Of a DNA stretch of 64,000 bases, positions 1 through 64,000 are shown one piece after another. Under the pieces are notes generated by a model. It saw only the letters and a list, made by a program, of their open reading frames with translations, had not been told where the DNA came from and did not search any database. Within the stretch, counting starts at the first letter, position 1, and every line of letters begins with the position of its first letter. The stretch comes from Gordonibacter sp. 28C. Lineage in GTDB: Bacteria; Actinomycetota; Coriobacteriia; Coriobacteriales; Eggerthellaceae. Where the stretch lies: assembly GCF_003339845.1 (NCBI RefSeq), contig NZ_PPTR01000001.1:62001-126000 (forward strand). The letters run 5' to 3'. A program made the translations under genes and the position numbers.

Positions 1-1
1 G

Positions 2-421
2 CCGCTCGCCCAGAAGTACGAGGTGGCGTTCCGCACGCGCGTGGCGTCCGACGTGCCGCTGGTGAACGGCGATTTCGAGAAGACGCAGCGCATGCTGGAG
101 AACCTTGCCAGCAACGCCATCAAGTTCACGCCCGACGGCGGCACCGTGGAGCTGCGCGTGGACGTGGGAGGGGACGGCGACGTTCGCTTGCGTATGATCG
201 ACAACGGCATCGGCATCGCGCCCGAGGACCACGAGCGCATATTCGAACGGTTCTTCCAGGTGGACAGCACGTCCACGCGCAAGTACAACGGCAGCGGCCT
301 GGGACTGGCGCTCGTGCGCGAGTACGCGGTCGTGCAGGGTTTCTCGGTGTCGGTGGAAAGCGAGCTGGGACAGGGAAGCACGTTCACGATCATCATACCG
401 TCCGACGCGATAGTCGGCTAA
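2..421 (+). CDS. Sensor histidine kinase, C-terminal part (5' end outside window)
   Basis: Only the last ~140 residues are present; the frame is open to the window edge, so the start lies upstream. What is visible is a complete HATPase_c ATP-binding domain: N box (ENLASNAIKF), G1 box (DNGIGI), F box (ERFFQVD) and G2 box (GSGLGLALV). It would phosphorylate a response regulator, almost certainly the one encoded 48 bases downstream on the same strand. The sensor and dimerisation domains are not visible, so the signal cannot be named. It ends 1.1 kb before Mo-enzyme operon 1, but a link to that operon is only positional. Confidence 0.9.
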   Translation, partial: PLAQKYEVAFRTRVASDVPLVNGDFEKTQRMLENLASNAIKFTPDGGTVELRVDVGGDGDVRLRMIDNGIGIAPEDHERIFERFFQVDSTSTRKYNGSGLGLALVREYAVVQGFSVSVESELGQGSTFTIIIPSDAIVG

Positions 422-469
422 AGGGAGGAGCGCACGCGGCGGCGCATGCGCCCGAAGGGGGAATGCGAC

Positions 470-1177
470 ATGTACAAGGTCATGCTCATAGACGACGAGG
501 ACAATCTGCACGAGGCCATCGAAAAGCTGCTCGTGCAGAACGGCTACGAATTCTGCGGTGCGAAGGACGGGGAGAGCGGTTTGGCGATTCTGGCCGACGA
601 GAAGCCCGACCTGCTGCTGCTCGACGTCATGCTGCCCGGCATCAACGGGTTCGACCTGTGCCACCGTATTCGCGAGGAAGGACGGCGCATTCCCATCATC
701 TTCCTTTCGGCGAAATGCGACATCGTGGACAAGAGCATCGGCTTCAAGGCGGGCGGCGACGACTACGTCACCAAGCCCTTCAACGCCACCGAGCTGTTGC
801 TTCGCATCGAGGCGAACATCCGCCGGCATAAGGACACCATCGAGTTCGCGCGCTGCTGCAACCGCGAGGGCGTGGCGCGCATCGGCGAATTGGAAGTGCA
901 TTTCGACGAGTATCAAGTGCTGGTGGGCGGCGAACCCGTGACGCTCACCACGAAGGAGTTCGAGATCGTGGCGTTTCTGGCGTCGAACCCCGGCAAGGTG
1001 TTCACGCGCAACCAGATTCAGGAGTACATCTGGGGCAAGGGCGAGGCGGACGTGAAGACGAACAGCATCACCGTGTTCGTGCGCAAGATCCGCGAGAAGA
1101 TAGAGGAGAACCCCTCCGAGCCGAAATACCTGCTTACCGTGCAGCGGGTTGGTTACAAGATGACCGATGCTCTGTGA
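470..1177 (+). CDS. OmpR/PhoB-family response regulator
   Basis: A 235-residue two-domain regulator. The N-terminal receiver has the acidic pocket (IDDED, residues 7-11), the phospho-acceptor Asp52 in LLLLDVMLPG, and the conserved Lys in the TKPF motif. The C-terminal half is a winged-helix Trans_reg_C domain (LTTKEFEIVAFLAS to VQRVGYKM). I chose ATG 470 because a GAAGGGGGAA ribosome site lies 7 bases upstream; an in-frame ATG at 446 would add eight residues with no clear site. Partner of the kinase that ends at 421. Length and architecture are normal for the family. Targets are unknown; the dyad at 1305-1329 in front of the next operon is a possible one. Confidence 0.93.
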   Translation: MYKVMLIDDEDNLHEAIEKLLVQNGYEFCGAKDGESGLAILADEKPDLLLLDVMLPGINGFDLCHRIREEGRRIPIIFLSAKCDIVDKSIGFKAGGDDYVTKPFNATELLLRIEANIRRHKDTIEFARCCNREGVARIGELEVHFDEYQVLVGGEPVTLTTKEFEIVAFLASNPGKVFTRNQIQEYIWGKGEADVKTNSITVFVRKIREKIEENPSEPKYLLTVQRVGYKMTDAL

Positions 1178-1304
1178 GGCTTTCCATGTGGGTGGATGCC
1201 TTTAGTTGCACGGGTGCCGACCTCTCGCGGCGACTACCTTTCGGAAAAGCGCATAAACGCCCTCGCATCGGTGCGCAAAATGCTGTGCTAACCGATCATT
1301 AATA

Positions 1305-1329
1305 TTGGGTTAACAACTACTTAATCCAA
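1305..1329. promoter_or_regulatory. AT-rich dyad, possible operator upstream of Mo-enzyme operon 1
   Basis: TTGGGTTAA, seven bases, then TTAATCCAA: a 9-base inverted repeat with one mismatch, inside a notably AT-rich patch (1280-1370) of an otherwise GC-rich sequence. It lies 218 bases before the start of the Mo-enzyme gene, in the 369-base gap between 1178 and 1546 that holds no gene. Binding by the upstream OmpR-type regulator or the LuxR HTH protein at the operon's end is conjecture. Confidence 0.35.
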
Positions 1330-1546
1330 ATCTTATTGCCGGTTTATCGTAATTAGCCCTAAAGCTTTATAGAGTGAGATGCAACGAAAAGCTGGGGGAA
1401 CGAATGGCTTTTCGAACCTTGCCGTGCGGGGGCGGTACACCTTCCCTCCCCGCTCCTCCGCAGGCAAGGCCATTCGAGCTGTCGGACGGGGCGCGCAGCA
1501 GGCAACTCGTCCGGCAACATCGGCAAAAGGGAGAGAGGAGCATCGC

Positions 1547-4027
1547 ATGACCGAGACAGCAACATCGCGCGGGTTCTCACGCAGAAGCTTTATCAAGGGG
1601 GCCGCGGCCTTGACCGCCGCCGGCGCACTGGTGGGTTGCAGTCCAAAAACGGATGACAAGGACAAAGCGGATCCGGCAGCCGTTGAATCGTCTGATCAAA
1701 TTTTCTCCGGAACGTGCCGCGGCAACTGCGGCGGGGGATGCTTCCTAAACGTGCATGTGCGCGACGGGCAAGTGGTGCGCACGTCGGCGCGCGATATGCC
1801 CGATCCTCAATACAACCGTATTTGCACGAAGGGGCTCACCCATGTCGGGCGCATGTACGGCGCCAACCGCGTTATGTACCCCATGAAACGCGTAGGCGAG
1901 CGCGGGTCCGGTGACTTCGAGCGCATCAGCTGGGACGAAGCCCTCGACACCATTGCCGAAAAATGGAAGGGATACACCGAGCAATACGGACCCACCTCCA
2001 TCATGTTCTTCCTGGGCTCTGGCAACTACGCGGCTCTCAGCGGATCTTGCAACAGCGTGGGTGCGTACCAGCGCTTCGTAAACGTCATGGGCTGCTCGTA
2101 CTGCAGTCTCGACGTCGACGCAGCCGTGGGCTTCGGCAGCTCGCGCGCCACGGGAGGCATCGACCTGGCCAACGAGCTCACGGATCGCAAAAATGCCAAA
2201 ACCCAGATTATCTGGGGCAATAACCCCACCATTTCCCTCATGCACACCATGCACTTCTTCTTGGAGGCCAAGGAGAACGGAACGCGGTTCGTCGTCATCG
2301 ATCCCGTCTACAACGCTACCGTCTCGAAGGCCGATTGGTGGGTTCCCATCAAAGCGGGCACCGACGGCGCTTTGGCCCTGGGCGTGCTGAACGTGCTGCT
2401 GGAAAACGGATGGATAGACCAAGGCACGTTGCGCGGCAAAACGAACTGCGGTCTTCTCATCAAGGAGGACGGCGCGTTTCTGCGCATGAGCGATTTGGGA
2501 GTGGAGCCCACCAAGGGCGACCCCAACCCGCTGACCGGAGAGCCTACCGTCGTCGATCCGCCGGCAGTGTGGGACGAGGCGGCTGGCAAAGCGGTCGCTT
2601 TCAGCGAGACGACCACGCCTGCCCTTGAGGGGGTCCCCGACGTCAACGGCGTCAAGGTGCAGACGGTGTACGAAAACGCCATGGGTTACATTTCCGAGTA
2701 CCCGCCGGCAACGGCGGCCTCGGTCTGCGGCCTCACGGAAGATCATGTGCGAGAGCTTGCCCGTATATATCATGAGGATGGTCCTGTTACCACTGAGATC
2801 ATGATGGGCATGAACCATTACCGCAACGGCCACTACAGCGCATGGCCCGTGTACCTGGTTTCCCTGCTTACGGGCAATGCGGGCAAGCCGGGAGCGGCTA
2901 TCGGCCAATCAGAAGAATATCTTCCGCAGATGCTCTATTCGAATAGCAAAGAGGCATGCAGCCCCACCGACGCCTCGGGCAAACCGTGTCCTGGGCAAGC
3001 CAATCTCATTCATACCGTGCAGATCCAAGATGTTCTCGACACAGGCAAGTTCTTGGGCGAGGACCTCGCCATCAAGAGCGCCTACATCCACTGTTCGAAT
3101 CCGGTGGTCACCATGTGCGATCACGATTACACCACCGGCTGGTTCGACAAGCTCGAATTCGTGGTCGTAGCCGACATGTGCATGACGGAAACGTGCAAGC
3201 ATGCCGATATCGTCCTGCCTTCTGCACACTGGTTCGAGCAGGTGGATCTGGGATTCTTGTTTTCCACCCACCCCTATCTGCTTTGGCAGGATAAATGCGT
3301 CGAACCTCTCGGCGAAGCCAAGCCCGATTTTCAGATATTCAAATTGCTGTGCGAGAAGATGGGCAAAGGCGAATTCTGGGACATTTCCGAAGAGGAGTAC
3401 CTCGAAACGCTGCTCGATTCCGAATACTGGAAGAGCGTAGGCTGCACGGTGGAGAAACTCAAGAACGACAAGGCGGCCCGCATTTACCCTGAAGGCGACA
3501 AGATTGCCTCCGCCGAGGTGTTCGGAACCGAAACCGGTCGCATCAACCTGTATCAGGATACGGTGAAGCGCGCTTACGTGTCCGCCAAGGAAGTCGACGA
3601 ATCCATCGAGCGCGGTTTGCATTGGGAAACGCCTACGTTTGCGGGCGAGGATCGCGAATACCGCGCCACCTATCCGTATCATCTGCTTTCGGAGCATATG
3701 CGCACCCATACCCACACGCAATGGTGGGACTGCGAATACGTGAAGGAGTACGAGCCTGAGCCTATCGTGCGCATCAACCCCGATGACGCGGCCGAGATGG
3801 GCATTGCCGAAGGCGACATCGTGAGGCTTTCCAACGATCAAGGTTTCGTTGTCATGAAGGTCGCCATCAACGCGGGTCTTCCGCGCAAGATGATCAGCTC
3901 TGCCCGAAGCTGGCAGATAGACGATTTCATCGACGGACACTACGCAAGCCTTCCTTCAAGGGAATACAACCAGGTGTGTGCGAACCAGGCGTTCAACGAC
4001 GTGGCCGTCGCGATAGAGAAGATGTAG
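1547..4027 (+). CDS. Molybdopterin oxidoreductase catalytic subunit, Tat-exported lipoprotein
   Basis: An 826-residue Mo-bisPGD enzyme of the DMSO reductase superfamily. The N terminus has a twin-arginine signal (SRRSFIKG, residues 11-18) followed by a lipobox (LVGC, Cys31), so the enzyme should be exported folded and lipid-anchored outside the membrane. The Fe4S4 ligands are Cys57, Cys61, Cys65 and Cys93. The superfamily core follows (WDEALDTIAEKW; IIWGNNPTI; WWVPIKAGTDGALALG; ADIVLPSAHWFEQVD), with a C-terminal molybdopterin dinucleotide-binding domain. ATG 1547 is chosen for its GAGAGGAG site. A four-cluster ferredoxin and a TorD chaperone follow, as in DmsAB-type reductases, but there is no DmsC/NrfD anchor. 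The substrate cannot be read from sequence. Confidence 0.9.
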   Translation: MTETATSRGFSRRSFIKGAAALTAAGALVGCSPKTDDKDKADPAAVESSDQIFSGTCRGNCGGGCFLNVHVRDGQVVRTSARDMPDPQYNRICTKGLTHVGRMYGANRVMYPMKRVGERGSGDFERISWDEALDTIAEKWKGYTEQYGPTSIMFFLGSGNYAALSGSCNSVGAYQRFVNVMGCSYCSLDVDAAVGFGSSRATGGIDLANELTDRKNAKTQIIWGNNPTISLMHTMHFFLEAKENGTRFVVIDPVYNATVSKADWWVPIKAGTDGALALGVLNVLLENGWIDQGTLRGKTNCGLLIKEDGAFLRMSDLGVEPTKGDPNPLTGEPTVVDPPAVWDEAAGKAVAFSETTTPALEGVPDVNGVKVQTVYENAMGYISEYPPATAASVCGLTEDHVRELARIYHEDGPVTTEIMMGMNHYRNGHYSAWPVYLVSLLTGNAGKPGAAIGQSEEYLPQMLYSNSKEACSPTDASGKPCPGQANLIHTVQIQDVLDTGKFLGEDLAIKSAYIHCSNPVVTMCDHDYTTGWFDKLEFVVVADMCMTETCKHADIVLPSAHWFEQVDLGFLFSTHPYLLWQDKCVEPLGEAKPDFQIFKLLCEKMGKGEFWDISEEEYLETLLDSEYWKSVGCTVEKLKNDKAARIYPEGDKIASAEVFGTETGRINLYQDTVKRAYVSAKEVDESIERGLHWETPTFAGEDREYRATYPYHLLSEHMRTHTHTQWWDCEYVKEYEPEPIVRINPDDAAEMGIAEGDIVRLSNDQGFVVMKVAINAGLPRKMISSARSWQIDDFIDGHYASLPSREYNQVCANQAFNDVAVAIEKM

Positions 4028-4042
4028 GGAGCGTGGTTGATC

Positions 4043-4663
4043 ATGACGCGTTACGGAATGGCTATCGACATGACCCGCTGCTACGGCTGCCAAACATGCG
4101 CCGCAGCATGCAAAGTGGCCAACAATCTGCCGAAAGACCTGGTGTACAATCGCGTGCTCACCGTTGGAGGAACAAGCAACGATTGCGCTGCGGGATCCTA
4201 CCCCGATTGCACGCTGGATTTCCTGCCAATGCAGTGCCAGCACTGCGATAAGCCGGCGTGCCTCGCTGTATGTCCTACGGGCGCAACACAGCAACGCGAC
4301 GACGGCATCGTCTGGGTCGACAACGAGCTGTGCATCGGTTGCGAGTCTTGCATCAAAGCTTGTCCCTACGAGGGCGTTCGCACCTTGATCAGCAGTGAGC
4401 CCGAATACTACCTCGACGTTGTCGTGGGTGAGTTCGATGCTCCCACGCATAAGGTGGGCACGGTGGAGAAATGCACGTTCTGCCATAACCTCATCGATCG
4501 GGGAGAGGTTCCCGCTTGCATGCAGCTATGCCCCGCTCGCGCTCGCTATTGGGGCGATCTCGACGACCCCGAGTCCGACGTTTCGAAGTACCTTGCGAGC
4601 CGCGAGGCCACGCTTCTGCAAGAAGAGGATGGAACGAGCCCGAAGGTCAGCTACATTCGTTAA
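4043..4663 (+). CDS. DmsB-type four-cluster ferredoxin subunit
   Basis: A 206-residue electron-transfer subunit that should carry four Fe4S4 clusters between the membrane donor and the Mo-enzyme encoded just upstream. Four cysteine groups are visible: CYGCQTCAAACK near residue 15, CQHCDKPACLAVCPTG, CIGCESCIKACPYEG, and CTFCHNLIDRGEVPACMQLCPAR. It has no signal peptide and should be co-exported with the Tat-bearing partner. ATG 4043 sits 9 bases after AGGGAG; TTG 4037 is a less likely alternative. The gap to the Mo-subunit stop is 15 bases, so the two are co-transcribed. Confidence 0.93.
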   Translation: MTRYGMAIDMTRCYGCQTCAAACKVANNLPKDLVYNRVLTVGGTSNDCAAGSYPDCTLDFLPMQCQHCDKPACLAVCPTGATQQRDDGIVWVDNELCIGCESCIKACPYEGVRTLISSEPEYYLDVVVGEFDAPTHKVGTVEKCTFCHNLIDRGEVPACMQLCPARARYWGDLDDPESDVSKYLASREATLLQEEDGTSPKVSYIR

Positions 4664-4706
4664 GCCGGCTGTTCATCTGCCCATCTGTGCAAAGTGCGGC
4701 AACTGC

Positions 4707-4743
4707 GGTCGAAGGGCCCCTGCGCTCTGCGGGCCCTTCGACC
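4707..4743 (+). terminator. Strong stem-loop between ferredoxin and chaperone genes
   Basis: A perfect 13-bp stem (GGTCGAAGGGCCC with GGGCCCTTCGACC) and an 11-base loop in the gap before the TorD gene. No T-tract follows, so this is more likely a partial attenuator, an RNA-processing or an mRNA-stabilising hairpin than a full terminator. A similar hairpin precedes the other TorD gene in this window (43623-43671). Confidence 0.55.
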
Positions 4744-4806
4744 TGCCTCGCTCAACTGGGATGGCTAGCTGATGATTCGGTAAAGAAGGCAGACGAGGAG
4801 GGTCAC

Positions 4807-5520
4807 GTGAACGAGGACGTTTTGCTTCATGCGATAGGCATGGCGGATTCATGCGAGCTTATGTCGGCGGCCTTTGCTTTTCCCGATGAGGATCTGGCAA
4901 ACGCCTTGTCAAGCGGACTGTTTATGGATGATGCTCTCGCTTGCCTGCTGGATGCCGATGCTGGGGAAACGGCTCTTGGACAAGCTTCGGCGGCCTTGAC
5001 CGATTTCGCTCGCACGGACGCCGCCGAGCTCATCGAAGTTTTGCGCAAAGGGAACACTATTATGTTCCTAACCCCCGGAAACGACGTACCGGTATGGCCG
5101 TACGAGGCCGCGTTTCGCTATACTGCGGAAAACCATCAAGGAGCGCCCTCGTTGTTCCGCTCGGCACGCACGATTGACGTCGAGCGCCACATGCGCGAGG
5201 CGGGCGTGCTTCCTAAAAACGCGCGAAGAGAGCCCAGCGACAGCGTTTGGAACGAATTCTCGTTCCTATCGTTTCTCTACGGAAGTCTTGCTGCCGCTCT
5301 GCAGGAGGGGCGTGATGGCGATGCCGAGGTTTGGCGTGATCGCATCGCTCGTTTCTGGGACGAGCACGCGTCGTGTTGGCTCTCGGCTTTCATGGAGAAA
5401 ACGCGAGAAGAGAGTTCTGCTCAAACCTACGGCAAGGAGTACGCTGCGCTAGCTTCGCTGGGCAAAATCGTCCTCTATATGGTTGAAGCCGATGTCTCCC
5501 AATGGAAGAACCGAGGGTAA
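4807..5520 (+). CDS. TorD/DmsD-family Mo-enzyme chaperone
   Basis: A 237-residue, mostly helical cytoplasmic protein. It resembles TorD-family redox-enzyme maturation proteins, which bind the Tat signal of a Mo-enzyme and hold it until the cofactor is inserted. Features used are the length, the central stretch [17 protein letters not shown], which resembles the family's proline/aromatic signature around a YES/YEAxY-type motif, and the location right after the Mo and ferredoxin genes. The start is GTG 4807 behind GAGGAGG; upstream codons in the same frame would run through the hairpin at 4707-4743. Its client is presumably the Tat-lipoprotein at 1547-4027. Sequence identity in this family is always low, so the assignment leans on context. 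Confidence 0.75.
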
Positions 5521-5523
5521 CGC

Positions 5524-6222
5524 ATGGAATTCTTTATCGTTCTGGCGGCAACGGTTCTCGGTTGCTTTGTGCTGCGCACTCCCATAAAGCGATGGCCGAT
5601 GTTGTTTTACGTGTTGGCTGTCGCGCTGGTTGGAGTGTTCGTTCTTGGCGCGTATATCCCGTTGCCGAGGCCCGTGTGGTCGCTCCTGCTTGTGCTTGTG
5701 CAGAAGTGCATGCTTCCTTTGGCCTTGTTCGTGGTGGTCATGTATATCGGCGTGTTCGGGCGCGATTCCAAGGTGGGTTCTTGGCTGCGGCCCATTCGCG
5801 CCGAGCTATCCATCGTTGCTTGGATACTGTCCTTGGGCCACATGACCATGTACCTCGTTTCCTATGCTCCTCGCTTGTTTGCGGGAAGGGTCGACGGCAG
5901 CGTGCTGGCTGCGCTGGTGTTGGCCCTGGTGCTGTTCGCGTTGCTGCTGGTGCTGGGAATCACCTCGTTCAACGTGGTGAAGAAGCATATGAAGACCAGC
6001 ACATGGAAGCGCGTGCAGCTCTTGGCGTATCCGTTCTTCGGGCTGGTGTACGTGCACTTGCTGCTCATGCTGCTGCCATCCGCCTTGCGCGGCGGCGTGC
6101 CCGCGCAGATAAGCGTGGCGGTGTACACGGCGGTGTTCGGGGCCTACGCGGTGCTTCGCGTGGTGCGCGCCGTGCGCGATCGCCGCTCGGGCGCGAAGGT
6201 CGAGGCAGGCGAGCCGGCATGA
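5524..6222 (+). CDS. Ferric-reductase-like heme membrane protein
   Basis: A 232-residue integral membrane protein with about seven hydrophobic segments (near residues 2-18, 25-45, 51-78, 94-115, 128-150, 166-190, 197-218). It resembles the ferric-reductase-like transmembrane family (YedZ/MsrQ type), which binds b heme through paired histidines on helices. Candidate ligands are His106 (SLGHMTMY) and His178 (VYVHLLLM), with His155 in a loop. It starts 3 bases after the TorD stop and overlaps the next gene by four bases. In this operon it is the only candidate for passing quinol electrons to the exported Mo-enzyme, which lacks a DmsC-type anchor. Family assignment is moderate; the electron-transfer role is inferred. 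Confidence 0.65.
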
Positions 6223-6473
6223 TGCGCGCGACCGATACCGCCGATGCCCGGTGTTGCGCCCTCGCAGGCGCCTGCGGCTTGACGCCGCGCGAGTTCGACG
6301 TGCTCAGGCTCTTGGCGCGCGGGCGCAGCAGGGCTCGCATCGGCTCCGAGCTCGGCATCGCCGAGGACACGGTCAAAACCCACGTCAAGCACATCTACCG
6401 CAAAACGGGAGCCGCCTCCAAACAGCACCTGCTCGACCGTCTTGAGGCGGTGCCCCAAACGCTGTCGGCGTGA
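6219..6473 (+). CDS. Stand-alone LuxR-type HTH protein
   Basis: Only 84 residues. Almost the whole protein is a GerE/LuxR helix-turn-helix domain: [17 protein letters not shown], then [18 protein letters not shown]. It has no receiver, PAS or membrane sensor domain. The start codon overlaps the stop of the membrane protein upstream (ATGA), so translation is likely coupled. In this lineage LuxR regulators usually have a large multi-helix N-terminal membrane domain; here the membrane protein and HTH are separate overlapping genes, so this may be a split sensor/regulator or an adaptor that responds through a partner. It probably regulates operon 1, but nothing in the sequence proves a target. 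Confidence 0.8.
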
Positions 6474-6524
6474 AACTTTGCGGGCGCTCGACTTCCCAAC
6501 CAGGAAGGACCCCTCCCCCGTCGG

Positions 6525-7391
6525 CTATGGATAGTGTGTCGACCATGCGTTGACGATGTCTTCGGCTACGCGACCGTACATGGTACGCTCTTGCTTGTCG
6601 GAATTTTTCGGACCGAACATAAAGTGGTTCTCAATCGGCACGACGATCCTGGCTGCGAGGTTCTCGCCGGTCTTGCTGTTTCGCAGTATCTGAGTTCGCT
6701 TGTCCCGTGTGTCGACGGTGCGATCTACGAGTTCTCGTCGAACCAGGGTGTTCGCTACGCTGCTGAGCGTCGACTTTTTCAGCAGAAGGCGCGAACACGC
6801 GTCTTTAGGACGCATGCCGTCAGGATATTCCCCCAAAAGCAGCAGCAAGCGAAACCCGTTCAGCGAGCTGTCGAAAGAGCGTGTAATTTCAATGAGTTTT
6901 CGTCTGAATCGCAAACAACTTTCCGCATAGGCGGAGTTCCTGTTGAAGCCCCTTTCGTCGCATTCTGCGCGTCTAAGGGAGATAGCGGTTGCAACCATGC
7001 CCATATCCAAAAAGCTCCGCTTTCCCACGGCGACGGGCTCAAGGATATCATCTATGCGCTCATCGATAGATTGCTCGCACCTGCTAACGAGGTCGAGTCC
7101 GGCGTCGGTGACGTGGCACCGGATTCGTCTGCCGTCGTCTTGCGACCGGTCGAAACGGATCATGCCTTCGCTCGCCATGAAGTTGAGCATGCCCGATGCG
7201 CTGCTGACCTGCATGTTCATGCTGTTCGCAATGTTTCGCTCGCTGCTTCCGTCTTTGCGGGCGATACGTTTGAGCAGGAGGTACTCTCGACCCGAGTTTA
7301 GCCCCTGTTCGGCCGCGGCGTGCTCCACCGCCTGGCAGAACAACAGGACCATGGTGATCTGGTTGGTGATATTCGGGTATTCGGATATCAC
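6525..7391 (-). CDS. Regulator with two MarR-like winged-helix units
   Basis: A 288-residue protein that reads as two consecutive MarR-type winged-helix modules. The first has SGREYLLLKRIARKDGSSERNIANSM, then the wing RSQDDGRRIRCHVTDAG. The second has GFRLLLLLGEYPDGMRPKDACSRLL, then DTRDKRTQIL. Single MarR proteins are about 145 residues and dimerise, so this looks like a covalent pseudo-dimer. I place the start at GTG 7391 behind AAAGAGGG; upstream residues in the frame look non-coding. It is divergent from Mo-enzyme unit 2, with a 222-base shared intergenic region, which suggests substrate-responsive control of that unit. The ligand is unknown. Confidence 0.75.
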   Translation of the reverse strand: MISEYPNITNQITMVLLFCQAVEHAAAEQGLNSGREYLLLKRIARKDGSSERNIANSMNMQVSSASGMLNFMASEGMIRFDRSQDDGRRIRCHVTDAGLDLVSRCEQSIDERIDDILEPVAVGKRSFLDMGMVATAISLRRAECDERGFNRNSAYAESCLRFRRKLIEITRSFDSSLNGFRLLLLLGEYPDGMRPKDACSRLLLKKSTLSSVANTLVRRELVDRTVDTRDKRTQILRNSKTGENLAARIVVPIENHFMFGPKNSDKQERTMYGRVAEDIVNAWSTHYP

Positions 7392-7613
7392 GATGCCCTC
7401 TTTCCGCTGCGGTGGCCCGCTGCGATTTTCGGCCACCCGACTTGGGTGTTTACCCTGACGGCAACGATCATGCCGTGCCGAATGCTTCACAACTCGTACT
7501 AAGGACATTTTACCATGGGGGCTGCAGGGATGGCGCACGTGCAGTCCGGCGCTTTACAAGGGTTTGCTCGATGCTCCATCGACACAGCAGTGCCGAAAGA
7601 GAGGAGAAGGAAC

Positions 7614-10004
7614 ATGAGCGGTTCGGAAGAGTCCTTCGTCTACACGTCCTGCCCTGGATGGGGTGACCACGAGTACTGCGCGATAAAAACGTTCGTGAAG
7701 GACGGGAAGATCGTGCGCTCCGAGCAGGTTGATTACTGCGGCAGTTCTGCCGACGAGGGCTTCATATGCCAGAAGGGCATCATGGGGTGCCGTCAGCCCT
7801 ACAATCCCGATCGTCTGAAATGGCCGCTCAAGCGCGTGGGGGAACGCGGTAGCGGCAAGTGGGAGCGCATCAGCTGGGATCAGGCGCTCGACGAGATAGC
7901 CGCCAAGATGCTGGAGATCCGCGACACGTACGGACCGGAATCGGTGGCCATCTGGAGCCTTTCCGCCAGCATTCCGCCCAGCATGGGCTTGGGCAACGTC
8001 CTCCCGGTTCGTCTGCAATCGACGTGGGGAGCAACCGACCCCATCTGCTCGATGGGACTGGACAACGGCCCGCTGTACGCATGCCAATACACGTTCGGCA
8101 TGCCCGCTTTGTGCTTCTACTGCGACCCGCGCGTGTTCAGGTCGTCCGACTACATCATCGTGTGGGGTGCCAATCCCGTGGAAAACCAGATGCGTATCGC
8201 GCGCAGCCTCGTCGATGCTCAGAACGCCGGTGCGAAGATCGTCGATATCGGCCTCATCTTCGACGGCACGGCGGGCATGGCCGATTGGTTTCTGCCCGTG
8301 CGCGCCGGCTCCGACCCTGCACTTGCTCTGTGCATGGCGAACGTCATCGTGCAGAACGGCTGGTACGACGCGGCATATCTGGTCGAACACACCAACCTGC
8401 CCATGCTCATGTCGAAGGCCTCCGGCACGTTGCTTCGCACCGAGGCGGGCGGATACTTCGTTTGGGACGAGGACAAGGGGGCTGCCGTCGCCACGGAGCC
8501 GGGCTGCAAGGAGATCGATGCGACGCCCGCCCTTTCGGGTGACTTCACGGTGAACGGTGAGGAGTGCGAGACGGCGTTCGACGCTCTAAAGCGCCACTTG
8601 GCCCAGTACACGGTCGAGTACGCAGCCGAGCTGACCAAGCTGCCCGCAGAGAGCATCGAGAGGTTGACCGACGAGTACGCGCATGCTCATCGCGCCTATA
8701 TCGTCGGTGCGCTCGGCCTGCGTTATCAGAACCAAGGCGAGAGCTACCGTGCCATGTACTTGCTGGGCCTCCTGACGGGCAACATCGGCGTGGAAGGCGG
8801 CGGCGTGACGAGCGAGTTCCTTCCCTCCAGCTCGCCCATCACCTTCAACGACGAGCCGCTTATCCATCCCGACGGCGTTAACAAGGCGAAGTTCGTCGCC
8901 AACCGAGAGTTCTTCAAGCAGGTGAAAACGGAAGACCCGTATCCGATCAAGGCCATCATCTTCGCATCGGGCAACCCTCTGCACAATTATTCGAACCGCG
9001 GTCGATGGGTCGACGACACGCTTCCCAAGATGGAGCTGGTGGTGGACATCGACGTGTGGATGACCGATACCGGCGAGTACGCCGACTACGTGCTGCCCGA
9101 TTGCATGCCCTACGAGCGCAAGGATATCGTGTACGCGGCGAATTACGGCCATATCGTGCTGCAAGAGCCCGCTATCGAGCCTCCTCACGAGCAGAAGCCT
9201 CCAGCGTGGTTGTACCGCGAACTGGGAAAACGCCTGGGTCTGGAGGAGTACTTCGACATGACCGAGGAAGACTATCTCCGTCTGCGCATCGACTCGTCTC
9301 AGGCAATGCCCCCGTTCGACGCGCTCGACCCCAAGCTGACCATGGAGCGCCTCGAAGAGGAAAAGATGATAAAGGTGGTTCCCGAGGATCTGCCGCCGCT
9401 CGATATGTTCATGCTTTGCAACATGGTGTTCCCCACGCAATCGGCCCGCGCCGAAGTGTTCAATGAGCGGCTCGATGAGATCGGCTACGGCTTTTCGAAG
9501 TACTTCCCACCGTTCGAGGCACCGATGATCGAGCCGAACGAGAAACACCCCTACCAGTTCTTCACGGGACGCCAGAGGTTCTTCATGCAGTCGATGTTCA
9601 CCGACGATCCCGTGATGCGCGAGTTGTCCGGCGGCGAACCCGCCATTCGCATGAATCCTGCGGACGCGCACCGCGAGGGTTTCGTGGACGGCGACAAGAT
9701 CGAAGCTTACAACGATCGTGGGCACATGGTTGCCAAGGTGCGCCTAGACGAGTCCGTACAGCCCGGCATGGTGCATGCGTGGTTCGGCTGGCGTCGCAAA
9801 CATTACGAAGTGGGAACGTACGCCGAGTTGTTGACCGAAAACGGAGGCTTCGCCGAAACGGGCGAACTGGGCGAATTCTGGTGGAAGGATGTCGTGCAGA
9901 ACGACGGTGTGGGTAGCTTCTTCGCAGGGGCCCTGTCGCTCGTCAGCGGTTCGTTCGACACATTGTGGGATTGCGCGTGCGCCGTGCGCAAATACGAAGG
10001 TTAG
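7614..10004 (+). CDS. Cytoplasmic molybdopterin oxidoreductase with atypical Fe-S site
   Basis: A 796-residue DMSO-reductase-superfamily protein with no Tat signal, so it should stay in the cytoplasm. Core motifs are present (KWERISWDQALDEIAAKM, IIVWGANPVENQMR, ADWFLPVRAGSDPALAL, ADYVLPDCMPYERKD, plus a C-terminal dinucleotide-binding domain with a GWRRKHYE segment). The usual four-cysteine Fe4S4 site is altered: Cys22 and Cys52 align, but the second ligand position holds Asp18 in PGWGDHEYC, and Cys13 is offset. ATG 7614 follows GAGGAGAAGG. A two-cluster ferredoxin is encoded 10 bases downstream. The pairing of a cytoplasmic Mo subunit with a small ferredoxin recalls pyrogallol transhydroxylase and the Gordonibacter-type catechol dehydroxylases, but the substrate is unproven. 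Confidence 0.85.
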   Translation: MSGSEESFVYTSCPGWGDHEYCAIKTFVKDGKIVRSEQVDYCGSSADEGFICQKGIMGCRQPYNPDRLKWPLKRVGERGSGKWERISWDQALDEIAAKMLEIRDTYGPESVAIWSLSASIPPSMGLGNVLPVRLQSTWGATDPICSMGLDNGPLYACQYTFGMPALCFYCDPRVFRSSDYIIVWGANPVENQMRIARSLVDAQNAGAKIVDIGLIFDGTAGMADWFLPVRAGSDPALALCMANVIVQNGWYDAAYLVEHTNLPMLMSKASGTLLRTEAGGYFVWDEDKGAAVATEPGCKEIDATPALSGDFTVNGEECETAFDALKRHLAQYTVEYAAELTKLPAESIERLTDEYAHAHRAYIVGALGLRYQNQGESYRAMYLLGLLTGNIGVEGGGVTSEFLPSSSPITFNDEPLIHPDGVNKAKFVANREFFKQVKTEDPYPIKAIIFASGNPLHNYSNRGRWVDDTLPKMELVVDIDVWMTDTGEYADYVLPDCMPYERKDIVYAANYGHIVLQEPAIEPPHEQKPPAWLYRELGKRLGLEEYFDMTEEDYLRLRIDSSQAMPPFDALDPKLTMERLEEEKMIKVVPEDLPPLDMFMLCNMVFPTQSARAEVFNERLDEIGYGFSKYFPPFEAPMIEPNEKHPYQFFTGRQRFFMQSMFTDDPVMRELSGGEPAIRMNPADAHREGFVDGDKIEAYNDRGHMVAKVRLDESVQPGMVHAWFGWRRKHYEVGTYAELLTENGGFAETGELGEFWWKDVVQNDGVGSFFAGALSLVSGSFDTLWDCACAVRKYEG

Positions 10005-10014
10005 GAGGCCGACA

Positions 10015-10416
10015 ATGGCTGATACGAACATCCTGGTCAACCTTGACCGCTGCATAGGATGCTGGACGTGCTCGCTTTCCTGCAAGGTGGGCAACCAGCT
10101 CGATGACGATGTTTACTACCAAACGGTTCGTACGCTGGGCAACGGCGACGGTATCGATCGTCCGGCGGGAGTGTGGCCGAATCTGACTATGTCGTGGCTG
10201 CCGGTGTGGGGCGGTGACTGCACCAAGTGCGCTCCGCTTGTTGCGCGGGGCGAGAACCCGTACTGCGTGCGAAGCTGTCCGTGCGACGCCATCACCTACG
10301 GCGAAGCGTTCTATGGAGAGCTGGACCGCTTGCAAGGCGATGGATTCCGCGTTTTCAAGCTGCCCTCATGGGAGAACGCTCGCGATGACGTGACGTACGC
10401 TGGCAAGCGCCGTTAA
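10015..10416 (+). CDS. Small two-cluster ferredoxin partner of Mo-enzyme unit 2
   Basis: A 133-residue protein. A first cysteine group (CIGCWTCSLSCK, residues 13-24) has the CxxCxxCxxxC pattern. A second spread group has Cys69, Cys72, Cys84, Cys88 and Cys90 (CTKC, then CVRSCPCD). This is enough for two Fe4S4 clusters, fewer than the four of DmsB. It lies 10 bases after the Mo-subunit stop with GGAGG before ATG 10015, and a terminator follows, so the Mo-enzyme and this ferredoxin form a complete two-gene unit. It has no export signal, which agrees with a cytoplasmic complex. Confidence 0.88.
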   Translation: MADTNILVNLDRCIGCWTCSLSCKVGNQLDDDVYYQTVRTLGNGDGIDRPAGVWPNLTMSWLPVWGGDCTKCAPLVARGENPYCVRSCPCDAITYGEAFYGELDRLQGDGFRVFKLPSWENARDDVTYAGKRR

Positions 10417-10443
10417 CCTTCTCACTCCGCCAAACATGAAATC

Positions 10444-10485
10444 GAAGCCGGGCTCTCGATCAAGAACCCGGCTTCTTGCTGTTTC
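10444..10485 (+). terminator. Intrinsic terminator after Mo-enzyme unit 2
   Basis: A perfect 9-bp stem (GAAGCCGGG with CCCGGCTTC), a 14-base loop, then TTGCTGTTT. It ends the two-gene Mo-enzyme/ferredoxin transcript 28 bases after the ferredoxin stop. Confidence 0.75.
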
Positions 10486-10679
10486 GGCGAGGCGGTGCCG
10501 AACATAAGAGAACGTTGTCCGGCGTACTCGTGCTATACTTCGCAACGGCTTCGTTCGGGGGAAATCTCGCGTTCCGTTCGGTCGTTGCCCCGTGTTTGCA
10601 TCGTTGGGCCCTGCACTCGCGGTTTATTCGTTGCCCAAAGCCCGCGGCCGATAGGCCGTGTGGAGACAAGGAGCACCCC

Positions 10680-11261
10680 ATGAACAAGGGAAGATCGTCG
10701 TACGTCGCCCAAGCGGGCATGATCGCGGCCGTGTACGCCGCCGCCACGCTCATCGCGCTTCTGCTGCTGCAGGGCCTGGCGTGGGGACCGGTGCAATTCC
10801 GCATTTCCGAAGCCGTGTGCGTGCTGGCCGTGCTCACGCCGGCGGCCGTGCCGGGGCTCACGGTGGGCTGCATCGTGGCGAACCTCATCGCGTTGGCCGT
10901 GAACGGCACGGGCGCGTTGGGCCTGCTCGATGTGGTGTTCGGCAGCCTGGCCACGCTCCTCGGCGCGCTGTGGTGCTGGAAGATGCGCAAGCGCCCGAAG
11001 CTCGCGCTGCTCGGCCCGGTTGTCGCGAACGCGGTCATCGTGCCGGCTTACCTTCCGCTTTTGCTGCAGGGCTTGGGCTTCTACACCATCCCGTTCACCA
11101 GCATCGCGCTCGACGGGGCGTACATTCCCATGTACCTGTTCGGCTTGGTTGCCACCGGCCTCGGCGAGGCGCTGGTCATGTACGTGTTGGGCCTGCCGTT
11201 GCTCACGGCGCTCAAGCGCTTCGGCGTGGTGAAGCAACCGACGAAAGCGTCCCAAGGCTGA
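10680..11261 (+). CDS. queT: QueT-family transporter (probable queuosine-precursor S component)
   Basis: A 193-residue membrane protein with five to six hydrophobic segments. It matches the QueT family (COG4708), substrate-binding S components that work with a shared ECF module to import queuosine precursors such as preQ1. Typical stretches are QFRISEAVCVLAVLTPAAVPGLTVGCIVANL and, near the C terminus, YLFGLVATGLGEALVMYVLG. ATG 10680 follows ACAAGGAG. The leader after the terminator at 10485 is nearly 200 bases long and has a TATACT box at 10534-10539. QueT genes are often preq1-riboswitch-controlled, but I could not fit a known preQ1 fold to this leader. Confidence 0.75.
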   Translation: MNKGRSSYVAQAGMIAAVYAAATLIALLLLQGLAWGPVQFRISEAVCVLAVLTPAAVPGLTVGCIVANLIALAVNGTGALGLLDVVFGSLATLLGALWCWKMRKRPKLALLGPVVANAVIVPAYLPLLLQGLGFYTIPFTSIALDGAYIPMYLFGLVATGLGEALVMYVLGLPLLTALKRFGVVKQPTKASQG

Positions 11262-11399
11262 CCTGCGCGTGTTCCCTTCGCATATTCGGTGTAATCAGAC
11301 GGGAGCTGGGCCAAAACGCGGTCGGCGCGGTACAATGAATCAGTTTTGACGGCGGACGCACAGGCGACGCCGTCGGCTCGCCGACCCCGAAGGAAACGC

Positions 11400-12698
11400 A
11401 TGAACCCGGTTATCGTCATACCGACTTTCGTCTCTGCCCGTCGCCGCAAGGAAGGCGGCAGCGTGCTCACCACCTACGATCACGCCACCCCCATCTCGGC
11501 TCCGGGCGAGCTGCCTCGTTTGCTGCACTCGTTGCAAAAGGTGCGCGGCATCGGGCAGATCGTCGTGCTCGTGGTCAGCGAGCCCTCCATCGAGAACCAG
11601 GCGGCCGAGAAGGTCCAGACGCAGGTGTCCCAGTACCCGTCGCTCAACGTGGCCGTGGTCGGGGCGCCCGAACTCGGGCTTATCCAGCAGCGCATGGAGC
11701 AGCTGGGCTTGGGCAAGCTGTCGAAGGAGATCGGCCTGTCGGGATACGGAGCCATCCGCAACCTGGGTCTGGTGGTGGCGAACACGCTCGGCTTCGATTC
11801 CGTGGTGTTCCTCGACGACGACGAGGTCGTGGACGACGCCGACTTTTTGCAGAAGGCCATGTACGGACTGGGAAAGCTCACGAAGAAGGGCATCCCCATC
11901 TTGGCCAAGACCGGCTTCTACTTCAACTCCGAGGGCACGTATTTCTCGAAGAGCCAGGACAAGTGGTACAACCATTTCTGGCAGCAGGGCAAGGCGTTCA
12001 ACAAGATGATGGCCAAGGCCATGCGCGGCCCGCGCCTGTCTCGCTCGAACCACGTGTGCGGCGGTTGCCTCGCGCTGCACAAAGAGGCGTTCAAACGCCT
12101 GTCGTTCGACCCGTGGATCGCGCGCGGCGAGGACCTGGACTACATGCTCGACCTGCGTATGTACGGATCGGACATCTGGCTCGACAACCAGTGGAGCCTG
12201 CGCCACTTGCCGCCCGAGACCGAGAGCGAGGGCACGCGCTTCCGCCAAGACATCTTCCGCTGGCTCTACGAGTTCCGCAAGATGGAGTACAGCCGCACGC
12301 AGATCGATCTTCTGCAGGTGAAGCCTTCCTCGCTCGAGCCGTATCCGGGGCCGTTCCTCGAACCCGGCATCACGCGGCGCATCCGCCTGACGGCGTTTCT
12401 GCGCAGCCTGGCACGACCGGACAAGAAGGCCTACCGCAAGGCCGCGAGGGCCGCCACGGGCGAGGCCACCACGTACGCCCAGCGCAACTGCTCCAAGTAC
12501 TTCGAGTTCCAATTCGTGTGGCCCGAGCTCATGGCTCGCATGGAGAACGACCAGATCCTGCGCACGGCGTTGGTGAAGTCGGCGGCTCAACGTCAGGCCG
12601 GCATGGACGCTCCTCGCCAGGCCATCGCGGCCGGGGCGGCGTCGGCGGGCATCGATCCCGGCGTGACGAGCGAGATCCGTCTCAACATCGCCGAATAG
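11400..12698 (+). CDS. Glycosyltransferase family 2-like protein
   Basis: A 432-residue cytoplasmic protein with a GT-A-like N-terminal half: NPVIVIPTFVSARR at the start, a nucleotide-sugar region, and a metal-binding acidic motif (VVFLDDDEVVDDADF) near residue 140. A later GGCLALHKEAF and ARGEDLDYMLDLRMYG resemble the acceptor side and catalytic base region of family 2 enzymes. There are no membrane helices. It is monocistronic: QueT lies 138 bases upstream and an exporter 126 bases downstream. ATG 11400 follows GAAGGAA. Sugar donor and acceptor cannot be told; a role in cell-envelope polysaccharide synthesis is the default guess. Confidence 0.7.
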   Translation: MNPVIVIPTFVSARRRKEGGSVLTTYDHATPISAPGELPRLLHSLQKVRGIGQIVVLVVSEPSIENQAAEKVQTQVSQYPSLNVAVVGAPELGLIQQRMEQLGLGKLSKEIGLSGYGAIRNLGLVVANTLGFDSVVFLDDDEVVDDADFLQKAMYGLGKLTKKGIPILAKTGFYFNSEGTYFSKSQDKWYNHFWQQGKAFNKMMAKAMRGPRLSRSNHVCGGCLALHKEAFKRLSFDPWIARGEDLDYMLDLRMYGSDIWLDNQWSLRHLPPETESEGTRFRQDIFRWLYEFRKMEYSRTQIDLLQVKPSSLEPYPGPFLEPGITRRIRLTAFLRSLARPDKKAYRKAARAATGEATTYAQRNCSKYFEFQFVWPELMARMENDQILRTALVKSAAQRQAGMDAPRQAIAAGAASAGIDPGVTSEIRLNIAE

Positions 12699-12824
12699 GC
12701 ACGCGGGCAACGCAAGTCTGACGTTCGCGGAATTGACGTGCCTCTGACGTGCGCGTGCTGCCGGTTCCGCTACACTGAGACGCGTGCATATCGTTGATCT
12801 GGTAAGGAACTGGCAGGCGCGTCC

Positions 12825-13673
12825 ATGGACATCTTCACCTCTTTCGTAATACCCGCCATCGTGGGCATCGGCATCGGCATTTTGTCGGGCATGCTGGGCA
12901 TCGGCGGCGGCACGGTTATGGTACCGATATTTCGGTTGGCGTTCGGCATGAGCCCTATCATGTCGACGGCCACCTCGCTGTTCACCATCATCCCCACGTC
13001 GATCTCGGGCGCGGTATCGCATGTGAGGCACAAAACGTGCGTGCCGTCGCTCGGCGTGGCCGCGGGCCTGGGCGGTGCCTGCACCTCGCCCATCGGCGTG
13101 TGGCTTTCGACGATCTCGCCTGCATGGATGGTCATGCTGGCCGCTGCGCTCATCATAGGCTACTCCGCCGTGAATATGCTGCTTAAGGCGTGGAAGATGA
13201 AGCCTTCCGCGGTTCCGCCGGCCTCTCGGCCGTCGGAACCGGCCGACGCTGCGGCTTCTTCGAGTAACGCGTCGGACGCTGCGTCCACCAAGCTCACGCG
13301 CAAGCAGTTGCTCATCGGGGCGGCTATCGGGTTGGGCGCGGGCTTGGCCTCGGGGTATGTGGGCGTCGGCGGCGGGTTCATCATGGTGCCGCTCATGCTC
13401 TCGCTTGTGGGCATATCCATGAAGCAGGCGTCCGGCACGTCGCTCATCGCCGTCATGCTCCTCGCCATCCCCGGCACCATCGAGCAGGGGCTGCTGGGCA
13501 ACATCGACTATCTGGCCGGTATCGCCGTGGCCATCGGCTCCATCCCCGGCGCCGTCATCGGCGCGCGCCTCGTGCGCCTCGTGCCCGAGCGCACGCTGCG
13601 CTTCATCTTCGGCGGCTTCCTCATCGTGGCCGCCGCCGTGCTCGCGTTGAACGAGATGGGGGTTTTGGGCTAG
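12825..13673 (+). CDS. TauE/SafE-family sulfite/organosulfur exporter-like permease
   Basis: A 282-residue membrane protein with two homologous halves, each starting with the family's glycine-rich motif: GMLGIGGGTVMVPIF near residue 20 and GYVGVGGGFIMVPLM near residue 182. The halves are joined by a hydrophilic linker of about 45 residues rich in Ala, Ser and Pro. The family exports sulfite, sulfoacetate or related anions. Residues 129-145 of the linker are encoded by a REP-like repeat (13211-13258) that also occurs in intergenic DNA at 21000-21047, so the linker appears to have grown by insertion of a mobile palindrome without breaking the frame. The start at ATG 12825 has only a distant purine-rich site and is less certain. 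Confidence 0.85.
   Translation: MDIFTSFVIPAIVGIGIGILSGMLGIGGGTVMVPIFRLAFGMSPIMSTATSLFTIIPTSISGAVSHVRHKTCVPSLGVAAGLGGACTSPIGVWLSTISPAWMVMLAAALIIGYSAVNMLLKAWKMKPSAVPPASRPSEPADAAASSSNASDAASTKLTRKQLLIGAAIGLGAGLASGYVGVGGGFIMVPLMLSLVGISMKQASGTSLIAVMLLAIPGTIEQGLLGNIDYLAGIAVAIGSIPGAVIGARLVRLVPERTLRFIFGGFLIVAAAVLALNEMGVLG
13211..13258. repeat. REP-like repeat, in-frame copy inside the TauE/SafE gene
   Basis: This 48-base segment matches 21000-21047 at 42 of 48 positions. Both copies begin with GGTTCCG, contain the dyad CGGCC-CGGCCG and end with CGACGCTGCGGCTTC. Here it encodes part of the hydrophilic linker between the two halves of the permease; the other copy is intergenic. Confidence 0.7.
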
Positions 13674-13800
13674 AGGCGGCATGCCCTCGCCGACGATGCG
13701 TGCGGGAAAGCGCGGTGCCTTCGGCGAAGCCAACTAGGGGGTGCATATCGCGCCGGTTGCTGGTAGGATGGTGCCCTCACCCTCGACGAGGAGGTTCGTC

Positions 13801-15123
13801 TTGCAACAGGTCCAACAGGACGCGACGGAGGCCAAGCCCGCGCTGCCCCGCTTCTTCACGCTGGAAATGGGCATGTTCACCATCACGGTGCTGTCCGGCC
13901 TCGTGCTCATATGGTCGTCCATCTCGCCTTACCGCAGCATCGGCGTGCTCATCGTCGCCGGCATCGTGTTCACGTTTTCCCTGGTCATCGTCATTCGCTT
14001 GATCATGGATCCCGATTCGGTGCGCGCGCGTCAATCCGATGCCATGCTGCGTCTGGCCAGCCAGACGCTCGATTGCATGAAGGAGGGCATGACCGAGAAG
14101 GCCGCCCAGCGCATCTGCCAGCTGCTGTTGCCGTCGACGGCCGCCATCGCCGTGGCCGTGACCGACAAGGACCACATTCTGGGGTACGCCGGCTACGAGG
14201 AGGCGGACAACCCCTCCGGCAGCGTCATCCGCACACACGCCACGCACGCCACGCTCGCCGACGGCCGCGGACGCATCCTGTTCACGCCCGAGGAGATAGG
14301 CTTCCCGTCTGGATCGTCCACCATCAAGGCCGCCATCATCGTGCCGCTCGTGGTGGGGCACACCGTGGAGGGAACGCTCAAGTTCTACTATCGCCGCGCG
14401 CGCCATATCAGCGAGACGCAGAAGTCCATCGCCGAGGGCTTCGGTCGGCTGCTGTCCACCCAGATGGCGGCGTCGGCGCTGGAAGAGCAGACGAAGCTCG
14501 CCACCAGCATGGAACTGAAGGCGCTGCAAAGCCAGATCAACCCCCACTTCCTATTCAACACCATCAACACCATCGCCTCGCTCATCCGCACGAACCCCGA
14601 AAAGGCGCGCGTGCTGCTGCGCGAGTTCGCCGTGTTCTACCGCCGCACGCTGGAAGACTCGGCCGATCTTATCCTGTTCGCGCGCGAGATGGAGCAGACG
14701 AAGCGCTACTTCACGTTCGAGATCGCGCGCTTCGGCGAGGATCGCGTGGCCATGGAGGTGGACATCGAGCCGGCTGTCGACGACATGATGGTGCCGCCCT
14801 TCCTCATCCAGCCTCTGGTTGAGAACGCCGTGCGCCACGCCATGCCCTCGGAAGGCAAGCTCACCATCGGCGTGACGGGCGTGGTGGACGGCGACGACGT
14901 CGTGGTGCGCGTGGCGGACGACGGCGTGGGCATGACGGAGGAGGCGCGCCAGAACATCCTGCATCCCGAGTCGTCCACGGGTTGCGGCATCGCCGTGAAG
15001 AACGTCCACGATCGCATTTGCGGCTATTTCGGGTCGGGCACGCGCATGGAAGTGGAAAGCGAGCTGGGCGTGGGCACGAAGGTCACCCTCGTGCTGAAGA
15101 ACGGCGCATTGCGCGAGCATTAG
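13801..15123 (+). CDS. LytS-type sensor histidine kinase (orphan)
   Basis: About 440 residues: two N-terminal membrane helices (MGMFTITVLSGLVLIWSS, then IGVLIVAGIVFTFSLVIVI), a GAF-like sensor region in the middle, then a His_kinase (LytS/YehU) domain with the phospho-acceptor in QSQINPHFLFNTINTIAS and a HATPase domain (LVENAVRHAM, ADDGVGM, GCGIAVKNVHDR). These kinases usually pair with a LytTR response regulator, but none is encoded nearby. I favour TTG 13801 because GAGGAGG lies 6 bases before it; GTG 13741 and ATG 13768 are in frame but lack a comparable site. The signal is unknown; family members sense cell-envelope state or small carboxylates. Confidence 0.85.
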   Translation: MQQVQQDATEAKPALPRFFTLEMGMFTITVLSGLVLIWSSISPYRSIGVLIVAGIVFTFSLVIVIRLIMDPDSVRARQSDAMLRLASQTLDCMKEGMTEKAAQRICQLLLPSTAAIAVAVTDKDHILGYAGYEEADNPSGSVIRTHATHATLADGRGRILFTPEEIGFPSGSSTIKAAIIVPLVVGHTVEGTLKFYYRRARHISETQKSIAEGFGRLLSTQMAASALEEQTKLATSMELKALQSQINPHFLFNTINTIASLIRTNPEKARVLLREFAVFYRRTLEDSADLILFAREMEQTKRYFTFEIARFGEDRVAMEVDIEPAVDDMMVPPFLIQPLVENAVRHAMPSEGKLTIGVTGVVDGDDVVVRVADDGVGMTEEARQNILHPESSTGCGIAVKNVHDRICGYFGSGTRMEVESELGVGTKVTLVLKNGALREH

Positions 15124-15284
15124 GGCGACATCTTCGGGTTGCCTCCGCCCGCCCTTTGTCGGCGCGTTGCCTCCTGCGCCGGCTTTGGAGTAGTTGACAA
15201 ATCGATGACAAAATCGCCCTTCGCAACGTCCTGCGCCTTGCTTCCCGCGCAACAAACGGTTGATGGGAGTTAGATCGTTCGTTG

Positions 15285-15314
15285 TTTGTCCCCCGGGCGG
15301 CGTTTTCCTATAGT
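15285..15314 (+). promoter_or_regulatory. Candidate promoter for the small zinc-ribbon gene
   Basis: TTTGTC (15285-15290), 18 bases, TATAGT (15309-15314), 57 bases before ATG 15371. A reasonable housekeeping-sigma match in a 247-base gap that otherwise shows no feature. Confidence 0.4.
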
Positions 15315-15370
15315 GAAAAAGCCGAACGACATTCCTCGACGCTGATGCGCGAGGGGGAAAGGGGATTGCC

Positions 15371-15592
15371 ATGTGCTTCAGACCGCCGGATACCACGTCG
15401 GGTCCACTCATTTGCCCAGCCTGCGGTAAGAAAATCGTTTCGCCGAACTTCCGTCCGGTTACGTGCCCGTTCTGCAAGGAGCCGCTGCCGGGGCCCGATG
15501 CTCCCACGGTGCCCACCATGCCCGGCGCTACTCAAGTGCCCGGGGCTCCTGCGACGCCGCCGCAGCCGAAGCCGCCCACCCCAGGCGCTTAA
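15371..15592 (+). CDS. Small zinc-ribbon protein with proline-rich tail
   Basis: A 73-residue protein. It has two CxxC knuckles (LICPACGKK and VTCPFCKEP) about 15 residues apart, a spacing that fits one structural zinc ribbon. The C-terminal half is a low-complexity tail of Pro, Ala, Gly and Thr. ATG 15371 follows AAAGGGGATT, and a promoter-like pair lies upstream. The function is not recognisable; zinc ribbons this small often mediate protein or nucleic-acid contacts. It is flanked by the orphan LytS-like kinase and a LysR regulator, neither of which suggests a role. Confidence 0.7.
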   Translation: MCFRPPDTTSGPLICPACGKKIVSPNFRPVTCPFCKEPLPGPDAPTVPTMPGATQVPGAPATPPQPKPPTPGA

Positions 15593-15643
15593 GGGGGCAA
15601 CGAGGGAGGGGGAATCGTTAATCTGACGCCCTCTGTCAAGGAA

Positions 15644-15672
15644 TTGCGAGCGTGATGACCGTCGGGTAGACT
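15644..15672 (+). promoter_or_regulatory. Promoter of the LysR regulator gene
   Basis: TTGCGA (15644-15649), 17 bases, TAGACT (15667-15672), 77 bases before ATG 15750. Good spacing and a fair match to a housekeeping promoter. Confidence 0.45.
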
Positions 15673-15749
15673 GGGGAGACTATCCGCGGTCATCGCGTTC
15701 GAGCGCTACACACATACGTTTCTGGGGAAGACGAGAAGGTGTGGTCGCA

Positions 15750-16712
15750 ATGCATATCGAGTACCTGTACTATTTCAAAGATTTCTCACGAACACTGTCG
15801 ATCTCTAAAACAGCCGCGCACTATTTCATGACGCCGCAGGGGCTCAGCCGGGCATTGCACCAGCTTGAGAAAGACTTCGGCGTCACGCTCATGACCTATC
15901 GGAACAACATGATCGCGCTCACGCCCGCCGGCGAGGAGCTCAGCCGCCGCATCGACGCCATCGTCGAGCTGTACGACGAGGCACGCGGTTCTTTGACCGA
16001 GTACAAGCTGGCCGACATGAAGCCGGCGAAGGGCATCGTGCGCATAACGGTGACGTCGTGCGTGTCGCAGTACCTTATCGCGCTGCTGAGCCTGCAGCGT
16101 CCCGGGCAGTTCCCGTTCGAGGTGAAGCTCAACGAGTCGAACATCTACCGCATCGTGCCGCATATCGTGTCGCGCGATAGCGAAGAGTCGTTCGGCATCA
16201 TCTCGCTGCCCATGACGGAGAAGTACCGCAGCTATATCGACGAGCTCGTCGAGAACGACGGCATGGTGTACGAACCGCTGTTCACCTCGCCGCTTGTGGC
16301 CATGGTGTCGTCGTTCTCGCCGCTGGCCAAGCAGGAGGCCGTGCGCCCTCGCGACGTCGATCCCTTCCCGGTCGCCCGCTACAAGGATACCGTGCTAGGT
16401 GACGCGCTCGACGACTACATCTTGGAAGACAACGTGAAGACGGTGACGAACGCCGGGGCGATCATCTTCGTGCAGATCTTGGAGCATCAGGCCGTGGGCT
16501 TCGCGCCCAAGCTCGTCGAGGGCTTGCGCACGCTGCCCGACCGGGTGGTCACGGTGCCCACCGAAGGATTCTTCAGCACGGAGTTCGGTTTGCTGGCCAC
16601 GCCGGAGAACCGCGCACGTCCGCATGTGGAGGCGGTGGTGAACTACATCAAGAAGACGGTTGCCGAGAAAAGCCTGCAGCCACGGTACCTCGACACGTAC
16701 GAGCTGGTGTAG
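15750..16712 (+). CDS. LysR-family transcriptional regulator
   Basis: A 320-residue regulator. The N-terminal winged helix has the family pattern (YLYYFKDFSRTLSISKTAAH, then TPQGLSRALHQLEKDFG and LTPAGEEL), and a periplasmic-binding-like effector domain runs from about residue 90 to the end. ATG 15750 is set by the AGAAGG site 11 bases upstream; GTG 15741 would sit too close to it. It is co-directional with the MFS/Mo-enzyme cluster that starts at 17088 and is separated from it by a palindromic element. LysR proteins commonly control neighbouring catabolic genes with an aromatic or carboxylate inducer, so the MFS and Mo-enzyme 3 genes are likely but unproven targets. Confidence 0.9.
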   Translation: MHIEYLYYFKDFSRTLSISKTAAHYFMTPQGLSRALHQLEKDFGVTLMTYRNNMIALTPAGEELSRRIDAIVELYDEARGSLTEYKLADMKPAKGIVRITVTSCVSQYLIALLSLQRPGQFPFEVKLNESNIYRIVPHIVSRDSEESFGIISLPMTEKYRSYIDELVENDGMVYEPLFTSPLVAMVSSFSPLAKQEAVRPRDVDPFPVARYKDTVLGDALDDYILEDNVKTVTNAGAIIFVQILEHQAVGFAPKLVEGLRTLPDRVVTVPTEGFFSTEFGLLATPENRARPHVEAVVNYIKKTVAEKSLQPRYLDTYELV

Positions 16713-16731
16713 AAGATCTTCCCGGTTGCCC

Positions 16732-16834
16732 GTAGGGGCGCTCTCCTGAGCGCCCGTTCCGGCGCAGCCGGAAAGCGACCGCGGCTCGCGTTCTCGCGCT
16801 TTGCGCGAGCGGGCGCTCAGGAGAGCGCCCCTAC
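16732..16834. repeat. Palindromic element with perfect 25-bp inverted arms
   Basis: The arms 16732-16756 and 16810-16834 are exact reverse complements (outer end GTAGGGGCGCTCTCC, inner end GAGCGCCCG). The 53-base centre holds a second hairpin, TTCCGGC-GCA-GCCGGAA at 16757-16773. Imperfect pairing continues outside the arms (GGTTGCC with GGCAACA). It looks like a REP/MITE-type repeat or a large bidirectional terminator. The rest of the 375-base gap 16713-17087 has no gene. Confidence 0.75.
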
Positions 16835-17087
16835 AACGGCAACAGGAGAATCACGGCCTCGTTTACCGAGGTCATAGCCTTTCGCATGCTTTTTTCGCCC
16901 CTTCTCAATTCGTTTAACCGCCGCAACGAGCCATTGATCGACCGCCGCTTCCGCGCCGCGTATCTTGTGCGAACAAGGTTGACGCGGAACGAGCGGGAAA
17001 GGGGGGACGCACGCAACCGCTCCAATTCGGCCGCATCGCACCTGCCGATGCGGCAAGGGGAAATCAAAACTAGAGGAGGTTGATCGT

Positions 17088-18452
17088 ATGGCAGATGCCG
17101 TTGCCGCCGGGGGTGCTGCGCCGCCTGCAGCCAAAGGGGAGAGGCATGTCTCGATAGCCGATCGCATGAATCGCATCCCGACATCGCCGCATACGGCGCT
17201 TATCATCTTCTTCGTGCTCATGGGCTGGTTCGCCGAGACCATCGATCTGGGCGGCACCAGCTTCCTAATGCCGACCATCCGCGAGTACTTCGGCATGGAC
17301 GCCACGACGGGCGGGTACTACTCGTCCATCTGCTTCCTGGGCATGTTCTTCGGCGCCATCGCCGCAGGCCGTATCGCCGACAAGGTGGGCCGCAAGAAGA
17401 CCATCATCGTCTCGATGCTCATCTGGGGGTGCGCGGGCTTCGCGCTCGTGTTCTCGCCCAACATCTACTACCTGTTCACCATGCGCTTCATCCTGGGCCT
17501 TGGCCTGGGCGCCCAGTTCCCGGTCGCGCTCAGCTATCTGAGCGAGATCGTGTCGGGCAAGGACCGCCCCCGGTTCATGACGCTCTACCAGCTCATGACG
17601 CCGGTCGGCTTCGCCGTGGCGGGCGTGCTCACCGTGCTCATCCTGCCGCACTTCGACTGGCGCGGCGTGTACCTGGCCGAGGCCCTGCCTGCGCTGTTCA
17701 TCATCGGCATCATCAAGATATGCCCCGAGTCGCCGCTGTGGCTGGAGGCCAAGGGCCGTTACGAGGAGGCCGACGCCATCTGCACGAAGTTCGAGAAAGA
17801 GGCCATCGCCCGGCACAAGGAGCTGCCTCCCGTCGAGACCATCGAGCGCACGAACGTCAAGGCGTCGTTCAAGGATCTGTTCAGCTCCAAGTACCTCAAG
17901 GTCACCGTGCTGTGCTTCTTCATCTGGTTCATCTCGATGTTCAGTGATTACGGCCTCACCACCTGGCTCACCACCATCCTCATCGAGAAGGGCTTCGACG
18001 TGGTGCAGTCCACCGGCTTCGTGACCATCGGTATTCTGGGCGGCATCCCGGCCTGGTTCTTCACCAGCTGGTCCGCCAAGAAGTTCGGGCGTAAAAAGAC
18101 GTTCCTCATCGCCGGTTTGTGCACGTCCATCTTCGGCATCGCCTACGGCGCGTCCACCACGCTCGTCATGCTGCTGGTCACCGGCGTGCTCTACCAGTTC
18201 GGCAAGTACCTGAACGCCATGATGTTGGCGCTGTACACGCCCGAGTTGTACGAAACCAGCATCCGCACCACGGGCAACGGCCTGGCCACCTCGTGGGGGC
18301 GCATGGGCTCCATCGTCGGCCCCATCGTGCTGGCGGGCGTCATGACCAGCTTCGGCGTGTACGTGACCATGTACATAGCCGCCGCCATGGTCATCGTTCC
18401 CGGCTTGCTGGTGTTCCTGTTCGGTCCCGAAACGAAGGACAAGAAGTTCTAG
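17088..18452 (+). CDS. MFS transporter, aromatic-acid/sugar symporter-like
   Basis: A 454-residue permease with twelve predicted helices. It has the MFS A-motif between helices 2 and 3 (GRIADKVGRKKT), its repeat between helices 8 and 9 (SAKKFGRKKT), the PESPLWLEAKGRYEEA signature after helix 6 that is typical of sugar/aromatic-acid porters, and PELYETSIRTTGNG after helix 10. The start is well set by AGAGGAGG before ATG 17088. It lies 135 bases upstream of a cytoplasmic Mo-enzyme. Since that enzyme has no export signal, the natural reading is that this transporter brings in its substrate (or removes its product); a small aromatic acid is plausible but not shown. Confidence 0.88.
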   Translation: MADAVAAGGAAPPAAKGERHVSIADRMNRIPTSPHTALIIFFVLMGWFAETIDLGGTSFLMPTIREYFGMDATTGGYYSSICFLGMFFGAIAAGRIADKVGRKKTIIVSMLIWGCAGFALVFSPNIYYLFTMRFILGLGLGAQFPVALSYLSEIVSGKDRPRFMTLYQLMTPVGFAVAGVLTVLILPHFDWRGVYLAEALPALFIIGIIKICPESPLWLEAKGRYEEADAICTKFEKEAIARHKELPPVETIERTNVKASFKDLFSSKYLKVTVLCFFIWFISMFSDYGLTTWLTTILIEKGFDVVQSTGFVTIGILGGIPAWFFTSWSAKKFGRKKTFLIAGLCTSIFGIAYGASTTLVMLLVTGVLYQFGKYLNAMMLALYTPELYETSIRTTGNGLATSWGRMGSIVGPIVLAGVMTSFGVYVTMYIAAAMVIVPGLLVFLFGPETKDKKF

Positions 18453-18587
18453 CCGCGTTTCCTGCCGCGCGCTGCGCCCGTTGACGAGAGGGGAACGCCC
18501 TCGGGCGCAGGGCACGGCGCCACGCAAGGTTTTCTTCGCACGGCCCTGCCTGCGAAGCGACGAGAGAGATGAAAACGGAGGTACATC

Positions 18588-20996
18588 ATGGAGAAGAAAG
18601 TCAGGACCGTCTGTTTCGACTGCCATTCCAAGTGCGGCGTCATTCTCACGGTCAACGACAACGACGAGATCGTGCGCGTCGAGGGCGATCCGAACAACCC
18701 GGTGAACGACGGCATCCTGTGCGTCAAGGCGTTCTCCGCGCAGGAGATCCACGCGCATCCCGACCGCCTCAAGTACCCCATGAAGCGCGCCGGCAAGCGC
18801 GGTGAAGGCAAGTGGGAGCGCATCACCTGGGATGAGGCCCTCGACATCATCGAGAAGAAGATCCGCGAGACCATCGACGAGTACGGCCCGCAGTCGGTCA
18901 TCATCTCGCAGGGCACGGGCCGCGGCTCGAACCACTTTCTCGACCGCCTGAACAACACGTGGAACGGCGGCGGCAAGGTGTGGCCGACGCACGTGTGCCT
19001 GCTGCCGAACCTGGCCCAGACGCATGTTACCTACGGCCGCATGTTCCATCCGCACGAGGCGTGCGACTACCGCAACGCCGGCTCCATCGTCATGTGGGGC
19101 ACGAACCCCATCCGCTCGCGCCAGTACAGCGGCCTGCGCATCATGGACGCCAAGCGCAACGGCTCGCGCGTCGTGGTGGTGGACCCCGTGTTCCGCGACA
19201 TCGCCGCGAAGGCCGACCTGTGGGTTCCCGTGCGCCCCGGCACCGACGGCGCGCTGGCGCTCGGCCTGACCAACCTCATGTTCCAGAGCGGCAAGTTCCT
19301 GGCCGCCGAGGAGATGCTCACCACCTGGACGAACGCCCCGTTCCTCGTGGACAACGAGGCCCGCATGATGCTGCGCGAGTCCGACCTGGTGGAGGACGGC
19401 TCCGACGAGCATTACGTGGTGTGGGACAAGAACGCCGGCGGCATCGCCATCTGGCGTCCCGAGAGCGAGAGCTTCGACCGCGACGGCGTGAAGCCCACGC
19501 TCATGGGCGCGTTCGAGGTCGAGCTCAAGGACGGCAGCAAGAAAACGTGCAAGACCGCTTTGGAAACCTACAAGGACGAGGTGGCCGTTTGGACGCCCGA
19601 GAAGGTTTCGGCCGTCACGTGGACCCCGGTGGAGAAGATCCTGGAGATGTTCGAGATCATCACGAACCCCACCGACGACAAGCCGTCGCTTCTGACCGCC
19701 TACCTGGGCGCCTGCATGATGACGTCGAACGCGCTGCAGTCCGGCCGCGCCATCACCATCCTGCAGCTTCTGCTGAACCCGCCGCTGGACGACAAGGGCG
19801 GCATCTACTTCAACACGTTCTGGGAGTTCATGCTCGATCCGAAGATCACCGCGTACGACCGCGTGCCCCCCAAGCTGCGCCTGGGCTACGACAAGCACCC
19901 CATGTACACGCAGGTGTACGGCAACGCCAACATTCCCAACGACGTGTGGGACGCCATGCTCACCGGCGAGCCGTGGCCCGTCAAGGTCATGATCTCCGTG
20001 GCCAACGACCCGCTGGGCTGCTTCGAGAACGCCACGAAGATCCACGAGGCGCTGCTGTCCGACGTGCTGGAGCTCAACGTGAACATGGACTACTTCATGA
20101 CGCCGGGCGCCGAGTTGGCCGACATCGTGCTGCCGGCCGCGCACTGGTCCGAGCGCGTGGGCAACTTCGACGAGGAGCTCTACCCCGAGCCGTGCCCGTT
20201 CAACATCCCGCAGAAGGCCGTGAAGGCCCCCGGCGAGTCGTGGGACGACTGGGACTTCATGCGCAACCTGGGCAAGCGCTTCGACCCCGAGCTCTGGCCG
20301 TGGGACAGCTCCGAGGAGATGCAGCTGTGGCGCCTGAACGAGTTCCATCTCATTCCCAACGGCAAGGAGCCCATCACCGACTACGAGGTGGCGGCGAAGC
20401 AGGGCTACTTCATCGAGTACGGCGGCGAGAATCGCACGACGCGGCAGCATGAGAAGGGCCTTGTGAAGTTCCAGACGCCCACCATGCGCATCGAGGTGTA
20501 TTCCGAGCAGATGCCCTCCTACGGTTACGATTCCCCGCTGCCCAGCTACAACGAGCCGTTCGAAAGCCCCTATTCCACGCCCGATCTGTACAAGGAATAC
20601 GACCTGTGCCTGACCACCGGCGCCCGCGACTACGCGTTCTACCACTCCGCTTGGACGAACATCGCCCACCAGCGCATCCTGGAGCCGTGGCCCTACATCG
20701 AGCTCAACGAGGAAGACGCGCGTGAGCGCCAGATCTCCGAGGGCGAGTGGCTGTGGGTGGAGAGCCTGCGCGGCAAGATCAAGGCCAAGGCCCGCATATC
20801 CAAGGGCGTTATCAAGGGTGCCGTGAGCATGTGCCGCCCGAACTACAAGCACGCGTGCAAGGAGCTCAACCTGCCCGGCTACAGCTGGAACGAAGCCAAC
20901 CCGAACGTGCTGACCACGGCCGACGGATCCGACCCCGGGTTCGGCGCCGCCCCCATGCGCAGCAGCCTGTGCAAGATTTCGAAGTTCACCGAATAG
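18588..20996 (+). CDS. Cytoplasmic molybdopterin oxidoreductase, catechol-dehydroxylase/transhydroxylase-like
   Basis: An 802-residue Mo-bisPGD enzyme without a Tat signal. A canonical Fe4S4 site is formed by Cys9, Cys12, Cys16 and Cys45 (CFDCHSKC, then GILCVKA). Superfamily motifs follow: KWERITWDEALDIIEKKI, SIVMWGTNPIRSRQ, ADLWVPVRPGTDGALALGL, ELADIVLPAAHWSERVG, and a C-terminal dinucleotide-binding domain. ATG 18588 follows ACGGAGG. It is preceded by an MFS permease and followed by a small ferredoxin, the layout reported for cytoplasmic catechol dehydroxylases of Gordonibacter and relatives. That parallel rests on my recall of the family and on gene order; the actual substrate is unknown. 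A long hairpin-forming region separates it from the ferredoxin gene. Confidence 0.88.
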   Translation: MEKKVRTVCFDCHSKCGVILTVNDNDEIVRVEGDPNNPVNDGILCVKAFSAQEIHAHPDRLKYPMKRAGKRGEGKWERITWDEALDIIEKKIRETIDEYGPQSVIISQGTGRGSNHFLDRLNNTWNGGGKVWPTHVCLLPNLAQTHVTYGRMFHPHEACDYRNAGSIVMWGTNPIRSRQYSGLRIMDAKRNGSRVVVVDPVFRDIAAKADLWVPVRPGTDGALALGLTNLMFQSGKFLAAEEMLTTWTNAPFLVDNEARMMLRESDLVEDGSDEHYVVWDKNAGGIAIWRPESESFDRDGVKPTLMGAFEVELKDGSKKTCKTALETYKDEVAVWTPEKVSAVTWTPVEKILEMFEIITNPTDDKPSLLTAYLGACMMTSNALQSGRAITILQLLLNPPLDDKGGIYFNTFWEFMLDPKITAYDRVPPKLRLGYDKHPMYTQVYGNANIPNDVWDAMLTGEPWPVKVMISVANDPLGCFENATKIHEALLSDVLELNVNMDYFMTPGAELADIVLPAAHWSERVGNFDEELYPEPCPFNIPQKAVKAPGESWDDWDFMRNLGKRFDPELWPWDSSEEMQLWRLNEFHLIPNGKEPITDYEVAAKQGYFIEYGGENRTTRQHEKGLVKFQTPTMRIEVYSEQMPSYGYDSPLPSYNEPFESPYSTPDLYKEYDLCLTTGARDYAFYHSAWTNIAHQRILEPWPYIELNEEDARERQISEGEWLWVESLRGKIKAKARISKGVIKGAVSMCRPNYKHACKELNLPGYSWNEANPNVLTTADGSDPGFGAAPMRSSLCKISKFTE

Positions 20997-20999
20997 TTT

Positions 21000-21047
21000 G
21001 GTTCCGTCGGCCTGACGGCCGCCGGAACGGGTCGACGCTGCGGCTTC
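21000..21047. repeat. REP-like repeat, intergenic copy
   Basis: Second copy of the 48-base repeat at 13211-13258 (42 of 48 bases identical). It begins five bases after the Mo-enzyme stop codon and runs straight into the composite hairpin at 21048-21136. Confidence 0.7.
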
Positions 21048-21136
21048 CCGTGGCGCCCAATCTCGCGGCGAGTGCGAGGGTTCGCGTACCGAAGTACGCT
21101 TCACCCTCGCCCTCCCCACGATCTCGGGCGCCACGG
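21048..21136. repeat. Composite long hairpin between Mo-enzyme 3 and its ferredoxin
   Basis: The outer arms are CCGTGGCGCCC (21048-21058) and GGGCGCCACGG (21126-21136), a perfect 11-bp match. Nested inside are GCGAGGGT with ACCCTCGC (21074-21081 and 21103-21110) and GCGTAC-CGAA-GTACGC (21084-21099). The RNA would fold into one long branched stem in the 193-base gap before the ferredoxin gene. Confidence 0.7.
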
Positions 21137-21189
21137 AAACCCTCGCTGACTTTGATGGACCTGTTGCGTTAATAACGAAAGGATGAACC

Positions 21190-21522
21190 ATGGCTAAGAA
21201 AATTGGCGTGCTCGTTGAGCTCGACTATTGCGTGGGCTGCTCCGCTTGCCAGCTCGCGTGTCAGGATTACTACCAGCTGCCCGTCACGGAAACGTACATG
21301 CGCTGCTTCCTGGGCAAGCCCGACGTGGTGGACGGCCGCCACGAGATGTTCATGTCGCCGTACGCGTACCGCTTGGACAAGTGCGCGAACTGCCTGGAGA
21401 AGGAGGAGGGCAACGCGCCGTGCGCGGCCATCTGCATCTCGAAGGCCCTGCATGTCGGCGAGCTCGAGGAAATGAAGCAGTTGGCCGACACCACCGAAGG
21501 CCATCTGGCGCTGTACCGATAG
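21190..21522 (+). CDS. Small ferredoxin partner of Mo-enzyme 3
   Basis: A 110-residue iron-sulfur protein. The first group, CVGCSACQLACQ (Cys14, 17, 20, 24), is a standard cluster motif; a second group is made by Cys65, Cys68, Cys78 and Cys82 (CANC, then CAAIC), with an extra Cys39. It can hold two Fe4S4 clusters and should carry electrons to or from the cytoplasmic Mo-enzyme encoded upstream. ATG 21190 follows GAAAGGA. A terminator-like hairpin follows at 21536, so the Mo-enzyme/ferredoxin transcript may stop here, before the activase genes. Confidence 0.88.
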   Translation: MAKKIGVLVELDYCVGCSACQLACQDYYQLPVTETYMRCFLGKPDVVDGRHEMFMSPYAYRLDKCANCLEKEEGNAPCAAICISKALHVGELEEMKQLADTTEGHLALYR

Positions 21523-21535
21523 CGTTACGTTCTCC

Positions 21536-21577
21536 GGCGAGCCCGTCCGTCCCCCGCGGGCGGGCCCGCCACCTTTT
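21536..21577 (+). terminator. Terminator-like hairpin after the ferredoxin gene
   Basis: A 14-bp stem, 21536-21549 with 21557-21570, with one A-C mismatch and one G-U pair and a 7-base loop, followed by ACCTTTTC. It separates the Mo-enzyme 3 transcript from the zinc-ribbon/activase genes. Confidence 0.6.
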
Positions 21578-21649
21578 CGTCGCCGGTGCAACGTGATCGT
21601 TGCGCCGGCGATCGCATGTTCTCGCAAACGCGTTAGGAGATGGTGGGTC

Positions 21650-21928
21650 ATGACGTTCGCGTGCACCGATTGCTCGCGCTGCGGCAAGTGTTACGACAAG
21701 CACGGCATCTGCGCCGTCTGCGGCGGTGCCATCAACTTGCTCGACGATGCGTGCCCGGCCTGCGGCGCGCCGATCACCGACGACATGCGCGACCGCGCGA
21801 AGCAGGCGTATCTGGACAAGAAGAAGGTGGAGCACGACCGCATCCTGGAGTTGGCGGCCGCCGCCAAGGCACGGCGCGTGGAGCGCCCCGCGCCGGTGTA
21901 CCCGTGGGACGAGCCGAAGAGCTCGTGA
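21650..21928 (+). CDS. Small cysteine-rich zinc-ribbon protein
   Basis: A 92-residue protein with three closely spaced cysteine pairs: CTDCSRCGKC near the start, ICAVCGG, and ACPACGAPI. The last two CxxC pairs (about 12 residues apart) should form a zinc ribbon, and the first CxxCxxC could bind metal or an Fe-S cluster. The C-terminal half is charged and helical (RAKQAYLDKKKVEHDRILEL). ATG 21650 follows TAGGAGAT. The gene ends 23 bases before the activase gene, so it is part of that operon. I do not recognise the family; a role in cluster delivery to the activase or its partner is only a guess. Confidence 0.72.
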   Translation: MTFACTDCSRCGKCYDKHGICAVCGGAINLLDDACPACGAPITDDMRDRAKQAYLDKKKVEHDRILELAAAAKARRVERPAPVYPWDEPKSS

Positions 21929-21951
21929 TCTGCGGCTCTCAGGGGGAGGGG

Positions 21952-24900
21952 ATGGATATGCTGCACGCAGGCGTGGACATAGGGTCGAAAACCGTCAAGC
22001 TCGTGGTGCTCGACGATGACCTGACGCTGCTCTACGAGTCGTACGAACGCCATCTGTCGAACGTGCGGGAAACGCTGGGGTACACGCTTGAGCGCGCCCT
22101 CGTCCATTTCCCGAGCGAACCTATGACGGTGGGCGTCACGGGGTCTGCGGGCATGCAGTTGGCCGACTTGCTCGACCTCCCGTTCACCCAGGAGGTCGTG
22201 GCGGCGCGCACGGCCATCGAGCGGCGCATCCCGCAGGCGGACGTGGCCATCGAGATAGGCGGCGAGGACTCGAAGATCCTGTTTTTGACCGGCGGCGAGG
22301 AGCTGCGCATGAACAGCACGTGCGCGGGCGGCACCGGAGGCTTCATCGACACCATCGCCGGCATGCTGGACATGAACGCGGAGAAGCTGAACGTGTGCGC
22401 TCACGGCTGCCGCACCGTCCACGCCATAGCCTCGCGTTGCGCGGTGTTCGCCCAGATGGACGTGCGCCCCCTGCTCAACGAGGGCGTGCCGAAGGAGGAC
22501 ATCGCCGGGTCGGTGTTCGACGCGGTGGCGGCGCAGTGCATCGCGGGCCTGGCCTGCGGGCGGCCCATCGGGGGGACCGTCGCGCTGCTGGGAGGCCCTC
22601 TGCATTTCCTGTCGGCTTTGCGCGATCGGTTCAAGCTGCGCCTGGGGCTGGACGACGAGCATCTGGTCGTGCCGCCCGACGGCCACCTGTTCGTGGCCGA
22701 AGGGGCCGCGTTCGACGCGTGGGACGGCGAGGGCATGACGCTGGCCTCGCTCATCGAACGGCTCGACGCCGCGCAGTGGGACCAGGACGCGACGCTGGAG
22801 CGGCTCGACGCGCTGTTCGCCTCGGAGGAGGAGTACGACGCGTTCGTGCAACGCCACGCCGCCCTCGCCGCGCCGCGTGCGGATTTGAGCAGCGCCGAAG
22901 GCCGCGTTTTCCTGGGGGTGGACTCGGGTTCGGAGGCCATCAAGTACGTGCTCGCGGACGAGCAGGGCCGTGTGCTGCGCACGTACTACGAGCGCTCGGC
23001 GGGAAGCGTGGTGGAGGCCGCGCAGGCGATGCTCGTGGATCTGTGGAAGCACCTGCCGCTGCGCCACGACGGCACGCCAGCCGTGGAGGTGGCGCATGCG
23101 TGCGTGACCGGCTACGGGGAGGAGCTGCTGAAACGCGCGTTCGCCCTGGACTCCGGAGAGGTTGAGACGGTGGCCCACGTGCGCGCCGCGCGCGAGCTGG
23201 TGCCCGACGCCGACTTCATCCTGGACATCGGCGGGCAGGACATCAAGTGCGTGTGGCTGCGCGACGGGGCGGTGGACGACATCGTGCTGAACGAGGCCTG
23301 CTCGAGCGGATGCGGGGCGCTGCTAAGCGGTATGGCCTGGTCTATGAACGTGCGCTTCGACCGGTTCCTCGACGCGGCGGTGCGGGCGCGCCGCCCGGTC
23401 GACCTGGGAACGCGCTGCACCGTGTTCATGACGTCGCGCGTGCGCCATGCCCAAAAGGAAGGGGCCGAGCTGGGCGACATCGCCGCTGGGCTCGCGTACT
23501 CGGTCGTGCGCAACGCGGTGTACAAAGTCATCAGGGCGCGCGACGTGGCGTCGCTCGGCAGGCGGGTGGTGGTGCAGGGCGGCACGTTCATGAACGACGC
23601 CGTGCTGCGGGCGTTCGAGAACCTGTACGGGGCGGAGGTGGCGCGTCCCGCGCTGGCCGCGCACATGGGCGCGTACGGAGCGGCCCTCATCGCGCGCGAC
23701 CGCGCCGAAGAAGGAGCCCGCTCGGGTCTGCTTTCGCGCAAGAAGGTCGAGCGGCTTGAAAGCAGCAAGCGCACGGAGATATGCGGCCGGTGCGGCAACG
23801 CCTGCCGGCTGACGATCACGACCTTCGACGACGGGGACGCGGTGCGCACGTTCACCGTGGGGAACCGTTGCGAGCGCGGGTTGGGCGAGGACGCCCCGGA
23901 CAACGGCTTGCCCGATCTGTTCGCGTACCGGCTCAAGCGGCTGTTCGCGTACCGTCCGCTGCCGTCGAACGAGGCGCCGCGCGGCGACATGGGCTTGCCG
24001 CGGGCGCTGGGCATGTACGACCTCTACCCGTTCTGGCACACGCTGTTCACGCGGTTGGGCTTCCGCGTGGTGCCCTCGCATCTGCCGGATGCGGCGCTGC
24101 GCGGGCGTGCGCTCGAGACCATTCCCTCCGAATCGCTGTGCTATCCGGCCAAGCTCATGCACGCCCATCTCGTCGACTTGGCCGAGCGCGGCGTGCCGGC
24201 GGCGTTCCTGCCGTACGTGGAGGCCGAAAAGCCGGGCGGTCGGTCGTGTCCGGTGCTCGCCGGCTACCCTTTCGTGCTCGACGCGAACGTGGATTTCGTG
24301 CACGAGCGCGGCATGAAGCTGGTCATGCCGCGCGTGAAGGCTCTGCTCGACGGCGACGGGCCGGCCGCGGGGCTCGCCTCGACGCTGCTCGAGGCGCTGG
24401 AGCCCCTGGCACCCGGCCTCGCCCTTGCCGAAGTGGAGCGGGCCGCCCGCGAGGCCGCGCGCGAACTGGGGCGCTTCCGTCTGGACGTCGCCGATGCCGG
24501 GCGCGACGCCCTGGCGTACATGGCCGAGCACGACGTGCCGGGCGTGGTGTTGGCGGGTCGCCCGTACCATGTCGATCCGGCGACGAACCACGCGGTGCCG
24601 GCGCTGCTGCGCTCGTACGGGTTCGCCGTGCTCACCGAAGACGCGCTTCCGTCGCCGAACGTGGAAACGGGGTCGGGCGGGTCGCGCAGCCGTTGGGAGT
24701 ATCCGGAGCGCATCCTGCGGGCGGCGCGATTCGTCGCCGAACGCGATGACCTGGAGTTCGTGATGCTGTACTCGTTCGGATGCGGGCTGGACGCCGTGAC
24801 CGTGGATCAGGCACGTGCCGTGCTCAAAAGGCGCGGGCGCTCGCTCACGGCGCTCAAGATAGACGAGATGGTGGATTTGGCCGCCACGCGCATCCGCGTG

Positions 24901-24954
24901 CGCTCCATGGTGGCGGCGCGCGAGGACCGATTGAGGAAAGGGGGCTCGCGATGA
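21952..24954 (+). CDS. BadF/HgdC-type ATP-dependent activase with two ASKHA domains and DUF2229
   Basis: A 1000-residue protein of the 2-hydroxyacyl-CoA dehydratase/benzoyl-CoA reductase activator family. ASKHA domain 1 spans residues ~5-260 (GVDIGSKTVKLVVLD, IEIGGEDSKIL) with the two cluster cysteines of HgdC-type activators, Cys124 (NSTCAGGTGGF) and Cys163 (SRCAVFAQMD). ASKHA domain 2 spans ~320-600 (GVDSGSEAIKYVL, DIGGQDIKC, Cys450/454 and Cys489). A C-terminal DUF2229-like region runs from ~660. Such proteins use ATP to push a very low-potential electron into a partner cluster protein. The partner is the next gene, overlapping by four bases. In many anaerobes both parts are one ~1400-residue chain, so here they are split. 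GGGGGAGGGG suits ATG 21952 or 21958. Confidence 0.88.
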   Translation: MDMLHAGVDIGSKTVKLVVLDDDLTLLYESYERHLSNVRETLGYTLERALVHFPSEPMTVGVTGSAGMQLADLLDLPFTQEVVAARTAIERRIPQADVAIEIGGEDSKILFLTGGEELRMNSTCAGGTGGFIDTIAGMLDMNAEKLNVCAHGCRTVHAIASRCAVFAQMDVRPLLNEGVPKEDIAGSVFDAVAAQCIAGLACGRPIGGTVALLGGPLHFLSALRDRFKLRLGLDDEHLVVPPDGHLFVAEGAAFDAWDGEGMTLASLIERLDAAQWDQDATLERLDALFASEEEYDAFVQRHAALAAPRADLSSAEGRVFLGVDSGSEAIKYVLADEQGRVLRTYYERSAGSVVEAAQAMLVDLWKHLPLRHDGTPAVEVAHACVTGYGEELLKRAFALDSGEVETVAHVRAARELVPDADFILDIGGQDIKCVWLRDGAVDDIVLNEACSSGCGALLSGMAWSMNVRFDRFLDAAVRARRPVDLGTRCTVFMTSRVRHAQKEGAELGDIAAGLAYSVVRNAVYKVIRARDVASLGRRVVVQGGTFMNDAVLRAFENLYGAEVARPALAAHMGAYGAALIARDRAEEGARSGLLSRKKVERLESSKRTEICGRCGNACRLTITTFDDGDAVRTFTVGNRCERGLGEDAPDNGLPDLFAYRLKRLFAYRPLPSNEAPRGDMGLPRALGMYDLYPFWHTLFTRLGFRVVPSHLPDAALRGRALETIPSESLCYPAKLMHAHLVDLAERGVPAAFLPYVEAEKPGGRSCPVLAGYPFVLDANVDFVHERGMKLVMPRVKALLDGDGPAAGLASTLLEALEPLAPGLALAEVERAAREAARELGRFRLDVADAGRDALAYMAEHDVPGVVLAGRPYHVDPATNHAVPALLRSYGFAVLTEDALPSPNVETGSGGSRSRWEYPERILRAARFVAERDDLEFVMLYSFGCGLDAVTVDQARAVLKRRGRSLTALKIDEMVDLAATRIRVRSMVAAREDRLRKGGSR

Positions 24955-26123
24955 TCGTCGTGCCGTTTTTCTCTCCTTGGCACGCGCCGCTCGTCGAGGC
25001 CGCGCTTTCCGCCGCCGGCCGGCCGTGCCGCGTGCCTGCGGCGGCGGGCGAGGACGTGGTGCGCGCCGGGTTGGAAACGGTCAACAACGACGCCTGCTAT
25101 GCGGCGCTGCTGGCCGCCGGCCGCGCGATGTCCTTGCTGCGGGAGCCCCGCAGCGGGGTCGCCGCAGACCCGGTTCGCGTGATCGTGCCGACTCCCTGCG
25201 TGTTCTGCCGAGGCGACGACGCGCCGTACCTGGTGGCGCACGCGCTCGACGTGGCCGGGCTGGGGGAGGGCGTGGGCGTCCTCGGCGCTGACGAGGCGCT
25301 GGACGCGTTGGCCGGCGACGTTCGGGCGGTCGAGCTCGTCGCCGATGCGGTGGCCTTGGGAGACGTGCTTCTGCAAACGCGTCTGCGGGTTCGGCCGTAC
25401 CTGGGCGCGGATGGGGTCCGAGGTCTCGACGACCTGCTTTCGTCGTGGCGCGAGAAGTTCTGCAAGGCGCTCTCCTCCGAGGAGCGGATTCCGTTCGAGA
25501 GCGTCTTGGACTCCTTCGACGATGCGGTGGCCGGTTTCGGCGTGCCCGAGCGCGACGGCAGGCCCGTCGTGGGCGTGGTGGGAACGGTGCCCGCCGTGTT
25601 CGACGAGGGCATGAACGCGGGTTTGGCGGCGTGCGTCGAGCGAGAAGGCTGCGAAGCGGCGCTGCCGTACCTGCTGCCGCTGGCGGCCTACGCGCTGCAG
25701 GAGAAGGGCGTCGCCGGGCCGCTGCGCACGGCGTTGGACGATCGATGCGTCGCGCTGCGAAGCCGCGCGGCGAACGGTTTCCCGTGTCCGACCGTGCAGG
25801 ATTTGGAACATGCCGCCGCAGACGTGGTGCCGGGCCATCTGGTGCAGGGAGCCGGATGGACCATCGCGGGCTACGCGCGGCTGTTCGTCCGCGCGGGCGT
25901 GGGCGACCTCGTGTACGTCAGGGCGTTCGGGTGCTTGGCCGGGCACGTGGTGGGCCAAGGCGCTCTCAAGCCCTTGCGCGCGCTATGCGCGGCCGAGGGG
26001 GAGGACGTCAACCTCGCCACGATCGAGTTCGACCCCGGCACGAGCGAGGTCAACCAGGTGAACCGCATCAAGCTTTTGACCGCCGTCGCGAAGCGCGCGG
26101 CGAAACGAAGGAGGAACCCATGA
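24951..26123 (+). CDS. Double-cubane-type/2-hydroxyacyl-CoA dehydratase-like cluster protein
   Basis: A 390-residue protein that matches the C-terminal part of long activase fusions (COG3581-like, related to double-cubane cluster proteins and HgdB/BcrB). Likely cluster cysteines are Cys49 (NNDACYAALL), Cys83 and Cys86 (TPCVFCRGDD) and Cys328 (RAFGCLAGHV); the end carries the family-like GTSEVNQVNRIKLL. It is translationally coupled to the activase upstream (ATGA) and to the MFS gene downstream (ATGA). It should receive electrons from the ATPase and reduce an unknown substrate or redox partner. No CoA-transferase or acyl-CoA gene is nearby, so CoA-ester chemistry is not supported by context. 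Confidence 0.75.
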   Translation: MIVVPFFSPWHAPLVEAALSAAGRPCRVPAAAGEDVVRAGLETVNNDACYAALLAAGRAMSLLREPRSGVAADPVRVIVPTPCVFCRGDDAPYLVAHALDVAGLGEGVGVLGADEALDALAGDVRAVELVADAVALGDVLLQTRLRVRPYLGADGVRGLDDLLSSWREKFCKALSSEERIPFESVLDSFDDAVAGFGVPERDGRPVVGVVGTVPAVFDEGMNAGLAACVEREGCEAALPYLLPLAAYALQEKGVAGPLRTALDDRCVALRSRAANGFPCPTVQDLEHAAADVVPGHLVQGAGWTIAGYARLFVRAGVGDLVYVRAFGCLAGHVVGQGALKPLRALCAAEGEDVNLATIEFDPGTSEVNQVNRIKLLTAVAKRAAKRRRNP

Positions 26124-27394
26124 ACCATCGCATGCGCTACCTTGCCACCGGCGTGCTGTCGCTGCTCTTTCTCGGCCTCATATACTCGTGGTCGAACTTC
26201 TCCGCGCCCATCGGGGAGGAGTTCGGGTGGGATCGGGAGAGCATGCGGTTCGTGTTCACCCTGTCCATCATCGCGTTCTGCTTCGGAGGCTACTTCGGGG
26301 CCAGGCTCAACGGGCGCTTCTCGTTCCGCCCGACCATGCTCATAGCGGGGGTGCTGCTGGTGGGAGGGTTCGCCTCCACCGCGCTCGTGCTGGACGCGGG
26401 CGGCCTCCCGGCGTTGTACGTGACCTACGGCGTGCTGTGCGGCGGCGGGTGCGGCATCGCCTACAACGTGATCATCGCCACGGTGAACGCGTGGTTCCCC
26501 GAGCGCGTGGGGTTCTCGTCGGGCGCGCTCATGATGGGCTTCGGGTTGGGAGGGCTCGTCTTGGGAACGGCCGCCGCCGCGGGCATCGACCTGGCAGGAT
26601 GGAGGACGGTGTTCCTGGTGCTGGCGGCGCTCATCGCAATCGTTCTGGGCGTGACCGCGCTCGTCATCAAGCCCGCTCCGATGCTCGCGTCCGGCTCCTC
26701 CAACGTTGCTGGCTCGGCCGAGGGCTCAAGCGAACATGCGGCTGCGGGCAAAGCCCTTGGCGCATCTCATGAGACGCCCATGGTGCGCACGCCGTTGTTC
26801 TGGGTCTACAGCGTGTGGGCCACCTGCGCCATCTGCGCGGGGCTCATGATCATCGGCGACGCGAAGCCGGCCGCGCTGGCCGTGGGGCTCGAGGCCGGGT
26901 TCGCCACGCTGCTCGTGGGTTTGGTGTCCACCACGAACGGGGTCGCGCGCATCGTGATCGGCGTGGTGTTCGACCGGTTCGGGCTGCGCGCGGTCATGGC
27001 GTCGGCGTCGTTGGCGGCTTTGCTCGGCGCGGTGGCGCTGGCGTGGTCGTTCGCGCCGGGCACGCGCGTCCCGGGCCTGTTCGTGGCAGGGGCTTTGCTC
27101 GTGGGCTTCTCGTACGGCTGCGTGCCGGTGATCGCCTCCGCGTTCGCCCGGAGCCAGTTCGGGCAGAAGCACTACGCCGAGAACCTCGCGCTCGCGAACT
27201 TCAACATGGCGAGCGCCGCCCTGCTCAGCTCGTTCGCCGCCGGGGGCGCGCGTGCGCTCGGCGGCGCGGACAACGGGGACTTCGCGGTGTACGCGGCGGT
27301 GACGCTCATCGTGGTGGTGGCGCTGGTGGGGTTCGCGGCGTTCTTTCGCCTGCTGCGCCGCAACGAAGCGCGCGCCGCAGAGCAGGGCCGGTAG
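26120..27394 (+). CDS. MFS transporter, OFA (oxalate/formate antiporter-like) family
   Basis: A 424-residue permease with twelve predicted helices. The start (MRYLATGVLSLLFLGLIYSWS) and the segment EEFGWDRESMRFVFTLSIIAFCFGGYFGARL are typical of the OFA subfamily, as is CGGGCGIAYNVIIATVNAWFPERVGFSSG. The A-motif-like loop in the second half is GVVFDRFGLRAVM. GGAGG precedes ATG 26120, which overlaps the stop of the cluster-protein gene. Position makes it the transport arm of the activase operon, exchanging small carboxylates. The substrate is unknown. Confidence 0.85.
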   Translation: MNHRMRYLATGVLSLLFLGLIYSWSNFSAPIGEEFGWDRESMRFVFTLSIIAFCFGGYFGARLNGRFSFRPTMLIAGVLLVGGFASTALVLDAGGLPALYVTYGVLCGGGCGIAYNVIIATVNAWFPERVGFSSGALMMGFGLGGLVLGTAAAAGIDLAGWRTVFLVLAALIAIVLGVTALVIKPAPMLASGSSNVAGSAEGSSEHAAAGKALGASHETPMVRTPLFWVYSVWATCAICAGLMIIGDAKPAALAVGLEAGFATLLVGLVSTTNGVARIVIGVVFDRFGLRAVMASASLAALLGAVALAWSFAPGTRVPGLFVAGALLVGFSYGCVPVIASAFARSQFGQKHYAENLALANFNMASAALLSSFAAGGARALGGADNGDFAVYAAVTLIVVVALVGFAAFFRLLRRNEARAAEQGR

Positions 27395-27406
27395 AGGCGC
27401 GCGGCC

Positions 27407-28396
27407 ATGAAGGGCGCGAGAACGCCGCGCGAGGGGCCTGGCGCCGAACGGGGAAGGCGAACCGCGTTGGCGCAAGCCGCGATCTGCTATGTCATCTGGG
27501 GCGTCATCCCCGTGTACTGGAAGCTTTTCTCGGCTGTCCCGCCTTTGCAGGCGCTGGCCACGCGCATGGTGTGGTCGTGCGCGTTCTCGATCGTGCTGTG
27601 CCTCGCGTTGCGCGTGCGCTTCCTGCCGCTGCTGCGCGATCGCCGCGCGTGGGCGACGTTCGGGGCCTCGAGCGTGCTCATCGCGGCCAACTGGGGCGTC
27701 TACATCTGGGCCTCCACGAGCGGTCATCTGCTCGAGACGAGCCTCGGCTTCTTCCTCTGCCCCCTCACGAGCATCGTGCTGGGGCTTGCGTGCTTCCACG
27801 AACGGCTCTCGCGCATGCAGAAGCTCGCCACGGCGCTGGCCGCCTGCGGGGCCTCCCTGTTCGCAGCGGCGCACGGCGGGTCGATTTGGATATCGCTCGT
27901 GCTGGCTGCGACGTTCAGCGCGTACGGCGCGGTCAAGAAGCGCGGCGGCTACGACGCGCTGCCCGGGATGGCCGTCGAGTCGCTGTTCGCGGCCGTCCTC
28001 GGCGCGGGGCTGTTCGCGGCCGGCTGGGTCGACCCCGGCTTCTGGGACATGGCGCGCACGGCGCCCGACGCCTTGGCGGTCACGTCGGCCGTGGGCATGG
28101 CCGTGCTGTCCGTGGGCAGCGGGGTGGTGACGGCGGGGCCGCTCGCCCTGTACTCGGCCGCCGCGAACAAGGTGCCGCTTTCGCTGCTGGGTCTGCTGCA
28201 GTACATCAGCCCCACGATCGTCATGATGCTGGCCGTGACGTGCTTCGGCGAGCTGCCCGACGTCTGGCAGCTGGCGAGCTTCGTCCTCATCTGGGCGGGG
28301 TTGGCCGCCGTGGCTTGGGAGACCCTTCGCGGGCAAGGTGGTCGAGCTGGAGGTGCTCGGCGTTCATCCGGTAAAAATCGAAAAAATAGTGCTTGA
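27407..28396 (+). CDS. rarD: RarD protein (EamA/DMT superfamily permease)
   Basis: A 329-residue membrane protein with ten predicted helices. The start after a short basic leader, AAICYVIWGVIPVYWKLFSAVPPLQALATRMVWS, is the hallmark of RarD, and further RarD-like stretches are ANWGVYIWASTSGHLLETSLGFFLCPLTSIVLG and SLLGLLQYISPTIVMMLAV. RarD was named for chloramphenicol sensitivity; the physiological substrate is not settled. It starts 12 bases after the OFA gene, so it probably rides on the same transcript, though its function need not be related to the activase. Confidence 0.88.
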   Translation: MKGARTPREGPGAERGRRTALAQAAICYVIWGVIPVYWKLFSAVPPLQALATRMVWSCAFSIVLCLALRVRFLPLLRDRRAWATFGASSVLIAANWGVYIWASTSGHLLETSLGFFLCPLTSIVLGLACFHERLSRMQKLATALAACGASLFAAAHGGSIWISLVLAATFSAYGAVKKRGGYDALPGMAVESLFAAVLGAGLFAAGWVDPGFWDMARTAPDALAVTSAVGMAVLSVGSGVVTAGPLALYSAAANKVPLSLLGLLQYISPTIVMMLAVTCFGELPDVWQLASFVLIWAGLAAVAWETLRGQGGRAGGARRSSGKNRKNSA

Positions 28397-28422
28397 AATT
28401 TTGAAAAAGCGACCGATATAAT
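28393..28422 (+). promoter_or_regulatory. Strong promoter upstream of the DHA2 exporter gene
   Basis: TTGAAA (28393-28398), 18 bases, TATAAT (28417-28422) in an AT-rich stretch overlapping the rarD stop. It leaves a 5' leader of about 185 bases before ATG 28613. Confidence 0.65.
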
Positions 28423-28488
28423 ACCCAAGGTTTCAATAACTGAATATCGTTCTTGATTGCAAACGACACATGTGGCGCCTGTTCGGCG

Positions 28489-28523
28489 CGTAAATCTGAT
28501 CACGGTACAAGATTTGATTTACG
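28489..28523. promoter_or_regulatory. Inverted repeat in the leader of the DHA2 exporter
   Basis: CGTAAATC (28489-28496) and GATTTACG (28516-28523), exact reverse complements 19 bases apart, downstream of the promoter at 28393-28422. A plausible operator for a repressor of drug efflux; no regulator gene is adjacent. Confidence 0.35.
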
Positions 28524-28612
28524 TGTACGAGACGGTTCCGAGCGTGTCGTTTTTTATTTGCCCGGAAAAGGTTCCGCTTCGCAAAGCGGGCCGTGAAGGA
28601 GGTACCCTGCTT

Positions 28613-30055
28613 ATGATCTCAACTCGGAAACCCCAGACGATCGTTGCCGTTGCGGCTTTCGCCGCGTTCTTGGCCACGTTCAATGAAACGTTCCTCAATG
28701 TGGCGTTCGCGCCTATCATGGTTGACCTGCAGGTGGACGTGTCCACGGTGCAATGGCTGGCGACGGCCTATATGCTGGGTGCGGCCGTCATGGTCCCGGT
28801 GTCGGCGTTCGCCTACCGAAGCGTACCGACGCGCCCGTTGTTTCTGGTCACGGTGGCGCTGTTGGTGGCGGGCAGCGTTGTGGGGGCGCTGGCGTCTGAT
28901 TTCGGTGTGCTGCTAACGGGGCGCATCGTGCAGGCGCTCGGCACGGGGATGCTCATCCCCATCGGCATGAACATCACGTTGCAGGTGGCTCCTCGCGAGA
29001 AACTGGGCACGTACATGGGCGTCATGGGCACCATGACCACGCTCGGTCCGTCATTGTCGGTTATCGTGGCCGGAACGCTTCTGTCGGCATTCAGCTGGCA
29101 TGCGTTGTTGTGGGTGTTCGCGGGGCTTGCGGCCGCGTGCTTCCTATTCGGGGCCGTCATGCTGGACGATATCGCCCAGCTCACGCATCCGCGTCTCGAT
29201 GCGCCGTCGGTGGCGCTGGTGGGCGTTTCGCTCGTGGGGCTTATGTACGGCGTTTCGACGGTGTTCTCGGGAAGCGTTCCCGTGGCCGCTGTTGCGGTTG
29301 CGGTCGGCTTGCTGTTCTTGGCGCTGTTCGTACGTCGGCAGCGTCGTCTCGAACAGCCGCTTATAGACCTGCGTCCTCTTTCGGTCCGTCCGTTCGTCGT
29401 CGGCGTGGTGGTGAACATGCTGGCGCTGATCACCGTTTTCGCCATGAACATCATCGTTCCCACCTACTTGCAGAGCGTGTTGGGCATGGATTCGCTCGTG
29501 GCGTCGCTTGCCCTGTTCCCGGCCATTCTGCTGTCATGCGTCGTTTCCCCTTTGGCAGGACGCGTTTACGACAAGCGGGGAGCGAAAGTGCTGTTGCCGG
29601 TGGGGTTCGCGTTCGTCTGCGTGTTCGCCGCGCTCGTGGCGTTGCTCACCCCCAGGGGGTCGGTACCGGTCATCGCCGTGCTGTACGTTCCCGTCATTTG
29701 CGGATCGGCGCTCGTCATCGGTCCGGTGCAGAGCTTCGCGCTGTCGCATTTGGACTCCGAGCTGAACCCCCACGGCGTCACCGTTATGAGCATGGGGTTC
29801 CAAGTTGCAGGTTGCATAGGGTCGTCGCTGCTCACCGGTGTGTACGCTGCTGTGCTAGCGGGCAGCGAAGCGGCCGGGTTTCCGATTTTCGAGGCGGCGA
29901 GCGAAGGCTTCCTTGCGGCCGGGTTGTTGGTGTCGGCGTTCGCGTTCGCGGGCTTCTTGCTCGCGTTGCGCGTGAGGGTGCATGAAAGGAGGCGTGCAGC
30001 GCGAATCGGCTCTGCGAAAGCTCCTGTCCCTGCAGCGGAGGCGTCGGGTTTTTAA
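28613..30055 (+). CDS. DHA2-family (14-helix) multidrug MFS exporter
   Basis: A 480-residue permease with about fourteen hydrophobic segments. Family marks are FLATFNETFLNVAFAPIMVDLQV in helix 1, VQWLATAYMLGAAVMVPVSAF in helix 2, and the motif C region GRIVQALGTGMLIPIGMNITL, typical of proton-driven drug antiporters. ATG 28613 follows AAGGAGGT by ten bases. The 14-helix architecture and motif C argue for export of cationic or lipophilic drugs; the true substrate is not predictable. It is monocistronic, with its own promoter and a leader that holds an inverted repeat. Confidence 0.88.
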   Translation: MISTRKPQTIVAVAAFAAFLATFNETFLNVAFAPIMVDLQVDVSTVQWLATAYMLGAAVMVPVSAFAYRSVPTRPLFLVTVALLVAGSVVGALASDFGVLLTGRIVQALGTGMLIPIGMNITLQVAPREKLGTYMGVMGTMTTLGPSLSVIVAGTLLSAFSWHALLWVFAGLAAACFLFGAVMLDDIAQLTHPRLDAPSVALVGVSLVGLMYGVSTVFSGSVPVAAVAVAVGLLFLALFVRRQRRLEQPLIDLRPLSVRPFVVGVVVNMLALITVFAMNIIVPTYLQSVLGMDSLVASLALFPAILLSCVVSPLAGRVYDKRGAKVLLPVGFAFVCVFAALVALLTPRGSVPVIAVLYVPVICGSALVIGPVQSFALSHLDSELNPHGVTVMSMGFQVAGCIGSSLLTGVYAAVLAGSEAAGFPIFEAASEGFLAAGLLVSAFAFAGFLLALRVRVHERRRAARIGSAKAPVPAAEASGF

Positions 30056-30228
30056 GGAGCGCGGTAGCACGGGTTTCGAGCGAAAAGACGATCAATGGGT
30101 TCTCGATCGGCTTGCTCGACGCCTGGCGAAAAACGTGCTGAGCAGGGTCTGCACGAGCCGTGGGCCGTCGAAAGAGCGAGCGTCGTCCTGGTGCGCGCGG
30201 CTCGTCGGAACCGTTGACGGGCCGGCCC

Positions 30229-30257
30229 TTTCAATTGGCTGGTCCGCGCCGTATAAT
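30229..30257 (+). promoter_or_regulatory. Promoter giving a probably leaderless mRNA
   Basis: TTTCAA (30229-30234), 17 bases, TATAAT (30252-30257). The GTG start at 30266 lies 8 bases after the -10 box, where transcription should begin, and no ribosome site precedes it. The DNA 30056-30228 shows nothing else. Confidence 0.6.
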
Positions 30258-30265
30258 GGGCCGCT

Positions 30266-31339
30266 GTGAAAAATCTAGCCGGCATACAGGATCGCATACC
30301 CACCGGGGCCTACAAACTCCTGTTGGTCGTGGCCACCGTCATATGGGGCCTCAGCTTCGTCGTCATGAAAGACGCCGTGGACGTGCTGCAGCCGGCCTAC
30401 CTCATCGGCTTCCGCTTCCTGGCCACGGGCGCCATCCTGCTCGCGCTGTTCCTCCGCCGCCTGCGCATCGCCTTCTCGCATGAGACGGCGAAGGACTACC
30501 TGGTGAAGGGTATCATCCTGGGCGTGCTGTGCTACTTGGCGTTCTGGGTGCAAACCATCGGGCTCGATCACACCACGCCGGGCAAGAACGCCTTCCTTAC
30601 GGCCACGTACTGCGTCATCGTGCCGTTCGCCTGGTGGGTCATCGCGCGCAAGCGGCCCACGGCGTTCAATCTCGTCGCCGCCGTCATGGCCGTGGCCGGC
30701 ATAGGCCTGGTGTCGCTCACGGGCTCGCTTTCCGAGCTGTCCATGGGCTTCGGCGACGCCATGACGCTGGTGTCGGCGCTGCTGTTCGCCGTGCACATCG
30801 TGTACGTGTCGAAGTTCTCCGAGACGAACGACGTGCTCGTGCTCACCACGCTCCAGTTCATCGTGGGCGGCGTGTGCGGCGTGGCGTACGGCGCCTGCTT
30901 CGAAACGCTGCCCCCGGCCGAGGCGCTCACGCCTGCCTTCTGGATAAACATGGCCTACCTCGTGGTGTTCGCCTCGTGCGTGGCGCTCGTCATCCAGAAC
31001 GTGGCGCTCGCGCACGTGCCGCCGGCGCAGGCCTCGTTGTTCCTGAGCTTGGAAAGCGTGTTCGGCGTGCTGTTCAGCGTGCTGCTGTATGGGGAAGAGA
31101 TAGGGCTTCGCCTCGTGGGCGGCTTCGCCCTCATCTTCGTTGCTATAGTGGTGAGCGAAACGTTTCCGTTGAAACGCAAAGCGGACGACGACGTGCCCGC
31201 CGTGGCGCTGGAAACCCCCGGAGGGCCCGTGGTGTCCTTGGAGGCGGCGGTTGCGCTGGACGGCCGGGGCACCTGCGATCTGGCAGCCGTCGATTCGACG
31301 CAAGAGGAGGCATCATGGAGCAAGAGCGGAACAACATAG
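30266..31339 (+). CDS. EamA-family (DMT) permease
   Basis: A 357-residue membrane protein with ten predicted helices in two EamA repeats: LLLVVATVIWGLSFVVMKDAV to the ITRKRP-like loop, then MTLVSALLFAVHIVYVSKF to the last helix with ASLFLSLESVFGVLFSVLLYGEEIG. It ends in a ~55-residue acidic and Ala/Thr/Ser-rich cytoplasmic tail that is longer than usual. Family members export amino acids or other metabolites. The start is GTG 30266, immediately downstream of a TATAAT box, so the message is probably leaderless. Its last 25 bases overlap the shikimate kinase gene in another frame. Confidence 0.85.
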   Translation: MKNLAGIQDRIPTGAYKLLLVVATVIWGLSFVVMKDAVDVLQPAYLIGFRFLATGAILLALFLRRLRIAFSHETAKDYLVKGIILGVLCYLAFWVQTIGLDHTTPGKNAFLTATYCVIVPFAWWVIARKRPTAFNLVAAVMAVAGIGLVSLTGSLSELSMGFGDAMTLVSALLFAVHIVYVSKFSETNDVLVLTTLQFIVGGVCGVAYGACFETLPPAEALTPAFWINMAYLVVFASCVALVIQNVALAHVPPAQASLFLSLESVFGVLFSVLLYGEEIGLRLVGGFALIFVAIVVSETFPLKRKADDDVPAVALETPGGPVVSLEAAVALDGRGTCDLAAVDSTQEEASWSKSGTT

Positions 31340-31827
31340 TCCTGATCGGCATGCCCAGTGCGGGCAAGTCCACGTTGGGCATCGTGCTGGCGAAGATACT
31401 GAACTACCAGTTCGTCGATGCCGACCTCGTCATTCAGAGCCAGTGCGACAAGACGCTGCAGAAGCTCATCGACGCGTGCGGCCCCGAGGGCTTCATCGAG
31501 GTGGAGAACGAGATCCTTCGCGACATCCAGGCCGAGAACTCCATCATAGCCACGGGCGGCTCGGCCGTGTACTCCGACGAGGCCATGAAGCACCTGGCCG
31601 AGATCGGACGCGTGGTGTACCTGCAGATATCCTACGAGGAGCTGGTGCGCCGCCTGCACGACTTGCAGGAGCGCGGCGTGGTGCTCAAGGGCGGCATCGG
31701 CATGAGCCTGCGCGAGCTTTACGACGAGCGCAAGCCGCTGTACGAGCAGTACGCCGAGATCACCGTGAACATCGACGACCTGTCCATCACCGCCGCCGCC
31801 CGCAAAGTGGCCGACGCGCTGCGCTAG
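31315..31827 (+). CDS. aroK: Shikimate kinase
   Basis: A 170-residue P-loop kinase matching AroK in length and motif order: Walker A GMPSAGKST (residues 12-20), FVDADLVIQ with the shikimate-contacting Asp, ENEILRD, the TGGSAVY segment (TGGG in most enzymes; one Gly is Ser here), a lid region and an LREL-YDERKPLYEQYA tail with the late-domain Arg. It phosphorylates shikimate in chorismate synthesis. ATG 31315 follows AAGAGGAGG and lies inside the 3' end of the EamA gene, so the two are translationally linked. The other aro genes are not in this window. Confidence 0.85.
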   Translation: MEQERNNIVLIGMPSAGKSTLGIVLAKILNYQFVDADLVIQSQCDKTLQKLIDACGPEGFIEVENEILRDIQAENSIIATGGSAVYSDEAMKHLAEIGRVVYLQISYEELVRRLHDLQERGVVLKGGIGMSLRELYDERKPLYEQYAEITVNIDDLSITAAARKVADALR

Positions 31828-31828
31828 G

Positions 31829-32203
31829 GTGTGCGCCGTGGATCCGATCGAGGTCGCGCCCGTCAAACCGCCGATCACCGTCGACGACTTGGACAAGCTC
31901 GACATCCGCGTGGGGCGCATCGTTCGCGTGGACGACGTTGAGAAGTCGAAGAAGCTCATCAAGATGACCGTGGACTTCGGCGCTTTCACGCGCACGATCC
32001 TCTCGGGCATGAAGGAGGAGCGCGACGATTGCAAGGCTGAGCTAGAGGGACGCCAGGCTTTGTTCGTGGTGAACATGGAACCTCGCAAGATGGCCGGCGA
32101 GGTGTCCGAGGGCATGATCTACGACATCGGCTACGAGGACGGCATCCTCCCCGCCCTCGCCGTCCCCGAGCGCGAAGTTCCCAACGGCGTGAGGCTGGGA
32201 TAG
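31829..32203 (+). CDS. tRNA-binding-domain protein (CsaA/Trbp111-like)
   Basis: A 124-residue protein that is essentially one tRNA-binding OB fold, as in CsaA, Trbp111 and the MetRS C terminus. It shows LDKLDIRVGRIVRVDDVEKSKKL, then RTILSGMKEE and LFVVNMEPRKMAGEVSEGMIY, ending in VPNGVRLG. Trbp111-type proteins bind tRNA as dimers; CsaA has been linked to chaperone activity. The start is GTG 31829 (or GTG 31838), one base after the aroK stop, so it is co-transcribed. The gene is followed by a long palindrome that contains a parS site. Confidence 0.85.
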   Translation: MCAVDPIEVAPVKPPITVDDLDKLDIRVGRIVRVDDVEKSKKLIKMTVDFGAFTRTILSGMKEERDDCKAELEGRQALFVVNMEPRKMAGEVSEGMIYDIGYEDGILPALAVPEREVPNGVRLG

Positions 32204-32241
32204 ACCGTCCCGGCTCGTCCTATATTCACGATTGCGAAAAT

Positions 32242-32269
32242 GGCCTGTGTTTCACGTGAAACACAGGCC
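32242..32269. promoter_or_regulatory. parS: parS centromere site in a 28-bp perfect palindrome
   Basis: Bases 32248-32263 read TGTTTCACGTGAAACA, the 16-bp consensus ParB-binding parS sequence with no mismatch. It sits inside a 28-bp perfect palindrome (outer ends GGCCTG and CAGGCC), 38 bases after the tRNA-binding-protein stop. ParB loads at such sites to organise and segregate the origin region. The hairpin is followed by TTGTTTTATC, so it could also work as a terminator for the upstream operon. Confidence 0.85.
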
Positions 32270-32338
32270 GTCCCTTGTTTTATCTGGGAAAACGGTATTT
32301 TGGTGATACTTCAGCTAGAGCAGCTAGAAGTTAAAATT

Positions 32339-32581
32339 TCAATTTCGATGCGCGCGATTCGTATGCTCGTCCGCTTCGCCATTCACGTACTCAATTAAAT
32401 CCCCAGGCTGACATTTCAATATCGAGCACAGCGAGTCAAGCGTCGAGAAACGTATAGACCGAACCTTGCCTGTCTTCATACGGGATAGGTTGACAGCGGT
32501 AATGCCGACATGATCGGCGAGCTCGCTAAGAGGCATCCCTCTTTCTTTCATGATGCGATCGAGATGCAGGACGATGGGCAT
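32339..32581 (-). CDS. Small XRE-family HTH regulator
   Basis: An 80-residue protein that is nearly all a Cro/CI-type HTH: LDRIMKERGMPLSELADHVGITAVNLSRMKTGKVRSIRFSTLDSLCSILKCQPGDLIEY. This YozG-like group of very short regulators is common in Firmicutes and Actinobacteria. ATG 32581 has GAGGAG 11 bases upstream. Base composition here (32204-33870) is more AT-rich than the surroundings, which may reflect acquired DNA. It is divergent from a second XRE gene at 32757. No target can be named. Confidence 0.82.
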   Translation of the reverse strand: MPIVLHLDRIMKERGMPLSELADHVGITAVNLSRMKTGKVRSIRFSTLDSLCSILKCQPGDLIEYVNGEADEHTNRAHRN

Positions 32582-32756
32582 GCTCTATCGGGCTCCTCGA
32601 CAGGGTAATTAGTCTTAGCTCTCTCGATCTGTAGCGCTTGGCAATAGCGGCAAACCGGCAGAGTCGATCAACGACAAGACCACAATACCATTTCGCAAGA
32701 GCAATTGCACACTTAAAGTGTCCAGTTTGCATAGTCAGCAATGATGAAATGAGCGT

Positions 32757-32981
32757 GTGTCCACTGATCCCAACATACGTGTGCAATTCGGTTTGCGAAT
32801 GAAAGAGCTTCGCGACGAGCGCGGATGGTCTCAGAGGAAGCTTTCGAGCGTGTGCGGGCTGAGTCACTCTTATATCGGGGATTGCGAAACCGGACGTCGC
32901 AATATCAGTTTGGACAATATCAAGAAGATAGCGAACAGTTTCGATATGACGGTGGGCGAGTTTATGAAGGACATCGACTGA
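32757..32981 (+). CDS. Small XRE-family HTH regulator
   Basis: A 74-residue HTH_3 protein: FGLRMKELRDERGWSQRKLSSVCGLSHSYIGDCETGRRNISLDNIKKIANSFDMTVGEFM, the classical five-helix Cro/CI fold with no effector domain. The start at GTG 32757 has only a weak purine-rich site, so it may be poorly or conditionally translated. It is divergent from the XRE gene at 32339-32581 and convergent with the toxin-antitoxin pair. The gene cluster resembles genomic-island cargo, but no integrase or att site is visible. Confidence 0.72.
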   Translation: MSTDPNIRVQFGLRMKELRDERGWSQRKLSSVCGLSHSYIGDCETGRRNISLDNIKKIANSFDMTVGEFMKDID

Positions 32982-33036
32982 GGCTGTCGCTTCGCGAGCG
33001 TTCATGTCGTGCGGAATGCTTATCGCGATGGGGCGC

Positions 33037-33345
33037 TCAGCATGAAAACCGGTTCAACGGGTCGCGGCGTTGGTCTTCGATATAGTAGACGTGCACTTGG
33101 CCGATTTCTTCGAGAACTCGATAGTAGATGCCGTAGCGATCTGCGTACACCACTTTGAGCTCGAATGGAGGCGTCGCCGCTTCGTATAGAGGACGGTAGA
33201 CGCTTCCGATATCAGGAACGGTGTCGAGGACGTCCAGCATCCTGTCGATTCGATTCAGAGCTTTCCCAGAAGGTATTCTTTTGTATGTCTGTTTTGCCCC
33301 TTCGGTGAGGAGGACTTGATAAGGTCGGGCTTCCTCACCGGTCAT
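33037..33345 (-). CDS. RelE/ParE-family toxin
   Basis: A 102-residue protein of the RelE/ParE fold: YQVLLTEGAKQTYKRI at the start, a helical middle (NRIDRMLDVLDTVPDIG), then the strand pair FELKVVYADRYGIYYRVLEE and VHVYYIEDQRRDPLNRF. RelE-type toxins cut mRNA on the ribosome. The ATG at 33345 overlaps the antitoxin stop by eleven bases, the usual arrangement with the antitoxin first. The identity of catalytic residues is uncertain because they vary between subfamilies, so a ParE-like gyrase poison cannot be excluded. Confidence 0.82.
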   Translation of the reverse strand: MTGEEARPYQVLLTEGAKQTYKRIPSGKALNRIDRMLDVLDTVPDIGSVYRPLYEAATPPFELKVVYADRYGIYYRVLEEIGQVHVYYIEDQRRDPLNRFSC

Positions 33346-33616
33346 CGCGAGCTTCCTTGCGCACTTCGTCGAGAGGTGTGAGGCGCCCTGCCTGGGCATC
33401 CTCGTAGCCGCGCATGATTCCCTGGTAGGTGCTCATCTCTCGTGCAAGGATCCTTCGCTCCAAGCTCATTCGGTCGTCGAACGCCTCTGCATCCATGACC
33501 ACGAGATTGATCTCTCCGTTCCGCGTAATGTAAACGGGCTCTTTCGTCTCACGGCACAGCTCGTAGATGGATGAGATGTTGCGCTGCAAATCCGACGACG
33601 GCTTAACGATAGCCAT
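33335..33616 (-). CDS. Phd/YefM-family antitoxin
   Basis: A 93-residue antitoxin. The N-terminal Phd/YefM DNA-binding domain reads PSSDLQRNISSIYELCRETKEPVYITRNGEINLVVMDAEAF, followed by a helical toxin-binding tail. ATG 33616 follows AAAGGA; the codons upstream in the same frame look like promoter sequence. It precedes and overlaps the RelE-type toxin gene, so the two form a type II toxin-antitoxin module that autorepresses through the operator at 33643-33673. Confidence 0.85.
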   Translation of the reverse strand: MAIVKPSSDLQRNISSIYELCRETKEPVYITRNGEINLVVMDAEAFDDRMSLERRILAREMSTYQGIMRGYEDAQAGRLTPLDEVRKEARDDR

Positions 33617-33642
33617 AAGGCATCCTTTCTCGTTTTGCGTGA

Positions 33643-33673
33643 ATTGTACCATGTATTCAGAATATATTCAGAA
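33643..33673 (-). promoter_or_regulatory. Toxin-antitoxin promoter with tandem operator repeats
   Basis: On the minus strand a TACAAT -10 box lies at 33648-33643, 27 bases before the antitoxin ATG. Upstream are two copies of a 9-base repeat (TATTCAGAA on the plus strand, 33654-33662 and 33665-33673), 11 bp apart, one helical turn, across the -35 region. This suits cooperative binding by the Phd-type antitoxin. Confidence 0.5.
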
Positions 33674-33737
33674 AGAGTTTTCGTGCTGCAATATTGCAGG
33701 TGAACATGGCCTTTAAACAGTATTTATGAAAAAACAA

Positions 33738-33796
33738 TAAGGAAACTTACAAATAACTTTTCAATTTCAAGCACGGTATATACTAAGGAAACTTAC
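33738..33796. promoter_or_regulatory. Direct repeats and -10 box upstream of the MATE gene
   Basis: TAAGGAAACTTAC occurs exactly at 33738-33750 and again at 33784-33796. Each copy has a TAAG-N4-CTTA dyad. A TATACT box at 33779-33784 touches the second copy, so a protein bound there would block initiation. The MarR regulator encoded after the MATE gene is the obvious candidate ligand. Confidence 0.5.
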
Positions 33797-33873
33797 TTAT
33801 TTCAGTGAACCACGAAGCGTTGGCTTGAAAAAACAAGCAGTTTGGCGATACGGACGAGAGCGAGAGGTTTTGC

Positions 33874-35373
33874 ATGGCGGAGCAGATCGAAGCGACGGAA
33901 GGCGCGCGTGCGGCGAGGGGCGCCGATAGGCTGGGGACGGAGCGCGTCGGCAAGCTGCTGCTGGAGTTCTCGATACCGGCCATCATCAGCATGGTGTTCA
34001 ACTCGCTGTACAACGTGGTGGACACCGCCTTCTTGGGGCAGGCGTTTCCCGACGGCACGGGCGTGGCGGTTACCACGCTTGCGTTGCCGGTCATGACCAT
34101 CCTCATGGGCTTCTCCATGGTCGCCGGCCAGGGCGGCAATGCGCTCGCCGCCATCCAGCTGGGCGAGGGGCGCAGGGAGCGGGTTGAGAAGACGCTGGGG
34201 AACTCGGCGGTGCTGCTGCTCGGGCTCGCCGTGCTCGTGGCCGTGGCCGCCGTTGCGGCTATCGACCCGATTCTCGCGGTCATCGGAACCAGCGCCGAGC
34301 TGTGGGAGCCCACCAGAACGTTCGTGCAGATCATCTGCGTGGGTTTCGCGTTCCAATCGCTCGGCATGGGTCTGAACAACTTCCTGCGCACGGCGGGCAA
34401 GCCGAACCTGGCGCTGGGCACCATGGTGTTCGGCACCCTGATGTGCATCGTGCTGAACTACCTGTTCGTTCTGGTGCTCGGCTGGGGGGTGGCCGGCAGT
34501 GCCGGCGCCACGGTGCTGGGGCAAGCGTGCGGCATGGTGCCGGTGGTGTGGTACTTCGCGGCGTGCAAGAGCGCTCCGTTCCGCCTGCGTCTTTCCTGCT
34601 GCCGACCCGACGTGCGCCTTATGGGGAGCATCCTCACGCTGGGCTTGGCATCGTTCGTCATGCAGGTTGCCTCGACGGTGGTAAGCGTTGTGCTGAACCA
34701 GGTCATCGGCATCTACGGAGCCCAGGACCCCATCGGCGTGACGGGCGCGCTGGCGGCTATCGGCGTGGCGCAGAAGGCCTCGATGTTCGCCATCACACCG
34801 CTCATCGGCCTCATCATGGGCGCGCAGCCCATCATCGGGTACAACTACGGGGCTCGATCGTGGCAGCGCGTGCTCGACACGTTGAAGTGGGCATCGGTGA
34901 CGGGCGTGGCCATCGGCACGTTCTTCCTCGTGCTCTCGCACGCGATACCGGTGCAGATCGTGGCCTTGTTCGGCGTGACGGGCGACCTTGAGTCGTTCGC
35001 CGTGACGGCGTTGCAGATATACACGATCCTGTATCCGCTTGTCGGGTTCCAAATCGTGGGGTCGAGCTACTTCCAATCCAGCGGCCAACCGCTCAAGGCC
35101 GCCGTGCTGGAGATGACGCGCCAGGTGATCTTCCTCATCCCGCTGTACCTGCTGTTGCCGCCGGTGCTGACGTCCGTGTTCGGACTGACGGGGTTGCAGG
35201 GCGTCGTGGTGAGCGTTCCCGTTTCCGACGGACTTGCCACGCTCACGACCACCGCCTTTGTGTTCTGGGAGGTGCGCAAGCTGCGTCGGCAGCGCGACGG
35301 GGGCGCAGCAGCTTCTACTGCGGCACCTGCCATGCCCGAAGCTGCTGCCGCAGGAACGTTTTCTCAGAGGTAG
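33874..35373 (+). CDS. MATE-family multidrug efflux transporter
   Basis: A 499-residue protein with twelve predicted helices in two bundles. It shows the DinF/NorM-type start LLLEFSIPAIISMVFNSLYNVVDTAFLGQA, then GMGLNNFLRTAGKPNLAL and, in the second half, LIGLIMGAQPIIGYNYGARSWQRV, which are conserved in MATE proteins of the MepA branch. It exports cationic drugs with Na+ or H+. It has its own promoter region with direct repeats. A MarR gene follows 53 bases downstream, as in the mepRAB-type arrangement. The far C terminus is an Ala-rich tail. Confidence 0.9.
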   Translation: MAEQIEATEGARAARGADRLGTERVGKLLLEFSIPAIISMVFNSLYNVVDTAFLGQAFPDGTGVAVTTLALPVMTILMGFSMVAGQGGNALAAIQLGEGRRERVEKTLGNSAVLLLGLAVLVAVAAVAAIDPILAVIGTSAELWEPTRTFVQIICVGFAFQSLGMGLNNFLRTAGKPNLALGTMVFGTLMCIVLNYLFVLVLGWGVAGSAGATVLGQACGMVPVVWYFAACKSAPFRLRLSCCRPDVRLMGSILTLGLASFVMQVASTVVSVVLNQVIGIYGAQDPIGVTGALAAIGVAQKASMFAITPLIGLIMGAQPIIGYNYGARSWQRVLDTLKWASVTGVAIGTFFLVLSHAIPVQIVALFGVTGDLESFAVTALQIYTILYPLVGFQIVGSSYFQSSGQPLKAAVLEMTRQVIFLIPLYLLLPPVLTSVFGLTGLQGVVVSVPVSDGLATLTTTAFVFWEVRKLRRQRDGGAAASTAAPAMPEAAAAGTFSQR

Positions 35374-35426
35374 AATCCTGTTTGGCGGGATGTCGACGCA
35401 AACGGAACCGACCGAGGGGGAGGCTG

Positions 35427-35861
35427 TTGAAAGACGATTCGATTATGCGCGAGTTGGCGCATCTCAACCAGGTATTGGAACGCGAGGCGCGAGCCGATGG
35501 CGGCGCGACGGGCGTTTCGCTCGCGCTGGCCATCTTGGCGTCGCACGAAGAGGCCATAGCCGAGGGGTTCGCCTCGCGCCTGCTGACCCAGGCTGAGCTG
35601 GCCGATATCGTGGGCGTTCGCCCGCAGTCCATGGGAGCGATGATAGCAGCCATGGAGCAAGAGGGCCTGGTGCTCCGCGATCCTTTCGAGCAGGATCGGC
35701 GCGTGCATCTGCTCAGGCTCACCGACAAGGGGCGCGCCGCCGCCCAAGAGGCTCGCGACCGACAGCGCGCTTTCGCCGAAAAGAAGCTGTCCGTTCTCAG
35801 CGACGAGGAGAAACGGCAGTTCGCGGACATCGTCACCAAACTGAACGCATCGTTGGGGTAG
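35427..35861 (+). CDS. MarR-family regulator of the MATE exporter
   Basis: About 144 residues with a winged-helix core: LLTQAELADIVGVRPQSMGAMIAAMEQEGLVLRDPFEQDRRVHLLRLTDKG, the last part being the MarR wing. It should repress the MATE gene upstream and dissociate on drug binding; the repeats at 33738-33796 are the likely operators. The start is uncertain: TTG 35427 lies 3 bases after GGGGGAGG, and ATG 35445 lies further away with no better site; the HTH is intact in either case. Confidence 0.83.
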   Translation: MKDDSIMRELAHLNQVLEREARADGGATGVSLALAILASHEEAIAEGFASRLLTQAELADIVGVRPQSMGAMIAAMEQEGLVLRDPFEQDRRVHLLRLTDKGRAAAQEARDRQRAFAEKKLSVLSDEEKRQFADIVTKLNASLG

Positions 35862-35903
35862 GCCCCGTAGGCTGAAGCCGCACAGGGCCGCTCTCAAAAG
35901 CCC

Positions 35904-37433
35904 CTACGCCTGCGCTCCCGCCGCGTCGGAATCCGGCTGGTTCATGGGGTCGATGGGCGGGATGCCCCAGTCGTCGCCGGGCAGGTGCGGCTCCATGGCG
36001 TCCTCGCCCCCGGCGGCTTTCAAACGCTCGAAGTAGTCGCGCGTCTCCTTCATCACCACGCCCGACAGCGCGATGAGCGCGATCATGTTCGGCAGCGCCA
36101 TCAGGCCGTTGAAGATGTCGGCGATGGTCCACACGGCGGCCACGGTCATGTACGGGCCGATGAACACGGCGGCGATGTAGAGCCAACGGTACACCTTGAC
36201 GGCCTTCATCGAGCCGTTGCTGAAGTACTCCAGGCACCGCTCGCCGTAGTAGTCCCAGCCCAGGATAGTGGTGAACCCGAACAGCACCAGGCACGCCATG
36301 AGCACGAACGACACCACGTCGGCCGGAATGAACGGCAGGCCCGCCTGGAACGCGGCCGTGGTCACGGCGGCTCCCTCAAGGCCGGGGATCTGGTACGCGC
36401 CGGTCATGACCAGCGCCAGGCCGGTCATCGTGCACACCACGATGGTGTCGAGGAACGTGCCGGTCATGGACACGAGACCCTGGCGCACCGGCTCTTTCGT
36501 CTGCGCTGCCGCAGCGGCGATGGGCGCGGAGCCCAGGCCGGCCTCATTCGAGAAGATGCCGCGGGCGATGCCCTTCTGCATAGCAACGATGATGGCACCC
36601 AGCATGCCGCCGGCCGCCGCCTGCAGGCCGAAGGCGCTCTCGAAGATGACGGCGAACGCGCCGGGCACCTTGTCGAGGTTTGTGAAGATGAGCACGAGCG
36701 AGAAGCCCACGTACAGCACCACCATGGCGGGGATCACGCGCTCGGACACCTTCGCGATGCGCTTCAGGCCGCCGATGACCACCAGGCCCACGAGCAGCGC
36801 CAATATGAGCGAGCCGATGACGGTGAAGACGGAGTAGTCCATGCCCAGGATGTTCACCGTCACGTTCTTGCCGGGATCGAAGAACCCGGTGAACGCCGAC
36901 GAGATGGAGTTCACCTGCGTGAACGTGCCGATGCCGAACAGGCCCACGCACATGCCGAAGAACGCGAAGATCTTCGCCAGCCAGCGCCAGTTCTTGCCCA
37001 TGCCGCGCTCGATGTAGTAGAACGGGCCGCCCAGCACGTGGCCGGTCTTCTTGTCGATGCTGCGGTACTTCACGGCCAGCAGGCCCTCGGAGAACTTCGT
37101 GGCCATGCCGAACAGCGCGGCCAGCCACATCCAGAACAGCGCGCCCGGGCCGCCGGCCACGATGGCCGTCGCCACGCCCACGATGTTGCCGGTGCCGATG
37201 GTGGCTGACAGCGCCGTGCACAGCGCGCCGAAGCTCGTGACCTCGCCGGTGCCGTCCTTCTCGTTCTTCACCATGTAGCGCAGGGCGCGCGGCAGCTGCC
37301 GGAACTGCACCGCGCGCAGGCGCACGGTCAGCAAAATGCCGCCGAACAGGATGAGCACCATGAGCGGCACTCCCCAGATGAAGTCGTCTATGGCGACGAG
37401 TCCATCGTTGATAACGTTGAAAAAGCTTTCCAC
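35904..37433 (-). CDS. AGCS-family alanine/glycine:cation symporter
   Basis: A 509-residue Na+-coupled amino-acid transporter with about eleven helices. Family motifs include FGALCTALSATIGTGNIVGVATAIVAGGPGALFWMWLAALFGMATKFSE and ARGIFSNEAGLGSAPIAAAAAQTKEPVRQGLVSM. The start is GTG 37433 behind GAGGAGGAG. A glycine riboswitch lies directly upstream, so the transporter handles glycine. Riboswitch-controlled AGCS genes are usually expressed when glycine is abundant, so uptake as nutrient or energy source, or clearance of excess, are both possible. It is monocistronic and convergent with the MarR gene at 35861. Confidence 0.93.
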   Translation of the reverse strand: MESFFNVINDGLVAIDDFIWGVPLMVLILFGGILLTVRLRAVQFRQLPRALRYMVKNEKDGTGEVTSFGALCTALSATIGTGNIVGVATAIVAGGPGALFWMWLAALFGMATKFSEGLLAVKYRSIDKKTGHVLGGPFYYIERGMGKNWRWLAKIFAFFGMCVGLFGIGTFTQVNSISSAFTGFFDPGKNVTVNILGMDYSVFTVIGSLILALLVGLVVIGGLKRIAKVSERVIPAMVVLYVGFSLVLIFTNLDKVPGAFAVIFESAFGLQAAAGGMLGAIIVAMQKGIARGIFSNEAGLGSAPIAAAAAQTKEPVRQGLVSMTGTFLDTIVVCTMTGLALVMTGAYQIPGLEGAAVTTAAFQAGLPFIPADVVSFVLMACLVLFGFTTILGWDYYGERCLEYFSNGSMKAVKVYRWLYIAAVFIGPYMTVAAVWTIADIFNGLMALPNMIALIALSGVVMKETRDYFERLKAAGGEDAMEPHLPGDDWGIPPIDPMNQPDSDAAGAQA

Positions 37434-37552
37434 CAGTCTCCTCCTCGATGCGAACGCGAACGTGCAAGTTCGGCGCAACCCGTTGGGATGGGCGGCCGTT
37501 CTGGAGGATATGCGGGTGAGGGAAAGCGCAGGCGCGCAACAAGTTGGCAGCT

Positions 37553-37645
37553 TTGCTCTGTCCTTTTGCCTGAGAGTTTCAGCGGGCCATTCGGCCGCCT
37601 TGCCCCTTCGGCACCCGTGAACGGGATTCTCCAGAGGCCCCTCCT
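37553..37645 (-). ncRNA. Glycine riboswitch (single aptamer visible)
   Basis: Read on the minus strand, this leader has the glycine aptamer core in order: CTCTGGAGAATCCCG, then GCCGAAGGGGCAAG, then AACTCTCAGGCAAAAGGACAG. It lies 120 bases before the start of the AGCS symporter gene and is transcribed in the same direction. Only one aptamer is visible, whereas many glycine riboswitches are tandem; single-aptamer forms with a ghost helix are known. Confidence 0.92.
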
Positions 37646-37707
37646 CGTTCTGTCTCGTGCGATCCAGAACGTATCAACGGGGTGACGCTATGAAATTGTG
37701 CCGGGAC

Positions 37708-37736
37708 ATTGTAGCAGGGAACCCGCTGCTTGTGAA
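37708..37736 (-). promoter_or_regulatory. Promoter of the glycine riboswitch/AGCS transcript
   Basis: On the minus strand TTCACA (37736-37731), 17 bases, TACAAT (37713-37708), about 60 bases upstream of the riboswitch core. Good match and spacing. Confidence 0.55.
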
Positions 37737-37865
37737 CGGGCAAACGCGCGCTTTCTTGAGGGATGGCGACGAGCGTCGTCGCGCGACTTGAAAGGTCGTT
37801 TGGCGCCGGTCGCGCAGCGCGGCGGGCGGTCCAGTGCGCGAACGCGCAGCGCCCGCGCACCCCCT

Positions 37866-38306
37866 TCATTCCCCGGAGATGATCTCCGCATTCTTCTTGA
37901 GTTCGGCCAGCACGCTCACGAACGTGTCGATGTCTTGCTGGTCAATGCCCTCTATCAGGCGGTTCGCCGTATCGACGGTGAGCGGCAGCACGGTGCGGAT
38001 AAGCTCGTGGGCCTTCTCGGTGGTGCACACGACGTGCGCTCTGCGGTCGGTTTTGTGCTTGTTGCGCACGATGAGGCCCTTGCGCTCGAGCGTGTCCAGG
38101 TAGCGCGTGATGGTGGCCTGCTCCTTGTGCGTGAGCACGGCCAGGTCCTTTTGCGAAAGCTCGCCGGCTTGGTCGAGCTGGTTGATGAGGTTCCACTGGC
38201 CAGGCGTGATGTCGTAGGGTTTGAGCGTGGTTTCGAGCGATTTGGTGATGCAGCGCTGTGCGTCGTACACGAGATAGCCTATCAGGCGGTTGTGCTTGCT
38301 CTCCAT
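37866..38306 (-). CDS. MarR-family transcriptional regulator
   Basis: A 146-residue MarR protein: ITPGQWNLINQLDQAGELSQKDLAVLTHKEQATITRYLDTLERKGLIVRNKHKTDRRAHVVCTTEKAHEL covers the winged helix with the DRR wing. ATG 38306 follows AGAAGGG. It is transcribed away from the 876-base gap before Mo-enzyme operon 4 and ends 130 bases before the promoter of the AGCS transcript. MarR proteins usually act on a divergent neighbour; here the divergent neighbour is operon 4, but nearly 0.9 kb away. Confidence 0.9.
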   Translation of the reverse strand: MESKHNRLIGYLVYDAQRCITKSLETTLKPYDITPGQWNLINQLDQAGELSQKDLAVLTHKEQATITRYLDTLERKGLIVRNKHKTDRRAHVVCTTEKAHELIRTVLPLTVDTANRLIEGIDQQDIDTFVSVLAELKKNAEIISGE

Positions 38307-38619
38307 GCTGAACCCTTCTGACGTGCGCCGGACGGCGGCGATGCGCCGTCGCGTAGGTTGTGCGCATCGCGCCGGGCAACGGGCGGACGATCGCGCAAAG
38401 GGAAAGCGGGGTCGTTCGGCGCGGCGTTTCGCGTTCTCTCATCGTACAAGAAACCATAAGCGGGCCGCCCCCGTCAAGAAACCAACTGTTTTTCGGTCGA
38501 ATCTTCTTGCCGACCTCGTTTCGTCAACCGCGGTTCGACGAAGACGGCTTTGCCATTGCGCGGGGCGGGCCGAGCCAGTCGGGTGCGTGCCTGTGCAAGC
38601 ACAACATGGAAAAGCGTTC

Positions 38620-38790
38620 GTTTGGCACAATAATCACCGATTCTCTGCGTCCGGGACCGATCCAAAGCGGTTTGGCTGACTTTGCGAATTTCACCAACTG
38701 CGGAAACGCGTCTGGCGTGCACATGGTTGGACTTCGAAAGGGTCTGATGACGGTTTCGAGTGCAGAGAATCGGTGATTATTGTGCCAAAC
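38620..38790. repeat. MITE-like element with perfect 29-bp terminal inverted repeats
   Basis: The ends 38620-38648 and 38762-38790 are exact reverse complements (left end starts GTTTGGCACAATAATC, right end finishes GATTATTGTGCCAAAC), with 113 bases between. The inside has no convincing coding frame. The 171-base length and long perfect ends fit a small non-autonomous transposable element or a fossil of one. The remaining gap DNA (38307-38619) shows no gene. Confidence 0.7.
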
Positions 38791-38973
38791 GCGATGCATC
38801 AAGCGTCGAGCGAGGGACGGTAAAGCCGCGTCTTCGCTTTCCCTTGGCGTCCGTCGCTTGAGCTTTTGTTCCCTTTCGTGTCGTGCGATGGGCCTCGACG
38901 CTGTATTTCATTCTGTGCCAAAGCGAAAAACCCCTCGAGGCGGCAGTTCAAGATTATTCTTTGTTTTTACATG

Positions 38974-39001
38974 TTGAACTAATAATTGCAGTAAATATAA
39001 T
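38974..39001 (+). promoter_or_regulatory. Promoter of Mo-enzyme operon 4
   Basis: TTGAAC (38974-38979), 16 bases, TATAAT (38996-39001), in an AT-rich island (38955-39010) of GC-rich DNA. It would give a leader of about 175 bases before ATG 39183. Confidence 0.65.
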
Positions 39002-39182
39002 TAGCACTGCAAGTAATTTGCCGCATGGAGGAGAGGGAAGCGCGCGAGGGGCGCGCACACCGCGAGGGGCCGGCACCAGTTTACTTTGCTTGTTCTTCGC
39101 ATCCCGCTTGCGCGTCGTTCGCGCGCTTTCTCCTGCTCTGTCGCGGCGAATCTTGGCGACGAGATCAAAAGGAGGAGGAGAG

Positions 39183-42107
39183 ATGTCACTTAAGATGAGC
39201 CGCCGAGGCTTCGTGAAGGCCTCGGCCGTAGCGACCGCCTCGACGCTGCTGCTGGGTTCGCAGGCTGGGGCTGCCTTCGCGGACGACGCGGTAGACGGCG
39301 CGAAAGCGACCTCGTCCGACGACGTGAAGATCATCCCGAGCGCATGCCGGCAATGCTACGGCCGCTGCGCGCTGTTCGGGCACGTCAAGGACGGACGCCT
39401 GGTGAAGATCGAGGGCAACCCCGACCTGTTCAGCGAAGGCACGCTGTGCGGGCGCTGCTTCGCCATCCCGCAGGAGCTGTACAACCCGCTGCGCGTGCGC
39501 TACCCGCAGAAGCGCGTGGGCGAGAAGGGCTCCGGCCAATGGAAGCGCATCACCTGGGAAGAGGCCTACGAGGAGGCCGCCAAGCGCTACACCGAGATCG
39601 GCGAGCAGTACGGCTGGCACACCATCGCCCACCAGTACGGCACCGGCCGCGACATGCTGCAGTTCCAGGCCATCAACAAGCTGTGGCTTGAGCTGGGTTC
39701 CACGGCCACGTTCGGCGTGGGCAACCTGTGCTGGGTGGGCTCGTACTTCACCAGCCAGCGCCTGTACGGCGACGAGACGCAGTACACCGGCTGGGACGGC
39801 AACAACACCAACTGCATCCTTATCTGGTGCCGCCAGGAGCGTAGCCGCGGCTACTACGACTGGCTGACCGTGAAGCGCGCGCAGGAGCGCGGCGCGAAGG
39901 TCATCTGCGTCGACCCGCGCTACACGTGCACGGCCAGCAAGGCCGACATCTGGCTGCCCATCCGCCCCGGCTCCGACATGGCGCTCGTGCTGGCGTTCAT
40001 CAACGAGATCATCCACTCGGACAAATGCGCCGAGGACTTCGCGCGCTTCTACACCAACGCCCCGTTCTTCATCGACGAGAAGGACGCGAACGGCAACGGC
40101 ACGGGCTACCAGCTGCGCGAGTCGCTCATGAAGGAAGGCGGCAACGAGGAGTTGTACCCCGCGTGGGACGAGGCTCACGACCAGCTGATTTTCTGGTCCG
40201 GCGACTGGCAGAACAAGCAGGGCGTGGGCGGCGAGAAGGCCTTCCAGTGGCTCGACGAGGCCGGCAACATCGTGGCCGACGCGAAGCCGGCGCTCTCCGG
40301 CAGCCATGAGATCAACGGCAAGACGTATCGCACGAGCTGGGACATCCTGGTGGAGCACGTCACCCCGTGGACCATCGAGCGCGCTGCCGAGTTCTGCGAG
40401 CTGCCCGAGGACAAGATCCGCGAGGCCATCCAAACCTACATCGACGCCAGCCCGCACGCGTGCTTCACGCGCGGCCAGAAGGTGGAGTTCTCCATCAACA
40501 CGTCCGGCATCTCGCAGGCGTTCACCATCATGATGGCGCTGGCCGGCAACTTCGACACGAAGGGCGGCCAGAACATCGGCCGCGAACCCGCCACCGGCTA
40601 CGACTCGTTCATGTTCGACGTCGTGCCCAACCAGCAGGGCCGCATGGGACAGCGCCGCAAGGAAACGGCCATGAACATCAAGAAGCTGTCCGTGTGCCAG
40701 AACACCGGCTACCAGCAGATCCTCGTGGCCGACGACGCCACGGGCGAGCTGCGCGAGACCACGCAGAACTCCGGCGGCCAGGTCATCTACGGCCAGCAGG
40801 GCGGCTTCGGCGCGGCCACGACGAAGGCCATGTCCCAGGGCGACCCGTTCCAGATCCACGGCTACTGGCAGCAGACCTCCGAGCCCATCCTGTCCATCGA
40901 GGGCGGCAAGGAGATCATCGAGGGCTTCAAGAACCTGGACTTCTTCGTGAACGTCGATCTGTACATGACCCCCTCGGGCGAGCTCGCCGACATCATCCTG
41001 CCGGCCGCGCACCCCAACGAGGTGGACCGCGTGGAGTGGGCGCACTCCGGCCACGGCTACCCCACCAGCCACACGTACCTCATCCGCCAGCCGTTCCACG
41101 AGCCGCTGGGCGAGTGCAAGGACGACATGGACATCTGCTTCGAGTTCGCGAAGTACATGGACGTGGACATGTACTGGAAGGACAAGTACGAGTTCTTCGA
41201 CTACATGGTGAAGGGCCCTGCCACGCTTCCGCCGCAACTTTCCTGCTCGAGCTTCGAGGACTTCCGCGAGCGCATCAGCGTGACCGGCGTGGAAATGGCC
41301 ACGGTGCGCAACGCGCCGAAGTACGAGACGGGCTTCATGCGCAAGACGAGCGACTTCAAGCCCGGCTTCAACACCATGTACCGCGGCAACAAGATGGGTT
41401 CGGTGTACCGCTTCCCCGGCACGAAGACGCCGGACGGCAAGGTCATCCCGGCGCATCCGCAGTCCGACAACGGCAAGATGGAAATGTGGTCCGAGGACCT
41501 GCTGCTGTACGGAAACGGCCCGCTGCCCGTGTACATCGAGCCCCCCATCACGAGGCTGTCGCGCCCCGACCTGCTGGACGAGTTCCCCTACACGCTCATC
41601 ACGGGCGGCCGCTCCCACGCGTTCTTCCACACGGAGTACCGCAACAGCCCGTGGATGCGCGAGGTGCACATGTTCCCCACGGTGGACATCAACCCGGCCA
41701 CGGCGGCCGAGCACGGCATCGAGCAGGACGACTGGGTGGTCATCGAAACGTACGTGGACAAGATCAAGCAGCGTGCGAACCTCACGGAGGCCATCAAGCC
41801 CGGCATGATCCACGTGGAGCACGATTGGTGGTTCCCCGAGCGCGAGGCCACGGACGACCTGCACGGCGCCCTGGACTCGAACTGCAACATCCTGTTCGAG
41901 AACAACGGCCCCTACGACCCCGCCGTGGGCACCGACAACTTCGGCGGCCTGTGCAAGATCTACAAGGCCGAGGACGGCGCGCCGAAGAACATCTGCATGA
42001 ACGAAGACGACCTGAAGATATTCCTGCCTCTGAGCGCCGAGCAGATCTCCGCCGACGACCAGCAGGACGGCGTGTCGCAGGTGACCGTGAAGGGAGGTGC
42101 GAAGTAG
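39183..42107 (+). CDS. Tat-exported molybdopterin oxidoreductase catalytic subunit
   Basis: A 974-residue Mo-bisPGD enzyme. The Tat signal has MSRRGFVKAS (arginines 7-8) and a hydrophobic stretch ending in AGAAFA, a signal-peptidase I site rather than a lipobox. The Fe4S4 cysteines are Cys55, Cys58, Cys62 and Cys89. Core motifs: QWKRITWEEAYEEAAKRY, NCILIWCRQERSRGYYD, ADIWLPIRPGSDMALVL, ELADIILPAAHPNEVDRVE, and a C-terminal dinucleotide-binding domain. AAAGGAGGAGGAG precedes ATG 39183. It is the first gene of a six-gene operon with DmsB-, DmsC-, TorD-, NapG- and NapH-like products. Size and partners resemble the membrane-linked catechol dehydroxylases of Eggerthella (such as dopamine dehydroxylase), but this is a resemblance, not an identification. 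Confidence 0.9.
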   Translation: MSLKMSRRGFVKASAVATASTLLLGSQAGAAFADDAVDGAKATSSDDVKIIPSACRQCYGRCALFGHVKDGRLVKIEGNPDLFSEGTLCGRCFAIPQELYNPLRVRYPQKRVGEKGSGQWKRITWEEAYEEAAKRYTEIGEQYGWHTIAHQYGTGRDMLQFQAINKLWLELGSTATFGVGNLCWVGSYFTSQRLYGDETQYTGWDGNNTNCILIWCRQERSRGYYDWLTVKRAQERGAKVICVDPRYTCTASKADIWLPIRPGSDMALVLAFINEIIHSDKCAEDFARFYTNAPFFIDEKDANGNGTGYQLRESLMKEGGNEELYPAWDEAHDQLIFWSGDWQNKQGVGGEKAFQWLDEAGNIVADAKPALSGSHEINGKTYRTSWDILVEHVTPWTIERAAEFCELPEDKIREAIQTYIDASPHACFTRGQKVEFSINTSGISQAFTIMMALAGNFDTKGGQNIGREPATGYDSFMFDVVPNQQGRMGQRRKETAMNIKKLSVCQNTGYQQILVADDATGELRETTQNSGGQVIYGQQGGFGAATTKAMSQGDPFQIHGYWQQTSEPILSIEGGKEIIEGFKNLDFFVNVDLYMTPSGELADIILPAAHPNEVDRVEWAHSGHGYPTSHTYLIRQPFHEPLGECKDDMDICFEFAKYMDVDMYWKDKYEFFDYMVKGPATLPPQLSCSSFEDFRERISVTGVEMATVRNAPKYETGFMRKTSDFKPGFNTMYRGNKMGSVYRFPGTKTPDGKVIPAHPQSDNGKMEMWSEDLLLYGNGPLPVYIEPPITRLSRPDLLDEFPYTLITGGRSHAFFHTEYRNSPWMREVHMFPTVDINPATAAEHGIEQDDWVVIETYVDKIKQRANLTEAIKPGMIHVEHDWWFPEREATDDLHGALDSNCNILFENNGPYDPAVGTDNFGGLCKIYKAEDGAPKNICMNEDDLKIFLPLSAEQISADDQQDGVSQVTVKGGAK

Positions 42108-42108
42108 C

Positions 42109-42681
42109 ATGACGCGCAACATCATCGCAATCGATCTTGACAGCTGCATCGGGTGCCACTCCTGCGCCGTGGTGTGCAAGCAGGAGAACAACGTGGGCTT
42201 GGGCACCTACTACAACAAGGTGCTGACGGTGGGCCCGTCCGGCACGTACCCCGACCTGGAAATGTACTATCTGCCCGTGGCGTGCCAGCACTGCGACAAC
42301 CCGGAGTGCGTGCACGTGTGCCCGACGGGCGCCAGCTACAAGCGCGAGGACGGCGTGGTGCTGGTGGACCACAGCAAGTGCATCGGCTGCCAGTACTGCG
42401 TCATGGCCTGCCCCTATGGCGTGCGCACCTACGACGCCGACAAGGATAAGGGCGTCATCGAGAAGTGCACCATGTGCGCGCATCTCATCGACAAGGGCGA
42501 GAAGCCGGCGTGTGTGAAGCACTGCCCCGGCCAGGCGCGCCTGTTCGGCGACGCGGACGACCCCGAGTCGGACGTGTCGAAGATGATCGCCCGCAAGAGC
42601 ACGCACAAGCTCAAGGACGTGGGGAACCATCCGGGCGTGACGTACGGCTTGGACAAGTTCTCTTGGAAAGGGGATGAGTAA
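42109..42681 (+). CDS. DmsB-type four-cluster ferredoxin subunit
   Basis: A 190-residue protein with four cysteine groups for four Fe4S4 clusters: CIGCHSCAVVCK (residues 13-24), CQHCDNPECVHVCPTG, CIGCQYCVMACPYG and CTMCAHLIDKGEKPACVKHCPGQ. It links the Mo-enzyme to the membrane anchor encoded next. It starts one base after the Mo-subunit stop with AGGGAGG overlapping that gene's end, and its own stop lies two bases before the anchor gene, so translation is tightly coupled. It has no signal of its own and should be carried out with the Tat partner. Confidence 0.93.
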   Translation: MTRNIIAIDLDSCIGCHSCAVVCKQENNVGLGTYYNKVLTVGPSGTYPDLEMYYLPVACQHCDNPECVHVCPTGASYKREDGVVLVDHSKCIGCQYCVMACPYGVRTYDADKDKGVIEKCTMCAHLIDKGEKPACVKHCPGQARLFGDADDPESDVSKMIARKSTHKLKDVGNHPGVTYGLDKFSWKGDE

Positions 42682-42683
42682 GC

Positions 42684-43562
42684 ATGGAAATTCAGTGGCC
42701 CCTTCTGATCTTCAGCGTTTTGCTGGGCGTGACTTCGGGATGCTTCGTGTTCTTGGGCGTGGGCGAGCTCAGGGGCAAGTTCAAGGACGTGCGGTTCATG
42801 AGCGCGTTGATCGCGTTCGTGTGCCTGGCCGTGGGCGGCTGCGTGTCGGTGCTGCACATGGGCCATCCGGAACGCGCGACGCACCTGCTGGGCAACCTGG
42901 GTTCCGGGCTGTCCAAGGAGCTGTTCACCGTCGCCATCATGGGCATCGTTTCGCTGGTGTACCTTATCTTGGCGAAGAAGGAGTACCCCGGCGCGAGCAA
43001 GGTGTTCGGCGTGCTGGGCGCGGTGCTGGGCCTGGTGCTGCCGGTGGTGGCCGGCGCCTCGTACCTGATCGCGGCGCGTCCCGCTTGGGATAGCGCGGCG
43101 CTGCCCCTCATGTTCCTGGGCGGCGGGCTGGCCATGGGCATGACGCTCATGGCGGGGCTCGTGCTGCTGCGCGGCAAGGCCTCCGAGGAGGGCGGCTTCG
43201 CGCTGAAGCTGGCCCTGGCGGGCGTCGTCATCATGGTGGTCACGTCGCTGGCCTACGTGATCTGGATCGCCATGGCGCCGTACCAGGCTCCCTCGCGCTC
43301 CATCGAGCGCTTGGTGTCGGGCGACTTGGCCGTGATGTTCTGGCTGGGCGTCGTGCTGGTGGGACTCGTTGCCCCGACGGCGCTTGCGGCTCTGGCCTGC
43401 GTGAAGGCTACGAAGGGCGAGGGCGGCACCGGTACGGTGAAGCCGTCGACGCTGGCCGGGTATATGTTCGCGGCGTGCGCTTGCTCGGTGATCGGCGCGG
43501 TGGTTTTGCGCGTCATCATGTACGGCGTGGGCACGAGTGTGGAGCAGTTCATTTACCGATAA
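42684..43562 (+). CDS. DmsC-like membrane anchor subunit
   Basis: A 292-residue protein with eight hydrophobic segments, matching the DmsC (dimethyl-sulfoxide-reductase anchor) family: QWPLLIFSVLLGVTSGCFVFLG at the start, LHMGHPERATHLLGNLGSGLSKELF (the conserved HMGxP region between helices 2 and 3, implicated in quinol binding), then hydrophobic pairs to the end. DmsC oxidises menaquinol and passes electrons to the ferredoxin subunit. Its presence makes this a complete DmsABC-type complex at the outer face of the membrane. Confidence 0.87.
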   Translation: MEIQWPLLIFSVLLGVTSGCFVFLGVGELRGKFKDVRFMSALIAFVCLAVGGCVSVLHMGHPERATHLLGNLGSGLSKELFTVAIMGIVSLVYLILAKKEYPGASKVFGVLGAVLGLVLPVVAGASYLIAARPAWDSAALPLMFLGGGLAMGMTLMAGLVLLRGKASEEGGFALKLALAGVVIMVVTSLAYVIWIAMAPYQAPSRSIERLVSGDLAVMFWLGVVLVGLVAPTALAALACVKATKGEGGTGTVKPSTLAGYMFAACACSVIGAVVLRVIMYGVGTSVEQFIYR

Positions 43563-43622
43563 GACTTGGCGGCGGGCAGGTTGGCGGAGTCAACCTGCCC
43601 GCGTCGGGCCCTGTTCGACCGC

Positions 43623-43671
43623 GCCCCGTGGCGGAATGCAGCCACCCCTCCCCGCTGCGTTCCGCCACGGG
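43623..43671 (+). terminator. Strong stem-loop between the anchor and chaperone genes
   Basis: An 18-bp stem with one mismatch (43623-43640 with 43654-43671; outer ends CCCCGTGGCGG and CCGCCACGGGG) and a 13-base loop. No T-tract follows. Its position right before a TorD gene parallels the hairpin at 4707-4743. Confidence 0.55.
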
Positions 43672-43706
43672 GGACGGCCGACGACAACGAAGAAGGAGCG
43701 TCAATC

Positions 43707-44387
43707 ATGGAAGAGGTCATGTCAGCCGAATTGGTGGAGAACCTGGTTGATTTCTGCGAGAACCGCGCACGGGTTTACGCGTTGTTGTCGCGTTGCTACG
43801 AGAAGGAGCTGGATGCGGCGTTCGCCGCCGAGTTGGCGGATGCGGCGCGCGTGGAGTCGGACGATCCGACGCTTGCCGAGGGCTTTGCGGCTCTGCAGGC
43901 CGATGTCGCGGCGTGCGATGACGAGCGGTTGGAGCAGCTGGCCGTGACGTTCGACCGCGTGTTCTTCGGCATGGGGCCGCGCACGGCGCAGAAGGCGTTT
44001 CCGTACGAGTCGGTGTACACGAGCGAAGGCGGCCTCATGATGCAGGACGCCTACAGCCAGGTGCTCCGCGTCTACCGCGAGGCGGGCTTTGCGAAGAACC
44101 CCGGCTTCACCGAGCCGGAGGACCATCTGGCCGTGGAGCTGGCCTTCATGGCGCTCTTGTGCGGTCGCGCTGTCGAGGCGCTGAGGGCCGGCGACGAGGC
44201 GGGCGCCGAGCGGCACCTGCGTGCGCAGCTGTCGTTTCTGCGGGACCATCTGCTGAATTGGATCGAGCGTTTCGCCGGCGACATGCGGAAAGCCGCCGAG
44301 GACGGGTTCTATCTCGATTTAGCCGTTTTCACCGAGGCGTACCTGAAAGCCGACGACGCCGCCGTAGCGGAGGTTTTGGAAGACTGA
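43707..44387 (+). CDS. TorD-family Mo-enzyme chaperone
   Basis: A 226-residue helical protein of the TorD/DmsD type: RARVYALLSRCYEKELDAAF at the start, then YESVYTSEGGLMMQDAYSQVLRVYREAGF, whose YESVY is the family's signature, and EPEDHLAVELAFMALLC, which contains the conserved EPxDHL motif. This is a clear family match. It should bind the Tat signal of the Mo-subunit encoded at 39183 and help cofactor loading. ATG 43707 follows AGAAGGA. Confidence 0.92.
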   Translation: MEEVMSAELVENLVDFCENRARVYALLSRCYEKELDAAFAAELADAARVESDDPTLAEGFAALQADVAACDDERLEQLAVTFDRVFFGMGPRTAQKAFPYESVYTSEGGLMMQDAYSQVLRVYREAGFAKNPGFTEPEDHLAVELAFMALLCGRAVEALRAGDEAGAERHLRAQLSFLRDHLLNWIERFAGDMRKAAEDGFYLDLAVFTEAYLKADDAAVAEVLED

Positions 44388-44410
44388 GGTCGACCAGATG
44401 GTTGGCTCTG

Positions 44411-44440
44411 CGCAGGGGCGGGCAGCAGGTCGCCCCTGCG
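44411..44440 (+). terminator. Stem-loop between the chaperone and NapG-like genes
   Basis: A perfect 10-bp stem (CGCAGGGGCG with CGCCCCTGCG) with a 10-base loop, 24 bases after the TorD stop. No T-tract; likely an attenuator or RNA-processing element within operon 4. Confidence 0.5.
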
Positions 44441-44468
44441 GTGGCTATTGGGGATGGAGGGGTGAACG

Positions 44469-45206
44469 ATGACGGATATCACGCGGCGCGGGTTCTTGGC
44501 GGCGGGCGTCGCCAGCGCGGCGCTCGTGGGCGTGGGCGGGTTCGGTGCCGCTACGGGACAGGCCGACCGGCCTTTCGTGCGGCCGCCGGGCGCGGAGTCG
44601 AACGCGCGGTTGGCGGCGTCGTGCAACCGCTGCCAGCGGTGCCTGCAAGCGTGCCCGTACGGCATAATAACGCCGGTGCCGCTGAGCGAGAGCCTGGTGG
44701 CGTACGGCACTCCCCTGCTCGCGTTCGAGCACGGATACTGCGATTTCTGCATGCAGTGCGTGGACGCCTGCCCGACGGACGCGCTTTCCTACGGCGGCCC
44801 GCGGGAGCGCGATCTGGGCGTGGCCGTGGTGGTGAAGGATGCCTGCGTGGCCTGGGATTGGTCGGGCTGCACGGTGTGCAAGGACGAGTGTCCGGTGGAA
44901 GGGGCCATCACGTTGGACGATCACGATCGCCCCGTGGTGCATCCCGACTTCTGCGACGGCTGCGGCCGTTGCGAGCAGGTGTGCCCCTCGGCCTCGCTGC
45001 GGGCCTACGATTCGAGCGTGCAGAACAAGGGAATCGTGGTGGTTTCGCGCGCGTGCGCGTCGGCGCATGCTGCACGCTCCGTCACCAGCGAAGAATTGGG
45101 GACCGGGCGTTACGAGCGCGCGTCTGAGGCGCTCGCCCCTCATTCGCAAGGCGTCCACCCGAACGGCCCGCACGACAAGAAGGAGGCCGGCCATGAAAAC
45201 GCATAA
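44469..45206 (+). CDS. NapG-like Tat-exported ferredoxin
   Basis: A 245-residue iron-sulfur protein with a Tat signal (ITRRGFLAAGVASAALVGVGGFG) and four cysteine groups: CNRCQRCLQACPYG, CDFCMQCVDACPTDA, CTVCKDECPVEGA and CDGCGRCEQVCPSAS, as in NapG/MauM proteins. NapG with NapH forms a quinol dehydrogenase that feeds electrons to a periplasmic reductase. There is no nap catalytic gene here, so the pair presumably serves the operon 4 Mo-enzyme, in addition to or instead of DmsC. Its last 14 bases overlap the NapH-like gene. Confidence 0.9.
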   Translation: MTDITRRGFLAAGVASAALVGVGGFGAATGQADRPFVRPPGAESNARLAASCNRCQRCLQACPYGIITPVPLSESLVAYGTPLLAFEHGYCDFCMQCVDACPTDALSYGGPRERDLGVAVVVKDACVAWDWSGCTVCKDECPVEGAITLDDHDRPVVHPDFCDGCGRCEQVCPSASLRAYDSSVQNKGIVVVSRACASAHAARSVTSEELGTGRYERASEALAPHSQGVHPNGPHDKKEAGHENA

Positions 45207-46182
45207 GCGCACGCTGCGCATCGTCGTGGCGCTGGCGGTGCTCGTGGTGGCGGTGGCATCCGCGCATTTCGGCGGAGCGCTGCCCGTGGGGACGCTCTGC
45301 CTGGCGTGTCCGGTGGGCTTTGCCCAGGTGGCGGCGGCGTCGCAAAGCATCCCTTGGCATCTGCTGCCGGGCGTGTTGGCGGTGCTGGCCATCGTGTTTC
45401 TGCTCGGGCGCGTGTTCTGCTCGTGGGTGTGCCCGTCGCAACTGCTCAAGAACGTGTTCGGCGGCCATACGCCGCGCGGTCTCTACGGCCGCGGCGGAGC
45501 GGCGTGCGAGGATGCGTCCTCCGGTGACGGCGGCGCGCCCGTCGAGCTTTCCGGGCGAACGGACGACGCCTTGTCCGCCGCTGCGGAAAAGGCGGCCCCT
45601 TCGCATTCCTGCTCGGCTTGCGCCAAGGGAGCGCCCAGCATCAAGACGCAGGGCGTCGTGCTGGCGGTGCTGTTGGTGGTGTCGTTCGCCGTGGGGTTCC
45701 CCGTGTTCTGTCTGCTGTGCCCCATCGGGCTCGTGTTCGGCACGCTGTGGGCCCTCAACCGCGTGTTCGTGCTGCTGCAGCCCGGCTGGGAGCTCATCGT
45801 GTTCCCGCTCATGCTGCTGGCCGAGCTGTTCCTGTTCAAGCGCTGGTGCGCGGCCATCTGCCCGCTGGGCTTCTTCTTCGGCCTGATGGAAAAGGCCCGT
45901 ACGAAGCTGGGCTTCGGCGTGCGCCCGCAGGCGAGCTGCGCCACCTGCGTCTCGAGCGAGGGGTGCCGCACGTGCTCGACCGTGTGCCCCGAGAACATCG
46001 ACGTGGCGGCGGTGGACGCTCCCACGTTGGAAGCCTGCACCCTCTGCGGCGACTGCCTGGAGAACTGCCCCACGAAGTCGATCAAGCTCGCTTTCGGCGC
46101 TCCGAAGAACGCCCCGAAGGCGCCCGAGGCCTCCGTCGCCGTACCGGCGCCCGACGAGGATCTTGCCTCGAAACCCGAGTAG
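45193..46182 (+). CDS. NapH-like membrane ferredoxin (quinol oxidation)
   Basis: A 329-residue protein with four to five membrane helices. It has the twin NapH/CcoG motifs CLACPVGFAQ and FCSWVCPSQLLK in the first half and CLLCPIGLVFG and CAAICPLGFFFG in the second, and a cytoplasmic tail with two Fe4S4 motifs (CATCVSSEGCRTCSTVCPENI and CTLCGDCLENCPTKS). It passes quinol electrons to the NapG-like partner. GGAGG precedes ATG 45193 inside the NapG gene. A ~65-residue Ala/Gly-rich loop between helices 2 and 3 is an insertion relative to typical NapH. Confidence 0.88.
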   Translation: MKTHKRTLRIVVALAVLVVAVASAHFGGALPVGTLCLACPVGFAQVAAASQSIPWHLLPGVLAVLAIVFLLGRVFCSWVCPSQLLKNVFGGHTPRGLYGRGGAACEDASSGDGGAPVELSGRTDDALSAAAEKAAPSHSCSACAKGAPSIKTQGVVLAVLLVVSFAVGFPVFCLLCPIGLVFGTLWALNRVFVLLQPGWELIVFPLMLLAELFLFKRWCAAICPLGFFFGLMEKARTKLGFGVRPQASCATCVSSEGCRTCSTVCPENIDVAAVDAPTLEACTLCGDCLENCPTKSIKLAFGAPKNAPKAPEASVAVPAPDEDLASKPE

Positions 46183-46222
46183 TGCCCTGCTCGTTGCGAG
46201 GACTTCGGGAATGCGGCTTGGC

Positions 46223-46282
46223 GCCGCCCCTGTGCACAGGGGCGGCATGAAGGGAAGCCCGGCGACAACGTCGTCGGGCTTC
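46223..46282. terminator. Two adjacent hairpins between convergent operons
   Basis: A 24-bp perfect palindrome at 46223-46246 (GCCGCCCCTGTG and its reverse complement), then a 13-bp stem at 46254-46282 (GAAGCCCGGCGAC-AAC-GTCGTCGGGCTTC with one G-U pair). They lie between the NapH-like gene (+) and the ABC permease gene (-), so they probably terminate transcription from both sides. Confidence 0.7.
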
Positions 46283-46288
46283 TGTGCG

Positions 46289-47452
46289 TCACTCCTGTCG
46301 AAGAGCCTCGATGGGCGTGAGGCGCGAGGCCCGGTAGGCGGGGAAGATGCCGAACGCCAGGCCGATGGCGGTGCTGGCGGCCGCAGCCACGGCCACGACG
46401 CTCCACGACGCCGCGAACGCCATGCCCAGGCTCTCTGCCAATGCGCCGAAAGCCAATCCCGCTGCAATGCCCACGGCGCCGCCGATCAGGCTGAGCAGCA
46501 GCGCTTCCGTCAGGAATTGCCGCAGGATGTCCGACCTCCGCGCGCCGAGCGCCTTCTTGATGCCTATCTCGCGGGTGCGCTCCGTCACCGACACCAGCAT
46601 CACGTTCATCACGCCGACTCCCGCCACCACGAGCGATATGCTGGCTATGCCGCCCAAAAGCAGCGTCATCGTTTGGTCGATCTGGTCGGAGGCGCCCAGC
46701 ATCTCGTCTTGCGACATGACGGAGAACTGGTTGGAGGGAATGCCCTTCGCGCCCGACAGGTAGCCGGTCAAAACCGCCTTCGCCAGCGGCACGCCGTCGT
46801 CGGCGGCGGGGCGCGCGTACACGGATTCGATCTTCGCGTCGCCGCCCAAGTTCGTTGCGGCGGTCAACGGAACGAGCACGAGCGCGTCGGCGTTCAGGCC
46901 CATCGTCTGGCCGGTGCTTTCCAGCACGCCCACCACGGTGAACGGGATGCCGGCTATCTTGAGCGTCTTGCCGACGCAGTCCGTGGTGCCGAACAGGTCG
47001 TTCGCCGTGTTCGTGCCGATGACGCACACGTTGGAGCGGTTCTCGCGATCCACGGCCGACAGGTCGCGCCCCGCGGCAAGCTTCAGGTTGCGCACGGACA
47101 GGTAGTGCTCGTCGGAGGCTTCGATCACGCCGCGTTGGGTTTTGCGCTCGCCGGCCGTCAAGTCGCCGCCCACGCCCTTCGACGGCGCGACCGAGCCGAT
47201 GCCGGGCAGAGCGCGCAAGGCTTCCATGTCCTCGTAGGCAAGCCCTTCTTTGTCGAACACGAAGGCCGACAGGACGTCGCCGCCCAGCGCTTTCATGCGC
47301 TCCTCCACCTGCCGGTTCGAGCCGTCGCCCATGCCCACGAGCACGATGACCGACGAGATGCCGATAACCAGCCCCAGCATGGTGAGCGCCGTGCGCAGCT
47401 TGTTGCGGGAGATGCTGGACAGCGCGGTTCTAACCGTTTGCACGCGTCGCAT
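46289..47452 (-). CDS. MacB-type ABC transporter permease
   Basis: A 387-residue permease: one N-terminal helix ([23 protein letters not shown]), a ~200-residue extracellular MacB periplasmic-core domain, then three C-terminal helices with the FtsX-like signature [37 protein letters not shown]. MacB-type systems do not pump through the membrane but use ATP to drive conformational change outside it. It overlaps the ATPase gene by 23 bases and is last in a four-gene operon with an adaptor and a small membrane protein. Confidence 0.92.
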
Positions 47453-48296
47453 GGGCTTCTCCTTCCCGTTCCGCCGCCGGGCGCACCGTCGCGGCTGTCG
47501 GCTCAGCGTCGCTGCGCCCGGCGGTGCCGCAAATCGCGCGGCGCCTATCCTCGTGCCCGTGCGCGCTCGTGCACAAGCGGCCGTCCGCGATGCGCACCAC
47601 GCGATCGGCCTGCTCGGCCAGGTCGGGGTTGTGCGTGATGAGGATGACCGTCTGCCCCTCGTGGTGCAGGCTTTTGAACAGCTCCATGATCTCGACGCTC
47701 GTGCGCGAGTCCAGCGCGCCGGTGGGCTCGTCGGCCAGGATGATCTTCGGCTCGCCCACGAGCGCCCGCGCGATGGCCACGCGCTGCTGTTGGCCGCCCG
47801 AAAGCTGGTTCGGCAGGTGATGATCGCGGCCTTCCAGCCCCACCTTCGCCAAGTAGCGGCGAGCGGTGGCGTCGGCTTCGCGCGATTTCGTGCCGCGATA
47901 GGCCAGCGGCAGCTTCACGTTCTCCAGCGCGGTGAGCGAGCCCAGCAGGTTGAAGCTTTGGAACACGAACCCGATCGAGCGGTTGCGCAGGTCGGCCAGA
48001 TCGTTGTCGGCGAGCAGCGCCACGTCTTGGCCGTCCAGCACGTACGTGCCTTCGTCGGGCACGTCCAGCAGCCCGATGATGTTCATGAGGGTGGACTTCC
48101 CCGAACCCGACGGGCCGACGATGGTCACGAACTCCCCCTCGTCCACGGAGAAGTCTATGCCGTCAAGGGCGTGGACCACCTCGTCGCCCATGGGGTAGCG
48201 TTTGGCCAGCCGCTCCATGCGGATGGTGGAAGAGGCGACGCTCGTAGCGGACGAGGGGCGTTCCTTCGCGTGCGTCCCCTTGCGCTCCGTCATCAT
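47430..48296 (-). CDS. MacB/LolD-type ABC transporter ATPase
   Basis: A 288-residue ATP-binding subunit: Walker [11 protein letters not shown]-loop FVFQSFNLL, signature [15 protein letters not shown], Walker [13 protein letters not shown], and H-loop [10 protein letters not shown]. This is the MacB/LolD branch, which typically energises FtsX-like permeases. It has about 25 extra residues at the N terminus and about 50 at the C terminus. It overlaps both neighbours, 23 bases with the permease and 4 bases with the adaptor. Confidence 0.95.
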
Positions 48297-49237
48297 ACCG
48301 ACGCCTCGCTGACCATGGTCGTGATCACGCCCGCCTCGCCGTCGAAAGCGGAAGGGACCTCGTTCAACACCACCAGGTCGCCCTCGTTGAGCTCGCCCGA
48401 GACTTCGACCAGCGCGCCGTCGGAGATGCCGGTGGTCACCGGCACGGTGCGCGTTGTGCCGTCGGCATCCTGCACCGTCACGGTTTTCGCGTCGTCGGCG
48501 CCCGACACGGCGCTTACGGGCACGGCGAGCACGTTCTCGGCCATGGCCACCTTCACGGAGAGCGTGGCCGACATGCCCAGCCAGATGCTGCCGTCGTTGA
48601 CCACGTCCACCGTCACCGTGAACTTCGACCCGCTCGCGTTGTACGCGCCCACCTGGTTGATGTTGGAGATGACGCCCGCGCGGGGCGCCTGGTCACCGAT
48701 GGCGACGTCGACTTCCTGGCCCTCGGCCAAGCTGGCCAAGTCGCTTTCGGACACCGGCATCTCGATATGCACGGTGTCCATGCGCTCCACTTCCACGAAG
48801 TGCTCGTCTTGCGAGAGCTCCTCTTTGGCCTTGGGCATGGTGTAGGACTTCACCACCAAGTCGTACGGAGCGACCAGGGGGTCGCCGTACGTGTAGGACA
48901 CGAGCGGCTCGCCCGCTCGTACGAGCTTGTTCAGAGGCGCGTCGAAGCTGGAGAAGTAGCGCCATTTCGCGGGCTTGAGCTTTTCGGTGGCGCTTCCCTT
49001 CACCTCTCCCGCGCCGGTAACGGCCTTCTCGACGGTTTCCCTCGTCACCGGTGCCGTCGGCAAGGGAGCCTCTTCGGCAGGGTCGCTTCCGCCTAAGCCT
49101 TTCAAGACGCCGCCGAAAGCCTCGTCTCCCGCGACGAGCCACCAGGCGGCCCCGCCCAGCGCCAAGGCGAGCGCGAAGGCGAGAACGACAAGGCCGACGG
49201 AAGGCTTTTTGCGTTGTTGCACGCTGCTGTTAGTCAT
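48293..49237 (-). CDS. MacA/HlyD-type membrane-fusion adaptor
   Basis: A 314-residue protein with a short cytoplasmic N terminus, one membrane helix (VGLVVLAFALALALGGAAWWLVAG), a short hairpin region, and lipoyl/beta-barrel domains (PVSESDLASLAEGQEVDVAI, GMSATLSVKVAMAENVLAVPVSAV, VTVQDADGTTRTVPV). In monoderms such adaptors sit outside the membrane and work with MacB-type pumps for antimicrobial peptides or envelope stress. It is upstream of and overlaps the ATPase gene. Confidence 0.88.
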   Translation of the reverse strand: MTNSSVQQRKKPSVGLVVLAFALALALGGAAWWLVAGDEAFGGVLKGLGGSDPAEEAPLPTAPVTRETVEKAVTGAGEVKGSATEKLKPAKWRYFSSFDAPLNKLVRAGEPLVSYTYGDPLVAPYDLVVKSYTMPKAKEELSQDEHFVEVERMDTVHIEMPVSESDLASLAEGQEVDVAIGDQAPRAGVISNINQVGAYNASGSKFTVTVDVVNDGSIWLGMSATLSVKVAMAENVLAVPVSAVSGADDAKTVTVQDADGTTRTVPVTTGISDGALVEVSGELNEGDLVVLNEVPSAFDGEAGVITTMVSEASV

Positions 49238-49255
49238 GGTTCGTCCCTGCCGTCT

Positions 49256-49480
49256 CTAGTTGCTGCCGTCGATGACGGCGGCGCCGTCTTTGCGGGTCAC
49301 GACGTCGGCGGTCGTTTCTCCCGTCGATTTGCCGGAAGACAGCTCTCCGCCGCTCTGTAGCTCGAGGTTCTCCTGCCCGCCGCCCAAGCCCCCGATGTTC
49401 TTCAACACGGCCAGCCCTCCTACGATCACCAGCGCAACGGCCAGCACGCCGATGACGATCTTCATGGTTCTGGAACTCAT
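49256..49480 (-). CDS. Small single-helix membrane protein, first gene of the efflux operon
   Basis: A 74-residue protein: a basic N terminus (MSSRTMK), one membrane helix (IVIGVLAVALVIVGGLAVL), then a Gly/Ser/Thr-rich extracellular tail. ATG 49480 follows GGAAGGAG. I do not recognise a family. It lies 18 bases before the adaptor gene and first behind the regulatory region, so it is likely an accessory of the MacAB-like pump or a signal peptide for the divergent sensor kinase. Neither role is shown by sequence. Confidence 0.65.
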   Translation of the reverse strand: MSSRTMKIVIGVLAVALVIVGGLAVLKNIGGLGGGQENLELQSGGELSSGKSTGETTADVVTRKDGAAVIDGSN

Positions 49481-49527
49481 TCGTTCTCCTTCCCGTGGCA
49501 TTCAATGCGGGGGGCATCGTAGCGAAA

Positions 49528-49622
49528 GCCGCCTTAAAACTTCCTGAAACGCCGGTGGGTTTTCCGCGCCGCTGCCGCGCCTTTGAAACGCCGCTGCCCG
49601 TTTCAGCAACTTTTAAGGCGGC
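49528..49622. promoter_or_regulatory. Regulatory region between the efflux operon and its two-component system
   Basis: Boxes of TGAAACGCCG occur at 49545-49554 and 49584-49593 (same strand, 39 bp apart), and an inverted CGTTTCA follows at 49599-49605. They are enclosed by 12-bp inverted repeats, GCCGCCTTAAAA at 49528-49539 and TTTTAAGGCGGC at 49611-49622. A TAGAAT box at 49629-49634 lies only 6 bases before the regulator's ATG, so that mRNA may be leaderless. The arrangement suits binding by the OmpR-type regulator to control both directions. Confidence 0.6.
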
Positions 49623-49640
49623 CGATGCTAGAATGGCCGC

Positions 49641-50321
49641 ATGAAGATACTCATCATCGAAGACGACCGCGCCATCTCGCGCGCCATAGCCGAGGCGTTC
49701 GGCGATCGCTATGCCGTTGACCAGGCGTTTGACGGCGAAGAGGGGTTGTTCTTCGCGCGTCAGAACGTGTACGACCTCGTGGTGCTGGACATCATGCTGC
49801 CCGCGCTCGACGGCTACGGCGTCATGGAGCGCCTGCGTGCGGAAGGCGTCGAGACGCCCGTGCTCATGCTCACGGCCAAGAACGCGCGCGACGACCGCGT
49901 GCGCGGCCTGCGGCTGGGTGCCGACGACTACTTGGCCAAGCCGTTCGATCGCGACGAACTGGTGTTGCGGGCCCAGGCCATCATGCGGCGCAGCATGGGC
50001 GTGCGCACGCTCGACTCCCTGACATTTCGCGGTTTGGTCCTCGATCCCAACACGAAGCGTGCGACGGTGGAGGGCGCCCCGGTCGCGCTCAAAGGCAAGC
50101 AATACGATGTGTTGGAGTACCTGGTGAGCCACGAAGGACAGCTCGTTTCCAAAACGCAGCTGTTCGACCGGGTGTGGGGTTTTCTGAACGACACGTCGTC
50201 GAACGTGGTGGAAGTGTACGTGAGCGCGTTGCGCAAGGTGCTCAAGGAGCATGGTTTCGACGGCTTTCTCAAAACCATCCGCGGCGCGGGCTACGTGTGG
50301 ACGGCCGACGATGAAGTTTGA
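49641..50321 (+). CDS. OmpR-family response regulator of the efflux operon
   Basis: A 226-residue regulator: receiver domain with IIEDDRA and phospho-acceptor Asp50 (VVLDIMLP), Lys in AKPFDRDEL, then a winged-helix DNA-binding domain (LKGKQYDVLEYLVSHEGQLVSK to IRGAGYVW). It overlaps the kinase gene by 11 bases. Together they are divergent from the MacAB-like pump. This is the common layout of antimicrobial-peptide and cell-envelope stress sensors, where the regulator induces the pump. Confidence 0.94.
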   Translation: MKILIIEDDRAISRAIAEAFGDRYAVDQAFDGEEGLFFARQNVYDLVVLDIMLPALDGYGVMERLRAEGVETPVLMLTAKNARDDRVRGLRLGADDYLAKPFDRDELVLRAQAIMRRSMGVRTLDSLTFRGLVLDPNTKRATVEGAPVALKGKQYDVLEYLVSHEGQLVSKTQLFDRVWGFLNDTSSNVVEVYVSALRKVLKEHGFDGFLKTIRGAGYVWTADDEV

Positions 50322-51693
50322 GGAACGGCGCGTCCGCCGCATACTCGCGCGCAACACCTTGTTGTTCTTCGCGGCGTTCGCCGTGCTGTTCTCGTTGTTC
50401 GGCGTGCTGGTGTTCCAGCTGGTGAGCGCGAACGTGTACCGGACGGCCGACGCGCAGTTGGGCGAAGTGCGCGATGTGGCAACGGCCGTTGCCGTCGATC
50501 CGGCTGTCGGCAGCGTCGGATCCGAGCCGGCCTTGGGCTCGAGCGCCGAGATCCGCGAAGACATCGAGCTCGTTCCTCGACGCGGCGGAGGCGAGGGCGA
50601 CGCCGATGTTTCCGCCGAAAGCATCATCATCACCAGCGAGGCTTACGTGGCATCGAACCCCCAGCTCATTTACCTTTGGCGCGATGCCGACGGAAAGCCG
50701 CTCGATACGGAGGGCCTTTACTCCGTCTATCCCTCGTACTTCAACGACGTTCCCTTCGACCAGGGAAACATCGGCCGGGTGTACGAGGCGCGGGCGGGCG
50801 GCCATGCGTACCGGTGCGTCAATTACGCGGTGGACGATTCCGATGGCAGCGGTTATCTGCAGGTGCTCGTGAACGTGGACTCCGAGCTGGCGCTGCTCGA
50901 CCACTTCACGAAGATGCTCGTCATCTACCTGGTCGCGGCCGTGCTGGGCGCGGCGGCGGCGAGCTATTTCCTGTCGCGCAAGACCATCAAGCCCATCGTG
51001 GCCAGCATGAACCGCCAAAACGAATTCGTGCAGAACGCCTCGCACGAGCTGCGCACGCCGCTGGCCATCATCCGCGCCGCGCAGGAACGGCTGCTGGCGG
51101 ATCCGAACGCCCGCGTCGTGGACAAGTTCGAGGATGTGAGCGCGGTTACGGACGAGACGAAGCGCCTTGCGCGCCTGGTGGACGACCTCATGACGCTGTC
51201 GTCGGCCGATGCGCCCGTCGACGACGACAGCGAGGCGGAGCCGGTCGACGTGTCAGGCGTCGTGGCGGACGTGGGCGATCTGTACGCCGACGTGGCGGAG
51301 GTGGGCGGCAAAACGCTGACGGTGGTTGCGCAGCCTGCGGGTGAGGCGCTTATCGACGCCGACGCGCTTCGGCAGGTGGTGGGCATCCTGCTGGACAACG
51401 CCCTCAAGTACACGGAAGAGGGCGACGCCGTTGAGCTGCGCTGCGAGGAACGCGGCGGACGCGTGGCGGTGTCGGTGGCGGACACCGGCCGCGGCATCGA
51501 CCCGGCGGATCGAGAGCACGTGTTCGAGCGCTTCTACCGCGCCGACGCGGCGCGCACCACGCCTGGCAGCGGTCTGGGCCTTTCCATAGCCCGCGCCCTC
51601 GTCGAGCGCGCCCGCGGCACCATTGCGGTCGAGGGCAACGAGCCGCGGGGAGCTCGCGTCACGGTCATGCTGCCGAAGGCGCGGGCGCGCTGA
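50311..51693 (+). CDS. Two-component sensor histidine kinase
   Basis: A 460-residue kinase: TM1 around residues 15-38, an extracellular domain to ~202 rich in acidic and Tyr residues (VYPSYFNDVPFDQGNIGRVYEARAGG), TM2 ~203-222, HisKA with His245 (NASHELRTPLAII), and HATPase with N box (LDNALKYTEEG), G1 (ADTGRGI), F box (FERFYR) and G2 (GSGLGLSIA). No clear HAMP domain. It partners the regulator that overlaps its start and probably senses a substrate or stress relieved by the divergent efflux pump. Confidence 0.94.
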   Translation: MKFEERRVRRILARNTLLFFAAFAVLFSLFGVLVFQLVSANVYRTADAQLGEVRDVATAVAVDPAVGSVGSEPALGSSAEIREDIELVPRRGGGEGDADVSAESIIITSEAYVASNPQLIYLWRDADGKPLDTEGLYSVYPSYFNDVPFDQGNIGRVYEARAGGHAYRCVNYAVDDSDGSGYLQVLVNVDSELALLDHFTKMLVIYLVAAVLGAAAASYFLSRKTIKPIVASMNRQNEFVQNASHELRTPLAIIRAAQERLLADPNARVVDKFEDVSAVTDETKRLARLVDDLMTLSSADAPVDDDSEAEPVDVSGVVADVGDLYADVAEVGGKTLTVVAQPAGEALIDADALRQVVGILLDNALKYTEEGDAVELRCEERGGRVAVSVADTGRGIDPADREHVFERFYRADAARTTPGSGLGLSIARALVERARGTIAVEGNEPRGARVTVMLPKARAR

Positions 51694-51709
51694 CGGTTTC
51701 CGGGGTCTG

Positions 51710-52435
51710 CTACTTCTGCGACGCCACCATCCACGGCTGCGCCCAGGCCTCGAAGTCGACGTACTCGGGAACGCCGTAGCCCAGCACGTCGAACGACGTG
51801 GTGGCACCGGCGGCCAGATTGTCGGCGAAGCCGGTGTAACCGCCCACAATGGCCCCGTCGCCGTTGCGCAGGATGATGCTCACGGCCACCTGGTCCATGT
51901 CGGTGTCGGTGAGCAGGCTGGTTATCTCGCCGACGAAGTTCACGGTGCCGTAGCCGCTGTCCTGGGCGGACACCCCGTCGATCTTGAACATGTCGATGTT
52001 CGCGTCGGAGTCCTGCCAGCTGTTGGAGCCCACGCTCAGCTCGAACTCCACGGTGGCCGGCGCCGTTCCGTTGCCGGCCTGCCCGCCCCAAGCGACTTCC
52101 TGGTCGGGGCGCAGGGACATGAGTGTCTGCTGGTCGGACGACACCACGTTGCCGCCCTCGTCCTTGCCCGTCACCTTGATGGTGGGGAACAGGGCGCCTT
52201 GGGAGCCCTCGTTCTTGATGATGATGCCGTAATGGACGTAACCCTGGTCGTCCACGGACCAGCCAGAGTCGGTCACGGTCAGCTTGTTCTCCTTCGCGGG
52301 CGCGGCGTTCTCCGCGTCCTGCGAAACGCTCGGTGCGCCTTCGCCGGATTGCTGCTGGTCGGCCGTGCCGCCGGAGCAGCCCGCCAACGTGAGGGCCAGC
52401 GCCGCCGCAGCGCCCATGGCCACGATCTTCTTCAT
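51710..52435 (-). CDS. DUF5067-type lipoprotein
   Basis: A 241-residue secreted lipoprotein. The signal peptide ends in a lipobox (LTLAGC, Cys20), followed by a Gly/Ser/Gln-rich linker and a domain with alternating strands (LTVTDSGWSVDDQGYVHYGIIIKNEG, VEFELSVGSNSW). This matches DUF5067 proteins, extracellular Ig-like lipoproteins of Coriobacteriia and Firmicutes whose job is unknown. It is convergent with the kinase gene, which ends 16 bases before, and has no operon partners. ATG 52435 follows GGAGGC. Confidence 0.75.
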   Translation of the reverse strand: MKKIVAMGAAAALALTLAGCSGGTADQQQSGEGAPSVSQDAENAAPAKENKLTVTDSGWSVDDQGYVHYGIIIKNEGSQGALFPTIKVTGKDEGGNVVSSDQQTLMSLRPDQEVAWGGQAGNGTAPATVEFELSVGSNSWQDSDANIDMFKIDGVSAQDSGYGTVNFVGEITSLLTDTDMDQVAVSIILRNGDGAIVGGYTGFADNLAAGATTSFDVLGYGVPEYVDFEAWAQPWMVASQK

Positions 52436-52720
52436 GGTGCCTCCTTCTCTTGCCCGCGCCCCTTCGCGCGGACACTCGATGAATGGTTGGAGCCTACCGC
52501 ATGCGGCCGCTTTCGCAGCTGGCGTTGGTGGCAAGACGGTGAACGGTCGGCCTGCAGCGAAGGATTGACTGGAGGGCGGTGCGTTTCGAGGGCGCTCCCG
52601 GCAGCCGGGACGGGCGCTGAAGCGGCGGGGCGGACCTTCCGCGGCTCGCATCCCCGGCTTTCCGGCGTGCTTTCAAGGGCGAGGTGCTTCGCCGCATCCA
52701 CAGATCGAAGCAAACAAGTT
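52436..52720. other. Intergenic DNA without recognisable genes
   Basis: Beyond the lipoprotein's upstream region and the terminator that follows it, I see no gene, repeat or RNA signal here. Short open frames on both strands lack ribosome sites and family marks. Confidence 0.6.
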
Positions 52721-52754
52721 GCCCCGTAGACCTTATGTGAAAAGCTTACGGGGC
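52721..52754 (-). terminator. Terminator of the surface-protein gene
   Basis: Stem GCCCCGTA with TACGGGGC (52721-52728 and 52747-52754), extended by TT/AA pairs on the outside. On the minus strand it is followed by CTTGTTTG, 18 bases after the gene's stop codon. Confidence 0.6.
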
Positions 52755-52771
52755 AAAAGGCGGATACCGGC

Positions 52772-54956
52772 CTAGCGCCTGCGCGTGCGAAGGCGCAGGG
52801 AAAGGACGGTTATGCTTGCGGCGCAGAAAAGCAACAGGGTCACCAAGCCTGCGGTCGGACCGGCGACGTCATCGCCCGTGGCAACGAGGGCGACGGGGGT
52901 CTTGCGGTCGTTCACCTTGAGCGAGAACTCCTTAGCAGCATCGGGGGCAAAGCCGTTGGCGACTTGCACGGTGAAGGTTGCCGTCCCCGTGGCGTGCGGC
53001 GTGCCGGAGATGATGCCGTCGGCGGAAAGCGAAAGCCCCTCCGGCAGCGTTGATCCCGGCTTGAGGGTCCAGGTGAACGTTTCGGGATAGCCGGCTGCGG
53101 ACAGCTTTTGGCGGTACGGCAAACCGGTCGTGGCATCGGGAAGCGAGGAGGTGGTTATAACAGGGTGACCGCTCACCGCGAGATGGAACGCCTGCGTGGT
53201 GGAGCCGTGTTCGTTGGTCGCCTTGACGGAGAAGGTATAGAAACCTGAATCATGCGGCGTGCCGGAAAGCTTGCCGTCGGGTGCCAGGGAAAGCCCGTCG
53301 GGCAGCGCGTCCGTCTCGGCGCTCCACGACGCGCTGTTGTCGTCGGAGGCGAAGCTGAAGCGGTAGGGCTTTCCCGTCTCGCCCGCGGGGAGCGTGTCCG
53401 AGACCGTGATGACAGGCGGGCCCACCACGGTGATCGAGAAATCGGCGGTATCGGCACCGTAGTCGTTTGCAGCTTCGACGGCGAAGGAGGATGCGCCTTT
53501 AGTGCTCGGCGTGCCGGAGATGATGCCGTCGGCGGAAAGCGAGAGTCCCGCAGGCAGTTCGCCTGAGGCAACGCTCCACGCAACGGGCTCGGTTCCCGAA
53601 GCGGCAAGCGCCTGACTATACAGTTCTCCTGTCATTGCGAAGGGAAGATCGGTGGTGGTGATATGCGGAGGCCGGTACTCCTTCCAGACGGCGTAAAGCG
53701 TGTTGCCGCCCCTCTCGAAGTCGACCGCTTCGCCGGGTTGGTAGGACGTCCCTGTGCCGTCTGAGGAGGTGTTCCACTCCTTGAACTTGTATTGGGTGGA
53801 CTCGTATGGCGCGCGCGTGAATGCGCATTCTGGCGCGGGGGCGGTCGAGTCTCCGGGAACCCCTTCGGTGGACGCCATGGTACCCGAGCCGCCGTTGGGG
53901 TCGTAGGTTATAAGCCCGCACGTCGTGGCGGAGAGAGGTTTCTCCGAACCGGTCTTGTAGGCGGGGCCTGAGTACCGGACTTTTATTTTGTCGTAGGTTG
54001 TGTAGGGAACGAGCCCCGAAAAAGAGGGTTTGGTCTGCCATGTTTTGCCGTCGAGGCTATAGGATACGAAAACGTCGGCGGGTCTCTCCGTCGTGATGGT
54101 AATCCCGATCCAAGTGGCGCTCACCGGGGTGACCGCCATAGGCTCAGGCGGCGCGTCCCGTTCGGCATGCTGGCGTACGTAGAACGAATCGGGCCACCCT
54201 GCGCTCTTGTAGTCGTCCGGCAGTTTGCTCGGCAGCTTGCCGTCGTCGTAGTCAAGGCTCCGGTCGAGGCGGACCCAGGTGTCGCGGTACCCGTCCCGGG
54301 TGTCGGCAGGAACCTGGGCCAGAATGTTCTCGTTGCAGTTTTGTTCCAGGTGTACGGAAAGGAGCGCGGAACCGGTGAACATGTCGTCTGCTTGCATGTT
54401 CGTGTCGCCGAAGTTGTCGGGCAGCGTAATGTCATTGAGCTCCGCGCAACCGGAGAACATGTTTTTCGCGTTCACGATAGATCTGCCGAATCCGGAGGTC
54501 GCCGTAAAGGAGCCGAGTGCCTTGCAGTCGGAGAACATGCCCTGCGCGTTCGTGATGCCCTGATCGAAGTTCGGGGGCAGTCTTATCGACGTCGCAGCGA
54601 CCATTCCGGCGAACAGAGATCGCATATCGCCTTGTGCGGTCACGCCAGCCTCGACGGTGATGTTCGTAGCAAGGTTGGCGCAGACCAGCCATCCTCGCTG
54701 CGTGCTGCTGTCGTACGGGTCCAGCTTTCCGTTTCCGCCATCCGTCAGCTTTATCGTCAACACATGGGTGTAGTCATCGTATGTCCAGGTGCATCCGCCG
54801 TCGGTGCCAAAAATGCAAAACAGCTCCGAAAGCCTGCGACGGCGCTGTCGGAACGAGGCCCGCCGCTAGAACGAGCGTTAGAAGAAGAGCGAGGAAGCCC
54901 CTCCCCCGAACACCTCGGACTGCGTCTGAGCCTCCATGCGGCGCACGTGCTATCAT
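52772..54956 (-). pseudogene. Frameshifted BspA/InlB-like cell-wall surface protein
   Basis: Two frames together encode a surface protein. The first (from ATG 54956) has a signal peptide (FLALLLTLVLAAGLVPTAPS, then QAFG); at the T5 run (54809-54813) the reading must drop one base to continue into GTDGGCTWTYDDYTHV and the 54763-52772 frame. Content in order: DUF285-like leucine repeats (FAGMVAATSIRLP, AKNMFSGCAELNDITLP), an InlB B repeat (ITYDPNGGSGTMAS), three Ig-like He_PIG repeats ending in SADGIISGTP or similar, then LVATG plus a hydrophobic tail ending in RTRRR, a variant sorting signal. It is either a decayed gene, a sequencing error, or phase-variable: a C12 tract lies near the start. 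Confidence 0.75.
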
Positions 54957-54988
54957 GACAGGGAGGTCGAGCGAGTTATGCGGGCGAC

Positions 54989-55000
54989 GGGGGGGGGGGG
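54989..55000 (-). repeat. Homopolymeric C12 tract in the 5' end of the surface-protein gene
   Basis: Twelve Gs on the plus strand (Cs on the coding strand). An ATG at 55012 has an excellent site, GAGGAAGAGG, 5 bases upstream and reads into the tract. With 12 Cs it stops after 19 codons at a TGA that overlaps ATG 54956. With 13 or 10 Cs it reads straight into the signal-peptide frame. This is the classic shape of a slipped-strand contingency tract. Confidence 0.7.
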
Positions 55001-55155
55001 CGTGATTCCCATGGCTGCCTCTTCCTCAAGCTCAAAGTTAATCGTATCACTTTGATTTAATGCATGGATTATGGCAGGTCGAAACCGCTTTAGCAAGAGA
55101 TGCGAGGCATTCATGGGCCATCGGCCGATAAAGGCCGATGGCTTGCGAGCTTCAA

Positions 55156-55231
55156 TGGTGCCCCCGGCGCGATTCGAACGCGCGGCACCCGCTTTAGGAG
55201 AGCGGTGCTCTGTCCCCTGAGCTACGGAGGC
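55156..55231 (-). tRNA. tRNA-Arg, anticodon CCU
   Basis: A 76-base tRNA read on the minus strand: acceptor GCCTCCG pairing with CGGGGGC (one G-U), D arm TAGCTCAGGGGACAGAGC, anticodon stem CCGCT/AGCGG with loop CTCCTAA (anticodon CCT, for AGG), T arm CGCGCGTTCGAATCGCGC, discriminator A and an encoded CCA. It is the only RNA gene of this kind in the window. Such rare-codon tRNA genes are often attachment sites for integrating elements, but no integrase is next to it. Confidence 0.96.
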
Positions 55232-55299
55232 ATGGCTGCTATTGTAGCATTACCTTTCAACCTGTGGCGCGAGACGGACGATGCGTGGCGAGACTATGA

Positions 55300-55326
55300 G
55301 ATCGCCCGGGCGCTGCCCGGGCGATC
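55300..55326 (-). terminator. Terminator of the NlpC/P60 gene
   Basis: A perfect 11-bp stem (GATCGCCCGGG with CCCGGGCGATC) and a 5-base loop, 27 bases past the hydrolase stop on the minus strand. No clear T-tract follows. Confidence 0.6.
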
Positions 55327-55353
55327 GTTGCGTTCTTGGTTGTGCGGCCGATG

Positions 55354-56472
55354 CTAGAACCGCAGCGCGCAGGTGAATCCCGACCAGGAGAGCGAATCGG
55401 TGTCGCGCACGAGCAGCCCCTTGTCGGGTGCGTGCACGTAATGCGTGCCCCCGTTGCTGACGGCGATGCCCACGTGCCCGTAGCGCCAAAGCACGTCGCC
55501 GGGGCGAGCTTCGGCGACAGAAACGCGCTGTCGCGCGGCACTGTATTGAGACTCGCTTTGATGGGGCACGTATATGCCAACCTGACGATAGGCCCAGGTG
55601 ACCAAGCCGGAGCAGTCGAACGAGTTCGGCCCTTCCGCGCCCCATTCGTACGGGCAGCCAATGCGGCTCATGGCGAAATCGGCAACGGATCCCTGCGAGG
55701 GTACTTCGACGCCGTTGCCGCCGCCCCCGCTCGGCGTGTTGGGAATATCGGAGCCGCTGTCGTTGTTTCCGCCTTGGCTTTGCTGTGCCTGCTGCGCTTC
55801 CAGCTCGGCCTGCTTCTGGGCGGCTGCCGCAGCGGCAGCCGCGCGCTGCTCCTCCTCGAGCAAGGCGCGCGCTTCGGCATCGAGCGAGTTCATGAGCGCG
55901 TCGGCCTGCTCGATCTTCGCCTCGACCTCGTCTTTGATGGTCTTGGCTTCGGCGGCCTTGTCGGCGGCGATCTTCTCCTGCTTGGCGTACTCGGCCTTCG
56001 ATGCTTCCACGCTTTCGCGCAGGTCCTTGGTCTCGGCGACCATCTGCGCGTCGTTCTCGTTGAGCCCGCTCAGAATGTCCCAGTTCTGGGTGAATTCTGA
56101 GAACGTCGTGGCTCCCATGAGGAAGTCGAGGAACGTGGCGGATCCCGAGCGGTACATGCTGCGGGCGCGGGTGCCCAGGTGGTCTTGCAAGTCGCCGATG
56201 CGGGCGTTCGCCTCGTCGATCTTGACCTGCTCGGCTTCCATGGCCGTGCGTGCGGCGTCCTGCTCGTCGAGCGCTCCGTAATAGCGCTCTGCGGCCGCCT
56301 CGAGATCGGCGTTCAGTCCGACCAGCTGGTTGCGCACGGCGTCGGCTTCGGCTTGCTTCTCGGCAGCGGTCACGGCGAACGCGGTCGAGGGGCAAGCGAG
56401 GGAAGCGGCGGCTACGACGGCAGCGCCGCCGACGAACGAGCGCCGGGAAAGGGCGGGTGCGGGCTCTTGCAT
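55354..56472 (-). CDS. Tat-exported NlpC/P60 peptidoglycan hydrolase
   Basis: A 372-residue secreted enzyme. Tat signal SRRSFVGGAAVVAAASLACPSTAFA, then a long coiled-coil region (~residues 36-230, heptad-rich with AEKQAEADAVRNQLVGLN), a Gly/Asn/Ser linker, and an NlpC/P60 domain from ~260 with catalytic Cys (NSFDCSGLVTWAY), His (YGHVGIAVSNG) and a polar residue after HYVHAPD. It cleaves peptide stems, usually D-Glu-mDAP, at the septum. Coiled-coil plus NlpC/P60 recalls RipA/RipB-type and FtsEX-activated hydrolases. ATG 56472 follows AAGGAGGT. Confidence 0.92.
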   Translation of the reverse strand: MQEPAPALSRRSFVGGAAVVAAASLACPSTAFAVTAAEKQAEADAVRNQLVGLNADLEAAAERYYGALDEQDAARTAMEAEQVKIDEANARIGDLQDHLGTRARSMYRSGSATFLDFLMGATTFSEFTQNWDILSGLNENDAQMVAETKDLRESVEASKAEYAKQEKIAADKAAEAKTIKDEVEAKIEQADALMNSLDAEARALLEEEQRAAAAAAAAQKQAELEAQQAQQSQGGNNDSGSDIPNTPSGGGGNGVEVPSQGSVADFAMSRIGCPYEWGAEGPNSFDCSGLVTWAYRQVGIYVPHQSESQYSAARQRVSVAEARPGDVLWRYGHVGIAVSNGGTHYVHAPDKGLLVRDTDSLSWSGFTCALRF

Positions 56473-56625
56473 GCGGTACCTCCTTGATGGGCCTGGGGCA
56501 TGGTTGAGCGAATGTGCCCTATATCATAGCACGCAACCCATGCATGACGAAAATGCACGTCAAAAGTTCAGATACGGGGGAGGGGCGTTGCGGTGTTGGA
56601 AGGCTTTGCAGGGGTGGCTTACCCC

Positions 56626-56738
56626 CTGTCATCCTGAGCGGAGCGCGAAGCGCGGAGTCGAAGGATCTTCGGCGAAAGGGGTCTTGCGCTGTTGAAGATC
56701 CTTCGACTCCGGCCTACGGCCTCCGCTCAGGATGACAG
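56626..56738. repeat. REP-type palindromic element
   Basis: A 113-base inverted repeat: left CTGTCATCCTGAGCGGAG to GAGTCGAAGGATCTTC, right GAAGATCCTTCGACTC to CTCCGCTCAGGATGACAG. The arms pair along most of their length, with a mismatched internal loop where the left arm has CGCGAAGCG and the right has GGCCTACGGCC. This TGTCATCCTGAGC-type palindrome is seen in many unrelated genomes. The rest of the 339-base gap 56473-56811 shows nothing. Confidence 0.8.
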
Positions 56739-56811
56739 AGGGCGGGATCGCTTGTCTGGGTGACAGGGGCGCGCGATGTTCAGGAGTGAGAAAGCGCTGG
56801 GAGGTCGTGTG

Positions 56812-57513
56812 CTAGCGGCGTCGCTCGGCGGTGCGGTCGTCCAGCGCAAGGTCGGCCATGCTGGAGACCCAGAGCATCTGGGGGCTCATGACATGGGGCG
56901 ACGCGTCGGCGAGCGAGGGGAGGCTTTCGCGAGTCCAGTCGAGCGCGGCGCGTCGGACGGCTGCTTCCGATTCGTAGCGTTCGGGCTCGTTCAACCCCAG
57001 GCGCTTGGCGAAGAGCACGGCGGGAAAGGAGCGTCGCGCGTTGGCGGCGATGGTGGCTGTGTTGTTGTATATCTGCTGCTTTTGGGAGATGGCGCTCATG
57101 GTGGAATCGAGCTTGGAACTCGCTTGGCGGCTGGTGGTGCCGGCCACGAACGTCGCATCGACCTCCGCCGCCGCGTAGACGCGCTCGATGGCTCGCACGA
57201 GCCGGTCGTCGGCAGCTGCGGCACTACGCGGGCCGTCAGCCTGGACGGCGGCCCGCGAGGCGGACTCGACGTCGTTCAGCGCCCGGCGCAGCGGGGTTGG
57301 GGCGTTGGACGACGCCCGCGACGCCTCCTCGTCTCGCCCGACGGCGGCGACGAACGAAGGCACGGCTTCGATCCCGCGCTGCCTCAGTTCGTTCAGGTGG
57401 CGCCAAGCGGTCTCGACGTCGTGCTGCTGCGACTTCAGGTTCGCTATGGAAACCAGGCAAACGGCGGCGACGATGACGGTTGCGAGGACGAGGGGGATAA
57501 GAATGTGGTTCAT
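56812..57513 (-). CDS. LemA-family protein
   Basis: A 233-residue protein: one N-terminal helix (ILIPLVLATVIVAAVCLVSIANL), then a helical bundle with the family's conserved pattern near the C-terminal half, QKQQIYNNTATIAANARRSFPAVLFAKRLGL, matching LemA's YN-x(n)-FP signature. LemA proteins are membrane-anchored, mostly helical, of unknown function. ATG 57513 has AAAGG a little far upstream; codons further upstream in this frame show no family similarity. No operon partner. Confidence 0.78.
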   Translation of the reverse strand: MNHILIPLVLATVIVAAVCLVSIANLKSQQHDVETAWRHLNELRQRGIEAVPSFVAAVGRDEEASRASSNAPTPLRRALNDVESASRAAVQADGPRSAAAADDRLVRAIERVYAAAEVDATFVAGTTSRQASSKLDSTMSAISQKQQIYNNTATIAANARRSFPAVLFAKRLGLNEPERYESEAAVRRAALDWTRESLPSLADASPHVMSPQMLWVSSMADLALDDRTAERRR

Positions 57514-57650
57514 TCCGAAGGACCTTTCGGATTTGCGGGCAATCCATCCAGTGTACGACGGTGCGGGGCCATGAGACAGAACGTGCAGGCACCTGTTGTT
57601 GCGATGGCAACTGCACGATAGGGCGTGTGGGCAGAGTATGTCGTCCGAAA

Positions 57651-57682
57651 ACGAGAAAGCCGCCAACCGGCGGCTTTCTCGT
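57651..57682 (-). terminator. Intrinsic terminator of the pknB operon
   Basis: A perfect 14-bp stem (outer end ACGAGAAAGCC) with a 4-base loop, 16 bases past the PknB stop. On the minus strand the stem ends in GGCTTTCTCGT and TTTC follows. Confidence 0.75.
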
Positions 57683-57697
57683 TGCTTGCGCTTGCGG

Positions 57698-59695
57698 TTA
57701 GTTCGTCGTGTCCCCGCTGGGCGTGGGAGTGGGAGTGGGCGTCGACTGCTTGAACACCACGGTGACGGCGATGCTGTTCTTCACGTTGCTCACGGTGAAG
57801 CTGCCGCCGCTAGCGGCCACGGTGTAGGTGTTGCCGTTCGTGTCGGTGACGGACGATACCGTGTAGCCGCTGGTGGGCGTGACGGTGAAGGTGACGCTGC
57901 CGCCCTCGTCGACGTTCATGGACGTCGGGGACACGTAGCCGCCCTCGCCTGAAACCGAGGCGGTCACGGTGAAGCTGGAGGGTTTGTCCTTGCCGGTGCT
58001 GACCACGATGTTGACGGTCTCGCCGTCTTTGAGCGTTTTGCCGCCGGTGGGGTTCTGGCTGATAACCATGTTCTCGGCGACGGTGTCGCTGGAAGCGTAG
58101 TCCGTCGTGACGTTGAACCCGGCGTTGTTGAGCGTGGCCACGGCATCGCCTTCGTACTTGCCAACCACGTTGGGCACTTCGCTGCCCTCGGAGCCGAGCG
58201 ACGGATAGTATTCGACGGTGTCGCCCTTGTTGACCTTGGTTCCTGCTGCGGGATTCGTGCCCATGACCAGGCCCTTGGCAACAGAGTCCGAGTATTTGCC
58301 CTCGCCTGCGCTGGGTATAAGCCCCTTGTCCTTCAGGGCCTGTTTCGCCTCTTCCAGCGACTTGCCCGTCAAATCGGGCACCTCGATTTGCTGCACGCCC
58401 TGCGACACGGTGACGTTGATCTTCGAGCCCTTCTCGCGCTTGTCGCCGGCCTTGGGATCTTGGCTGATGATCTTGCCCGCTTCGACCTTGTCGTCGTACT
58501 TCTGGTCGGTCGTGCCCATTTCGAAGCCGGCGGCTTTCAGCTCGGCCGTGGCCTCCTCGACGGTCTTGCCCGTCACGTCGGGCACGGGGTCGCCCGTGGC
58601 GAAGCCGCCCATGAGGGCGAACGCCGCGATGCCCACCACGGCCAACGCGGCGATGATGCCGATCACTATGCCGATGGTCTTCTTGTTGCTCTTCTTCTTG
58701 CCGTCGTCCACGCGGAAGTTCTTGCCGCCGTTCGACGTGCCCGCCGGCTTCACGCCGTTGCCGCCCATGGCGGGCATGACGGCGGTGCCGTCGGCCACGG
58801 CCATGGGGGGAACCACGCCGCCCATGACGGCCGTTTCGGCGCTGGTGAAGCTGCCCGCGTTCACGGGGCGGCCGGCAAGGTAGTCGTTCAGCGCGTAGCG
58901 CATGTCCTGCGCGGTGGCGAACCGCTCGGCGGGGTTCTTCGCCATGGCGCGCATGATGATGGACTCAAGGCCGGGATCGATGTCGGGGTTGATCTCGCGC
59001 GGCGGGGCCGGCAGGTCGTTCACTTGCTTCATGGCCACGCTCACGGCGTCGGGACCGTCGAAGGGCAACCTGCCCGTGGCGGCCTCGTACAGCACGATGC
59101 CCAGCGAGTAGATATCGCTGGCGGCGGTGAGCTCCTTGCCCTGGGCCTGCTCCGGCGAGATGTAGTGCGCCGTGCCCAGCACCGACGACGTTTGCGTCAT
59201 CACGGAGTTCTTGGCACGCGCGATGCCGAAGTCCATGACCTTCACGTTGCCGTCGGGCTGCACCATGATGTTCTGCGGCTTGATGTCGCGGTGGATGATG
59301 TCCAGGTTGTGCGCCACAGTGAGGGCCTGGCACACCTGCGAGCCTATCTCGGCCACCTTGCGCTGGTTGATGGCGCCGCGCTCGTTGATGGCCGTCTTCA
59401 AGTCGCTTCCGCGCACGAATTCCATGACGATGTAGTACGTGCCGTCGTCCTGGCCCCAGTCGTACACGTTCACGATGTACGGGCTCTGCAGGTTGGCGGC
59501 TGCGGCGGCCTCCTGCTTGAAGCGCTGGGTGAAGTTGGGGTCGGCGGCGTACTGGGGCAGCATGACCTTCACCGCAACCAGGCGTCCGAGCACGTTGTCC
59601 TGCGCTCGATACACCTCGGCCATGCCGCCGATACCGATGCGCTCGGTTATCTGGTAGCGGTTGTTGAACACCCTGCCTGTCATGTTTCCGGTCAC
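57698..59695 (-). CDS. pknB: PknB-type Ser/Thr protein kinase with PASTA repeats
   Basis: A 665-residue membrane kinase: kinase domain ~12-275 (glycine loop GIGGMAEV, Lys43, HRDIKPQN with Asp137, DFG 155-157, APE region as SPEQ), Gly/Pro-rich juxtamembrane, one helix (GIVIGIIAALAVVGIAAFAL), then three PASTA repeats (PDVTGKTVEEATAELKAAGF; PDLTGKSLEEAKQALKDKGL; PNVVGKYEGDAVATLNNAGF) and a final InlB-like strand-rich domain. PASTA domains bind muropeptides and lipid II. It is the last gene of the cluster with SEDS/PBP, PP2C and FHA genes. Start GTG 59695 behind GGAGC; ATG 59683 is possible. Confidence 0.94.
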   Translation of the reverse strand: MTGNMTGRVFNNRYQITERIGIGGMAEVYRAQDNVLGRLVAVKVMLPQYAADPNFTQRFKQEAAAAANLQSPYIVNVYDWGQDDGTYYIVMEFVRGSDLKTAINERGAINQRKVAEIGSQVCQALTVAHNLDIIHRDIKPQNIMVQPDGNVKVMDFGIARAKNSVMTQTSSVLGTAHYISPEQAQGKELTAASDIYSLGIVLYEAATGRLPFDGPDAVSVAMKQVNDLPAPPREINPDIDPGLESIIMRAMAKNPAERFATAQDMRYALNDYLAGRPVNAGSFTSAETAVMGGVVPPMAVADGTAVMPAMGGNGVKPAGTSNGGKNFRVDDGKKKSNKKTIGIVIGIIAALAVVGIAAFALMGGFATGDPVPDVTGKTVEEATAELKAAGFEMGTTDQKYDDKVEAGKIISQDPKAGDKREKGSKINVTVSQGVQQIEVPDLTGKSLEEAKQALKDKGLIPSAGEGKYSDSVAKGLVMGTNPAAGTKVNKGDTVEYYPSLGSEGSEVPNVVGKYEGDAVATLNNAGFNVTTDYASSDTVAENMVISQNPTGGKTLKDGETVNIVVSTGKDKPSSFTVTASVSGEGGYVSPTSMNVDEGGSVTFTVTPTSGYTVSSVTDTNGNTYTVAASGGSFTVSNVKNSIAVTVVFKQSTPTPTPTPSGDTTN

Positions 59696-59773
59696 GTTTC
59701 TGCTCCTTTAGGTCACATGCTCATGGCGGTACTGCGTGTCAAGGTTGATACGATTGCCATAAGCATACCTTAT

Positions 59774-62539
59774 TTACAAAAGCCCTTGCACCTGCAAGGC
59801 CGTTTTCAACACATTCTGCGCCCGCTCGGTGCCCATGCCCTCGCCGGCATCCTCGAGGTTGATGGCCACCACCACGCGCGGGTTGTCGGCGGGCGCCATG
59901 CCCACGAACCAGCTGTCGTTGCTGTTTTCCTTTTCGGCCGTGCCGGTTTTGCCCGCCACTTCCACGCCGTCGATGGCGGCTGCGGTGCCCGTGCCGTTCG
60001 TGACGACGCCCTTGAGCACGTCCTTCACGCGGTTCGCCGTCTCCTTGCTCACGGCTTGCAGGAACTTGTTCGGCGTGGCCGTGAAGCTGCGCTCGCCGTT
60101 GGCGTTGTAGACGCCCTCAACCAGGTAGGGGTTCATGATGGTGCCGTCGTTGGCTATGGCGCAACCGACCATGGCCATTTCCAGCACCGTGGCCTGCGGC
60201 CCGGCGGGGCTTTTGTGATTCGTGGGGTTCACCGGTTCGCCGGCGGCGGCCCAGGCGGTTTCCCACGTGGTCATCTCGCTGGGGTCTGCCATAAGCGACA
60301 TGAGGGCGGTGTCCAGCGTGAAGTCGAGTTCTTTGTTGAAGCCGAACTTCTCGGCGCCGTCCACGAGCTTCTGGGCGCCCATCTCGACGCCCAACTGGCC
60401 GAACACGGTGTTGCTCGACAACTCGGTCGCGCGGGCGAGCGTGATGTCGCCGTAGGAGTTCTTGTTGAAGTTGGATATGTTCGCATTGCCGATGTCCATG
60501 GTGCCCGGCGACGAGAACACGGTGTCCTCCTTCGCCACGCCGTCCTCGAGCGCCGTCGCCAGCGTTACGATCTTGAACGTGGAGCCGGGGGCGTAGCGCG
60601 TCTGTATCGCGCGGTTCAGCAGCGTGCTCACGCCGTCGGGGTTGGCGTTGGCCTTCTCGATCTCGGCGGCGAAATCGGCCGCGTTGTAGGTGGGCGACGA
60701 GGCCATGGCCAGCACGGCGCCCGTGTCGGGGTCGAGAACCACGCACGCGCCCGCGTATCCGGAAAGCGCGTCCTGCGCGGCCTGCTGTATCTTGGAGTTC
60801 AGCGTGAGCGTGACGTCGTTGCCCACGCCGCCGATGCCGGCCAGCGAGTTCAGCACGTCGGTCCAGCTGGCGAAGTTCTGCTGGCCCTTCAGCGTGTCGT
60901 TCTCGGCGGCCTCGATACCGGAGGTGCCGAACTGCGTGGACGCGTAGCCCACCACCTGGCTGGCCAGGTCGCCCGCCGGATAGACGCGCTCGTAGGTGCC
61001 GTCCTCCTGTTCCACGCTCTGCGCCAGCACCGTGCCGTCGTACGTGGAGATGGTGCCGCGCTCGGTGCGCGCCTCCTTCGCCAGCGTGTGGTTGTTGCCG
61101 GGCATGTTCTGGTAGTAGTTCGCCTGCACCACCATGATGAGCGTGAGGTTCGCCACCAGAAGCGCGAACAGCACGGACAGGATGAGTATGGCGTGCGTGA
61201 GCCGCTTGCCCAGCGACACGCGCCCCAGCACGCTGTTCGCATGCAGCGAGCTGGTGGCGCTGGCCACTTCGGAGCCCACGCCGGTGGCCTCGTCGCCGCA
61301 GCGCAGCAGGAAGCCTACCGCGATGAAGCTGGCCAGAAGCGACGAGCCGCCCTGGCTGATGAAGGGCAGCGTGAGGCCCGTGAGGGGGATGAGCCGGGTG
61401 ATGCCGCCCACGATGATGAACGCCTGCAGCACGATCATGGTGGTGAGGCCCACGGCGACGAACGAGCTCACGTCGCTCTTCGCGCGCGCCGCCGTCACGA
61501 AGCCGCGGATGGCCAGGCACAGGAACAGCAGCAGCACGCCGGCCGCGCCCAGCAGGCCTATCTCCTCGGCGATGGCCGCGAAGATGTAGTCGCTCTCCAC
61601 CACGGGGATGTTCTCGGCCAAACCGCGCCCGATGCCCACGCCGAACAGGTCGCCGTCGGCTATAGAGTAGATGCCCTGCACCAGCTGGTAGCCGGTGTCC
61701 TGCGCGTCGGCGAAGGGGTCGAGCCAGTTCTGCACGCGCACCTGCACGTGGTCGAACCCTATATAGGCTCCCACGCCGCCGATGGCGATGAGTCCCAGGC
61801 CCACTACGAGGAAGAACTTCTTGCCGGTGGCCACGTACAGCATGATAAGGAACAGGAAGAAGAACACGAGCGCGCTGCCCAGGTCCTTCTCGAACACCAC
61901 GATGACCAACGCCACCAGCCACATGAGCAGAAGCGGCAGCAGCACGCGGATGTCGGGCAGCTTGAACGGCCCCACGCGCCACGTGAACACGGAGAGCATC
62001 TCGCGGTTCTGCGCCAGATAGCCGGCCAGGAACAGCACGATGACGATCTTCGCGATCTCGCCGGGTTGGAAGGAGTAGCTGCCGATGGACAGCCAGATGC
62101 GGCTGCCGTAGATCTCCTGGCCGATTCCCGGCACCAAGGGCGAGAGCAGCAGCAGGAAGCCCACGATCATGAGCGTGTACTTGTACTTGGCCACCTTGTC
62201 CAGGTTGCGCACCAGCACCATGACCAGCACCATGCACGCCACGCCCAAGAACAGCCACATGACCTGGCCCAAAGCAAGCTTGGGCGCCAGGCGTTCCACG
62301 AAGCAGATGCCTATACCCGACAACGCGAACACGATGGGCAGGATGGCCGGGTCGGCCTTGGGCGCGAATTTGCGCGTGGCCAGGTGCGCGATGACGAACG
62401 CCGCGAAGATGCCGATGGGCACCCCCAGCGTGGTGGCGTCCAGGCTCTGCCCTTTGTTGATGGCCAGCATGGCGAACAGCAGCACCACGATGGGCGCTGC
62501 CACGCACAGCAGGATGAGCTCGATGTTGCGGCGCGTCAT
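59774..62539 (-). CDS. Fused SEDS glycosyltransferase (FtsW/RodA) and class B penicillin-binding protein
   Basis: A single 921-residue reading frame. Residues ~5-415 are a ten-helix SEDS protein (SIGSYSFQPGEIAKI, FEKDLGSALVFFF, NWLDPFADAQDTGYQLVQG, FISQGGSSLLASFIAVG). A ~30-residue linker follows, then a new membrane helix (~446-474) and a penicillin-binding transpeptidase with SxxK at Ser653-Lys656 (PGSTFKIV), SxN at 708-710 (LSSN) and KTG at 864-866 (AGKTGTAEK). In most bacteria these are two proteins (RodA-PBP2, FtsW-FtsI) that form a polymerase-transpeptidase complex; in mycobacteria rodA and pbpA are adjacent genes. The start is ATG 62539, which overlaps the phosphatase stop. Confidence 0.93.
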   Translation of the reverse strand: MTRRNIELILLCVAAPIVVLLFAMLAINKGQSLDATTLGVPIGIFAAFVIAHLATRKFAPKADPAILPIVFALSGIGICFVERLAPKLALGQVMWLFLGVACMVLVMVLVRNLDKVAKYKYTLMIVGFLLLLSPLVPGIGQEIYGSRIWLSIGSYSFQPGEIAKIVIVLFLAGYLAQNREMLSVFTWRVGPFKLPDIRVLLPLLLMWLVALVIVVFEKDLGSALVFFFLFLIMLYVATGKKFFLVVGLGLIAIGGVGAYIGFDHVQVRVQNWLDPFADAQDTGYQLVQGIYSIADGDLFGVGIGRGLAENIPVVESDYIFAAIAEEIGLLGAAGVLLLFLCLAIRGFVTAARAKSDVSSFVAVGLTTMIVLQAFIIVGGITRLIPLTGLTLPFISQGGSSLLASFIAVGFLLRCGDEATGVGSEVASATSSLHANSVLGRVSLGKRLTHAILILSVLFALLVANLTLIMVVQANYYQNMPGNNHTLAKEARTERGTISTYDGTVLAQSVEQEDGTYERVYPAGDLASQVVGYASTQFGTSGIEAAENDTLKGQQNFASWTDVLNSLAGIGGVGNDVTLTLNSKIQQAAQDALSGYAGACVVLDPDTGAVLAMASSPTYNAADFAAEIEKANANPDGVSTLLNRAIQTRYAPGSTFKIVTLATALEDGVAKEDTVFSSPGTMDIGNANISNFNKNSYGDITLARATELSSNTVFGQLGVEMGAQKLVDGAEKFGFNKELDFTLDTALMSLMADPSEMTTWETAWAAAGEPVNPTNHKSPAGPQATVLEMAMVGCAIANDGTIMNPYLVEGVYNANGERSFTATPNKFLQAVSKETANRVKDVLKGVVTNGTGTAAAIDGVEVAGKTGTAEKENSNDSWFVGMAPADNPRVVVAINLEDAGEGMGTERAQNVLKTALQVQGLL

Positions 62540-63792
62540 GCGGCGCCGCCTTGGGTGTCGGCAGGAGCGGGCGGGTTCGCGTCGTGCGTGCCGCCGGTGC
62601 TGTCGGCCCCTCCGCCTTCTTCGGCGGCTGCTGCGCTGTTGGAAGCTCCGCCGTTCGCAGCGTTGCCGCTCGCTGCACCGTCCTTGTCCTGTTTCGCCTT
62701 GGCGTCGATATCCGCTTGGTATTCCTTGACCAGCTCCTCGGCGGCCTCCACGCTGTCGACGCGCCAGCCGTCCTTCAGCCGTTCCTGGAACCCGGGCTGC
62801 AAGTCGCTCACCGCCACGTCCGTGGATTTCACCAGCTCGGAGTAGCTCAGACCGAACACGTTGCCCGGCACGCCGCGGTAGATGGCCACCTTGCCGTCCT
62901 GATCGACGAGGTAGGCGGCGTTGTGCAGGTACTCGTTCGTGCCCCAGGCCGTGGCGCCCACGATGGCGGCGAACAGCACGAGCACGAGCGCGATGGAGAA
63001 CTTCGTCTTGCGGGCCATCTTCTTGCGGCGCACTTCGGCGAAGCCCGTGACGTCGGCCACGATCACGGTGACGTTGTCGTGGCCTCCGGCCGCTATGGCT
63101 TCGTTCACCAGCTGCGACGCGCAGCGCTGCGGGTCGCGCACGCGGGCCAGCACCGATTCTATGTCTTGGTCGCGCACCATGCTCGAAAGGCCGTCGGAGC
63201 ATACGAGCAAGCGGTCGCCCGTCTCCACGTTGATCTCGTACAGATCGGGCTGGGTATGCGGGTCGCTGCCCAGCGCGCGGGTGATGACCGAGCGGTTCGG
63301 GTGCGTGCGCGCCTCCTCGGGCGTGAGCTGCCCGGCCTCTATCATGTCGGCCATGAGGCTGTGGTCGCGCGTGAGCTGCTGGAGTTTTCCCTGGTGCAGC
63401 AAGTAGGCGCGCGAGTCGCCCACCTGGGCTACGATGAGCCGCTCGCCTTCCAGCATGGCGGCGGTCACGGTGGTGCCCATGCCCTCGCGCCCGCGTCCCT
63501 CGTGCGCTGCGTGGATGATGGCGCGGTTGGCCTCTTCCACGGCGCGGCCGAGCGCCTCGGGGTCGGGATGCGCCGGCGCGCGTTCGGCCAGCACGTTCAC
63601 GGCTATCTCGGAGGCCACCTCGCCGGCCGCGTGCCCGCCCATGCCGTCGGCGACGGCGAACAGGGGCGGCGTGACGATGAGGCTGTCCTCGTTGTGGTCG
63701 CGCAAGCAGCCGATGTCGGTGCGGCTGCCGAACGTGGTGGTGGCCCCCTTGCGCGTATGGGGGGTCGACTTGTACGAGCGCTCGGCGGCCAT
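62536..63792 (-). CDS. pstP: PP2C-family Ser/Thr phosphatase (PstP-like)
   Basis: A 418-residue membrane protein: PP2C domain ~20-255 (RDHNEDS with metal Asp36, VADGMGGHAAGEVAS, GMGTTVTAAML, VGDSRAYLL, VCSDGLSSMV, GGHDNVTVIVADV), a helix (TKFSIALVLVLFAAIVGATAWG), a ~100-residue extracellular domain, and an Ala/Gly/Asn-rich tail. It should reverse PknB phosphorylation. It overlaps the fusion gene by 4 bases downstream and the FHA gene by one base upstream, so the four genes form one operon as in other actinobacteria. Confidence 0.93.
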   Translation of the reverse strand: MAAERSYKSTPHTRKGATTTFGSRTDIGCLRDHNEDSLIVTPPLFAVADGMGGHAAGEVASEIAVNVLAERAPAHPDPEALGRAVEEANRAIIHAAHEGRGREGMGTTVTAAMLEGERLIVAQVGDSRAYLLHQGKLQQLTRDHSLMADMIEAGQLTPEEARTHPNRSVITRALGSDPHTQPDLYEINVETGDRLLVCSDGLSSMVRDQDIESVLARVRDPQRCASQLVNEAIAAGGHDNVTVIVADVTGFAEVRRKKMARKTKFSIALVLVLFAAIVGATAWGTNEYLHNAAYLVDQDGKVAIYRGVPGNVFGLSYSELVKSTDVAVSDLQPGFQERLKDGWRVDSVEAAEELVKEYQADIDAKAKQDKDGAASGNAANGGASNSAAAAEEGGGADSTGGTHDANPPAPADTQGGAA

Positions 63793-64000
63793 CAGGCGAA
63801 CCTCACGCGGATGGCCACGTCGCCCACGTTGACCACGTCGCCGTTCTTCAGGGCCACCGGCTCGCCGATGAGCTGGCCGTTCACGGCGGTGCCGTTCGTG
63901 GAGCCCAGGTCCTCGACGAACAGGTTCTGGCCCATGAGGGAGAAGCGGGCATGGCGGCCCGACACGTATCCCGCGCCCACCACGATGTCGGCACCGGGGC
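63792..64000 (-). CDS. FHA-domain protein (5' part outside window)
   Basis: The last ~69 residues of a protein whose start is beyond the window. A forkhead-associated domain is visible: GYVSGRHARFSL (the SxxH phospho-Thr contact), LGSTNGTAVNG, and GDVVNVGDVAIRVRF at the end. In mycobacteria FhaB (FipA) occupies this place, upstream of pstP, and binds phosphorylated division proteins. Its TGA overlaps the PP2C start codon. How much precedes this domain is unknown. Confidence 0.9.
   Translation of the reverse strand, partial: PGADIVVGAGYVSGRHARFSLMGQNLFVEDLGSTNGTAVNGQLIGEPVALKNGDVVNVGDVAIRVRFA

Follow-up and report, generated by a model that had tools for sequence, protein, structure and literature searches.

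The window analyzed here, a 64,000-nt stretch (G000:C1:62001–126000) of the draft genome of a Gordonibacter gut bacterium (3.86 Mb, 32 contigs), contains a 28-bp perfect palindrome that is probably an origin-region parS site doubling as a transcription terminator. Its middle, at positions 32248–32263, is the 16-bp consensus parS sequence TGTTTCACGTGAAACA without a mismatch, and the whole palindrome (GGCCTGTGTTTCAC/GTGAAACACAGGCC) spans 32242–32269, as the first-pass annotation had reported. This exact match is the sole one in the window, in which no other stretch matches the 16-mer with three or fewer mismatches (0.12 expected from shuffled sequences). As DNA, the central 16 bp would be where the chromosomal ParB nucleates, and the site would be an outlying member of the parS cluster centered on dnaA and parAB. 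As RNA, the palindrome with its GGCCTG/CAGGCC arms would fold into the hairpin that terminates the upstream operon and would probably also terminate the convergent gene for a helix-turn-helix (HTH) protein. The sequence itself, the presence of ParAB, synteny, stem covariation and conservation are shown; ParB binding and termination we infer. Separately, part of the Eggerthellaceae has spread exact parS copies chromosome-wide, and this family-wide expansion is more surprising than the window site.

The palindrome is intergenic, as had been claimed, and has the 3′ end of a converging gene on either side. On the plus strand, the gene immediately preceding the hairpin encodes a 124-residue tRNA-binding-domain protein (PF01588; 31829–32203). 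Directly upstream on the same strand is an open frame of 432 codons (30529–31827) with a C-terminal shikimate kinase domain (PF01202, residues 277–431 of 432), which probably has either a later true start or an extra N-terminal part. The convergent neighbor on the minus strand encodes an 80-residue Cro/CI-type HTH protein (PF13443; 32339–32581). Elsewhere in the window, a glycine riboswitch aptamer (RF00504, 60.7 bits) is found at 37548–37644 on the minus strand.

The transcripts of both strands fold into a stem, at least 12 bp long, capped by an ACGT loop (ACGU in RNA), at −26.0 and −25.1 kcal/mol and with z-scores of −5.9 and −5.2. The operon thus has a stable stem-loop at its 3′ end, one of the features expected of an intrinsic terminator. 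The T-rich stretch said to follow the palindrome does exist on the plus strand (32275–32281, read from the sequence), but it begins five bases past the stem, with GTCCC preceding TTGTTTT, and this displacement of the U-tract counts against the preferred reading. For a minus-strand transcript, a UUUU run (32237–32240, likewise read from the sequence) begins one base past the stem.

The evolution of the hairpin was followed in five Gordonibacter genomes including this one, of which G095 has only a remote match to the 124-residue protein gene. A hairpin lies 3′ of the gene in all four genomes with a close orthologue. Across these four sequences, both partners have changed in five of the 16 stem pairs, 93.8% of the cells are paired, and the covariation score, resting on four sequences, was equaled by one of 500 shuffles. 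In this alignment, the stem is shown to be kept by compensatory changes as the sequence drifts, and the terminator role that the first-pass annotation had considered possible is borne out to that extent. Such covarying arms also suit a site that is a terminator only, in which the parS match would be a relic, or a sequence that happened to suit the stem, with no ParB function here. This alternative, which we consider rather unlikely, draws further on G097, where the core reads TGTTTCGCATGAAACA, with two changes in its center, and a perfect 18-bp stem is intact; the hairpin at this locus can persist without an exact parS, which also speaks against the preferred reading. In other genera, the sequence past close orthologues of the 124-residue protein gene is unrelated, and by eye, without folding, differing terminator-like hairpins, another point for this alternative, follow the gene at the same place in L055, L057, L058, L059 and L063. 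The spot after this gene tends to have a terminator, the tip of which is parS in Gordonibacter. Against a role in termination only, three of the four orthologous Gordonibacter loci have the 16-mer without a mismatch, including the ACGT loop that the hairpin does not need, while the arms differ.

A genome-wide scan for the 16-mer, the check proposed along with the first-pass annotation, returned 26 exact, eight one-mismatch and one two-mismatch copies; a reversed control pattern gave one match per strand at up to two mismatches and no exact match. Fourteen of the exact copies are located on contig C14 between 3129 and 24539, surrounding parB and the single dnaA match of the genome, and 11 besides the window site are outside C14. 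ParB (C14:20169–21224, with both Pfam domains) and ParA (C14:19190–20176) are encoded beside dnaA on this separate contig, in agreement with the statement that parAB is not near the site. The parS proposal had been tied to the presence of a ParB in the genome, and a chromosomal ParB and ParA are indeed found, accompanied by a parS cluster. This ParB shares 93% identity with its counterpart in Gordonibacter sp. Marseille-P2775. At the positions that we take to match R173 and G201, in an alignment made by eye with the Caulobacter sequence, it has R and G, and it resembles ParB proteins of the parS type. A TIGR00180 search of this genome returned, besides the chromosomal ParB, two more frames with a ParB domain, neither of them Noc-like by eye. 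R173 and G201 are ParB residues that differ in Noc, according to the accessible text of PMC7383237. The window site likewise is the parS sequence and not a Noc-binding site (NBS).

The window contig is not joined to C14 in this assembly, and its distance to dnaA is known by synteny only. In single-contig relatives, the orthologous gene and site are 76 kb (G041), 138 kb (G096) and 64 kb (G097) from dnaA. The window locus is therefore origin-proximal by synteny (64–138 kb), and this part of the first-pass annotation stands. The reason given for it does not: the site alone is insufficient, because exact copies occur chromosome-wide in the Eggerthellaceae, and in this genome contigs other than C14 have 12 of the 26, the window's included.

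Long palindromes around the parS core recur in this genome. Perfect arms of at least 13 nt occur at seven of the 26 exact sites, where the 16-mer itself gives 8 (binomial probability about 5e-16 at one-in-four matching; the base composition of the G003 genome described below puts the matching rate nearer 0.28). Several of these sites are located in gaps between convergent open frames of the dnaA/parB cluster, in which the long-arm sites are 18439 and 18478 after rsmG, 21305 after parB, 23476, and 23530. Three long-arm sites of the cluster were folded and form hairpins, as do sites 2095222 and 2334601 of G003, a genome of another genus, with arms of 20 and 23 nt. Because the arrangement recurs in the dnaA/parB cluster, a parS core in a longer palindrome between convergent frames looks like a usual housing in this genome, and its occurrence in the cluster itself argues against the window palindrome being a terminator only.

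The exact 16-mer was searched for in 246 genomes of the class. The 178 genomes outside the Eggerthellaceae have 0–4 copies each, while 18 of the 68 inside have at least 25 (range 25–148) and 10 have more than 100. Among the 24 named genomes covered, high counts were obtained for Eggerthella sinensis (109), Rubneribacter badeniensis (122), Adlercreutzia faecimuris (107), Gordonibacter pamelaeae (78) and Enteroscipio rubneri (48), and low ones for Adlercreutzia equolifaciens (4), Slackia piriformis (5) and Collinsella stercoris (1). A literature search, with many subscription papers outside its reach, yielded no account of a parS expansion in this group.

The expansion was characterized in G003, of which 2.4 of 3.38 Mb were covered (all but the stretches 1.2–2.0 and 3.2–3.38 Mb), with densities taken from the fetched sequence only. 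The 2.4 Mb contain 87, 13, 5, 8 and 28 copies with 0–4 mismatches, respectively, against means of 0, 0.02, 0.1, 2.5 and 27.9 for 60 control palindromes with shuffled halves. Chance matching was rejected, since the 87 exact copies contrast with 0 exact for the 60 controls. Judged from sequence, the shape of this spectrum says that the exact 16-mer, loop included, is held by selection in G003. The relative's 16-mer is far tighter genome-wide than a hairpin requires, a further point against termination as the only role. The density per 100 kb is 60 within 10 kb of dnaA and then 21, 9, 4 and 2 outward; it is 0 at 600–1000 kb, 3.1 at 1000–1200 kb, 0.75 at 1200–1400 kb and 3.6 at 1400–1700 kb, opposite dnaA, so that copies persist at the terminus. 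The accessible text of PMC7022226 places the vast majority of parS sites within 20% around the origin. With genes predicted by a purpose-written script, 72 of the 87 sites are outside predicted genes, compared with 703 of 4000 random positions. Between this Gordonibacter and G041, the core is identical at 218 of 224 positions and the flanks at 979 of 1830, in a comparison biased toward conservation by the choice of G041 loci for holding the motif. It covers 14 of the 21 dispersed loci, the window site included; the other seven lacked a counterpart in the fetched set, or none was chosen.

The copies fall into two classes. Far copies form a second class, marked by a directional tail, and the window site groups with the untailed near-origin class. 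The tail pattern, TNYGTNC, was set after the lists had been seen, and its p-values are therefore descriptive. In G003, a tail is present on at least one side at 32 of 41 sites located at least 200 kb from dnaA and at 10 of 46 nearer ones, leaving 36 of the 46 near-origin sites without it. By eye, the tail is present at 10 of the 12 exact sites that the Gordonibacter genome has outside C14, compared with none of the 14 on C14. The window site has no directional tail, for which the narrower form TNYGTWC was taken here; its outward flanks read CAGGCC on both sides. Examples of tailed far copies are TTTGTTCG, TCCGTTCG and TTTGTACG, at L006, L019, L020, L021, L022 and other loci, near 1501, and at several loci the tail is shared by two Gordonibacter species. 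Among the matches listed, no pattern of tail polarity relative to replication was seen by eye. A second ParB or Noc serving the far copies was rejected as a candidate, the two extra ParB-domain frames of this genome being of the mobile-element type by eye; in G003, the 2.4 Mb covered contained no second chromosomal ParB or Noc.

Several further features were observed around these copies. Tailed G003 copies sometimes form inverted pairs separated by 34 bp, with linkers that resemble one another, in a BIME-like arrangement (G003:C1:100651–100700 and 612756–612805). At G003:C1:557475, 565316, 1074188 and 2477716, TCCATGA is located upstream at an equal distance in all four, which suggests related promoters or copied flanks. 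In the window, an inverted repeat with 49-nt arms that are 88% complementary, beginning CCCCCTGTCATCCTGAGCG, is found at 56622–56742, and CATCCTGAGCG strings resembling it are beside some G003 copies of the 16-mer (256572, 2279484).

The consensus of a LexA box is a CGAACRNRYGTTYC dyad. The tail together with the inner half of parS reads as a putative LexA-type box, for example CGAACAAATGTTTC, the lexA promoter of this genome contains CGAACAAATGTTTT and two copies of CGAACAAAGGTTC, and GAAACACTTGTTCG is located in front of a dinB-like gene named by eye. These resemblances would suit an operator for another protein, LexA or the neighboring HTH protein, in place of a ParB site, an explanation that we find improbable for the window palindrome. 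The window site is untailed and flanked by the 3′ ends of two converging genes, and a genome-wide scan with the LexA consensus found no match at it. When G041 is aligned here, the HTH gene's side is unmatched except for a 55-bp stretch beyond the site; G041 thus has the site yet no alignment on the side of that gene. Nor are the tailed G003 copies tied to promoters: 21 of the 42 are between tandem genes, eight between divergent and six between convergent ones, and seven are inside a predicted gene. LexA operators as a full explanation of the far copies are weakened by this gene context. A dispersed REP/BIME-like repeat that contains parS by chance is very improbable, for although 11 other exact copies lie off the parAB contig and some copies in G003 and G096 are, among the matches listed, inverted dimers with a 34-bp spacing and linkers that are alike, the window site is without the tail found on 10 of the 12 exact copies off the dnaA contig, the part conserved between copies is the 16-mer and not a longer repeat unit, and the 87/13/5/8/28 spectrum is unlike that of decaying copies.

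An outlying origin-domain parS built into a terminator is the most economical account of the window palindrome, which makes the site a candidate for one palindrome acting as both centromere and terminator. At such a dual element, ParB and RNA polymerase would meet on one stretch of DNA. For Eggerthella and Gordonibacter, we tentatively raise the possibility that ParB, beyond marking the origin, acts on 25–148 complete parS sites chromosome-wide, comprising graded plain sites near the origin, some in terminators, and distant tailed parS/LexA-like sites. If this is true, ParB would do chromosome-scale work for which other bacteria use separate proteins: organizing the arms, controlling division in a Noc-like manner or providing a link to DNA damage. 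Complete parS sites are described as lying mostly in the origin domain, and where they lie steers condensin loading. Genomes with more than 100 exact copies reaching the terminus would provide a natural test of ParB and condensin with loading sites everywhere.

Among known systems, the arrangement recalls the chromosomal parS sites of ParAB–Smc systems, with which it shares the 16-bp consensus, one chromosomal ParB, parAB beside dnaA and sites clustered around the origin. It differs from them in that part of the Eggerthellaceae has 25–148 exact copies extending to the terminus, whereas the bacterial range is one to 20 parS sites in the accessible text of PMC10197239. The NBS of Firmicutes are also 16-bp palindromes, present in many copies around the chromosome and bound by a ParB-family protein; the sites here, in contrast, are parS and not NBS, and copies are found near the terminus, where NBS are absent according to the accessible part of PMC7383237. 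In Pseudomonas aeruginosa, ParB has been found at hundreds of half-parS sites, contacting the chromosome at many places away from the origin, as described in the accessible part of PMC7022226. Those sites are heptamers, whereas the ones here are complete 16-bp candidate sites, known from their sequence. Finally, the window palindrome resembles intrinsic terminators between convergent genes in its strong stem, short loop, nearby U runs and compensatory stem evolution, and it departs from them in that an exact parS makes up the upper stem and the loop, and in that the U-tract is displaced.

Follow-up and report, generated by a model that had tools for sequence, protein, structure and literature searches.

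A C12 tract at the 5′ end of a frame-disrupted surface-protein gene in Gordonibacter sp. 28C, and candidate C/G-tract switches in the Eggerthellaceae

Organization of the C12 locus

The window, a 64,000-nucleotide stretch of the Gordonibacter sp. 28C genome, contains a surface-protein gene on the minus strand whose 5′ coding end carries a run of 12 Cs. From the 5′ end of the gene region to its 3′ end, the features are as follows.

55156–55231, minus strand: tRNA-Arg(CCT), the upstream boundary of a variable gene site (from synteny)
55068–55096, minus strand: sigma-70-like promoter candidate TTGCTA-17-CATAAT, upstream of the tract and present in a congener too
55018–55027, minus strand: ribosome-binding site (RBS) GAGGAAGAGG, also present in the congener
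54953–55012, minus strand: leader ORF that, with C12, runs for 19 codons from the conserved start to a TGA overlapping ATG 54956
54989–55000, minus strand: C12 homopolymer tract, a member of a genome-wide tract class
near 54961, minus strand: first frame break relative to the intact orthologue (−1), which tract length can offset
54774–54956, minus strand: signal-peptide frame MIARAPHGG...FLALLLTLVLAAGLVPTAPSQAFGA..., ending after 60 codons (from translation)
54810–54840, minus strand: second frame break relative to the intact orthologue (+1), past the signal peptide, which the tract cannot offset
52772–54865, minus strand: open surface-protein body of 697 codons, with its first usual start at GTG 54763

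Around the start, the minus strand reads ...GAGGAAGAGGCAGCC ATG GGA ATC ACG CCCCCCCCCCCC GTC GCC CGC..., with the ATG at 55012. A first-pass annotation of this DNA had described a start at 55012 with a good ribosome site, reading into a C12 run ahead of the surface-protein body. Both elements are real: the run occupies the minus-strand positions listed above, and the ORF of a congener begins at the same ATG behind the same RBS. The promoter candidate agrees with the consensus at 9 of 12 positions (0.2 expected) and, as it lies upstream of the C12, a transcript from it would include the tract. The C12 therefore belongs to the translated 5′ part of the gene, with a promoter-like site and a conserved start and RBS all lying ahead of it. 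Translation of the tract variants reproduces the frame arithmetic given earlier for 10 to 13 Cs. With C12 the leader frame reads MGITPPPPVARITRSTSLS and stops at the TGA at 54955–54953, which overlaps ATG 54956; with C13 or C10 the signal-peptide frame is entered; and with C11 an earlier stop, TAA, is met. The signal-peptide frame itself stops at 54776–54774 and differs from the frame of the 697-codon body, whose codons span 54865–52775; this mismatch was overlooked in the first-pass annotation.

The sole orthologue in the genome collection is found in Gordonibacter sp. Marseille-P2775 (L073:3955–6063). It is an intact ORF of 702 codons with the same ATG, RBS and signal peptide, and with a tRNA-Arg upstream; identity to the window gene is about 95% over the start, the RBS and the DNA ahead of them. 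This intact orthologue (702 aa) corroborates both the start at 55012 and the identity of the product as a surface protein. At the position of the C12 it has CCCC, and the region differs by 6 bases with the frame preserved. The tract is thus missing from the only intact orthologue, and there is therefore no conserved switch at the window gene.

The second frame break, whose exact column varies with the aligner, is decisive for the window gene. Because it lies downstream of the signal peptide, no tract length joins the start, the signal peptide and the 697-codon body, and no change of one or two bases in the tract brings a full-length gene into frame. The earlier proposal that the tract switches a large adhesin on and off consequently survives in part: the tract is of the contingency type in kind, and the frame logic of such a locus holds as far as the signal peptide, but the second break bars the full protein. 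A change of tract length alone would toggle between the 19-codon leader and a short signal-peptide fragment, with no large adhesin produced. The body nevertheless runs for 697 codons without a stop, and dN/dS relative to the congener is 0.31 for the signal peptide (over 45 codons) and 0.59 for the body. Both the open body and these ratios are consistent with a gene loss that, if real, was recent rather than old. The C12 length and the second break each rest on one assembly. Other genes in the roughly 50 kb syntenic with the congener contain very few frame breaks that go uncompensated, which makes a generally poor assembly unlikely, although a local error may have occurred.

A profile search places He_PIG Ig-like and List_Bact repeats in the window protein above cut-off. 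An LRR_5/BspA-like match is weak, with E values of 0.0017 for the window protein and 4.3e-5 for the orthologue, both below the gathering cut-off. Inspection by eye of the C-terminus of both proteins revealed LVATGD, then a hydrophobic stretch and several basic positions (...LVATGD..TM..RTRRR), an end that looks like a sortase-type anchor. The window protein had no match in NCBIfam and no relative in the viral contigs searched.

In two other congeners nothing comparable lies between the tRNA-Arg and the gene that follows it, while a third carries just a C12 tract and a lipoprotein gene at this position. The site next to the tRNA-Arg is therefore variable. A possible equivalence between the window tract and a C12 at the same tRNA-Arg site in congener genome G001 was considered and dropped, as the similarity of the flanks is too weak.

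C/G tracts in the genome and the family

The first-pass annotation judged a 12-base run unlikely by chance, and shuffled sequence agrees, with 0.20 C10 words expected per window; the tract is not unique in the genome, however. Pattern searches of the source genome (3.86 Mb in 32 contigs) returned 38 C/G runs of at least 10 bases (14 C10, 5 C11, 15 C12, 2 C13 and 2 longer), against only 8 runs of exactly C9. In a 273 kb sample, runs of length 5 numbered 304 and runs of length 6 numbered 36, with none of length 7 or 8 and a single run of length 9. The run-length distribution is two-humped and is no random tail, and by this distribution the C12 lies beyond chance; it is also long enough to slip, for which about 8 or more bases are needed.

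The two longest runs, C18 and C24, form contig ends (L061:33–50, and L068 from 3001 to the end). Their flanks match a single tract in genome G002 (L103), which suggests that the two ends represent one long tract that broke the assembly.

Comparable tracts are found in the four congeners examined, at 26–43 per genome. The C12 word is present in 61 of 138 family genomes, with few or none in many genera. Of the tracts retrieved, 32 pairs occupy orthologous sites in different species, frequently with unequal lengths, and some of these pairs span genera with flanks only 68–79% identical; flank comparisons among the congeners show such pairs as well. Conservation of position on this scale speaks for the maintenance of at least some of the tracts by selection.

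In complete genomes, the C tracts are strand-biased by genome half: 28 of 34 tracts in G002, 22 of 27 in G004 and 29 of 34 in G056 fit the best axis (shuffled-sign p = 0.005, 0.022 and 0.002, respectively), where the axis is a best fit and not a located origin. The bias is suggestive of a dependence on replication orientation.

Tract loci resembling switches

Genome G001 contains 15 genes for secreted surface proteins in which a G10–G13 tract directly follows the signal peptide (L136, L141, L144–L146, L148, L149, L152, L153, L169, L173, L174, L181, L184 and L185). Five of these are in frame and 10 are out of frame, and in most of them both wrong frames stop after a few codons. Six of the bodies were scanned: four contain LRR_5/BspA, one LRR_4 with List_Bact, and one List_Bact alone. 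In L136 and L148 a second internal tract terminates the frame, and both tracts would therefore have to be right for the full frame to be read.

Two further loci carry a G-tract in a 5′ coding end:

L038:2908–6000, plus strand: GGDEF-EAL-PAS gene with a 5′ G-tract at 2992–3003 (relatives in L204, L218, L207 and L154)
L047:2469–3772, plus strand: exopolysaccharide priming transferase after a NusG/LoaP-like gene, with a G-tract at 3001–3012 (relatives in L088 and L111)

The GGDEF-EAL-PAS tract lies 57–60 nt past a conserved ATG and is conserved in two genera and five species. The gene is in frame in the source genome (tract G12) and in genome G057 (tract G14), and out of frame in genomes G003 (tract G13), G056 (tract G12) and G001 (tract G10). 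The priming transferase, which has a Bac_transf match at E 9.5e-59 and the NusG/LoaP-like gene directly 5′, begins with a GTG start followed by the G-tract; it is in frame in the source genome and in genome G002 (tract G12) and out of frame in genome G004 (tract G11). In three species (L050, L132 and L200) a G11–12 tract interrupts a membrane LuxR-type gene, which is out of frame in each of them. Signal-peptide scans of the source genome returned one gene with a G-tract, that for a secreted beta-helix protein (L063:2–2998, minus strand), where an in-frame G10 interrupts the signal peptide itself; no gene with a signal peptide followed by a G-tract was found.

At the G001 surface-protein genes, the GGDEF-EAL-PAS gene and the priming transferase, a change of one or two bases would join the start to the full gene, and relatives or paralogues differ in both tract length and frame. 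Slipped-strand switching of surface genes by C/G tracts of 10–13 nt is, at the level of sequence, well supported in Gordonibacter.

Interpretation of the window locus and of the tract class

On balance, we favor the reading that the C12 is a slip-prone member of a genus-wide tract class and that the gene is silent and, in the present assembly, locked in that state. The C12, located early in the coding sequence of a Gordonibacter cell-surface protein gene, would be prone to slippage, and the 10–13 nt C/G class to which it belongs would act, judging by reading frames, as slipped-strand switches at other loci in the genus. The likely history is that a tract-bearing surface gene was silenced and then gained further frameshifts while unexpressed; it is just as plausible that the tract lengthened once the gene was dead. 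We infer slippage in living cells, the order of these events and the correctness of the assembly at the second break. Long C/G runs are known to slip during replication in other bacteria, including at the pilus genes of Bifidobacterium breve (PMC9187656) and in Neisseria (PMC5084427, PMC5320596). MutS was not found in 138 Eggerthellaceae genomes, nor was a convincing NucS, whose matches were partial hits of about 42 residues; given these absences, slips may escape repair. The idea that missing mismatch repair is the cause of the tract-rich genera was dropped, as MutS is absent family-wide while tract counts differ strongly.

The lack of MutS and NucS-type repair also bears on a second possibility, namely that the tract was never a switch and that the run of Cs grew neutrally in a gene already dead. 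This is unlikely, yet it has some purchase: a rough ORF caller assigns the majority of the 38 tracts to intergenic DNA or to the margins of genes, and the window locus bears further damage that the tract cannot bridge. It sits poorly, however, with the many tracts that persist at orthologous positions in separate species and in some cases separate genera, with the several tracts that fall exactly at the 5′ coding ends of plausible switch targets, and with a tract richness that, in contrast to the loss of repair, is not family-wide. The signal peptide and body at the window locus, moreover, still resemble a recently functional gene.

It is somewhat more doubtful still that the window gene is a working one-step phase-variable surface gene, with a second break that stems from misassembly or is peculiar to this strain. 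Were the assembly wrong at the short T runs near 54830, this would be an ordinary one-step contingency locus, and both the fully open body and the conservation of promoter, RBS and start ahead of the tract would suit such a locus. Clear surface switches combining a signal peptide and a tract occur in the genus, both in and out of frame as in G001, and in-frame tract genes are present in the source genome itself. As assembled, however, the tract is unable to bridge the break at 54840–54810, the assembly appears reliable elsewhere, and the intact orthologue lacks the tract.

Production of the protein regardless, by translational coupling at the ATGA overlap together with ribosomal or transcriptional slippage at a T run, is very improbable: the leader stop does overlap the signal-peptide start and T4 and T5 runs do lie at the second break, but no recognized frameshift signal was noticed (by inspection rather than a dedicated tool), and the congener has a single continuous frame there. 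Least probable of all is a chance run or sequencing artefact, since, although contig ends near long C tracts (C18 and C24) make tract lengths uncertain, the window tract is internal with unique flanks on both sides, the excess over the run-length distribution is enormous, and the same tract class is found in single-contig congener genomes.

The favored reading, of a slip-prone tract before a locked-off gene, can be compared with known systems. In B. breve, the sortase-pilus genes bbr_0113 and bbr_1889 carry a G10–12 tract whose length sets expression on or off; heterogeneity in tract length was measured by deep sequencing, and the pili are visible by electron microscopy (PMC9187656). As at the window gene, the host is a gut actinobacterium (in the broad sense), the tract is found near the 5′ end of the coding sequence for a secreted surface protein, and the Sec signal and anchor parts are in separate frames. 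One slip restores the frame in B. breve, whereas at the window gene the second break blocks restoration; the window tract, in addition, precedes the signal peptide and has C on the coding strand. The poly-G/poly-C contingency genes of Neisseria similarly involve long mononucleotide tracts within or close to genes for surface structures (PMC5084427, PMC5320596), with many tracts per genome and lengths that differ between relatives. They belong, however, to another phylum and other gene families, and phase variation has been tested there, while Gordonibacter is known from sequence only. Within the same family, Eggerthella lenta reversibly switches its surface through phase variation of capsule gene clusters (PMC13174815, a preprint). 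The switching there occurs by megabase inversions rather than homopolymer slippage, and slipped-strand mispairing is treated in that work just as a general mechanism (PMC13174815). Searches of open-licence full texts turned up nothing on slipped-strand phase variation in Eggerthella, Gordonibacter, Coriobacteriia or Eggerthellaceae, which is not proof that no such report exists.

Taken across species, the reading frames and tract positions indicate that Gordonibacter, together with one or more other genera of the Eggerthellaceae, probably harbors an undescribed set of switches, built on C/G tracts of 10–15 nt at orthologous sites. These would randomly switch a GGDEF-EAL (c-di-GMP) enzyme, an exopolysaccharide priming transferase beside a NusG/LoaP-like antiterminator, and a large BspA-like surface family, with the window locus as a decayed member of the set. 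The window locus is mainly a caution, as it demonstrates that a tract at a 5′ end does not prove a working switch. Gordonibacter and Eggerthella are gut bacteria that metabolize drugs and polyphenols, and little work has addressed their surface variation. Should the tracts slip, as their pattern of occurrence implies, a clonal population would be mixed with respect to capsule priming, c-di-GMP signaling and surface proteins, and phage sensitivity, colonization and the reproducibility of experiments would be affected.
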